Below are positions 1 to 37,448 of a stretch of 37,448 nucleotides of DNA, piece after piece (within the stretch, counting starts at the first letter, position 1; every line of letters starts with the position of its first letter). A program made the position numbers and the translations under genes. The notes beneath the pieces were generated by a model. That model made no database searches and had not been told where the DNA came from. It saw only the letters and a list, made by a program, of their open reading frames with translations. The stretch is from Gemmatimonadota bacterium (GTDB lineage: Bacteria; Gemmatimonadota; Gemmatimonadetes; Gemmatimonadales; Gemmatimonadaceae). The stretch covers positions 1-37,448 of the forward strand of contig CANHNQ010000019.1 of NCBI GenBank assembly GCA_947462095.1, written 5' to 3'.

Positions 1-81
1 GGCGGGCGTCGGCTTCTTGGCCGGCTGACACGCGGCGAGCGCGAGCCCTGCCGCGGCGAGCGGGAGGGAGCGAAAGCGCAT
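1..81 (-). CDS. Lipoprotein N-terminus, partial; probable met-zincin paralog
   Basis: Only the first 27 codons lie in the window; the gene runs off the left edge. The ATG is the complement of 79-81. The translated start is a classic lipoprotein signal peptide: basic n-region, Ala/Leu core and the lipobox LAAC with the cysteine at residue 18, followed by a Pro/Lys-rich linker. The spacing and wording closely match the start of the complete metalloprotease immediately upstream (C18 in both). An 11-base element at 99-109 also recurs upstream of that gene (2842-2852). I infer a tandem paralog of the same secreted zinc-protease family, but only the signal peptide is visible, so the mature function is unproven. 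Confidence 0.6.
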   Translation of the reverse strand, partial: MRFRSLPLAAAGLALAACQPAKKPTPA

Positions 82-201
82 TGGACCTGATCGGAAAAGG
101 GAGGGGACGCCCACGCGTTCGGCGGGCTCTCCATGAGTCTAGGGGACGCGCCAGCGCGGGGCGAGTTCGCGGCGCGATTTTCCATCCCCCGCAGGCACAA
201 C

Positions 202-229
202 GGCGGTGTGCCCCGAGGGACACACCGCC
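202..229 (-). terminator. Hairpin downstream of the metalloprotease gene
   Basis: A perfect 9-bp stem (GGCGGTGTG at 202-210 with CACACCGCC at 221-229) encloses a 10-base loop. It lies 23 bases past the metalloprotease stop codon. The T-tract on the minus strand is weak (GTTGT), so termination may be factor-assisted. It separates the two lipoprotein genes, arguing that they are separate transcription units. Confidence 0.55.
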
Positions 230-252
230 TTTGGTCATGACGCCCGATGACC

Positions 253-2826
253 TCAGTTCTTCGGGTCGAGCATCGTGGCGATCAGATCGCGCGCGTCTTC
301 GAGGTGCGCCTTGCTCATGCGATCGGTGGTCTTGGCGATCGCCGTGGCCAGATCGGCGTCGAGCGCCCGCATTTCACTCTTCAGGATCGGACGGAAGTCC
401 GCCGTTGAGACCGGGGCCGGCGCGCCACGGGCGCCACCCGGCGCCTGCGCCGCCGCCGATGCGGCGGGTGGGTTGATCTTGCTCGCCATCGCTTCGAGAT
501 ACACGCGCTGCAGACGGCGACGGAAGGCATCGATCGGCGCGCCGGTGTCGATTTCCTTCCACAGGCCGCGACGGAGATCGGTGAGCATGTCGGCCACCGG
601 ATACACCTCGCTCTTCGACTTGGCCATCGCTTCCAGCTCGATCATGCGGGCGAGACGGTCGTTGCTGACCACCGACGCCAGCGAGCGCGCCTGCGCGCTG
701 CCCACGCGGTTCAAGCTGCCGTTCGACTCGATCTTGCGCAGGATGCTCTCGTCGAGCAGCCACGTGGGCGTGGTATAGGCGTTGTCGAGCAGGAACTGGA
801 GCGCGTCCTTCTGGCGCTTCGGCTCCACGTTCTGCCACACGACGCCCTTCTGACCCACCAGCTTTTCCTGCTTGTACTCGGCGCCGATAATGCGCGCCAC
901 GTGTCCCATTTCCGTGGCCCACTGTCCCACGGTGCGGCCGTACAGCTCCTCAAGGTTGTCGTACGTGTCGCCGTCCTTCCACGCCGTCGCCGACTCGAGA
1001 TAGCCCATCACGCGCTTGAGGTTCTTCACGCCCAACGTGGTGGCCTTCACGGCGTCGGCGTCGCCCACCGCCTCGGACTGCTCACCCGGATCGGCTCCCT
1101 GCGCGCCGCCGTCGTTGGCGAACCGGTACCAGGGAATCGTGTCCTGCATCTTCGACCACTTGTCGAGCGTGGCCTTCTCGGCTTCCGGCGTCTTGGCGTT
1201 CGGAATCGGCGAGTAGCCCCACATCACGGCGTACTTGTCGTACGGACCGACCTTCGGGATCAGGTCGTCGAGCGCGATCCCGTCTTCCGGCTGCGCCACA
1301 TAGTTGAAGCGCGAGTAGTCCATGAGCGTGGGCGTGTGGCCCATCGTCTTCACGAACGTTTTCGAGCGCACGGAGTCCACGGGGTACATGGAGCTCGCCT
1401 TGAAGTTGTGCGGGAAGCCCAGCGTGTGTCCCACTTCGTGCGCGGTCACGTACTCGAGCAGGCGACCGGCGAGCGAATCGGGGAACGGGAACTTCTGCGC
1501 GCGCTTGTCCATCGGCGACGCCTGCGTGAAGTACCAGTCGCGACCCAGGTTCATGACGTTGAGATACGTCTGCACGTCGGCGTCGATGATCTCACCGGTA
1601 CGCGGATCCTTGAGGCTCGGACCCACGGCGTTTTCGGTGGCCGACGGGAGCCAGCGCACCATGGCGACGGTGGCGTCTTCACCGGAGAAGTCGGGATCGT
1701 TGGCCGGTGCGTCGGCAGCGATGATCCCCTTGTAGAAGCCGGCGGCTTCGAACGCCACCTGCCAGTCTTCGATGCCCCGCTTGATCCACGGCTTCAACCA
1801 CGCCGGCGTGGCGGGGTCGAGGTAGTACGTGATCGGCTTCTTGGGGACGCACAGAGTGCCGACCTTCTTGTCGGAGCACTCCAAGCGCCAGCGCGAGATG
1901 TAGCGCTTGGTTTCCACGCGCTGCGTGCTGCCGGAGAAATCACGCTGCTGCACGCCGAAATAGCCCACGCGGTCGTCGAGCAAGCGCGGCTGCATGGGCA
2001 CATCGGGAAGCTTGGCGATCGAGAAGGTGTACTTCTCGGTCGTGGGCGCCGTGGCCGCGGCCCCTGCACCCGGCGGGCCACCCGCACCGGGCGCTCCGCC
2101 CTGCGGCGTGAAGCTCTGCACGGCGGTGACGTTCACGTTGCGCGAGTAGGCGGCAAAGCGGTCGATGTAGGAACGCGCGGCATCAACCGTGGCGCGACGA
2201 CCGAGCGCGGTGTATTCGGCCACACCGCCGGTGAACATGCGCGTGACTTCGACCACGGCCGAGCTGTCGGGGCCGTACGCGTCGATGTTGAGCGCGGCGA
2301 GGATCTTGGTGACGCCGATCAATTCGGCGGCGAGCTTCTGCGACGTCGCCGTGTCGGCGATGATGTCGCGGTAATCGGCTTCGCGTACGAAGATGCGGTT
2401 CTCGCGCCGCTCAAAGCGCACGAGGTTGTTGCCACCCTGCGTGCCACGAATGCCGATTTCGTCGGGGGTGCCGGCGAGCGTGGTGACGATGACGTAGTCC
2501 TTGCCGAGTTCCGCGCGCGGAATTTCGAAGTACAAGCGGCTGCCGACCGAGTGCACCTTGAACACGCCATTCTTCGTGATGGCGCGCGGCGTGATGACGG
2601 TGGCGTAGGGGCGCGGTTGCGGGTCCTGCGCACCGTTGGCGCCGCCCTGCGCGCCGGGCTGGGCGCCACCCTGGCCGCCGCCCTGGTTGGGCGCGCCGCC
2701 GGGGCGACCGGCCGGTGCTGCTGAGGGGGCCGGTGCTGGTGCCGGCGTGGGCGCGGGAGTCGGCTTCGGCGCGCAGGCACCGAGCACAAGCCCGGCGGCG
2801 GCGATCGACAGGGAAGCGTGTCGCAT
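253..2826 (-). CDS. Lipoprotein zinc metalloprotease (met-zincin, DUF5117/DUF5118 type)
   Basis: 857 residues. The start is set at the ATG complementary to 2824-2826 because it opens a lipoprotein signal peptide with lipobox LGAC (C18). The longer in-frame reading has an unconvincing Arg/Pro-rich leader. Residues 19 to about 78 are a Pro/Ala/Gly/Gln low-complexity linker, as expected for a protein tethered to the membrane. The zinc site is H463-E464-x-x-H467-x-x-G470-x-x-H473, followed by NFKAS, and a Met-turn-like LMDYSRF has Met near 502. This is the signature of the Bacteroidota/Gemmatimonadota met-zincin lipoproteins (DUF4953 catalytic region with DUF5117/DUF5118 N-terminal parts). The length fits the family. 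It probably hydrolyses proteins or peptides at the cell surface or in the periplasm; the substrate is unknown. Confidence 0.9.
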   Translation of the reverse strand: MRHASLSIAAAGLVLGACAPKPTPAPTPAPAPAPSAAPAGRPGGAPNQGGGQGGAQPGAQGGANGAQDPQPRPYATVITPRAITKNGVFKVHSVGSRLYFEIPRAELGKDYVIVTTLAGTPDEIGIRGTQGGNNLVRFERRENRIFVREADYRDIIADTATSQKLAAELIGVTKILAALNIDAYGPDSSAVVEVTRMFTGGVAEYTALGRRATVDAARSYIDRFAAYSRNVNVTAVQSFTPQGGAPGAGGPPGAGAAATAPTTEKYTFSIAKLPDVPMQPRLLDDRVGYFGVQQRDFSGSTQRVETKRYISRWRLECSDKKVGTLCVPKKPITYYLDPATPAWLKPWIKRGIEDWQVAFEAAGFYKGIIAADAPANDPDFSGEDATVAMVRWLPSATENAVGPSLKDPRTGEIIDADVQTYLNVMNLGRDWYFTQASPMDKRAQKFPFPDSLAGRLLEYVTAHEVGHTLGFPHNFKASSMYPVDSVRSKTFVKTMGHTPTLMDYSRFNYVAQPEDGIALDDLIPKVGPYDKYAVMWGYSPIPNAKTPEAEKATLDKWSKMQDTIPWYRFANDGGAQGADPGEQSEAVGDADAVKATTLGVKNLKRVMGYLESATAWKDGDTYDNLEELYGRTVGQWATEMGHVARIIGAEYKQEKLVGQKGVVWQNVEPKRQKDALQFLLDNAYTTPTWLLDESILRKIESNGSLNRVGSAQARSLASVVSNDRLARMIELEAMAKSKSEVYPVADMLTDLRRGLWKEIDTGAPIDAFRRRLQRVYLEAMASKINPPAASAAAQAPGGARGAPAPVSTADFRPILKSEMRALDADLATAIAKTTDRMSKAHLEDARDLIATMLDPKN

Positions 2827-2946
2827 GCGGGTGGGATCTCTGGGAGGGGACGTGGCCCGGGACGCAGGGTGGCGGACCGGCAGACACACAATAACGGGGC
2901 GTTGCGGTGGTTTGCTGATGGGTGGTCGCTCTCACCGCAAACTCCC

Positions 2947-2990
2947 GAGGAAGCAGGGAGGAGGGTGTCAGGAGGGAGGAGGGAGGTGAG
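2947..2990. repeat. Purine-rich tract with an 11-bp direct repeat
   Basis: This tract in the 263-bp divergent gap between the metalloprotease and the APC permease is almost pure A/G on the plus strand. The 11-mer AGGGAGGAGGG occurs twice, at 2955-2965 and 2973-2983, an 18-bp period. Four GGG runs are present, so a G-rich secondary structure is conceivable but the loops are long. No clear -10 hexamer sits beside it. Its role is unknown. Confidence 0.5.
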
Positions 2991-3089
2991 CCGGTTGCCC
3001 ATCCCGTCCGCTGCCGCGAGACTTCCCGCCATGAATCAGTCGCCCATTCCGTCGGTCTCCCCGACCACCGCCGTCGTCGTGTACACCAC

Positions 3090-4580
3090 ATGATCGACCA
3101 GGAGATGTTGAGCAAGGATACCCAGACGCTGGCGCGGTTCGGGTACCGGCAAGAGCTGTTGCGACGGATGGGCGGGTTCTCCAACTACGCCATCTCGCTG
3201 TCCATCATCTGCATTCTGGCCGGTGGCATCACCTCGTTCCACCTCGGGTTCGGGGCCGCCGGCGGGGCGGGGATCGCCCTGGGGTGGCCCCTCGGCACGC
3301 TCCTGGCCATCGGGTTTGCGGCCACGATGGCCCAGGTCGCCTCGGCGTTTCCCACGGCGGGCGGGCTGTATCACTGGGCGTCGATTCTCGGGGGGCGCGG
3401 CTGGGGATGGCTCACGGCGTGGCTCAACCTGTTCGGGCTCGTGACCGTGCTCGCGGCGATCAACGTGGGGACGTACTTGTTCATCACCGGCGCGATGCTC
3501 CCGTCGCTCGGGGTGGACCTGTCCACGCTGTCCGAGCCCGCGCGGTTCTGGCTGCAGATCGGTGGCGTCGCCCTGATTACGGGATCGCAGGCGCTGATCA
3601 ACCATGTCGGGATCCGGGCCACCACGCGGCTCACCGATTTCAGCGGCGTGTTGATTCTGGTCGTGGCCGTCGTGCTCACCGTGAGCCTGCTCGTGGCGGC
3701 GCCGTCGCTCGATCTGTCCCGTCTCGTGCGCTTCACGAACTACAGCGGCCTGCCCACGTCGGCGCCGGTGTGGCCGCGCGGGGAATCCACCGCGTGGCTG
3801 TTCCTGCTGGGGCTGATGCTCCCCGCCTACACCATCACCGGCTTCGACGCCTCCGCACACACGGCCGAGGAAACGGTCAACGCGGCGCACAACGCGCCGC
3901 GCGGTATCCTGCGCTCGGTGCTGGTGTCGGGGATTTTCGGCTGGGCGATGTTGTGCGCCATCGTGTTGGCGATGCCCGATCTCGACGCGGCGGCGCAGCA
4001 GGGGGACCGCGTGGTGGTGTGGACCATCAGCTCCGTGCTGCCGGCATCGTTCGCGGCGCTGTTGTTCGTGGGCATCGCGATCGCGCAGTACCTGTGCGGG
4101 CTTGCCACGGTTACGTCGGCATCACGCATGATGTTCGCGTTCGCGCGCGACGGCGGGCTCCCGTTTTCCACGAAGATCCGTTGGGTGAGCCCAACGCGTC
4201 AGGTGCCGGTGACGGCCATCTGGGTTACGTGCACGCTCGCGATCGCCTTCACGCTGTACACGCCGGTGTATTCCACGATCACGTCGGTGAGCGTGATCTT
4301 CCTGTATCTGTCGTACCTCATGCCCACGGTGCTCGGGCTGCTCGCCTACGGCCGCACCTGGACGTCCTTCGGGCCCTGGACGCTCGGCGTGCACTTCCGC
4401 TGGATGGCGTGCGTGTGCGTCGTGGGCATCGTGTTGCTGCTGGTGGTCGGCGTGCAACCGCCCAACCAAAAGGCGCTCGGCATCATCGTGGGTGCGGCGC
4501 TGTTGGCGGCGGTCGCGTGGTACGGCGGGGAGCGGCGGCGGTTTGTCGGACCACCGGCAGTGAAGCCGCCCGCGGTCTGA
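3090..4580 (+). CDS. APC-family amino-acid permease
   Basis: About 496 residues and roughly 12 hydrophobic segments. The cytoplasmic N-terminus leads into MGGFSNYAISLSIICI, followed by the AGGITSF block. This FSN(Y/F)AISxSI..ILAGxITSF opening is typical of the amino-acid/choline/GABA-type branch of the APC superfamily, which moves amino acids or polyamines with protons or by exchange. A conserved FDASAHTAEE block occurs mid-protein. I chose the ATG at 3090; a second candidate is the ATG at 3105. The reading frame is open back to 2922, but that stretch is Arg/His/Gly-rich and unlike any permease leader. No convincing ribosome site precedes either ATG. The exact substrate cannot be read from sequence. 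Confidence 0.88.
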   Translation: MIDQEMLSKDTQTLARFGYRQELLRRMGGFSNYAISLSIICILAGGITSFHLGFGAAGGAGIALGWPLGTLLAIGFAATMAQVASAFPTAGGLYHWASILGGRGWGWLTAWLNLFGLVTVLAAINVGTYLFITGAMLPSLGVDLSTLSEPARFWLQIGGVALITGSQALINHVGIRATTRLTDFSGVLILVVAVVLTVSLLVAAPSLDLSRLVRFTNYSGLPTSAPVWPRGESTAWLFLLGLMLPAYTITGFDASAHTAEETVNAAHNAPRGILRSVLVSGIFGWAMLCAIVLAMPDLDAAAQQGDRVVVWTISSVLPASFAALLFVGIAIAQYLCGLATVTSASRMMFAFARDGGLPFSTKIRWVSPTRQVPVTAIWVTCTLAIAFTLYTPVYSTITSVSVIFLYLSYLMPTVLGLLAYGRTWTSFGPWTLGVHFRWMACVCVVGIVLLLVVGVQPPNQKALGIIVGAALLAAVAWYGGERRRFVGPPAVKPPAV

Positions 4581-4610
4581 ACGGTCCCTGCTCCCTAAGC
4601 CGTTGGCAGT

Positions 4611-6227
4611 TCACTTCATCACCCGCACCACCCAATCCGCCAACGCCCCCAGCACCTCGCGCCGCATTTTCGTGTCCTTGAGCGACGTGTAGCCCGCCGG
4701 CGCGCCGGAGGGATCGACCAAGAACAGGTGGTTGGTGGCGGGGAAGCGGCGCACGGTCACGCGCGTGTTGCCGCTGCCCTTGAGGATGGTGACGATCGAG
4801 TCGGCCTGTTCGGGGGTGACCTGCTGGTCGGTGTCGCCTTGCAGCACCAGCGTGGGCTGCTTCACACGCGTGAGCGCCGCGGAGGGCTCGGTCTTCATGA
4901 AGAAGCCCATCCACGGGTTCGCGGCGGCGAGGGAATCGAGCCCGCGCGGTACGGTGCGACGGATGGAATCGCGCTGCGCGTCGGTGAGTTGCGTGGCGCT
5001 CTTGATGGCGTTCTCGTTCTGGAATTCGAGCACGCGACGGCCGTTGTACGCGGGGCCGGCGAGCAGGGCGATGGCGCGCACGGTGGGATCCTTGGCGGCG
5101 ACCATCGGCGCGATGAAGCCGCCTTCGCTGTGGCCGGCCAGAGCGATGCGTGTGCCGTCGATGTCGGCGCGCGTGCGCAGATACGCCACCGCCGACGCGA
5201 CATCGTCGGCGAAGTCGGCGCTGGTGGCGTTGGCGCGCGATGAGGCGCCGCCGCTGGCACCCACGCCGCGGTCGTCGAACCGCAACACGGCCATGCCGCG
5301 GCGGCCGAGGGTGTCGGCGATGTCGCGGAACGGTGCGTAGTTCGGCACGATGCTGATGCGCGAGTCACGGTCCTGCGGGCCACTGCCGCTGATGGTGATC
5401 ACGGCGGGCACTTTCGTTGCCCCCTTCGGCCGCGTGAGGGTGCCGGCCAGGGTGTAGCCACGCGCCGTGGGAATGACCACGTCTTCGGCCGTGTATGGCG
5501 CGTTGGCTGGAGCGCCGTAGTCGATCGTGGCAGGCGCGTTGGAGCCACTCGCGGCACCGGTGGTGCGCACCACGCGCAGATTCTGCGCGGGGATGACCAT
5601 TTCGCGCGGGCCGCCGTTGGGGTCCCACAGAATGCGCACGGCCATTCCCGCAATCGAGAACACGGTGGTGTCCCCCTGCTCGGCCACGGTCGCCGTCATC
5701 GTCCGGCCACCGTTGGTGAGGAACACGGGCAGCGTGGCCTTCTTCGCGCCGCGCGCATGATCGGCCATGAGCGCGGTGTGCAGTACGCTGTTGCCCACGA
5801 GGGCCACGGCGCCGGCGGCGCTCAGCAGCGCCTGCTCGTTGGTGGTTCCGTTGGCCGAGATCGTGAGCTTGGCGCTGTCACCGACCATGTTGACCACGAT
5901 GTTCTGGGTGGGCAGGCCGGTGGTCGGGGAGCCGGGCGCGAATACGGCGAGCGTGAGACGGCCGGGGGTGGTGTTCGTGTGCTGCTGTTCCCAGCGCATG
6001 ACTGGTGCGCCGCGCATGGTTTGCACCCCCATGATCGACGACGGACCCGGCGTGATCACTTCGGTACCGAGGGTATCGGTGCTGCGCAGGTACACGAAGT
6101 GATAGGCGGGGGCCGATTGCGCGCGAGCGGTCGTGGCGAGCACCGCGCCAAGCACGAGCGCGATCGCCGACAGCAACAGGGCAATCACGCCGGCGCGACG
6201 CGAGCGTTTGACGATGAGGTGCAGCAT
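4611..6227 (-). CDS. Exported alpha/beta hydrolase (S9/S15-like serine hydrolase)
   Basis: 538 residues. The N-terminus is basic with one long hydrophobic stretch ending ATTARAQ, a likely signal peptide or anchor. Residues about 40-240 form an all-beta-looking region, and about 255-538 is an alpha/beta-hydrolase fold. The catalytic triad is visible: S367 in GHSEGG, D467 in the GDTDQQV turn and H500 in PATNHLF. An oxyanion-side GSGPQDRD motif precedes. This layout matches secreted prolyl-oligopeptidase-like or acyl esterase family hydrolases, so peptidase or esterase activity is likely. It starts 18 bases after the ribbon-helix-helix gene and is the last gene of the SPFH unit. No clear ribosome site precedes the ATG, which suggests coupling to upstream translation. 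Confidence 0.85.
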   Translation of the reverse strand: MLHLIVKRSRRAGVIALLLSAIALVLGAVLATTARAQSAPAYHFVYLRSTDTLGTEVITPGPSSIMGVQTMRGAPVMRWEQQHTNTTPGRLTLAVFAPGSPTTGLPTQNIVVNMVGDSAKLTISANGTTNEQALLSAAGAVALVGNSVLHTALMADHARGAKKATLPVFLTNGGRTMTATVAEQGDTTVFSIAGMAVRILWDPNGGPREMVIPAQNLRVVRTTGAASGSNAPATIDYGAPANAPYTAEDVVIPTARGYTLAGTLTRPKGATKVPAVITISGSGPQDRDSRISIVPNYAPFRDIADTLGRRGMAVLRFDDRGVGASGGASSRANATSADFADDVASAVAYLRTRADIDGTRIALAGHSEGGFIAPMVAAKDPTVRAIALLAGPAYNGRRVLEFQNENAIKSATQLTDAQRDSIRRTVPRGLDSLAAANPWMGFFMKTEPSAALTRVKQPTLVLQGDTDQQVTPEQADSIVTILKGSGNTRVTVRRFPATNHLFLVDPSGAPAGYTSLKDTKMRREVLGALADWVVRVMK

Positions 6228-6245
6228 GGAGGCGTTCGGTGTGAG

Positions 6246-6452
6246 TTAGGAGGACTCATGGTCGACGACGTCGACCGGGGTATTGCGATCGGACGGCTCC
6301 CGCTGCGACCCGCGCCCGGCATCCCGGAGCGCGCGTCGCAGCAGGAACTCGATCTGTCCATTCACGCTGCGCAGGTCATCGTTGGCCCAACGCTGGATGG
6401 CGTCGAGCACATCGCGGTCCACGCGAATGAGGAATGACTTGCGTTCAGCCAT
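6246..6452 (-). CDS. Arc/CopG-like ribbon-helix-helix DNA-binding protein
   Basis: 68 residues. The stretch from KSFLIRVDRDVLDAIQRWA through RSVNGQIEFLLRRAL has the beta-strand, helix, helix pattern of the Arc/MetJ superfamily: alternating residues in the strand that would contact DNA, and NGQIEFLLRRA as the second helix. The tail is polar and acidic. GGGAG lies 9 bases before the ATG. It sits 18 bases after the SPFH gene and 18 bases before the hydrolase. Small RHH genes beside SPFH genes recur in bacteria, and such proteins commonly repress their own operon. I infer that it may bind the palindrome at 7363-7390. No toxin-like partner is visible, so I do not call it an antitoxin. Confidence 0.8.
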   Translation of the reverse strand: MAERKSFLIRVDRDVLDAIQRWANDDLRSVNGQIEFLLRRALRDAGRGSQREPSDRNTPVDVVDHESS

Positions 6453-6470
6453 GCGCCGCCGCTCCCGTGA

Positions 6471-7340
6471 TCAGGAGTAGAGCGTCCCGGTGTTGACCAC
6501 CGGTTGGGCGGCGCGATCGGAGCAGAGCACCACGAGCAGATTGCTCACCATCGCGGCTTTGCGTTCGTCGTCGAGCGTGACGATCTCTCGAGCCGAGAGC
6601 GCGTCGAGCGCCATCTCGACCATGCCGACCGCCCCTTCCACGATCGTCTGACGTGCTGCGACGATCGCGCTCGCCTGCTGACGCTGCAGCATCGCGGCCG
6701 CGATTTCGGGGGCGTACGCCAGATGACTGATGCGCGCCTCGAGCACTTCGACCCCGGCCTTGCCGAGCCGGTCGTGCAAGGCTTCGAGCAGACCTTTGGA
6801 TACTTCCATGGGGTGCGTGCTGAGCGCGATCGCATCGTCGCCGTGGTGGTCGTACGGATATGACGACGCCAGCGCCCGCACCGCCGACTCGCTCTGCACC
6901 GCGACGTACTGCACGTAGTCGTTCACTTCGAAGCTGGCTTCCGCGGTGTCGATCACCTTCCAGACCACGATGGCGCCGATTTCCACCGGGTTCGACCGTG
7001 CGTCGTTCACCTTGAGCTTGTTGGTCTCGAAGTTCCGGATGCGCAGGGAGACGGCCGTCTTGGTCATGAACGGATTCGTGAACCAGAGCCCGGGATTCTT
7101 GGCGGTGCCTTTGTACTTCCCGAAGAGCGTGAGGACTTTGCCTTCGTTGGGGGCGACGGTGAAGAAGCCGGGGGTGGCGGCGATACCGGCCGTGAGGAGA
7201 AGGATCCCGCCGATGGCGTGCAGGCCGTCCTCGTAGCGCGCGCCAAGGTAGAACATGAAGGCACCGCCGAGCAGGACGGTGAACACGAGCACGGCCATGA
7301 GGAGGCCGGGGGAGGGGCGGGCCTCGACTTCGCGGAACAT
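6471..7340 (-). CDS. SPFH/band-7 (prohibitin/stomatin-like) membrane protein
   Basis: 289 residues. Two hydrophobic segments at about 13-33 and 38-57 are followed by an SPFH domain. Its marks are the [18 protein letters not shown] opening, then [10 protein letters not shown], and later [23 protein letters not shown] with the (A)[11 protein letters not shown] helix typical of the family. SPFH proteins oligomerise into membrane microdomain scaffolds and often escort proteases. The product is first in its unit. GAGG lies 8 bases ahead of the ATG and a strong palindrome about 23 bp upstream. It is shorter than flotillins and resembles the slipin/prohibitin-like bacterial group. Function here is inferred: a membrane-quality or stress scaffold acting with the exported hydrolase. 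Confidence 0.9.
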
Positions 7341-7362
7341 GATGGGAGCCTCGTAGGGGATT

Positions 7363-7390
7363 GGTATTGAAGTGATATCACTTCAGTATC
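7363..7390. promoter_or_regulatory. Palindromic operator candidate before the SPFH unit
   Basis: TGAAGTGATATCACTTCA at 7368-7385 is a perfect 18-bp palindrome. It extends to a 28-bp near-palindrome (7363-7390) with two imperfect pairs. It lies 22-50 bp upstream of the SPFH start codon, overlapping where a promoter should be. The small RHH protein encoded in the same unit is the obvious candidate to bind it (inference). The diverging Asp-box gene starts 165 bp away. Confidence 0.7.
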
Positions 7391-7543
7391 GCCCTACGCA
7401 ACGCGGTTCGGTGTGGTTTCAGGGGGATTGGGGGGCGGTGGGCTGTCGGCATCCCCCACTCTACCGCGCGCCGAAAAACCAGTCTTGCCAGCGAGTGCAC
7501 GCGGAGCAATAGTCGCCTGCTTAAGGCCCCGTCCCCTGTATCT

Positions 7544-7547
7544 GGAG
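7544..7547 (+). promoter_or_regulatory. Ribosome-binding site fixing a GTG start
   Basis: GGAG lies 8 bases before the GTG at 7556. The nearby ATG at 7551 cannot start the gene because it reads ATG-TCG-TGA and stops at once, so the ribosome site and the open frame together select GTG. Confidence 0.75.
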
Positions 7548-7555
7548 AGCATGTC

Positions 7556-10500
7556 GTGAAACGATTGACCCCACGGTTGGCCGTCGCTGCCGCCGTTCTG
7601 CTACCCTGTGTCTCCGCCGGTGCGCAACCGGCCCGTCCCGTTGCCCGCGCGGCAGCACGTCCTGCGGCCATTGCGCCACTGGCTGCCCCGTTCGACACCG
7701 GTGCGCTCTCGGCGATCAAGTGGCGCGAGATCGGCCCGTTCCGTGGTGGTCGCTCGGCGGCGGTGGCCGGCAGCGTGGCCCGTCCCAAGGAATACTGGAT
7801 GGGAACCGTCGGCGGCGGCGTGTTCAAGTCGGTCGACGGCGGCGACAACTGGATGCCGATGACCGACAAGTACTTTGGCGGGACGATCGGCAGCATCGGT
7901 GTGGCGCCCAGCAACCCGGATGTCGTGTACGTGGGCGGCGGCGAGTTCACGATTCGCGGCAACGTGTCCCACGGCGATGGCGTCTGGAAGACGACCGACG
8001 GCGGCAAGACATGGACGAACATCGGCCTGAACGACACGCGGCAAATCTCGCGCCTGCTGGTGCATCCCACCAACCCTGACGTCGCCTACGTGGCGGCGCA
8101 GGGACATGCCTGGGGCCCGAACGCCGAACGCGGCGTGTTCCGCACCAAGGACGGCGGGAAGAACTGGACGAAGGTGCTGTTCCGCGACGATTCCACCGGC
8201 GCGGCGGACCTCGCGATGGATCCGAGCAACCCGAACGTGCTGTACGCCGGCTTCTGGCAGATGCATCGCAAGCCGTGGATGCTCGTGTCGGGCGGCAAGG
8301 GCTCGGGGATGTTCAAGAGCACCGATGGCGGCGACACCTGGACCGAGATCACCAAGCACAAGGGTTTGCCCGCCGGACTGTGGGGCAACATCGGCATCAC
8401 CGTGAGCGGCGCCAACACGCAGCGCATCTACGCGCTCATCGAAGCCGATGAGGGCGGCGTGTTCCGGAGCGACGACGGCGGCGCCACGTGGGCGCGGGTG
8501 AACGACGAGCGCAAGTTGCGTCAGCGCGCCTGGTACTACTCGAAGATCTACGCCGATCCGAAGAATCCCGATCTCGTGTACGCCAGCAACGTGCAGTTCC
8601 AGGTGTCGCGCGACGGTGGCAAGACGTGGAGCAACATCAACGCGCCGCATGGCGACTCGCACAATCTGTGGATCGCGGGCGACAACGGCGATCGCATGAT
8701 CGAAGCGAACGACGGCGGCGCGAACGTGAGCACCGACGCGGCGAAGACGTGGACGGCGCAGGATTTCGCCACGGCGCAGTTCTATCATGTGACCACCACG
8801 AATCACTTCCCGTACAAGATCTGCGGTGCGCAGCAGGACAACAGCACGCTGTGCGGTCCGTCGCGGGCGGCGGGTGGCATCACCACCGAGATGTGGCAGG
8901 ATGCCGGCGGCGGTGAGTCGGGCTTCATTGCGGCGCTGCCGAACAATCCGGACATCGTGTTCGCCGGCAGCTACGGCGGCTTCCTCACGCGCAAGGACAT
9001 GCGCACCGGCCTCGCGCGCGACGTGAATCCGTGGCCGCTGAACCCGATGGGTCACTCGGCCATCGATTCGAAGTACCGCATGCAGTGGACCTTCCCGATC
9101 GCCGTGAGCCCGCACGACGCGAAGACGGTGTACGTGGGGTCGAACGTGCTCTTCAAGACCACGAACGAAGGCGACAGCTATACGGCCATCAGCCCCGATC
9201 TGTCGCGCAACGATCCGCGCACGCTCGGACCGTCGGGTGGCCCGATCACGAAGGACCAGACCGGCGTGGAAACGTACGGGACGGTGTTCGCCATCGCGGA
9301 ATCGCCGGTCACGAAGGGTGTGATCTGGGCCGGTACCGACGATGGCACGGTGCATGTCACGCGCAACGGTGGCGTGTCGTGGACGAATGTGACGCCGGCG
9401 CTGCTCAAGGAACGCGAGTGGTCGCGCATCTCGATCATCGAGGCCTCGCACTTCAACACCGGCACGGCGTACGTGGCCGCGAACCGGTTCCAGATGGACG
9501 ATCAGGAGCCGTATCTCTTCAAGACGAACGACTTCGGCAAGACGTGGTCGCGCATCGACAACAGCGGCAAGGCCAACGGCATTCCGGCCACCGAGTTCAC
9601 GCGCGTGATCCGTGAAGACGAGGTGCGTCCGGGGCTGCTGTTCGCCGGCACCGAGCGCGGCATCTACGGTTCGCTCGACGACGGGGCCACGTGGTTCTCG
9701 ATGCGTCGGAATCTGCCGATCGTACCGATCCATGACCTGGCGATCAAGGAAGGCGACCTCATCGCCGCCACGCACGCCCGCTCGTTCTGGGTGATCGACG
9801 ACATCACGCTGCTGCGTCAGCTCACCGCCAGCGCGATGGCGGAGCGTGCGCATCTGTTCTCGCCGCGCGCGGCGTACCGCATCAACTGGGGCGGTGGCTT
9901 CAACCCCGGTGGTGGCAACGGCTCACCGGTGGGTGCCAATCCGCCCAATGGCGCGATCGTGTACTACTGGCTCAAGTCGGCGGCCAACAAGGTGACGCTT
10001 GAGTTCAAGGATTCCACCGGCCGCACCGTGCGCACGTTCTCGAGCGACACGGCCGGCGCAGGCGCGGCCGGTGCACCGGCTGGTGGCCGGCGCAGTGTCG
10101 CGGCCGATGCCGCGCCCACGAACAAGGTGGGGATGAACACGTTCTCGTGGAATCTGCGTGAGAGCGACGCGACCACGTTCAACGGCATGATCATGTGGGC
10201 TGGCGTGCTCACCGGTCCGCTGGTGCTCCCGGGTCACTACTCGGTGCGCTTGCTGGTGGACGGTGCCCCGGTGTCCGAGACGAAGCTGCTGGTGAAGAAG
10301 GACCCGCGCAGCGACGCGACGGCGGCCGATCTCGTGGCGCAGTACAAGATGCTCATGCAGATCCGCGACCGGACCACGGATGCCAACGACGCCGTGCGCA
10401 CGGTGCGCTATGTGCGTCAACAGGCGGTGTCGCGCTCGAAGGAAGTGGGTGCCGACTCGGCGCAGTACGCGCAGCTGGTGAAGACGCTCGACGCAAAGAT

Positions 10501-10834
10501 CAGCGAGATGGAAGGGCAGATCTATCAGGTGAAGAACCAGAGCGGTCAGGATCCGCTCAACTACCCGATCAAGGTGAACAACCAGATCGCCGCGTTGGCG
10601 GGTGTGGTGGGCAGCACCGAAGCGCGTCCGACGAAGCAGTCGGTCGTGGTGTACGACACGCTGTCGAAGGAGCTCGAGGTGTACCTCGTGGAGCTCCGCA
10701 AGGCGTACAAGGAGCTGCTGCCGCCGATCGACGAGATCCTGAAGAAGCACGGCCTGCCGGCCATCGAAGTGAAGGCCGGTGACGTGCAGACCCCGCGGCG
10801 CATCGGCGCTGAGGAAGAGATCACGGGGCTGTAA
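7556..10834 (+). CDS. Secreted Asp-box (BNR/sortilin-like) beta-propeller protein
   Basis: 1092 residues with a GTG start. Residues 1-23 form a signal peptide ending SAGAQ. The body carries many Asp-box repeats of the S/T-x-D-G-G-x-x-W type, such as KSVDGGDNW, KTTDGGKTW, RTKDGGKNW, KSTDGGDTW, RSDDGGATW and SRDGGKTW, each with a preceding NPDVVYVG-like strand. This indicates one or two VPS10/sortilin-type beta-propellers over roughly residues 50-760. The last 300 residues lack the repeats and include a helical, charged stretch (about 930-1060) that looks like a C-terminal stalk. Proteins of this type are often annotated as glycosyl hydrolases, but Asp boxes are structural and I see no catalytic set, so no enzyme activity is claimed. 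It is a single-gene unit diverging from the SPFH operon. Confidence 0.88.
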   Translation: MKRLTPRLAVAAAVLLPCVSAGAQPARPVARAAARPAAIAPLAAPFDTGALSAIKWREIGPFRGGRSAAVAGSVARPKEYWMGTVGGGVFKSVDGGDNWMPMTDKYFGGTIGSIGVAPSNPDVVYVGGGEFTIRGNVSHGDGVWKTTDGGKTWTNIGLNDTRQISRLLVHPTNPDVAYVAAQGHAWGPNAERGVFRTKDGGKNWTKVLFRDDSTGAADLAMDPSNPNVLYAGFWQMHRKPWMLVSGGKGSGMFKSTDGGDTWTEITKHKGLPAGLWGNIGITVSGANTQRIYALIEADEGGVFRSDDGGATWARVNDERKLRQRAWYYSKIYADPKNPDLVYASNVQFQVSRDGGKTWSNINAPHGDSHNLWIAGDNGDRMIEANDGGANVSTDAAKTWTAQDFATAQFYHVTTTNHFPYKICGAQQDNSTLCGPSRAAGGITTEMWQDAGGGESGFIAALPNNPDIVFAGSYGGFLTRKDMRTGLARDVNPWPLNPMGHSAIDSKYRMQWTFPIAVSPHDAKTVYVGSNVLFKTTNEGDSYTAISPDLSRNDPRTLGPSGGPITKDQTGVETYGTVFAIAESPVTKGVIWAGTDDGTVHVTRNGGVSWTNVTPALLKEREWSRISIIEASHFNTGTAYVAANRFQMDDQEPYLFKTNDFGKTWSRIDNSGKANGIPATEFTRVIREDEVRPGLLFAGTERGIYGSLDDGATWFSMRRNLPIVPIHDLAIKEGDLIAATHARSFWVIDDITLLRQLTASAMAERAHLFSPRAAYRINWGGGFNPGGGNGSPVGANPPNGAIVYYWLKSAANKVTLEFKDSTGRTVRTFSSDTAGAGAAGAPAGGRRSVAADAAPTNKVGMNTFSWNLRESDATTFNGMIMWAGVLTGPLVLPGHYSVRLLVDGAPVSETKLLVKKDPRSDATAADLVAQYKMLMQIRDRTTDANDAVRTVRYVRQQAVSRSKEVGADSAQYAQLVKTLDAKISEMEGQIYQVKNQSGQDPLNYPIKVNNQIAALAGVVGSTEARPTKQSVVVYDTLSKELEVYLVELRKAYKELLPPIDEILKKHGLPAIEVKAGDVQTPRRIGAEEEITGL

Positions 10835-10867
10835 GCCACGTCGCTGGACACTCGTGCAGCACTGATG

Positions 10868-10913
10868 CGGCGGGTCGTCGCGGGAACGTCCTGTTCCTCG
10901 CGGCGCCCCGCCG
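10868..10913. terminator. Long hairpin between convergent genes
   Basis: An outer 7-bp stem (CGGCGGG with CCCGCCG) encloses an inner stem of about 12 bp (76-87 of this block with 10893-10905) that has one bulged T and one G-T pair around a 5-base loop. It lies 33 bases after the Asp-box gene and 2 bases beyond the MFS stop on the other strand, so it can serve both convergent transcripts. There is no T-run. Confidence 0.55.
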
Positions 10914-10915
10914 TG

Positions 10916-12172
10916 TCATTGCTGGCTGCGCACCCGACGCCGTTCCCGGCGCAACAACCGGGTGATACTCACGATGCCGAACACCGGCCCCAGCGACAGC
11001 ACGGCAAATGCCCACTGCCACCCGACGCGCGCCGCGAGCGGTGGCACGAGTTGAATCACCACGGCCGTGAGCAGAAAGCCGAGCGAGGTCTGCAGCGTGA
11101 GGGCCGTGCCCACGGCATGCGGTGGCACGCTCTCGGTGACCAACACGGAGAACTGCGCGCTGTCGGCGATCACGAAGAAGCCCCAGACCAGCGCGATGGG
11201 CACCAGCAGCCACAGCGAGCGGCCGAAGGCGAAGCCGATCAGTACGGCGCAGGCGCCGCTGATCGCCATGGCGCGCGTGACCAGCCACGCGCGTCCACGA
11301 CGGTCGGCCACGAGTCCGCCCCAGATGCACCCCGCACCGCCGATGGCGAGGGCGGCGAAGGCAATCGCCGAGGCGAACGAGTCGCCGCGCGCGCCGCCGG
11401 CCGGATCATGCGCCGCGATACTGGCCGCAATAAAGACGGGCAACCATGTCCACGCGGCGTACAGCTCGAACATGTGGCCGAGGTAGCCGCCGGTGGAGAG
11501 GCGCCACGCCGGGGTGCGCACCACATCGCGCACGAGGTGCCATGAGAAGGGCCGCGCGGGAAACGGGTACGGTCCTTCGCGATACCCGAACCACACCAGC
11601 ACGGCGGCAATACAGGCGCCCACCGACGCACTTGCCACCACCGGTGTGATGCCGGCGCCTGGGATCGCATGTACCAGATACGGCATGGCCTTGCCCACGG
11701 TAAGCGCACCCACGATGGTGCCCACCGCGAGGCCACGTCGCGCACGGAACCAGGTGGCAATCATCTTCATGGCCGGCGGATACACGCCGGCCAGCGCGAG
11801 GCCCGTCACGAAGCGCCACAGCAGCGCGCCCGACAGCTGCTCCGACTGCAGCAGCATCGCGTTGGCGGCCGCGCCCACCAGCGCACACGCGGCGAAGAGC
11901 ACGCGCGCCGGCACGATGTCGGCCACGTTGAGCACCGCGGAGATTGCGGTGCCGGCCACGAAGCCGAGCTGCACGATGGTGGTGAGCCAGGCGGCTTCGC
12001 TGCCGGTCAGCGACCACTGCGCGCGATATTGCGCGGAGACGGCGCTCGCGGCGAACCACAGTGTCATTCCCAGCAGTTCGGCGACGGTGAGTACGCCGAG
12101 CGTGCGCCAGCGATCCGGATGCGAATCGACGGCGGGAGGCACCAGAGCGGGGTCACCAGTCGGCGCGCTCAT
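10916..12172 (-). CDS. MFS transporter
   Basis: 418 residues with about 12 hydrophobic segments in two halves. TM1 begins GVLTVAELLGMTLWFAASAV, an opening seen in the major facilitator superfamily branch related to cyanate/nitrate-type and uncharacterised drug-type carriers. A charged cytoplasmic loop with RARRGLAVGTIVGALTVGKA follows TM4, and ADRRGRAWL is the second-half loop equivalent of the MFS signature. It starts 14 bases after the SRPBCC stop and is the last gene of a minus-strand run that includes fabI and a histidine kinase. The substrate is unknown; export or uptake cannot be decided. Confidence 0.85.
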   Translation of the reverse strand: MSAPTGDPALVPPAVDSHPDRWRTLGVLTVAELLGMTLWFAASAVSAQYRAQWSLTGSEAAWLTTIVQLGFVAGTAISAVLNVADIVPARVLFAACALVGAAANAMLLQSEQLSGALLWRFVTGLALAGVYPPAMKMIATWFRARRGLAVGTIVGALTVGKAMPYLVHAIPGAGITPVVASASVGACIAAVLVWFGYREGPYPFPARPFSWHLVRDVVRTPAWRLSTGGYLGHMFELYAAWTWLPVFIAASIAAHDPAGGARGDSFASAIAFAALAIGGAGCIWGGLVADRRGRAWLVTRAMAISGACAVLIGFAFGRSLWLLVPIALVWGFFVIADSAQFSVLVTESVPPHAVGTALTLQTSLGFLLTAVVIQLVPPLAARVGWQWAFAVLSLGPVFGIVSITRLLRRERRRVRSQQ

Positions 12173-12186
12173 TGTACGAGGGGCAG

Positions 12187-12651
12187 CTAGATTCGTTCGA
12201 CGGACACGCCGAACTCGTCACAGTGCTCGGCCAGCGCACGGAGTGTGCGCTCCGCGTTCCCGCCGTGCCCGCGGAGCGCGGCGAAGAACCGGATCACCGG
12301 ATTGCCGACCCGGCCTAACTCGGTCAGGGTGACGACGCTGTGCGCTGCGCTGTGCGTGACGTCGGCATCGACCTGCCACTCCCACTGCAGCATCGACTTC
12401 GTATCGTCGTCGGTCACCCGGAGCACGATGACCTCGGCGCGCGTGGAGGGCTGTCGTACGATCGTCGTCGGCGAGGGCGTCCACTGCTCGTATGCCGCAA
12501 CGTCACCCAGCAGGGCGTAGAGTTCGGGGGCTCGGCGCTGCAGACGGATGCGACGCACCGCGCGATAGTCGGCCGGCGTTACGAGTCCGCCGACCACGAG
12601 CGCGATGAGACTCGCCGCGATCGCGGCCATGATCGCCAGAATCCAGTACAT
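12187..12651 (-). CDS. Membrane-anchored SRPBCC-family protein
   Basis: 154 residues. Residues 3-24 form one transmembrane segment. The remainder, starting RRIRLQRRAPELYALLGDVAAYEQWTPS, has the helix-grip pattern of the SRPBCC/polyketide-cyclase superfamily (a START-like ligand-binding fold). This is followed by alternating strands (EVIVLRVTDD, MLQWEWQVD, SVVTLTEL) and a long C-terminal helix. No catalytic residues can be assigned. It lies 12 bases after the histidine-kinase stop and 14 before the MFS gene, so co-transcription is likely. A lipid or small-molecule binding role is only an inference from the fold. Confidence 0.75.
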   Translation of the reverse strand: MYWILAIMAAIAASLIALVVGGLVTPADYRAVRRIRLQRRAPELYALLGDVAAYEQWTPSPTTIVRQPSTRAEVIVLRVTDDDTKSMLQWEWQVDADVTHSAAHSVVTLTELGRVGNPVIRFFAALRGHGGNAERTLRALAEHCDEFGVSVERI

Positions 12652-12663
12652 GGCCGCTGGCGC

Positions 12664-14580
12664 TCAGCTCACACGCGGCGACTGATCGAGCACCGCGCGC
12701 ACGCGTCGGGCCAGTTCAAGCGACGTGAACGGCTTCTGCAGGAACGTTCGACGGTCGCGCGATACGCCCTGCGGCAATGCATCGTCGCCGGTGTAGCCGG
12801 ACACGAAAAGCACGCGCAGGTCGGGTCGCATCATCTCGAGCTGTTCGGCCAGCTCATGTCCGTTCATCCCGCGCATCACGATGTCGGTAACGAGCAGATC
12901 GATGCGACCGGGAAAGGCGCGCGAGATCGCGAGGGCGGAGTCCCCATCGGCCGCGACCAGCACGCGATAACCGCGACGCTCGAGGGCGGCTGTTGCCACC
13001 GTGCGGACACAGTCTTCGTCTTCGGTCAGCAGGACGGTTTCCTGTCCGGTGAGCACGTCGGGAACGTCTTCCTCCACGGTGAGATCTGTGGGACGTTCAG
13101 CGAGCCGGGGCAGGAGCAGATGGAACGTGGTGCCGTGTCCCGGCGCGCTGTCCACGCGGATCTCGCCGCCGGATTGACCGATGATGCCGTAGGCGAGCGG
13201 CAGACCGAGGCCAGTACCCTGACCGCGTACCTTCGTGGTGAAGAACGGTTCGAAGATGCGCTCACGCACCGCCTCGGTCATGCCGACGCCGGTGTCGGTC
13301 ACACGAATGACGATCCATTCCCGCTGCGCATCGAGTCCGAAGGTCTGCAACTCCTGTTCGCTCACGCGGGCGGTGGTCACGCGGAGGGTGCCGCCGGCGG
13401 GCATCGCATCCCGTGCATTGCTGGCCAGGCTGAGCATGACCTGCTCCAGTTGGGCCGCATCAATGCGAATGGTGCCGAGGTCATCGCCGAGCGTGGTCAC
13501 GACGTCGATGTGCTCACCCATGATGCGGCGCAGCAGCCGATCGACGCTGTGGATGACCGTATTCGGATCGAGCACCGCCGGTTGCATGATCTGCTTCCGA
13601 CTGACGGCGAGAATCTGCTTGGAGAGATCCGTGCCGCGGACGGCGAGCGCCCGGATCTCATCGACATCGCTGCGCGCCGGCGCGTCGGCCGGCATCACGG
13701 CGAGCGCGAGATCGCAGTAGCCCAGCATGCCGGTGAGCAGGTTACTGAAATCGTGCGAAATACCACCGGCGAAGGTGCCGATCGCTTCCATCTTCTGCGA
13801 TTGCCGCAGCTGATCTTCGCTGCGGGCCAAGGCGCGTTCCGCTTCGCGCCGCGCGGTCACATCGATGCCGACCGACAGCCAACTCGCGCGCCCAAGGCGT
13901 CGCGACGAGGTGGTGATGACTTCGAGTTCGAGCTGGCGACCGCTGGCCGTGCGATGCAGCCAGATGCCAGTGCTTTGCTTCGATTCGGAGAAGGGCAGGC
14001 GGGCCCCGCTGAATCGCGCATGCTCGGACGGTTCGAGCAGGTCGAGCATGCGCAGCGACAGGAAGGCGTCGCGGTCGTACCCGTACTTCTCGATGGCCGC
14101 TTGGTTGACGGCGAGCACGAGCAGGGTGTCCGCATCCCACGCCCACATGGGGAGTGGGTTGGAATCGAAGAGCAAGCGGTATCGGCGCTCGCTGTCGGCC
14201 AGCGCCGCGTTGCGCCGCTCGACGGTTTCGGCCATCTGGTTGAACGCGGTGGCGAGCGACCCGATTTCATCGCTGGACCGGATGCGCGACCGGTGGCCGG
14301 CCACACCGATCGCCAGCGCATGCACGTCGTCGATCAGCCCCTGCAGCGGCCGCGAGATCTGGGTGCCGAAGTACATCGCGAGGGTGATCGATATGGTCAG
14401 CGCCCCGCCGAACAGCAGCAGCCCCGGCCAGCCGCTGTTGGTCAGCGGCGTGAGCAGACTCACCAGCAGCGGCGGCACCGCCACGATCAGTACCATCCCC
14501 AGCAGTCGTGTGCGGAGGCCTGTTCCCTCTCGTGCCGCGGTCGGCGTGTCGTGCGGTGTCTGGGGCGCTCGGTCTGCCAC
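12664..14580 (-). CDS. Hybrid sensor histidine kinase with C-terminal receiver
   Basis: 638 residues with a GTG start. Two hydrophobic segments (about 26-46 and 50-74) are separated by only a few residues, so there is almost no periplasmic sensor. Next come a HAMP linker (about 70-125), a PAS domain (about 130-240) and HisKA with phospho-acceptor H276 in GGISHDFSN. An HATPase_c domain follows (N-box NARDAMPAGG, G1 DTGVGM, G2 GTGLGLPLAYG). A receiver domain has D566 in LLVTDIVM and the conserved Lys in LQKPF. There is no output domain, so phosphate must leave to a separate protein not in this window. The gene begins 3 bases after the fabI stop, which suggests that its expression is tied to fabI. 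The SHDFSN box places it with the soil-bacterium PAS/HATPase/REC kinases. Confidence 0.92.
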   Translation of the reverse strand: MADRAPQTPHDTPTAAREGTGLRTRLLGMVLIVAVPPLLVSLLTPLTNSGWPGLLLFGGALTISITLAMYFGTQISRPLQGLIDDVHALAIGVAGHRSRIRSSDEIGSLATAFNQMAETVERRNAALADSERRYRLLFDSNPLPMWAWDADTLLVLAVNQAAIEKYGYDRDAFLSLRMLDLLEPSEHARFSGARLPFSESKQSTGIWLHRTASGRQLELEVITTSSRRLGRASWLSVGIDVTARREAERALARSEDQLRQSQKMEAIGTFAGGISHDFSNLLTGMLGYCDLALAVMPADAPARSDVDEIRALAVRGTDLSKQILAVSRKQIMQPAVLDPNTVIHSVDRLLRRIMGEHIDVVTTLGDDLGTIRIDAAQLEQVMLSLASNARDAMPAGGTLRVTTARVSEQELQTFGLDAQREWIVIRVTDTGVGMTEAVRERIFEPFFTTKVRGQGTGLGLPLAYGIIGQSGGEIRVDSAPGHGTTFHLLLPRLAERPTDLTVEEDVPDVLTGQETVLLTEDEDCVRTVATAALERRGYRVLVAADGDSALAISRAFPGRIDLLVTDIVMRGMNGHELAEQLEMMRPDLRVLFVSGYTGDDALPQGVSRDRRTFLQKPFTSLELARRVRAVLDQSPRVS

Positions 14581-14583
14581 GTG

Positions 14584-15501
14584 CTACGAGCCGAGCGGCT
14601 CGCTGCCGGCTGGCATCGCGACAGCCATCCCCATCGCGTGGTACCCTTTATCCACGTAGACCGTGGAGCCGGTGATCCCACTGGCCAGCGCGCTCGACAG
14701 GAAAGCGGCCGTGTTGCCGACTTCCGTGGCGGTCAGCTCTTCGGGGAGCGGCGTATTCGCCGCGCAGTACTTCACCATCTTGTCGATGATGCCGATCGCA
14801 CTGGCGGCGCGCGATGCGTACGGTCCGGCGCTGATCGTATTTACGCGCAGCCCGTACTTGCGCCCCGCCTCGAACGAGAGCACCCGCGTGTCGCTCTCCA
14901 GCGCGGCCTTGGCCGACGACATGCCGCCGCCGTAGCCGGGAATGGCGCGTTCGCTGGCCATGTACGTGAGTGAGCACACCGAGCCGCCCGGACGCATGAG
15001 CGGCGCCAGGCGCTGCACCATGGACACGAGCGAGTACGCGCTCGCGCTGGAGGCGGCGAGATAGCCGGCGCGGCTCACTTCGAGCAACGGCTTCTTCACT
15101 TCGGGCCCGTTGGCCAGCGAGTGGAAGACGATGTCGAGCGACTGCTCGCCGAAATCCGCGGCGATGCGCTGCGCGAGGCCACCGATCGAGAAGTCGCCGA
15201 CGTCCTTGTAGCGCTTGGATTCGCGCACGTCGGCTGGCGCATCCTCGAGCGAGTCGTAGACGGCGTCGAGCGGATAGATGCGCTCGAAGGTGAGCAACGA
15301 TCCATCACTGAGGCGACGGGATTCATCCATCTTCCCGCGTTCGAGCAGGTTGAGGAAGATGTTGAGCGCCGGCGGCCAGGTGGCGACGCAGACCGAGGCA
15401 CCGGCCTCGGCGAAAGCCTTGGCGACGGCGAACCCGAAGCCGCCGTCGTCGGCGACGCCCGCCACGAGGGCGCGCTTGCCGGAAAGATCGATGGGTAGCA
15501 T
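14584..15501 (-). CDS. fabI: Enoyl-[acyl-carrier-protein] reductase, plant/plastid-type FabI
   Basis: 305 residues. It reduces enoyl-ACP with NADH in the last step of fatty-acid elongation (cytoplasm). The start [19 protein letters not shown] is chosen by fit to the family; the 37 codons further upstream are Arg-rich and spurious. Catalytic Y190 and K198 are spaced Y-x7-K in [10 protein letters not shown], with the second conserved tyrosine Y180. The protein carries the extra loop after strand 2 ([19 protein letters not shown]) and the phrases [14 protein letters not shown] and [14 protein letters not shown]. From memory these match the chloroplast and apicomplexan enzymes far better than E. 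coli FabI, which has Y-x6-K and no insert. A -10-like TATCTT ends 6 bases before the ATG, so the message may be leaderless. The histidine kinase follows after 3 bases. Confidence 0.93.
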
Positions 15502-15507
15502 GTGTGC

Positions 15508-15513
15508 AAGATA
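15508..15513 (-). promoter_or_regulatory. -10 element of fabI, leaderless start candidate
   Basis: On the minus strand the sequence reads TATCTT, GCACAC, then ATG. A possible -35 TTGCAA lies 15 bases upstream. With the transcription start about 6-7 bases past the hexamer, the mRNA would begin at or next to the start codon. Confidence 0.5.
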
Positions 15514-15569
15514 GCAGCGCCGCGTGCTTTGCAACGAGCGTCCGGCGTCGGGCGCGTACCGATGAACGG

Positions 15570-16604
15570 CTAGCGGGCGGCTCTGGCGAGGCGATCGCGC
15601 AGGCCGGCCCATCGGTCGTCGGCCGGGGGGCGCTCGATCACGATGAGCGACGCGCCGGCCGCATCGGCGGCGTGCAAGGCGGCGTAGAGCGCACGGGCGT
15701 AGGCTGCGGGATCGTCCGGCATGCGGCGGATCGTGGCATCCGGCGCCGACAACGTGGTCGTGCTGAGGAGCGCGATCACCAATCCGGCCGCTTGGCCCCG
15801 CGCAGCGAGCGCGGTGTCGATCTCGGGCTGTTGCGCCGGATCGAAGAGCCAGACGTCGGCACGCGGCGCGTAGTGCCGATCGGCCATGCCGGGTGAACGC
15901 TGGGGCGCCGCCGTGGGCGCGTGGTGTGACACCGTGGCGGTGGCGGTTCGCACGGCCACGCCGGTGCCACGCAGCGCCACCTCGAGATCGGCGGCGGCGA
16001 TCATCCCCGGTCGCAGGATCACGGCCTCGGGGCCGGTGAGGTCGACCACGGTGCTTTCGATGCCGACCGCGCTGGGCCCACCGTCGAGAATCAGCCCCAC
16101 GCGGTCGCCGAGTGACGCTTGCACGTGCTGGGCGGTGGTTGGGCTGACCTGGGTGAACCGGTTGGCACTGGGAGCCGCGATCGGTACGCCAGCGGCCCGA
16201 AGGAGTGCCAGCGCCACCGGATGGGCCGGTATCCGGACCGCGACGGCATCAAGCCCGGCGGTGGCCACGTCGGGCACGTGCGGCGCTTTGGGGAGCACCA
16301 ACGTGAGCGGACCCGGCCAGAACACCGAGGCCAGCGTGTCGGCCGCTGCGGGCCACGCGCGGGTGAGCGCACGGGCGGCCGCGACATCGGGCACGTGGGC
16401 GATCACGGGGTTCCACGCCGGGCGCCCCTTCGCCGTGTAGATGGCGGCCACGGCCTGTTCGTCGAGGGCATTGGCGCCGAGTCCGTACACCGTTTCCGTG
16501 GGGAACGCGACGAGCCCGCCGCGACGCAGCAGCGCGGCCGCGCGCGCGATGCCCATCGGATCGGGGTTACCGGGATCGAGCGTGAGGAGCGGGGCGTCGG
16601 CCAT
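15570..16604 (-). CDS. tsaC: L-threonylcarbamoyladenylate synthase, Sua5 type
   Basis: 344 residues. It makes threonylcarbamoyl-AMP from threonine, bicarbonate and ATP for the tRNA t6A37 modification (cytoplasm). The N-terminal YrdC domain (about 15-215) shows [10 protein letters not shown], the KGRPxxNPVIAH motif, the WPGPLTLVL block and PSANxFTxVSPTTAxHV. The linker contains the typical [11 protein letters not shown], and a C-terminal Sua5 domain (about 250-344) follows, so this is the long Sua5 form rather than short TsaC. It is 68 bp upstream of fabI on the same strand. TAGATT lies 5 bases before the ATG, making it another leaderless candidate. Confidence 0.93.
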
Positions 16605-16609
16605 ATCGG

Positions 16610-16615
16610 AATCTA
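16610..16615 (-). promoter_or_regulatory. -10 element of the Sua5 gene, leaderless start candidate
   Basis: The minus strand reads TAGATT, CCGAT, then ATG (5-base spacer). The preceding SDR gene ends about 40 bp upstream, so this is an internal promoter in a same-strand run. Confidence 0.45.
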
Positions 16616-16655
16616 TCGCAACGTCCGGTGCCGTTACGCCCCCTCCGTCGGGTCG

Positions 16656-17468
16656 CTACTGCCGGGTTTCGATGACGCTCCGGGCAATCCGGTCGACCAG
16701 TTTCGGCGAGATCAGCTTGAGGAGTCGGCCGATCTTCCCCCGCCACGTCATCACGAGGTCGCGATCCCGACGGGCCATGGCCGCGAGAATGAGGCGGCCG
16801 CACACGTCGGTCTCCATCGTTTCGCCCTTGCGACGCTGGTACCCGCGATCGCCGAAGGGCGTGCCATCGGGTGAGAGCGCCCGTTGATTGATCTCGGAAA
16901 AGACAAAGCCGGGATAGACCATCGTGACCGTGACACCGGTCCCGTCGAGCTCGATGCGGAGCGAGTCGAAGAAGCCCGCCATCGCGTGTTTCGTCGCGGC
17001 GTACGCCGTGCGTTTGGGGACGCCGGTGAGCCCGGTCAGGCTCGAGATCGCGACGATCCGTCCTTTCGTGCGCTTGAGATGCGGCAGGGCATAGGCGGTG
17101 CACCACACGCTGCCGAGGTAGTTCACCCGCATGAGCGTGTCGAAAATCGTGAGATCGGTGATCTCGTCGAACAGACCGCTCGATCCCATCCCGGCATTGT
17201 TGAGCAGAATGTCGAGCTGGCCGTAGTGCGCCACGGTGCGCGCCACGATGGCCGCGCACGACGACTCGACCCCCACGTCGCCGGGGACTACCAGCGCCTC
17301 CCCACCCAGGGCCCGGCACTCGGCGGCCACCGCGTCCAGCCGGTCGACATCACGCGCGGCGAGCGCCAATCGGGCGCCCTCGGCGGCACACTGTCGGGCC
17401 AACTCGGCCCCGATGCCGCTCGATGCGCCCGTGATGAGGACGACCAGCCCCGCGAAGCGCTGACTCAC
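16656..17468 (-). CDS. Short-chain dehydrogenase/reductase (SDR)
   Basis: 270 residues with a GTG start. It is a classical SDR with cofactor motif TGASSGIG (13-20), NNAG (90-93), Ser142/143, Y156 and K160 (YAATK). AARDVDRLDAV after strand 2 suggests NADP preference through the Arg. The C-terminus (about 205-270) includes a basic helix, WRGKIGRLLKLISPKLVDR, often seen in membrane-associated SDRs of the DltE/YqjQ-like group. The start codon overlaps the stop of the DUF2007 gene by three bases in the pattern GTGA, so translation is probably coupled. The substrate is unknown; a lipid or keto-acyl substrate would fit the fabI neighbourhood, but that is inference. Confidence 0.9.
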   Translation of the reverse strand: MSQRFAGLVVLITGASSGIGAELARQCAAEGARLALAARDVDRLDAVAAECRALGGEALVVPGDVGVESSCAAIVARTVAHYGQLDILLNNAGMGSSGLFDEITDLTIFDTLMRVNYLGSVWCTAYALPHLKRTKGRIVAISSLTGLTGVPKRTAYAATKHAMAGFFDSLRIELDGTGVTVTMVYPGFVFSEINQRALSPDGTPFGDRGYQRRKGETMETDVCGRLILAAMARRDRDLVMTWRGKIGRLLKLISPKLVDRIARSVIETRQ

Positions 17469-17725
17469 GGATGCCCGGCCGCGTCGTCGGGGCCAAGCAG
17501 GTCGTCGATGTACGCGTCGCCTTCGAAGGGGGCATCGAGAATGCGCAGCGCGTGCGCGGCGTCGCCCACGCGGACGGCGAGGCGGACGGGATACACGAGA
17601 TGCATGGCCGGCAACATGCCGCCCGCATCGTCGCGCAGCACGACGGCCGGAATGTGGTGTGCTTCCAGCACACTGCGCGCAACGAGCGCTTCCATCTCGT
17701 TGACGTATTCCCGAATGACTTTCAT
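17465..17725 (-). CDS. DUF2007-family small protein
   Basis: 86 residues. The start is set at the ATG complementary to 17723-17725 because GGGAG lies 5 bases ahead of it. The frame stays open a further 830 bases upstream, but that part runs antisense through the RNA-ligase gene and is not protein-like. MKVIREYVNEMEALVARSVLEAHHI is the usual opening of DUF2007 proteins (small alpha/beta fold with GlnB-like geometry, sometimes called putative signal-transducing). It continues through YPVRLAVRVGDAAHALRIL and ends with an acidic tail. Function is unknown. It is the first gene of the minus-strand run and overlaps the SDR start. Confidence 0.8.
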   Translation of the reverse strand: MKVIREYVNEMEALVARSVLEAHHIPAVVLRDDAGGMLPAMHLVYPVRLAVRVGDAAHALRILDAPFEGDAYIDDLLGPDDAAGHP

Positions 17726-17730
17726 GGCGG

Positions 17731-17735
17731 CTCCC
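17731..17735 (-). promoter_or_regulatory. Ribosome-binding site fixing the DUF2007 start
   Basis: GGGAG on the minus strand is 5 bases before the ATG and excludes the alternative in-frame ATG 12 bases upstream. Further up, TATGTT (complement of about 17745-17750) is a plausible -10, so this gene has a short led message, unlike its divergent neighbour. Confidence 0.6.
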
Positions 17736-17759
17736 ATAGGGCGAACATATCGCACGGGT

Positions 17760-17782
17760 CGCGCCACCGTGAGGGTGGCGCG
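17760..17782. promoter_or_regulatory. Perfect 9-bp hairpin between divergent genes
   Basis: CGCGCCACC pairs with GGTGGCGCG around a 5-base loop (17769-17773). It occupies the space where the -35 regions of both the DUF2007 gene and the RNA-ligase gene should be, so it is an operator candidate; it lies outside both transcripts if the predicted starts are right. Confidence 0.45.
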
Positions 17783-17791
17783 TACACCGAC

Positions 17792-17797
17792 TAGATT
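17792..17797 (+). promoter_or_regulatory. -10 element of the RNA-ligase-like gene, leaderless candidate
   Basis: TAGATT is followed by six bases (TCCAGC) and the ATG at 17804. There is no ribosome site. Confidence 0.5.
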
Positions 17798-17803
17798 TCC
17801 AGC

Positions 17804-18391
17804 ATGGCGGCGACCTTCGGCATTTTCGTACTGGCAGAGCTTCCTGGCGAAGCGGGTGTCATGGTGCGAGAGATTCAACAGCGCTTCGATCCCAAGCTGG
17901 CCCGGCTCACGCCCCCACACGTGACGCTGGTCGGCTCGTCGGGCGTGGGCGCCATGCCCACGGATACCCCGGTGGCGCGCATTCGAGAGGCACTCGAGCC
18001 GATCGCAGCCAGCACGGCCCCTATGGAGCTCGCGTTGGGGCTGCCACACCGGTTCATGCAGACGGACATCGTGTCGTTGCCGCTGGATCACAACGGGCCA
18101 CTGCGGGCGCTGCACGAGCGGATCGCGCGCAGCGGGCTGCCCTTCAAACAGGCCCGGTTCCGTTTCACGCCGCATTGCACGTTGAGCTTCTACCCCACGC
18201 TCACGCCCACGAGTGAACGCGAATTGTTGGCGGTGCGGGTGCCTGCGCCGGCGATCATCGAACGGCTGCAGGTCTATCTCACGCGCGATCCACAGCCGTC
18301 GAAGCTGCTGTTTGAGGTCGCGCTGACCGGCGAGCTTACGGGCAGCGCGTATCCGGGCGCAGCTTCTGGTAGGTCGACATCGCGTGTTTGA
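17804..18391 (+). CDS. 2'-5' RNA ligase / 2H phosphoesterase family protein
   Basis: 195 residues. Two HxT motifs, H39-V-T41 in PPHVTL and H124-C-T126 in TPHCTLSFY, are the catalytic pairs of the 2H phosphoesterase superfamily. Their spacing of about 85 residues is normal. Members cleave or join 2'-5' RNA linkages or hydrolyse cyclic phosphates; the true substrate in bacteria is usually unknown. Its last 56 bases overlap the tail of the convergent gene at 18336-18827. It diverges from DUF2007 across a 78-bp gap that contains a hairpin. Confidence 0.85.
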   Translation: MAATFGIFVLAELPGEAGVMVREIQQRFDPKLARLTPPHVTLVGSSGVGAMPTDTPVARIREALEPIAASTAPMELALGLPHRFMQTDIVSLPLDHNGPLRALHERIARSGLPFKQARFRFTPHCTLSFYPTLTPTSERELLAVRVPAPAIIERLQVYLTRDPQPSKLLFEVALTGELTGSAYPGAASGRSTSRV

Positions 18392-18827
18392 GGCCCAGTA
18401 GCGCCGAGGCTTCGAGTTCGTACTCGAGCTGCAGGTCGCCGAGCTTTTCGGCATCGTGCTGGGTGAGCTGATGCGAGGCCTTCTCGGCGATGCTGTGGCG
18501 ACGGAGATACTCGCGGGCGGCCAGCCACATGGCGTTGGCGGCCTGCCGGATGTCGGCATCGTCGCTGATGGTCGCCTTCGCGCAGGTCTGTTCGAAGTCG
18601 CGCACGCACTCGGCGAGCGCCAGATCGATGTTGTCCACCATGGCCTGCGCCGCTCCGAGTTCGGATTCCGCCACCGACAACGCGTTCAGGCGGGCGAGTC
18701 GCTCATGCTGACGGCAGGTCTCGGACGCGGTGCGTGCGAGGGCGTCGCAGCAGTACAGCGGCCCCTGCTGAGCCGCCGTCGGGTCGTCGAGCATCATCGA
18801 GGAAGCAGCAGCGCGGGAGGGAGGCAT
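18336..18827 (-). CDS. Unrecognised helical protein
   Basis: About 163 residues; I do not recognise a family. After a short Ser/Ala-rich start, residues from about 25 on look like long amphipathic helices: ARTASETCRQHERLARLNAL, then ESELGAAQAMVDNIDLALAE, then AANAMWLAAREYLRRHSIAE and QLEYELEASALLGLKHAM. A four-helix bundle or coiled coil would fit. There are four cysteines in the first 80 residues and no signal peptide or membrane segment. The start is uncertain. I list the ATG complementary to 18825-18827; a longer start at about 18887-18890, just after a TAGATC hexamer, would add about 20 residues. Its 3' end overlaps the RNA-ligase gene by 56 bp. Coding is supported by residue make-up, not by homology. 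Confidence 0.6.
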   Translation of the reverse strand: MPPSRAAASSMMLDDPTAAQQGPLYCCDALARTASETCRQHERLARLNALSVAESELGAAQAMVDNIDLALAECVRDFEQTCAKATISDDADIRQAANAMWLAAREYLRRHSIAEKASHQLTQHDAEKLGDLQLEYELEASALLGLKHAMSTYQKLRPDTRCP

Positions 18828-18903
18828 GGTGGGGGCAAGAGTGGCCAGCTGGTCCGTACGCCTGACAATCGGTTCGCACGGGCGCACCATGTGATCTAGC
18901 GAA

Positions 18904-18931
18904 CGCACCCATACGGGGGGTAGTGGGTGCG
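18904..18931. promoter_or_regulatory. 8-bp inverted repeat in a divergent promoter region
   Basis: CGCACCCA (18904-18911) and TGGGTGCG (18924-18931) are separated by 12 bases between the helical-protein gene and the crotonase gene. The geometry (arm centres 20 bp apart, about two helical turns) suits a dimeric repressor. No regulator gene is adjacent. Confidence 0.35.
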
Positions 18932-18986
18932 CGAAGGACGATACGTGAATCGGCACAAGCCGGATCCGCGAACCCGGTGCGGCCTG

Positions 18987-18992
18987 TAAGCT
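18987..18992 (+). promoter_or_regulatory. -10 element of the crotonase gene, leaderless candidate
   Basis: TAAGCT, six bases (TCGTGT), then the ATG at 18999. No ribosome site is present. Confidence 0.5.
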
Positions 18993-18998
18993 TCGTGT

Positions 18999-19805
18999 AT
19001 GACTGCCTCTCACGATTCCTTCGCGCACCTGCTCGTCGAGACCACGGCGGCCGGCGTGCGCACGATCACGCTGAACCGCCCCGAACGGCTCAACGCGGTG
19101 AATCCGCAACTCGCGGAAGAATTGCCTGTCGCGATGGCGCAGGCGGCGCGCGACGATGTGGTCCGCGTGGTGGTGATCACGGGCGCGGGCCGCGGATTCT
19201 GCGCCGGGCTGGATCTTGCTGAGCCGAGTCTGCGGGCGGATGCCGACCGTGCCACGCGACTGGATCCGTACTACTGGGTGGGGCGGTGGGTGCAGTCGAT
19301 CACGTCGTGCGAGAAGCCGGTGATCGCGGCGGTGAACGGCGCCGCCGCCGGCGCAGGATTCGGCTTGGCGTTGGCCTGCGATCTCCGCCTCGTGAGCGCA
19401 AGCGCCACGGTCACGGCCGGCTACGTGCGGCGTGGGTTGTCGCCCGATGCGGGCGTCACGTGGTTCCTACCGCGGTTGATCGGACACGCGCGGGCGACGG
19501 ACATCATTTTCACGGGTCGCGACGTACGCGCCGACGAAGCAGAACGCATCGGACTCGCCACGTCGGTGCTGGCGGACGATGTGTTCACTGCAGGCGTGCA
19601 GCGCTACGCCGCGCAGCTCGCGGCCGGCCCGCCGCTGGCGCTGGCGTTGTCGAAGCGGTTGCTCCTGGCGAGCGCCGATGCCACGCTCGACGCGCAACTG
19701 CGCGAGGAATTCACACACATCAAGAGCTGTTTCGCGAGCGCCGATGTGCGTGAGGCGATGGCCGCGTTCAAGGAAAAGCGGGTCCCGACGTTCGAGGGCC
19801 GCTGA
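18999..19805 (+). CDS. Enoyl-CoA hydratase/isomerase (crotonase) family, isomerase-like
   Basis: 268 residues. Crotonase fold: LNRPERLNAVN, the first oxyanion block ITGAGRGFCAGLDL (60-73) and the second, AAVNGAAAGAGFGLALACD (111-128). The first catalytic Glu of true hydratases (in GGCELA) is replaced by Gly122. The second acid is Asp150 in GLSPDAGVTWFLPRL. That single-Asp arrangement is known from PaaG-type isomerases, so double-bond or ring isomerisation of an acyl-CoA is more likely than hydration (inference). It is a single gene, and its stop is 14 bases from the stop of the convergent manC-type gene. Confidence 0.88.
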   Translation: MTASHDSFAHLLVETTAAGVRTITLNRPERLNAVNPQLAEELPVAMAQAARDDVVRVVVITGAGRGFCAGLDLAEPSLRADADRATRLDPYYWVGRWVQSITSCEKPVIAAVNGAAAGAGFGLALACDLRLVSASATVTAGYVRRGLSPDAGVTWFLPRLIGHARATDIIFTGRDVRADEAERIGLATSVLADDVFTAGVQRYAAQLAAGPPLALALSKRLLLASADATLDAQLREEFTHIKSCFASADVREAMAAFKEKRVPTFEGR

Positions 19806-19819
19806 CGCACGTACGCGCG

Positions 19820-21010
19820 TCAGCTGGTGGGGTGGCGGCCGGGGTTGGAGCGCAGGCTGCCGGGAAGCGCGTTGAGGAGCGGTCCGAGTTCGGTGGCGCG
19901 CTCGAGGGTAGTCACGAAGGTGAGGCCGTCGAGCGAGACCACCAGCATCCCCGAGATGCCGTAGGCGACGATGCAGTTGCCGTCGGCATGGATCACGTTG
20001 CCGGACGCATCGATGCAGTGCACGTGCCCCATGACGCCGTTACCGGTGTCGTCGAGCTCGCGCACACGGCGCAGTGACGCCCACGTGCCGACGTCGTCCC
20101 ACGCACACTCGGTGGGCAGGACGACCACATGGCGGCTGCGCTCAAGCAAGCCACGGTCAATCGACACGGAGGTGACCAGCTCGGCGAAGCGGGTCATCTC
20201 GCCGGCCGCGAGTTTGGGCAGTCCGTACTGCAGTTCGCTGGTGTGCGCCTCAAGCTCTTCGAGCACGACGCGCGCGCGCCACACGAAGATGCCGGTGTTC
20301 CAGAGCGCGCCCTTCTCGATGAGGGTATCGGCCAGCGCGGCGGTGGGCTTCTCCACGAAATGCTCGACCCGGCAGGCCCCGCCCTCGGCCCGTGACACGA
20401 ACGGATCGAACGCCGTTCCGGGCTGCAGATAGCCGAACCCCGTCTCGCAGCGTGTGGGCGTGGCGCCGAGGGCCACCAGCACCGGTTCTGCCAAGGCCAT
20501 CGTGGCCGCCTGCCGGAGCGCCTCGCGAAAGACGTCGGGAAACCCGACCGACAGGTCGGCGTGCAGTGCGCAGAACACCGTCTCGGGTCCGGCGCGCCGG
20601 GACACTTCCTGCGCCCCCCAGGCGAGTGCCGCCGCGGTCCCGAGCGGGCGCGGTTCGATGAGCATGTTGGCGCGCGGGACTTCGGGGATCGCTTCGTGCA
20701 GCGCGTCGGCGATGTCGGCGCTGGTCACGACCAGCACCCGTTCGGCGGGCACCAATGGCGCCAGTCGCGCGATGGTGTCGGCGATGAGCGGGCGCTCGTT
20801 GACGAGCGCGAGCAGCTGCTTGGGGCGCTTGGGGGTACTGAGCGGCCAGAAGCGGGTGCCGATGCCGCCGGCGAAGACGACGGCCCACAGCGCCGTGCTG
20901 GTCTCGAGCAGGGGCTCGAGCTCGAACTCCGCCATGGTGTCCGCGACCGCCGACGGTTCGACGAGCACGGGGGGCGCAACGTGGGGAGCGACGGCGCGGG
21001 GCTCAGGCAT
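19820..21010 (-). CDS. manC: Mannose-1-phosphate guanylyltransferase
   Basis: 396 residues. It makes GDP-mannose from mannose-1-phosphate and GTP for surface polysaccharides or glycans (cytoplasm). Motifs are FAGGIGTRFWPLSTPKRPKQ (47-64), HADL (150-153) where many relatives have PSDH, FVEKP (218-222) and WNTGIF (237-242), then WDDVGTW late in the fold. The C-terminal isomerase half of bifunctional ManC/AlgA is absent, so this is the short form. The start at the ATG complementary to 21008-21010 gives a 40-residue Pro/Val-rich extension before the fold. The ATG at 20935 (MAEFELEP) would shorten it and is equally defensible; no ribosome site decides. Confidence 0.9.
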   Translation of the reverse strand: MPEPRAVAPHVAPPVLVEPSAVADTMAEFELEPLLETSTALWAVVFAGGIGTRFWPLSTPKRPKQLLALVNERPLIADTIARLAPLVPAERVLVVTSADIADALHEAIPEVPRANMLIEPRPLGTAAALAWGAQEVSRRAGPETVFCALHADLSVGFPDVFREALRQAATMALAEPVLVALGATPTRCETGFGYLQPGTAFDPFVSRAEGGACRVEHFVEKPTAALADTLIEKGALWNTGIFVWRARVVLEELEAHTSELQYGLPKLAAGEMTRFAELVTSVSIDRGLLERSRHVVVLPTECAWDDVGTWASLRRVRELDDTGNGVMGHVHCIDASGNVIHADGNCIVAYGISGMLVVSLDGLTFVTTLERATELGPLLNALPGSLRSNPGRHPTS

Positions 21011-21107
21011 CGTGGCAGCGGAAAGAAGAACACGCAGGGCGGGCCTCGAACGCCAACACGCATCACAACTGGCGCATCGGCTCGGCCACGGACAAGATAC
21101 CTCACCC

Positions 21108-22139
21108 ATGTTCACCCTGCACCTTACCAACGGTGATTCGGCCGCCAGCGCGCTCGCGCGCTCGGGCCTCCCCGGCGATATCGTCTCCTGGCGCGACGTG
21201 CTGCACGACGGGCCGGTGCCCACCGATGACGACCTCGGCCTGTTCCATCGTGCGCGCGCCGAGTTTCTGGCCAGCCGAGGCTGGTCGACGGTGCAGGAGG
21301 TGGTGACGGACTTCGAGCAGCGAGATGCGCGGCTGGAGGATGTGGGTGCAGAGGATGAGGTCGTACTCTGGTTCGAGCCGGATCTGTACGACCAACTGCA
21401 GCTCATCCAGATCCTCGCGCGGCTGGGGCGGCGGGCCGAGCAGGAGCGCCCGCGGATCACCATCGCACCGGCCGACTGCTATCTGGGCATCATGCGGCCG
21501 GAAATGTTTGCACCGATGTACGCCGCGCGCCGCGCGATCACGTCGGAAGATCTGGAGCATGGCCGCGTGGCCTGGCGCGCATTCACGGCGGATACGCCCA
21601 CCGATCTGCTGGCGGTGACCGACCGGCTCGACCGCGACGTGAATGCGCGCACGTACTCGGTGGACGATGACGTCCGGTTGCCGCACTTGGTGGCCGCGTT
21701 GCGACGTCAGCTCGAGGAGTACGTCGATATCGATTCCGGATTGTCGCGCAGTGAGCGGCAGCTGTGTGAAGCGCTGTCCCCCGGGGCGCTCACCATGGCC
21801 AAGCTGTTCGCGGCGCATCAGGGCACGGAATCGTGGGTGTGGCTCGGCAACTGGAGCTTCGCGTGGTACGCGGAACGCCTCAGTGACTGCGCGCAGCCGA
21901 TTGTGTTGTATACCAACGGTTCCCCGGTCATCGCGCCGCCACGCGATCCCGATGACCGTGCATTCTGGGAGCGGACCGTGCAGTTGACGCCCTTCGGGCA
22001 GGACGTGGTACGGGCGCGTGCCGATGCGGTGCAGGCCAACGGCATCGATCGCTACATCGGCGGCACGCATTGCACGACGATGCGGTATTGGCGCTGGGAT
22101 GCACGCACGCAGCGCACCGAACCGTTTCCGCGCCGCTAA
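21108..22139 (+). CDS. DUF1835-domain protein
   Basis: 343 residues. The opening MFTLHLTNGDSAASALARSG and GDIVSWRDVLHDGPVP are the hallmark of DUF1835. The C-terminal part, from about residue 215, reads SRSERQLCEAL and ends LTPFGQDVVRARADAV with GIDRYIGGTHC, as in the DUF1835/DUF3658 two-domain proteins. Function is unknown, and I see no signal peptide, membrane segment or catalytic motif. It starts the plus-strand run and its TAA overlaps the ATG of the decarboxylase gene by one base (TAATG), which predicts coupled translation. GATACC six bases before the ATG may be a weak leaderless-type -10, though it does not fit TANNNT. Confidence 0.85.
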   Translation: MFTLHLTNGDSAASALARSGLPGDIVSWRDVLHDGPVPTDDDLGLFHRARAEFLASRGWSTVQEVVTDFEQRDARLEDVGAEDEVVLWFEPDLYDQLQLIQILARLGRRAEQERPRITIAPADCYLGIMRPEMFAPMYAARRAITSEDLEHGRVAWRAFTADTPTDLLAVTDRLDRDVNARTYSVDDDVRLPHLVAALRRQLEEYVDIDSGLSRSERQLCEALSPGALTMAKLFAAHQGTESWVWLGNWSFAWYAERLSDCAQPIVLYTNGSPVIAPPRDPDDRAFWERTVQLTPFGQDVVRARADAVQANGIDRYIGGTHCTTMRYWRWDARTQRTEPFPRR

Positions 22140-23614
22140 TGGATGCGCACGCGGACCAGGATGCCGAGCTGCTGGCGATGCTCGAAGCGGATGCGACCCT
22201 CGAGGCGGCACGCCCGATTCTCGAACTGGCGGCCGGCTATTTCGCCGACACCCGGCGCGGCGAGGGGCCGGTATCCACGTGGCACAGCGCGCAGGTGATC
22301 GCCGATCGCCTCGCCGGTCCGATGCCGCGTGCTCCCCGCGCGCTCCCCGATGTGGCGCGGCGCCTGTCATCGCTCCTGCTGGACGATATCAATCGGCTGG
22401 CGCATCCGATGTACATCGGCCATCAGGTCTCCGCGCCGCTGCCGGCGGCGGTATGGACCGACGCGTTGATCAGCGCGTGCAATCAGTCGCAGGCGGTGCG
22501 CGAGATGTCGCCGTCGTTCACGCCGCTGGAGCATCAGGTGATCGCGTGGATGACCGATCTGGTGGGATGGGACGAGCGGGCCGGTGGGACGATGACGTCC
22601 GGTGGGACCGAAGCCACGTTCACCGCGTTGCTGGCGGCGCGCAGCCGCGCCGTGCCCGATGTGTGGACCAACGGGTTGGGGGCGAACCCGCCGGTGGTGG
22701 TGTGCGGCGAACACACGCACTACGCGGTATCGCGCGCCGCCGGTGAGATGGGGCTCGGCCGGTCACGCGTGATCGTGGTGCCCTCCCGCGCGCTGCGCAT
22801 GGACCCCGACGCGTTGCGCGCACGTCTCGAGACGCTGCGCGACAGCGGCACGCGCGTGATGGCGGTGGTCGCCACGGCGGGGTGCACCGCGACCGGCACG
22901 TTCGACGACCTCGAGGCGATCGCCGATCTGTGCGATACGTTCGCCGACGACCACGGCCCGCTGTGGCTGCACGTCGATGCGGCGCACGGCGGCGCGGCGA
23001 TGCTGTCGCCGCGTCATCGGCACCGGGTGCAGGGACTCGTGCGTGCGCGCTCGGTGGCGTGGGACCCGCACAAGACGCTGTTGTTGCCGCTGTCGGCGGG
23101 GATGGTGCTGTTGCGCGATCAGGACGATCTCACCCGTGCCTTCACGCAGGAGGCGCCGTATCTCTTCGGTGCCGGCACCGACGCGCAGGTCTGGGATATG
23201 GGTCCGCGCTCGTTTCAGTGCTCGCGCCGGGCCGATGTGCTGAAGCTGTGGGTGGCGATCGAACGCTATGGCGCCGATCATCTCGCGCGCCTGTATGACC
23301 GGCTCTGCCGCATGGCGCAGACGTTGCACGGTCTGCTGAGTGGGCGCGCCGATTTCGTGCCGTTGCACGAGCCGATGTCGAACATTCTCTGCTTCGCGTG
23401 GACGCCCGCCGGTGTCGCCGACGAGGCCCGCGACGCGCTCACGGATGCGCTGCGCGAGCGGTACAACCGCTCGGGGCGGGGGTGGATCACCGCCACCACG
23501 CTGAACGGCCGTCGCGTGCTGCGCGTGACGGTGATGAATGCGCGCACCGACGCATCGCACCTTGCCCGCCTGGTAGACGGGCTGGTGGCCGAAGCGGCGC
23601 TGATGCTGCGCTGA
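22139..23614 (+). CDS. PLP-dependent group II decarboxylase
   Basis: 491 residues. Fold type I PLP enzyme of the aromatic-amino-acid/glutamate/diaminobutyrate decarboxylase family. It has HPMYIGHQVSAPLPAAVWTD, the TSGGTEATFTALLAAR phosphate-binding block, CGEHTHYAV (PLP-stacking His), HVDAAHGGA and the Schiff-base lysine K312 in WDPHKTLLLP. The amino-acid substrate cannot be read; from the family it could be aspartate, glutamate, diaminobutyrate or an aromatic residue. The ATG at 22139 shares its A with the stop of the DUF1835 gene. The last codons and the stop lie inside the 11-bp tandem repeat at 23597-23684, so the exact C-terminus depends on that repeat. Confidence 0.9.
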   Translation: MDAHADQDAELLAMLEADATLEAARPILELAAGYFADTRRGEGPVSTWHSAQVIADRLAGPMPRAPRALPDVARRLSSLLLDDINRLAHPMYIGHQVSAPLPAAVWTDALISACNQSQAVREMSPSFTPLEHQVIAWMTDLVGWDERAGGTMTSGGTEATFTALLAARSRAVPDVWTNGLGANPPVVVCGEHTHYAVSRAAGEMGLGRSRVIVVPSRALRMDPDALRARLETLRDSGTRVMAVVATAGCTATGTFDDLEAIADLCDTFADDHGPLWLHVDAAHGGAAMLSPRHRHRVQGLVRARSVAWDPHKTLLLPLSAGMVLLRDQDDLTRAFTQEAPYLFGAGTDAQVWDMGPRSFQCSRRADVLKLWVAIERYGADHLARLYDRLCRMAQTLHGLLSGRADFVPLHEPMSNILCFAWTPAGVADEARDALTDALRERYNRSGRGWITATTLNGRRVLRVTVMNARTDASHLARLVDGLVAEAALMLR

Positions 23615-23684
23615 TGCTGCGCTGATCCGGCGCTGATCCGGCGCTGAGACGGCGCTGAGACGGCGCTGATCCGGCGCTGAGACG
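23597..23684. repeat. Eight tandem copies of an 11-bp unit
   Basis: Eight units of exactly 11 bp begin GCGCTGA and end in one of three four-base variants: TGCT (A), TCCG (B) or GACG (C). The order is A-A-B-B-C-C-B-C. The first unit and part of the second encode the end of the upstream decarboxylase, and TGA in unit 2 is its stop. Because 11 is not a multiple of 3, the TGA in each unit puts stops in all three frames within 33 bp. The period is near one DNA turn, so all copies face the same side. It is not a CRISPR: there are no spacers. Confidence 0.9.
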
Positions 23685-23718
23685 ATGCGCGCTCGCCGGC
23701 GCGCCTTCCCCGATAGCC

Positions 23719-23748
23719 GTGACAACGCCGCGACCACCGGTGTATATA
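23719..23748 (+). promoter_or_regulatory. Promoter candidate for the malic enzyme gene
   Basis: GTGACA (one mismatch to TTGACA) lies 18 bases before TATATA (23743-23748). Transcription from here would give a leader of about 65 bases containing the GGAG site at 23812. The repeat array ends 34 bp upstream. Confidence 0.4.
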
Positions 23749-23811
23749 CCGAGTACTTCCGCGTCCCACCGCGCGCGCGGAGCCCAAGTGCAGCGCACAG
23801 ATCCGTTCTCT

Positions 23812-23815
23812 GGAG
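23812..23815 (+). promoter_or_regulatory. Ribosome-binding site fixing the malic enzyme GTG start
   Basis: GGAG lies 5 bases before the GTG at 23821. The frame is open 34 codons further up to another GTG at 23719, but that one has no ribosome site and falls in the predicted promoter. Confidence 0.7.
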
Positions 23816-23820
23816 AAGCC

Positions 23821-25458
23821 GTGACGACCCCGCTCCATCCCAAACGTGGTGCCGATCTTCTGAATGACCCGGTCCTGAACAAGGGCACCGCGTTCACTGA
23901 CGCCGAGCGCGATGCCTTCGGATTGCGCGGGCTGCTGCCGCCACGGGTGATGTCGCAGGACGAGCAGCTCGCCCGCATTCTGCCGGGCGTGCGTTCGAAG
24001 CCGTCACCGCTGGAGCAGTACGCGTATCTGGTGGCGCTGCACGATCGCAACGTCACGCTCTTCTATCGGCTGGTGATGAATCACCTCGAGGAGCTGATGC
24101 CGGTGCTGTACACGCCCACGGTGGGGCAGGCGTGCGAGGAGTTCGGCCGCATTTTCCGGCGCAGTCGCGGCATGTACATCACGGCCGCCGACAAGGGGCA
24201 CGTGGCGGCGGTGCTCGCCAACTGGCCCCAGGATGATATTCGCATGATCGTCGTCACCGACGGGGAGCGCATTCTCGGCCTGGGCGATCTTGGGGCCAAC
24301 GGCATGGGCATCCCGATCGGCAAGCTCACGCTGTACACGGCGTGCGCCGGCGTGTCGCCCAATCAGTGTCTGCCGATCACGATCGACGTGGGCACCAACA
24401 ATACGGCGCTGCGTGAGAGTCATTCCTACGTGGGGCTGCGTCAGCCGCGGTTGCGCGGCGCCGAGTACGACGAACTGCTGGACGAATTCGTCGAGGCGGT
24501 GCAGGCGCGGTTTCCGATGGCCTGTCTGCAGTTCGAAGACTTCGGCAATCACAACGCGTTTTCGCTGCTGGAACGGTGGCGCGACCGGATCTGTACGTTC
24601 AACGACGACATTCAGGGTACGGCGTCGGTGGCGCTGGCCGGCCTGTTCTCGGCCGCGCGCATCAACGGGACACCGCTGCGCGACATGCGCCTGCTGTTTC
24701 TCGGCGCCGGCGAAGCCGGTATCGGGATCGGCGATCTCGTGGTCGAGGCGCTGTGCGCCGAAGGGATGTCACTCGACGAGGCACGCCGGCACTGCTGGTT
24801 CGTGGACTCGAAGGGGCTGGTGGAGCACTCGCGCACCGATCTCGCCGAACACAAGCAGCGCTTCGCGCACGAGCATGCGCCGGTGAGCACGTTGCTCGAT
24901 GCGGTGACCGCGCTCAAGCCGCACGCCATCATCGGCGTGTCGGGTACGCCGAACACGTTCACCAAGGACGTGCTCGAGGCCATGGCGAAGGAGCACGCGC
25001 GCCCCATCGTGCTGGCGCTGTCCAATCCCACGTCGAAGGCCGAGTGCACGGCGCTGCAGGCGTACGCGGGCACGGATGGTCGGGCCATTTTCGCCAGCGG
25101 CAGCCCGTTCGCGCCGGTCACGTACAAGGGGAAGACCCACGTGCCGGGGCAGGGCAATAATGCGTACATCTTCCCCGGCGTCGGACTCGGCGTCACCGTG
25201 AGCGCGTCGTCACGCGTCACGGAATCCATGTTCGCTGCGGCGGCGCGCACGCTCGCCGCGCTCGTGACCGAAGACGATCTGGCGATGGGACGGATCTATC
25301 CGAGCCTGTCACGGATCCGCGAAGTGTCCCGGGCCATCGCGATCGAGGTGGCCACGTTGGCCTTCGACAGCGGCTTGGCGCGGGTGGAGCGGCCGGCCGA
25401 CATCGCGGCCGCCGTGACGGACGCGATGTTCGAGCCGCACTACGTGTCGCTCGTGTAA
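23821..25458 (+). CDS. maeA: NAD-dependent malic enzyme
   Basis: 545 residues, the usual length. It oxidatively decarboxylates L-malate to pyruvate with NAD (cytoplasm). Motifs in order are LMPVLYTPTVG with Y97, GDLGANGMGIPIGKL with catalytic K168, QFEDFGNHNAF, the metal-binding FNDDIQGTASV, the nucleotide-binding FLGAGEAGIGI, and ALSNPTSKAECT with GQGNNAYIFPGVGLG near the end. The long form and FNDDIQGTA place it with the MaeA/eukaryotic-like group; NAD rather than NADP preference is inferred from family. The GTG start has a good ribosome site. It stands between two PLP decarboxylase genes. Confidence 0.93.
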   Translation: MTTPLHPKRGADLLNDPVLNKGTAFTDAERDAFGLRGLLPPRVMSQDEQLARILPGVRSKPSPLEQYAYLVALHDRNVTLFYRLVMNHLEELMPVLYTPTVGQACEEFGRIFRRSRGMYITAADKGHVAAVLANWPQDDIRMIVVTDGERILGLGDLGANGMGIPIGKLTLYTACAGVSPNQCLPITIDVGTNNTALRESHSYVGLRQPRLRGAEYDELLDEFVEAVQARFPMACLQFEDFGNHNAFSLLERWRDRICTFNDDIQGTASVALAGLFSAARINGTPLRDMRLLFLGAGEAGIGIGDLVVEALCAEGMSLDEARRHCWFVDSKGLVEHSRTDLAEHKQRFAHEHAPVSTLLDAVTALKPHAIIGVSGTPNTFTKDVLEAMAKEHARPIVLALSNPTSKAECTALQAYAGTDGRAIFASGSPFAPVTYKGKTHVPGQGNNAYIFPGVGLGVTVSASSRVTESMFAAAARTLAALVTEDDLAMGRIYPSLSRIREVSRAIAIEVATLAFDSGLARVERPADIAAAVTDAMFEPHYVSLV

Positions 25459-25501
25459 CTCGGGAGCGCCGCCGCCACTCAGCATCACGCAACCGCAGGG
25501 A

Positions 25502-26941
25502 GTGCGTATCCTCGATCTCGAATTCAGCGCGCACGACATGCGCGACATGGCCGATCAGGTCGTCGCGCGCTGCGTGGAGCACATCACGACGCTGCCGCTG
25601 CAGCCGCTGTACGGCGTGCACGACGCGGACGCGCTGTGCACGCGTATGCGGGAGCCGTCGCCGGCGTCCGGTACGCCGCTGCCGGCGTTGCTCGACGATC
25701 TCTTCACGACCTACATCCCGCAATCATTCAACACGCCGGCGCCGGGCTATCTCGCGTACATCCCCGGCGGCGGTCTGTTTCCGGCGGCGCTGGCGGATTT
25801 CATCGCCGATACCACCAATCGCTACACGGGCATCTGGCAGGCCGCACCGGCGCTCGTGCAGCTGGAAGCGAATGCGCTGGAGTGGCTGCGCGAGTGGATG
25901 GGATTCCCGGTTGGCACGCGTGGCGTGTTCACCACCGGCGGCTCCATGGCCACGTTCAATGCGGTGCTGTGCGCGCGTGAGCAATATCTGGGCGTCGATA
26001 TCCGTCGCGGCGTGCTGTACACGTCGGATCAGGCGCATCATTGCGTGCTCAAGTCGGCGAAGCTGGCCGGCATCATGCCCGATCGCGTACGCTCGATTCC
26101 GTGTGATGCGCAGTTCCATCTGCCGGTCGACGCGCTGCGCGCCGCGATCGCCCAGGATCGTCGCGACGGGTTGCTGCCGTTCATGGTGGTGTCGAACGCC
26201 GGCACCACGAACACGGGTGCCGTGGATCCGCTCAGCGCCATCGCCGACCTGTGTGCCGACGAACAGCTGTGGCATCACGTGGACGGCGCGTATGGCGCGT
26301 TCTTCCAGCTGTGTCGGGACACGCAGCCCGTCTTACGCGGCATCGAACGCGCGGATTCCCTCACACTCGATCCGCATAAGGGGATGTTCATGCCGTACGG
26401 CACGGGCGCGCTGCTGGTGCGCGATGGGGCCGCGCTGCGGGCAGCGCACGGTGCGACGGCCGACTATCTCCCCGACATGCCGAGCGCGTCGGAGTTCTAC
26501 GATCCGAGTCAGCATGGCCCCGATCTGTCGCGCGGCTTTCCGGGGCTGCGCATGTGGCTCACGATCAAGCTGTACGGCGCCGACGCGTTCCGGGCGGCCA
26601 TCGACGAGAAGCGCGCGCTCGCGCTCGACGCGGCGGCGCGGGTCGCGCAGTTACCGCATGTCGTGATGGACGCGCCGCCGGAACTGTCGTTGTTTCCGTT
26701 CCACCTCACGTGGCCGGGTGCCACGCTGGCGCAGGAAGACGCGGCCACCCGCGACTTGATGGCGGCCACGTCACAGCGTGGACGCGTGATGATCAGCGGC
26801 GCCGTCGCCGGCGGGCGCTATGTGGGGCGGGTGTGCGTGCTGAGCTTCCGGACGCATGCGGCGCAGATCGACGATCTCGTGGAGGACATGGCGGCCGCGA
26901 TCGCTGAGGTGGTCGCCACGCACCGGGCGTTATCGGCGTAG
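25502..26941 (+). CDS. Second PLP-dependent group II decarboxylase
   Basis: 479 residues with a GTG start. It is the same superfamily as the 22139-23614 product but clearly a different subfamily: PAPGYLAYIPGGGLFPAALAD, then VFTTGGSMATFNAVLCAR, SDQAHHCVLKSA, HVDGAYGAF and the PLP lysine K293 in LDPHKGMFMPYGTG. The FxxxLADFIADxTNRYTG region and DPHKGMFxPYGTG resemble aromatic-L-amino-acid or tyrosine decarboxylase-like proteins; the substrate is unproven. The stretch GGGAGTG puts the purine-rich element directly against the start, so initiation may be weak. It is 43 bp after malic enzyme and 111 bp before the OPT transporter gene. Confidence 0.9.
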   Translation: MRILDLEFSAHDMRDMADQVVARCVEHITTLPLQPLYGVHDADALCTRMREPSPASGTPLPALLDDLFTTYIPQSFNTPAPGYLAYIPGGGLFPAALADFIADTTNRYTGIWQAAPALVQLEANALEWLREWMGFPVGTRGVFTTGGSMATFNAVLCAREQYLGVDIRRGVLYTSDQAHHCVLKSAKLAGIMPDRVRSIPCDAQFHLPVDALRAAIAQDRRDGLLPFMVVSNAGTTNTGAVDPLSAIADLCADEQLWHHVDGAYGAFFQLCRDTQPVLRGIERADSLTLDPHKGMFMPYGTGALLVRDGAALRAAHGATADYLPDMPSASEFYDPSQHGPDLSRGFPGLRMWLTIKLYGADAFRAAIDEKRALALDAAARVAQLPHVVMDAPPELSLFPFHLTWPGATLAQEDAATRDLMAATSQRGRVMISGAVAGGRYVGRVCVLSFRTHAAQIDDLVEDMAAAIAEVVATHRALSA

Positions 26942-27052
26942 TCCCGGCACCTTCCTCGAACGGCCCCCCGCGGCGTTCATTACGGCGTCGACGATGGCAT
27001 TGATCTCGGCCAATCTGCTGGGCCACGGCACGTTCCCTTCACCAGAGACCAG

Positions 27053-29365
27053 ATGTCGTACATCGCCTCCGAAACCCGTCTGCGCGAACTCACCCCGGTT
27101 CCGCTGATCGTCGGTGCGGTGCTCGGTTTGATCTTCGGCGCGTCCTCGCTGTACCTGGTGCTCAAGGTCGGACTCACCGTGAGTGCGTCGATCCCGGTGG
27201 CGGTCATCTCGATCACGATCTTCCGTCTCTTGGCACGACTGGGCGGTCGTGATGCCACGATCCTGGAGCACAACATCGTGCAGACGGCGGGGTCGGCGGG
27301 CGAATCGATCGCCTTCGGCATCGGTGTCACGATGCCGGCGATTCTCATTCTCGGATTCGACCTCGAGATTGCGCGCGTGCTCCTGGTGGCGGTGCTTGGT
27401 GGTGTGCTGGGCATTCTCATGATGATTCCCCTGCGGCGCGCGCTCATCGTGGCGCAGCATGGTGTGCTGAAGTATCCGGAGGGGACCGCGTGCGCCGAGG
27501 TGCTGAAGGCCGGGGCGAACGCCGAGTCGCGCGCGGCGGCGAGTGATGCCGCGAAGCGCGAGCAGGAGGTGCTGGGCGGCGCCGGCACGAGCGCGCGCAC
27601 GATCTTCACGGGCTTCGGCATCGGCCTCGTGTACAAGACCGCGATGTCGGCGTTGCGCGCCTGGAAAGACGTGCCGGAAAAAATCTTCGGTGCGCCGTTC
27701 TCGGCGGCGTCGGTGTCGGTGGAAGTGTCGCCGGAGTTGCTGGGCGTGGGCTACATCATCGGCCCGCGCGTGGCCGCGGTCATGTGCGCCGGTGGTGTGC
27801 TGGCGTATCTCGTGCTCATTCCGATGATCGCGTACTTCGGGTCGGCGCTCACGGCGCCGCTGGCACCGGAGGCCCGCGCGTTGATCCGCGATATGAGTCC
27901 GGGGGCGATCCGCAACGCGTATGTGCTGTACATCGGCGCGGGCGCGGTGGCGGCCGGTGGCATCATCAGCGTGATCCGCTCTCTGCCGACCATCTGGCAT
28001 GGACTGCGTGAGGGGCTGCGTGATGTGTCCAACTCCACCGCTGCCACGGTTCGCGATACGGTGCGTACGGACCGCGACCTGCCGATCACGCTGGTGTTGC
28101 TGGGCATCATTGCGCTGCTCGTGGCCCTCGTGGGCGCGAGTCCGCTGTACGTGGGTGGCACCGGCTTCGGCGCGCGGATCGCGGCCGCGTTGCTGATTGT
28201 GGTGTTCGGCTTCCTGTTCGTGACGGTGTCGTCGCGGCTGACCGGTGAAATCGGCTCGTCGTCGAATCCGATTTCCGGCATGACGGTGGCCACCCTGCTG
28301 CTCACCTGTCTGGCGTTCGTGGTGCTGGGGTGGACGGGGAGCAACTACTACGTGACCGCGTTGTCGATTGGTGCCATCGTGTGCATCGCCGCGTCGAACG
28401 GCGGCACCACGTCGCAGGACTTGAAGACGGGATTTCTGGTGGGCGCCACGCCGCGCTCGCAGCAGATCGCGATCGTCGTTGGCGCGCTCGTGTCGGCGTT
28501 GGCGCTGGGCCCGATTCTGCTACGGCTCAATGCCGCCGGCACCGTGTACGTGAGCGCGTCGGCGCTGGCGCCCGATGCGCGCGGCGGTGCGGCGCTCACG
28601 AGCGGTGAACGGGTGGACGTGCGCACGCTCGAGCGCCGTGAATCGGTGGACGGCATCATGGCCGACGGCGGCACCGACTCACGCGAGTACTGGGTGTGGC
28701 ATAAACAAGACCCGAGCGGCGGCAACGCCGAGAAGTATCTGGTGGATGACGCGGGCACGCCGGTGTACTTCGTGGATCCGGGCATCAACGGCAGCATCCG
28801 GACGCTCGCGAACGGGCAGGATGTGCCGAAGTTCGATGCGCCCAAGGCCACGCTGATGTCGTACATCATCAAGGGCATCCTGGGCGGCAAGCTGCCGTGG
28901 GGGCTCGTGCTGCTGGGCGCGATGATCGCGCTGGTGCTCGAGCTGTCGGGGATTCCGTCGCTGGCCTTCGCGGTGGGCGTGTATCTGCCGATTTCCACCT
29001 CCGCGCCGATTTTCGTGGGCGGCGTGGTGCGCTGGGCGGTGGATCGCTGGATCGCGCGCAAGCATGTCGGGCGTCATCTCACCGACGACGAACTGGCGGC
29101 CGAGGGGGACAAGAGCCCCGGGGTGCTGATGGCGTCGGGGTACATCGCGGGCGGCGCCATCGCCGGCATCCTGATCGCCTTTGTGGCGGGAGTACCGGCG
29201 ATGGCGGGGGTGAATCGCGCGATCGAAGCGATGTCGGTGAACAATCCGCTGTTCTCGGGACCGATGGCCGACGCGCTGTCGCTCGTACCGTTCGTGGTGC
29301 TGGTGGCGGTGCTGTATCTGACCGGTCGCGAGACACTGCTGCGACCGGCCGGCTCTACTTCGTAA
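27053..29365 (+). CDS. OPT-family oligopeptide transporter
   Basis: 770 residues with about 14-16 hydrophobic segments. Family marks are LTPVPLIVGAVLGLIFGAS, VGLTVSASIPVAVISI, EHNIVQTAGSAGESIAFGI and YPEGTACAEVLKAG, the last two being the OPT/YSL signature blocks. A polar loop of about 100 residues (about 505-610), with YLVDDAGTPVYFVDPGINGS, projects from the membrane before the last segments, as in bacterial OPT proteins. The family imports oligopeptides or metal-chelate peptides with protons. It follows two amino-acid decarboxylases and malic enzyme, and its tail overlaps the convergent prolyl-iminopeptidase-like gene by 11 bp. Peptide uptake fits this setting. Confidence 0.92.
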   Translation: MSYIASETRLRELTPVPLIVGAVLGLIFGASSLYLVLKVGLTVSASIPVAVISITIFRLLARLGGRDATILEHNIVQTAGSAGESIAFGIGVTMPAILILGFDLEIARVLLVAVLGGVLGILMMIPLRRALIVAQHGVLKYPEGTACAEVLKAGANAESRAAASDAAKREQEVLGGAGTSARTIFTGFGIGLVYKTAMSALRAWKDVPEKIFGAPFSAASVSVEVSPELLGVGYIIGPRVAAVMCAGGVLAYLVLIPMIAYFGSALTAPLAPEARALIRDMSPGAIRNAYVLYIGAGAVAAGGIISVIRSLPTIWHGLREGLRDVSNSTAATVRDTVRTDRDLPITLVLLGIIALLVALVGASPLYVGGTGFGARIAAALLIVVFGFLFVTVSSRLTGEIGSSSNPISGMTVATLLLTCLAFVVLGWTGSNYYVTALSIGAIVCIAASNGGTTSQDLKTGFLVGATPRSQQIAIVVGALVSALALGPILLRLNAAGTVYVSASALAPDARGGAALTSGERVDVRTLERRESVDGIMADGGTDSREYWVWHKQDPSGGNAEKYLVDDAGTPVYFVDPGINGSIRTLANGQDVPKFDAPKATLMSYIIKGILGGKLPWGLVLLGAMIALVLELSGIPSLAFAVGVYLPISTSAPIFVGGVVRWAVDRWIARKHVGRHLTDDELAAEGDKSPGVLMASGYIAGGAIAGILIAFVAGVPAMAGVNRAIEAMSVNNPLFSGPMADALSLVPFVVLVAVLYLTGRETLLRPAGSTS

Positions 29366-30425
29366 ACGCGCCCGTATCGACGTCTTTCATGAACGTCATC
29401 AGGCCGCCGAAGTACGTGGGGCCGTCGTCGTACATCGCCATGTGCCCGGCGTTGGGGCAGAGCAGGTAGCGGCCCTTGGGGAACTGCGTCGACATCCACT
29501 CCATGTGCTTCGGATCCATGGTGTCGTACGTGCCGGCGATCACGAGCGTGGGCACCGTGATGTTCTTGAGATCGGCGGTGCGATCCCAGTTCACGAGTTT
29601 GCCGCTGGCGCCGAGTTCACTGGGCCCCTGCATCGGGATGTAGATGTCGGGGTTCATGTGCTTGAAGGCCCGATTCACCGGCTCGGGCCATTGCGCGGCG
29701 GGTTTGCGCAGAATGTGCTGCTCGTAGTGATTGGGGATGAGCAGCTCCATGTAGCGCGGATTGGCATAATCCTTTTTTGCTTCGATGGCCTTCACTTCGG
29801 CCAGCACCTGCTGATTCATGGCGGGCATGAGCACGCTGTCGGCATAGCGATTGTACGCCGGGACGCTCGCCATCATGTTCGAGATGATGAGCCCCTTGAG
29901 GTTCTGGCCGTACTTGATCGCGTACTCGGTGGCGAGAATCCCGCCCCACGAGTGGCCCAGCACATAGAAGTTGGTGCTGTCGAGGCCGAGGGCGATGCGC
30001 ACCTGCTCGACTTCTTCCACGAAGCGTTCGGTGTTCCAGAGCGACGAGTCCTTCGGCTGATCGCTGTTGAACGAGCCGAGCTGGTCGTAGTAGTAGTACT
30101 CGACGCCGCCCGCGGGGAGATACGAATCGGCGGCTTCGAAGTACTCGTGCGTCACGCCGGGGCCGCCGTGCAGCAGCAGCAGCTTGATCTTCGGATTATT
30201 GCCGACGCGCTTCGTCCACACGTTGAACGTGCCCGTGGGCGTCGTGATCGGAATCATCCGCACGCCGCCGGCATACACGTCGGTGCGTCCGGTGGTATCG
30301 AAGTAGCTGGCGAGCGACGGGGTGGCCGTGGTGGCGGCGACCTGATCGGTGGACCGGGTCGTGCACCCCGCGACGATCGCAGCGACCAGCAGGCCGGGCG
30401 CGAGGAGCGTAGAAATTCGGCGCAT
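29355..30425 (-). CDS. Lipoprotein prolyl iminopeptidase-like hydrolase (S33)
   Basis: 356 residues. The start at the ATG complementary to 30423-30425 opens a lipoprotein signal with IVAGC (C21). Next come HGGPG (86-90), the oxyanion region typical of proline iminopeptidase, DQLGSF, and the nucleophile S159 in GHSWGG. The acid in GTYDTMD and the His in NAGHMAM complete the triad. The family releases N-terminal proline or other residues from peptides; here it would act in the periplasm or at the outer face. The start codon overlaps the stop of the thioredoxin gene by one base (TGATG), so translation is coupled. The 3' end overlaps the OPT gene. Confidence 0.88.
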   Translation of the reverse strand: MRRISTLLAPGLLVAAIVAGCTTRSTDQVAATTATPSLASYFDTTGRTDVYAGGVRMIPITTPTGTFNVWTKRVGNNPKIKLLLLHGGPGVTHEYFEAADSYLPAGGVEYYYYDQLGSFNSDQPKDSSLWNTERFVEEVEQVRIALGLDSTNFYVLGHSWGGILATEYAIKYGQNLKGLIISNMMASVPAYNRYADSVLMPAMNQQVLAEVKAIEAKKDYANPRYMELLIPNHYEQHILRKPAAQWPEPVNRAFKHMNPDIYIPMQGPSELGASGKLVNWDRTADLKNITVPTLVIAGTYDTMDPKHMEWMSTQFPKGRYLLCPNAGHMAMYDDGPTYFGGLMTFMKDVDTGAFTK

Positions 30426-30925
30426 CAGATGGCCCTCTTGATGGCGGCGTCGAGGTTCTGCGTGCCACCGACACCGGTGTATACGATCTTGCCGGCCTTG
30501 TTGATCACGACCACGTAGCTGGTGGCGGGGACGTCGTAGGCGCCGCTGACGGTGCCTTTGCGGTCGTACAGCAGTTCGCCGCCAAGCTTGTTGGCTTTCT
30601 GCCACCCCTTCACGCGTTCGATGGACTGGTTCACCGACACGGCGACGGTCACGAACTTCACCTGCGCCCCGTGCTTGGTCATGGCGGCGCGCATGGCGGG
30701 CTCGAGCTGCTTGCAGTTGCCGCACCAGGTGGCCCAGAACTCGAGGACGACGGGCGTCTTGCCGAGGTAGGCGGTGAGGTCGACGGTTTTGCCGTCGAGG
30801 GTCTCGAGCGGTCCGCCGGGGGCGGTTTCGCCGACGGCGATGCCGAGGTCCTGGGCGAGGGCGGGGCTTGAGACGGCCAGGGTGGCGGCGGCGAGGATGG
30901 TGAAGAGGGTGCGGAAGGATCGCAT
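30425..30925 (-). CDS. Periplasmic thioredoxin-like protein (TlpA/ResA type)
   Basis: 166 residues. Signal peptide 1-24 ends PALA-Q. The thioredoxin fold carries the active site W67-C68-G69-N70-C71 in EFWATWCGNCK. A conserved cis-Pro is present in DVPATSYVVV. Such proteins reduce disulfides in the periplasm, for example on cytochrome c apoproteins or other exported proteins, and need electrons from a CcdA/DsbD membrane partner. That partner is encoded immediately upstream on the same strand, 94 bp away. GVGGTQNLDAAI is the usual C-terminal helix. Confidence 0.9.
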   Translation of the reverse strand: MRSFRTLFTILAAATLAVSSPALAQDLGIAVGETAPGGPLETLDGKTVDLTAYLGKTPVVLEFWATWCGNCKQLEPAMRAAMTKHGAQVKFVTVAVSVNQSIERVKGWQKANKLGGELLYDRKGTVSGAYDVPATSYVVVINKAGKIVYTGVGGTQNLDAAIKRAI

Positions 30926-30932
30926 GACTGCT

Positions 30933-31007
30933 GAGTAGGGAGTATGGGGTATGGGGTAAGGTGGAGGGGGACGGCGAGGGATACTCCCTACCCCGTACTC
31001 CCGACTC
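30933..31007. repeat. Inverted repeat between the CcdA-like and thioredoxin genes
   Basis: Arms 30933-30951 and 30989-31007 are 19 bp each with one mismatch and one G-T pair; the spacer is 37 bp. The left arm is rich in GGG/GGGG runs built from the motif GGGAGTA(T/C)GGGGTA. It fills the gap between two genes expected to be co-transcribed and could act as an attenuator, a processing site or a mobile palindromic element. There is no T-run. Confidence 0.7.
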
Positions 31008-31019
31008 CTTACTTCGCCG

Positions 31020-31760
31020 TTAGAAATAGACTTGCCCCATCTTCACCAAGTAGTACTCCGCCATGCCGAGCATGACGAAGGCGAAGAGCTTTTTCACCGT
31101 CAGCATCCACGCTCCTGCGCGCGGCAATCGAGACAGCGACCCCGCGGAGAGGCCGACGACGACCAGCAGGGTGCACATGCCCAGCGAGAAGGTGAAGAGG
31201 TAGAGAAAGCCGAGCAGGGCGGAGCCGGTGGTGGAGACCCAGGTGAGGACGGCGGCCATGACCGGGGCGGAACAGGGGGCGGCCACGAGTCCTGAGGCGG
31301 CGCCCATGATGAAGGCGCCGGCCACGCGTCCGCCGGTTCCGGCGTTGGCGGCGCGCTGCATGAGGGCGGCGGGGACGCGGACGGGGAGGACGTCGAACAT
31401 GGAGAGGGCCGCCAGCATGAGCAGATTCGCCATGGCGAAGTAGGCCCACGGGTTGGCGGACACCGTGCCGAACATCGTGCCGGTGAGGCCGGCGAGGAGT
31501 CCGAGTCCGGCGTAGACGGTGGCCAGCCCGAACACGTAGGTGAGCGACAGCCCCAGTGGACGCCACTTTGACGCTGTAGTGGCGCCTGACTGTTCCGATG
31601 ATGATTGACCACCGACGATCGCGGCCGTGATCGGGATCATCGGGTACACACAGGGCGTGAGCGACGTCAGGACGCCCGCCCCGAACAACAGCGGGAGGGC
31701 CGCTGCCGGATTGGACGAGAGCTGCGCGGTGACGTCGGCGATCGGCGTGAGAGCAATCAT
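31020..31760 (-). CDS. CcdA/DsbD-beta-like thiol electron carrier
   Basis: 246 residues with about six hydrophobic segments. Two conserved cysteines lie in the expected places: C37 in LTSLTPCVYPMIP and C163 in GLVAAPCSAPVMAA. These are the marks of the DsbD beta domain and CcdA, which pass electrons from cytoplasmic thioredoxin across the membrane. It lacks the periplasmic alpha and gamma domains of full DsbD. The thioredoxin encoded next probably takes their place. The start at MIALTPIADV is chosen because the longer frame adds an Arg/Cys-rich non-protein leader and because TATCTT ends 7 bases before this ATG. Confidence 0.9.
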   Translation of the reverse strand: MIALTPIADVTAQLSSNPAAALPLLFGAGVLTSLTPCVYPMIPITAAIVGGQSSSEQSGATTASKWRPLGLSLTYVFGLATVYAGLGLLAGLTGTMFGTVSANPWAYFAMANLLMLAALSMFDVLPVRVPAALMQRAANAGTGGRVAGAFIMGAASGLVAAPCSAPVMAAVLTWVSTTGSALLGFLYLFTFSLGMCTLLVVVGLSAGSLSRLPRAGAWMLTVKKLFAFVMLGMAEYYLVKMGQVYF

Positions 31761-31767
31761 GTACGGG

Positions 31768-31773
31768 AAGATA
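31768..31773 (-). promoter_or_regulatory. -10 element of the CcdA-like gene, leaderless candidate
   Basis: The minus strand reads TATCTT, CCCGTAC, then ATG (7-base spacer). It is identical in hexamer to the fabI element. Confidence 0.5.
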
Positions 31774-31818
31774 CGGCCGAACGGGCGGGTGCGTTCCCGC
31801 CGTCGCCACGGTGGGGCA

Positions 31819-32775
31819 TCAGGGCGCCGGCGGCACGATCGGCAGAATCGACAGCGCCTGCAGCGCGCAGCGGGTGACGGTGAGCCGCTGCGCATTGAAC
31901 GCCGCCGTCGGCGCGGCCGCTTCGAGGGCCGTCGCGAACACGTGCACCGCCGCGCCGCGTTCCACCCACCCCACCCACCACCCCACCGTCTCCGATCCGG
32001 GAGGGGTGGTGAGTCCCGTCTTGGCCCGGATGGTGTAGCTGGCGGTCGCTTCGTTCACCATCATCGCCCGGACGATCGCCATGCTGCGCGGCGAGACGGG
32101 GAGGGCGTCGTGCCACAAACGGGTGAGCAGCTCCACCTGCTCGCGGGGCGAGATGCGCAGCGCGCCGGTGAGCCAGAACTGGTCGATCCCGCCCCCGATG
32201 TTCCGGTTGCCGTATCCGATGGTGTCGAGCGCGTGCTGCATCCGCACCGGGCCGATGCGCCGTACCAGCGATTGGAAGTGTGGCACCGCCGACAGGCGGA
32301 ACGCGGTCTGGAGATCCAGGTCGCGGTTGATCTCCGGGCGGTCGCGGGTGACGCCGTCCCAGGGAATCACGGTTTGCGCATCGGCGATGACGCCTGTTTC
32401 GAGCGCGACGAGGGCGCTGATGATCTTGAAGGTGGAGGCCGGGATGAGCGGCCGGTCCACCCGCTCCGCATGGCCGGCCACGAGGGCTCCCGTGCGCGCG
32501 TCGGCGATGAGCGTCGATCCGGCCACGCCGGCGGCGCCGGTTCCAGCGGCATCGACGCAGGCGCGGGCGGCGGGTGACTCCGTGACCGGCGATTCCGTTA
32601 CCGGCGCGTGCGGCACCGGTGCGCGCGACACCGGCGGCGAGGCGGTGCCCGCCGACTGGGCGCGCAGGGGGGACGCCGCTGCGACGCCGGTCCACAAGCC
32701 CATCACGAGCAGGGCCGGTCGCAGCAGGTGGTCCGCAGCGCGAGCGATGGCCACCAACGGAGCGCAGCGAGGCAT
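31819..32775 (-). CDS. Class D beta-lactamase (OXA-like)
   Basis: 318 residues. All class D motifs are present: S114-T-F-K117 (the lysine becomes carboxylated in known enzymes), S162-A-V164, Y188-G-N190, W201 in QFWLTGALRISP and K252-T-G254. An N-terminal hydrophobic segment ending AASPLRAQ gives export. Between this and the enzyme fold lies an unusual Pro/Val/Thr-rich linker (about 45-70) with repeated VTESP. Family members hydrolyse beta-lactams in the periplasm, but some chromosomal relatives have unknown natural roles. The start ATG complementary to 32773-32775 is chosen by the signal peptide; an upstream ATG near 32859 would add about 28 poor residues. It diverges from the M28 gene. Confidence 0.9.
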   Translation of the reverse strand: MPRCAPLVAIARAADHLLRPALLVMGLWTGVAAASPLRAQSAGTASPPVSRAPVPHAPVTESPVTESPAARACVDAAGTGAAGVAGSTLIADARTGALVAGHAERVDRPLIPASTFKIISALVALETGVIADAQTVIPWDGVTRDRPEINRDLDLQTAFRLSAVPHFQSLVRRIGPVRMQHALDTIGYGNRNIGGGIDQFWLTGALRISPREQVELLTRLWHDALPVSPRSMAIVRAMMVNEATASYTIRAKTGLTTPPGSETVGWWVGWVERGAAVHVFATALEAAAPTAAFNAQRLTVTRCALQALSILPIVPPAP

Positions 32776-32827
32776 AGCGGAGCGGGTCAGGGTGGCGGAG
32801 ACGTGCCCAAACGGCGTGCGGGCAGCA

Positions 32828-32834
32828 TACTGTA
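32828..32834. promoter_or_regulatory. Symmetric -10 shared by divergent genes
   Basis: TACTGTA gives TACTGT on the plus strand (toward the M28 peptidase) and TACAGT on the minus strand (toward the beta-lactamase). Both fit TANNNT and overlap by five bases. Leaders would be about 55-60 bases in each direction. -35 boxes are not obvious. Confidence 0.4.
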
Positions 32835-32897
32835 GCCGTGCTGCGTTGTCGACACACATCCCCGCGTTCCCCGTCCCCTCCCGTCGCTCCGGATCCC

Positions 32898-34304
32898 ATG
32901 CGCCTGACCCGCCGGCTTCTGCTCCCCGTTCTGCTCTCCGTCGCCACCACGGCCCCGTTCCCGTGCACCGCGGCGCTGGGAGCGCAGGGCACTCTCCGCC
33001 CCGACGCCGACCCGCGCATCGCGCAGCTGGTGGCGTCGGTGTCGCAAGCGCGCCTGCAGGCCACCGCCACGACCCTCGCCGGCTTCGGGACGCGCTCCAC
33101 GCTGTCCGACACGGTGTCCACCACGCGGGGGATCGGGGCGGCACGGCGCTGGATCTACGACGAGTTCAAGCGCATGAGCCCCAAGCTGCAGGTGTCGTAC
33201 GACCGGCATATGCTGGCCCAGCAGGGTCGGATCACGCGCGACGTGGAGCTGGTGAACGTGGTCGCCATTCTCCCCGGCACGAGCGCGCGGCGCGTGTACA
33301 TCACGGGGCACTATGACACCGTGAATTCGCGTCGTCCGGCGGGCACCGACGCCACGGCCACCGCGGCCGGACGCGGCACCACCCCCAGCCAGCCGTTGGT
33401 GCGCCCCACCATCAACGACAACGCCGATGCGCCGGGCGCGAACGACGACGGCAGCGGCACCGCGCTCACGATGGAGCTGGCGCGCGTGTTCGCCGAAAGC
33501 GGCATCACGTTCGACGCCACGCTGGTGTTCGTGACGTGGGCCGGTGAAGAGCAGGGGCTGATCGGTTCGATGGCGCATGCCACGGCGCTGCGCAACGCGA
33601 AGGGCGTGGTGGAAGCGAACTTCAACAACGACATCGTGGGCAGCAGCCTGGGTGGCAACGGCATCGTGGACGGCGAGAGCGTGAAGATCTACTCGCTCGG
33701 TCCGGAAGACTCGCCCAGCCGCTCGCTGGCGCGCTACGTCCAGCGCGTGGCCGGCACGTACGTGCCGTCGCACACCATTCGCCTGATGGCGCGCGAAGAC
33801 CGCTTCGGTCGCGGCAGCGATCACTCGTCGTTCACGGCCAACGACTTCCCGGCCATCGTGTTCCGCGAAGCGAACGAGAACTACGAACGGCAGCATTCGC
33901 CCGACGACAAGCTCGAAGGGATGGACTTCCGCTACCTCGCGCAGAACGCGCGGGTGAACGCGGCGGCGGCCGCCTCCGTGGCGCTCGCCCCGCCGGCGCC
34001 GCGCGTGACCACCGCGGGCGGCACGGCCACGATCGGGCGCGGCCCGTCGGGGTACGACGCCAGCCTGCAGTGGACGGCATCGCCCGGCGCGGTGGCCTAT
34101 CGCGTGTACGCGCGTGATGCGTGGACCAACGACTGGCAGCGATCGCAGGTGGTGGGGAACGTGACGCAGCTGCTGATGCCGAACGTGTCGATCGACGACT
34201 ACGTGTTCGGCGTGGCGGCGATCGGCGCCGATGGCCACGAGAGCCTGATCAGCGCGTACGTGTCGCCGGCGCGGAAGATGACCGACGTGTTGCTCAAGAA
34301 GTGA
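32898..34304 (+). CDS. Exported M28-family zinc peptidase
   Basis: 468 residues. Signal peptide 1 to about 30 (RRLLLPVLLSVATTAPF, ending LGAQ). The co-catalytic zinc site is H138 in GHYDT, D183 in GANDDGSG, catalytic E217 and ligand E218 in WAGEEQGL, D245 in NNDIVG and H333 in ERQHSPDD. This is the full M28 aminopeptidase/carboxypeptidase set. After about residue 385 a beta-rich fibronectin-type region (LQWTASPGAVAYRVYARDAW) may bind substrate or the cell surface. The start MRLTRR is preferred; a GTG at 32838 just after the -10 would add 20 Pro/Arg-rich residues and spoil the signal peptide. It probably trims peptides outside the cytoplasm. The S51 peptidase gene follows after 35 bp. Confidence 0.92.
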   Translation: MRLTRRLLLPVLLSVATTAPFPCTAALGAQGTLRPDADPRIAQLVASVSQARLQATATTLAGFGTRSTLSDTVSTTRGIGAARRWIYDEFKRMSPKLQVSYDRHMLAQQGRITRDVELVNVVAILPGTSARRVYITGHYDTVNSRRPAGTDATATAAGRGTTPSQPLVRPTINDNADAPGANDDGSGTALTMELARVFAESGITFDATLVFVTWAGEEQGLIGSMAHATALRNAKGVVEANFNNDIVGSSLGGNGIVDGESVKIYSLGPEDSPSRSLARYVQRVAGTYVPSHTIRLMAREDRFGRGSDHSSFTANDFPAIVFREANENYERQHSPDDKLEGMDFRYLAQNARVNAAAAASVALAPPAPRVTTAGGTATIGRGPSGYDASLQWTASPGAVAYRVYARDAWTNDWQRSQVVGNVTQLLMPNVSIDDYVFGVAAIGADGHESLISAYVSPARKMTDVLLKK

Positions 34305-34329
34305 CGTCCCTGCACGACCATTCATTCAC

Positions 34330-34333
34330 GGAG
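34330..34333 (+). promoter_or_regulatory. Ribosome-binding site of the S51 peptidase gene
   Basis: GGAG lies 6 bases before the ATG at 34340 and picks this start over the long antisense-like extension that remains open back to 34121 inside the M28 gene. Confidence 0.7.
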
Positions 34334-34339
34334 CCGGAC

Positions 34340-35170
34340 ATGATTCGACGGGAGTTTCTCGTGACATCAGCCTTGGGAACGGCGGGCGCGCTGGCGCAGT
34401 CGCTGGGTGGGACGGAGCCGGCGGGCGAGGCCCCGGGCACGTACGTGGACGGCATGCCCACGGCGCCGATGCGCACCGAGCGGGCCACGCGCAAGATCCT
34501 GATTGCGGGCGGCGGCTTCGGGACGGCGTTCATTCGCTACATGGCCCAGCTCACCGGCAAAGCGCGGCCGCGCCTGTTGTATCTGCCCACGGCATCGGCC
34601 GACCGCGACACGTCGGCGCTGAACTGGTACAAGGCGTGCGCCCCGCTGAATGTGGAGGCGCACGTGCAGAACATGTTCATCGCGAGCGCCACGCAGACGC
34701 AGGGGTGGGACGAGGTGCTGCTCTCGATGGACGGCATCGTGGCCTCGGGGGGGAACACGCTCAATCAGCAGGCGGTGTGGAAGGCGCAGGGGATCGACGT
34801 GCTGCTGCGGCAGGCGTGGGATCGCGGCATCGTGTTGGGCGGCGCCAGCGCGGGGTCGCTGTGCTGGTTCGAGGAAGGGACCACCGACTCGCGGCCGAAG
34901 GTGCTGTCCACGGTGCAGTGCCTGGGCTTCCTGCCGGGGAGCCACTCGCCGCACTATGACGCGGAGCCGGGGCGCCGTCCGCTGTACCAGCAGCTGATCG
35001 GCTCGGGCGCGATGAAGCCGGGGTACGCCTGCGACAACGACGCCGGCATCTACTTCGAGGAGACGGCGGTGAAGCGGGTGGTGCACACCCGGGCCGCCGC
35101 CAAGTGCTACTACGTGAGCCGAGTGGACGGCAAGGCGGTGGAGCGCACTCTGGAACCCGAGATGATCTAG
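34340..35170 (+). CDS. Tat-exported S51-family peptidase (peptidase E/cyanophycinase-like)
   Basis: 276 residues. The N-terminus MIRREFLVTSALGTAGALAQ is a twin-arginine signal (R3-R4-x-F-L). The mature domain shows ILIAGGGFGTAF, LLYLPTAS, the GIVASGGNT block and the nucleophile elbow G-A-S170-A-G in VLGGASAGSLCW. Then GFLPGSHSPHYD supplies the candidate His (H202 or H205). These match family S51, whose members are aspartyl dipeptidases (PepE) or cyanophycinases. Most PepE enzymes are cytoplasmic; a folded, Tat-exported member beside an exported M28 peptidase suggests a role in extracytoplasmic peptide turnover. The substrate is undetermined. Confidence 0.85.
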   Translation: MIRREFLVTSALGTAGALAQSLGGTEPAGEAPGTYVDGMPTAPMRTERATRKILIAGGGFGTAFIRYMAQLTGKARPRLLYLPTASADRDTSALNWYKACAPLNVEAHVQNMFIASATQTQGWDEVLLSMDGIVASGGNTLNQQAVWKAQGIDVLLRQAWDRGIVLGGASAGSLCWFEEGTTDSRPKVLSTVQCLGFLPGSHSPHYDAEPGRRPLYQQLIGSGAMKPGYACDNDAGIYFEETAVKRVVHTRAAAKCYYVSRVDGKAVERTLEPEMI

Positions 35171-35194
35171 CTAGCTTTCCGAGGTCCCGCTGTC

Positions 35195-35219
35195 CGGCGG
35201 CGCCACACCGGCGTCGCCG
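35195..35219. terminator. Strong hairpin after the S51 gene
   Basis: A 10-bp stem (one G-T pair) with loop ACACC lies 24 bases beyond the S51 stop and 38 bases before ettA. There is no T-run directly after it, but CGCTTTTCG follows 17 bases later. It separates the M28-S51 pair from ettA. Confidence 0.55.
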
Positions 35220-35257
35220 CACGGCCTCCCCTCCGCTTTTCGGGTTCGACCCAACAT

Positions 35258-36928
<1,671 letters not shown>

Positions 36929-36957
36929 TCACCTGACCGCCGACAGTACGACACCCC

Positions 36958-37448
36958 ATGACCCTCGACTTGCAGAACGCCCAACTGCTGGCGGTCACCA
37001 TCATCTTCGCGCTGTTTGCCGGCGCGGAGTTGATGCTCGGGCATTTTTTCCCGCATGGGGCCTCGGCCGAGGACAACCGGCTCGACGTGGCGGTCGGGAT
37101 CACCTTCCCGGTCATCTCGGGTACGGTGTTCGCCGCGTCCAAGGCGCTGTGCGCCTGGCTGCTGCCGGCGATGCGCGATGCGTGGGCCGACTGGCCGTGG
37201 TGGCAGATGGTCCTCGTGCTGCTCCTTGCCGATGACTTCACGCAGTACTGGTGGCATCGGCTGTCGCACACCTCGGTGATGTGGCCGCTGCATCGCGCCC
37301 ATCACTCGGCGGCGTACATGAGCGTGCGCGTGGTGTATCGCAACAATGCGTTCTACTACGCGCTGATGCCCGGGCTGTGGCTCAGCGGCGCTCTGTTGTA
37401 TCTCGGGTTCGGCTGGGTGTTCGTGGGCTACAGTGTGGTGAAGCTCAC
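36958..37448 (+). CDS. Fatty-acid hydroxylase/sterol desaturase family protein, partial
   Basis: 163 codons are visible; the gene runs off the right edge. Hydrophobic segments lie at about 9-29, 44-70, 82-92 and 133-158. Two of the histidine clusters of the di-iron membrane family are seen: H100-R-L-S-H104 (in YWWHRLSH) and H112-R-A-H-H116. The third cluster must lie beyond the window. Members hydroxylate or desaturate lipids, carotenoids or sterol-like compounds in the membrane using O2. The ATG at 36958 is 29 bases after ettA with no ribosome site; TACGAC seven bases before the ATG only partly resembles the -10 seen at other leaderless candidates. Confidence 0.85.
   Translation, partial: MTLDLQNAQLLAVTIIFALFAGAELMLGHFFPHGASAEDNRLDVAVGITFPVISGTVFAASKALCAWLLPAMRDAWADWPWWQMVLVLLLADDFTQYWWHRLSHTSVMWPLHRAHHSAAYMSVRVVYRNNAFYYALMPGLWLSGALLYLGFGWVFVGYSVVKL

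Follow-up and report, generated by a model that had tools for sequence, protein, structure and literature searches.

The window, a 37,448-nucleotide stretch of Gemmatimonadota DNA that was analysed as a whole, contains an array of eight 11-bp direct repeats that begins inside the 3' end of a pyridoxal-dependent decarboxylase gene. The array is most likely recent and harmless, and one of a kind that recurs just behind gene ends in this group of bacteria. We read it as a young minisatellite that arose by replication slippage at the decarboxylase 3' end and has been tolerated since its copies are translationally silent, and assign to this reading a probability of about 70%; slippage as the mechanism and the near-neutrality of the array are both what we infer. 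As a single array it is ordinary; the recurrent class to which it belongs is more useful, as it marks places of minisatellite birth in a poorly studied phylum. The features at the decarboxylase end are the following:

22142-23614, + strand: pyridoxal-dependent decarboxylase gene (PF00282, E 2.4e-64), from the open reading frame; an ATG start is assumed, and the frame can start at 22070.
23597-23684, + strand: tandem array, 8 x 11 bp, core GCGCTGA, unit order A-A-B-B-C-C-B-C, read directly from the sequence and by TRF.
23612-23614, + strand: decarboxylase stop codon TGA, within unit 2, from the open reading frame and the unit positions.
23678-23684, + strand: last TGAGACG of the array, a motif also present 3' of the stop in the close relatives L004 and L005; likely the right-hand ancestral edge.

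The 88 bp of the array consist, in order, of GCGCTGATGCT twice, GCGCTGATCCG twice, GCGCTGAGACG twice, GCGCTGATCCG and GCGCTGAGACG, so that direct reading of the units bears out the pairwise duplication described in the earlier note. The first seven bases of every unit are GCGCTGA, invariant across all eight, and the four-base unit ends are TGCT, TGCT, TCCG, TCCG, GACG, GACG, TCCG and GACG; the units thus differ in the 4-bp spacer only, as they would also under selection on the 7-bp core. TRF reported the array with a period of 11 (23595-23680, 7.8 copies, score 116) and with a period of 33 (23595-23684, score 131), the runner-up array in the window scoring 63. As the top score was 82 among 200 windows of the same length simulated with an order-3 Markov model, and none of them reached 116, the array is real, and its head-to-tail units of a length between about 10 and 100 bp, present in at least three copies and beyond chance, are those of a minisatellite. 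An 800-kb sample of this genome held 10 arrays with a TRF score of at least 116 (12.5 per Mb), and the corresponding densities were 15.0, 12.5 and 2.5 per Mb in the genomes G029, G024 and G020. Within a 1.92-Mb sample, 69 of the 104 arrays with a score of at least 60 lay in called genes and had unit lengths that are multiples of three, and a single one of the 104 (score 61, in G020) spanned a called stop codon. The strength of the array is therefore ordinary, and its seat uncommon.

This seat determines what a change in copy number does to the protein. The array starts within the decarboxylase gene and its second unit provides the stop, as had been proposed: the TGA occupies 23612-23614 and the open reading frame ends at 23614. 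When the two flanks were joined with 2-8 units, the number of residues before the stop remained identical and only residues among the last few varied; the protein was extended when they were joined with 0 or 1 unit. With the stop locked in unit 2, copy changes past this unit are therefore translationally silent. The plus strand of the array carries stops in all three frames (23612, 23645 and 23678; 23601, 23634 and 23667; 23623 and 23656), and its minus strand carries none in any frame. This distribution is a matter of arithmetic, since it results from any stop-holding unit whose length is not divisible by three.

The relatives searched were 29 other genomes of the genus Gemmatimonas, one per species, 27 of which have an orthologue of the decarboxylase. 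The array was present at none of these 27 congeneric gene ends and at neither of two family-level ends, and species-level evidence of this kind suggests that it changes quickly. The last residues of the decarboxylase vary throughout the genus: the protein ends in AALILHTH or AALILHAH in the close relatives L004, L007 and L005, and in AALMLR, two residues shorter, in the window. The gene end of L004 and L005, which reads GCGCTGATC-TGCACxCGCAC TGA TGC...TTCATGAGACG, contains counterparts of the left edge of the array, of TGATGC and of the right edge; both preserve TGATGC around the stop, and, counted from the first stop base, a TGAGACG begins at a distance of 19 bases. Edge counterparts were found in these two only, L003, L006, L007 and L008 having a TAG stop and other flanks. 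Single units match the relatives' ends at 7-9 of 11 positions, and control windows reach at least 9/11 in 4-5% and at least 8/11 in about 30% of cases; as such matches are weak, the argument for ancestry is based on position. A 12-bp block just 3' of the same stop is present in one copy in L006 and in two copies in L008. Small arrays (TRF score of at least 40) occur between -20 and +120 of this stop in 5 of the 29 relatives, compared with a frequency of about 7% at 861 control gene ends, an excess with a Fisher p of 0.048 for relatives that are not independent of each other. In genome G010 (L029, 2963-3022), a 15-bp array of unrelated sequence with a TRF score of 106 starts at the orthologous decarboxylase stop.

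According to the model that we favour, the array would have been produced at the decarboxylase 3' end by replication slippage, with copy-choice between short direct repeats. The seed sites would be the gene's own end (TGATC..., with the stop in TGATGC) and the TGAGACG at the 19-base distance given above, so that the array would have grown in this lineage between TGA-bearing sites still seen, array-free, in two close relatives, presumably displacing the unconserved last residues (HTH or HAH before the stop in L004 and L005, R here). Extra copies would be tolerated with the stop locked in unit 2 and with little constraint on the intergenic part; more generally, copies behind a stop would be free of cost, and copies within genes or at starts would be removed.

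A survey of arrays of any sequence drew on five genomes, sampled over 2.32 Mb, in which there were 744 intergenic intervals and 86 arrays with a TRF score of at least 40; the expectation was random placement within the same interval. Array edges 0-20 bp behind a stop numbered 36 versus 18.3 expected, a value attained in none of 600 permutations; array edges at starts were not enriched (8 versus 9.3), nor were arrays including the stop itself (edges from -12 to +3; 16 versus 14.0). With a gene model for each genome, the p values for the enrichment at 0-20 bp were 0.020, 0.003, 0.107, 0.060 and 0.007, so that it depends on the pooling of genomes. A 500-kb sample of a Gemmatirosa plasmid gave 17 edges versus 9.0 expected at 0-10 bp behind stops (p 0.004) and 25 versus 16.4 at 0-20 bp (p 0.014), with no enrichment at starts (7 versus 6.7 at 0-10 bp, 13 versus 12.2 at 0-20 bp) or for edges from -12 to +20 (26 versus 25.3). 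S. meliloti pSymB, taken as a control for the stop enrichment, contained just 5 intergenic arrays in 400 kb, too few for a comparison. Arrays with a TRF score of at least 40 numbered 1002 per Mb on the Gemmatirosa plasmid (L306-L315), 180-395 in the Gemmatimonas samples and 108 on pSymB. Slippage combined with relaxed constraint is the simplest account of the stop-proximal enrichment, of the lineage-specific array and of the neutral mix of periods described below.

The GCGCTGA core recurs in the genus. Three GCGCTGA at 11-bp spacing, with at most two mismatches, were matched in seven of the 30 genus genomes besides this one, and the backward pattern at the same spacing had no match in the 30. 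When the spacing was left free between 1 and 24 bp, matches were found in 19 of the 30 genomes, 99 in total versus 18 for the backward pattern, which correspond to 49 distinct GCGCTGA arrays, mostly of period 8-18 and a few irregular as counted by eye. Forty-six of these arrays (all but C264, C347 and C507 of G023) were located relative to genes called by a simple codon-usage script, not by annotation: five lie within genes and 41, including that of the window, are non-coding. Without the window's own, 40 remain; in 21 of these, a same-strand gene terminates at the TGA contained in the first exact GCGCTGA. The stop precedes the array by 3 bp in one and by 31 bp in another, and 17 arrays are located elsewhere. 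Some of the stop-seated arrays (L223, L246) have a degenerate unit ahead of the stop. Since only 33 of all 192 non-coding GCGCTGA sites in 2.32 Mb are gene stops, the 21/40 represents a clear excess (p 3.8e-7; 20/39 and p 1.2e-6 when one homologous pair is reduced). A further stop-seated array, of period 12, is located on the Gemmatirosa plasmid (L306). Further GCGCTGA 11-mers at gene ends, for which the earlier note had suggested a search of the genome, thus occur in congeners, often at stop codons, and none was found within this genome.

The excess at stops is particular to the GCGCTGA set, as the survey gave no enrichment of stop-including arrays and a threefold repeat of the 7-mer ending at the stop occurred at just one gene end in 906; thrice-repeated 7-mers at +7, +14 and +20 were all more frequent than this (6/986, 11/938 and 13/906). 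Counted by eye, arrays whose period is not a multiple of three numbered 32 for GCGCTGA, 5 for CCGCTGA, 8 for CGCGTGA (six of them strictly regular) and 6 for GCGCTGC, corresponding to 3.1, 0.83, 0.61 (about 0.45 with the six) and 0.33 per 1000 non-coding sites. Nine of the 32 GCGCTGA arrays are of a 16-bp type found in G014 and G023, and 23 are left without them; the core was picked because of the window's array, which is only one of the 32. Among the k-mers shared by 22 perfect non-coding arrays in the 2.32 Mb, GCGCTGA was not one of the leaders. Among 150 genomes drawn from the phylum, 22 had matches, and 17 of these belong to the same family.

Neutral slippage accounts neither for the preference for GCGCTGA as a core nor for the large number of its arrays that include the stop. 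It is conceivable, although unlikely, that the Gemmatimonadaceae possess a stop-anchored class of arrays, in which a process recognizing or stalling at GCGC-TGA ends repeatedly duplicates the stop and the next few bases. If this were true, translation stops would be birth sites of minisatellites, and GCGCTGA would not be neutral but would seed them specifically. The class offers many natural replicates in which the first unit is recognizable as a stop codon, and it allows slippage, relaxed constraint and sequence-specific seeding to be distinguished; in addition, strains of uncultured Gemmatimonas could be typed at loci of this kind.

Selection for a stop-codon backup, with arrays kept because their repeated TGA catches readthrough or frameshifted ribosomes, is improbable. 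The stops in all three plus-strand frames stand as observed, and the 21 of 40 non-coding arrays seated at stops speak for such a role, as do the 106 sense versus 52 antisense stop triplets in 59 gene-end arrays of any sequence, compared with 730 versus 660 in the 40 bp behind stops; this excess would fit a backup, although the stop that seeded each array may account for some of it. The safety function that had been attached to the frame cycling, however, finds no support in the periods. Those of the 21 stop-seated arrays are 14 (eight arrays), 15 (six), 11 (three), 12 (two), 10 and 13, so that one-frame periods, i.e. multiples of three, are not avoided (8/21, and 23 of the 59 gene-end arrays). 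With 8/21 multiples of three and 3/21 of period 11, neither frame cycling nor helical phasing seems to be selected. Furthermore, stop-holding units would not be rare by chance (17% of the window's 11-mers, read as circles), and the 27 congeneric orthologues do without the array.

That the array forms a hairpin or terminator at the 3' end of the decarboxylase mRNA is very doubtful. The stop-seated arrays, including that of the window, do fold better than shuffled sequences (mean z -1.77, n=22), and a comparison with 149 random gene ends is likewise in their favour (p 0.0004), but 16 arrays away from stops (a control set without L249, L238 and L265) fold just as well (mean z -2.16, p 0.49), and the opposite strand gave -1.85; a hairpin role for the stop-seated arrays was rejected on the likeness of these controls. 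For the window array alone, RNA and DNA folding each gave an unexceptional z of -1.32, and RNA folding with other borders gave -2.05. No intrinsic terminator (GC hairpin plus U-tract) was found between 23500 and 23900, and an Rfam search of 23400-23950 returned no match.

The array had also been interpreted as a row of identical sites, phased to one DNA turn and placed 35 bp before the malic enzyme promoter, for cooperative protein binding. PhoB/OmpR-type boxes have such a 7+4 bp direct-repeat geometry, and helix-phased sites of this type regulating the malic enzyme would agree with the invariant 7-bp core, the 4-bp spacer, the 11-bp period and a position just upstream of a conserved TATATA block. 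The features concerned are:

23743-23748, + strand: TATATA in the block GGTGTATATACCGAGTACTT, probable promoter from the alignment, not reported by the sigma-70 scan.
23821-25458, + strand: malic enzyme gene (PF00390 and PF03949); a GTG start after GGAG is assumed, and the start region is conserved in relatives.

The distance of 35 bp would lead to a GTGACA at 23719, picked out by eye; conservation among the relatives centres instead on the surroundings of the TATATA at 23743-23748. A scan of 23500-23900 for sigma-70-like promoters found none, and the GGTGTATATACCGAGTACTT block is common to L005 and G029, with an altered form in others. The phasing itself is approximate only: at 10.5 bp per turn, successive units drift by 17 degrees, and by 120 over seven steps. 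Relatives that keep the promoter block have no array, and its spacing is not kept, the distance from stop to TATA being 131 in the window, 51, 57, 60 and 63 in four relatives and 459 in L003 with its longer interval; that from TATA to GTG is 78 in the window versus 121-124 in five relatives. The heptamer is not enriched (319 seen versus 329 expected on both strands of 800 kb of this genome, a sample outside the window), exact pairs of it at 11 bp are absent from the same sample, and the three-unit pattern had one match only, with three mismatches, elsewhere in the 3.64-Mb assembly. Related arrays have periods of 8-18, and period 11 occurs in only three of the 21 stop-seated ones. Neither of the two marks of a PhoB/OmpR-type operator, conservation of the site upstream of the gene in relatives and further genomic copies forming a regulon, was found. 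With the array absent in same-order relatives, the spacing not kept, a 17-degree rotation per unit, an unenriched heptamer and no pairs at 11 bp, the cooperative-binding claim finds no support, and a phased operator is hardly probable.

Weakest of all is an assembly artefact: the genome is an 82% complete draft in 215 contigs, but the unit order A-A-B-B-C-C-B-C is non-uniform, both flanks align with relatives and the 88 bp are shorter than a usual short read, which makes this origin extremely improbable.

Compared with five relatives, the malic-enzyme leader (23750-23820) lacks 43-46 nt; the absent segment adjoins CCGCGTC, which is present twice in relatives, and was likely lost by a short-homology deletion near the array. 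A second, distant pyridoxal-dependent decarboxylase paralogue (25502-26941; PF00282, E 4.8e-61) lies directly behind the malic enzyme gene.

With the array read as a young, slippage-born minisatellite, several published systems can be compared. ETR-F (VNTR3239) of Mycobacterium tuberculosis, located between rnc and fpg1, has a strain-variable copy number that correlates with expression (PMC2734929). Like ETR-F, the window array is a short intergenic tandem array confined to few species and upstream of another gene; unlike it, the window array begins within the upstream gene. Direct repeats of the heptamer TAACTGA are described in Beggiatoaceae, Cyanobacteria and Bacteroidetes, with 13 sets overlapping the stop codon of the upstream gene (PMC4679880). 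Shared features are a seven-base, stop-bearing and recurrent core, stops in three frames and the overlap with a stop codon; however, the TAACTGA unit is a fixed heptamer, located for the most part directly before start codons in the principal genome of that study (PMC4679880), whereas in Gemmatimonas the GCGCTGA core is spaced 8-18 bp, spacers differ between arrays and the frequent seat is the stop. TAACTGA is not the repeated unit of the window array, with its GCGCTGA core and 11-bp units. In archaeal Borg elements, arrays within genes have units that are multiples of three, and those between genes mostly do not (PMC9879509); these too are recently formed and independently arising, but they are A-biased, near perfect and carried on extrachromosomal elements (PMC9879509). 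The 'ambush' hypothesis regards off-frame stops as insurance (PMC3700767, PMC5909447), and shares with the present case the stops in other frames, although the test of periods does not favour it for the GCGCTGA arrays. The titles and abstract openings listed in searches of open-licence PMC papers revealed no stop-seated arrays in Gemmatimonas; we judge the window array to belong to a known kind, the minisatellites, and the stop-anchored GCGCTGA class to be a variant not found in print by these searches.

Two related types of array were also observed. Arrays with a 16-bp period, consisting of GCGCTRA and nine variable bases, occur in G029, G014 and G023, several of them at contig ends (L108, 9287-9425 and 4253-4293; L240, L270, L271 and L272). 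Arrays with a 14-bp period, a GGCGCTGR core and a variable spacer are dispersed over many sites of G112, with 37 matches, and are present at a single site in the Gemmatirosa sample (L313, about 40.6 kb, reverse strand); with their kept core and changing spacer, they are not the product of plain slippage.
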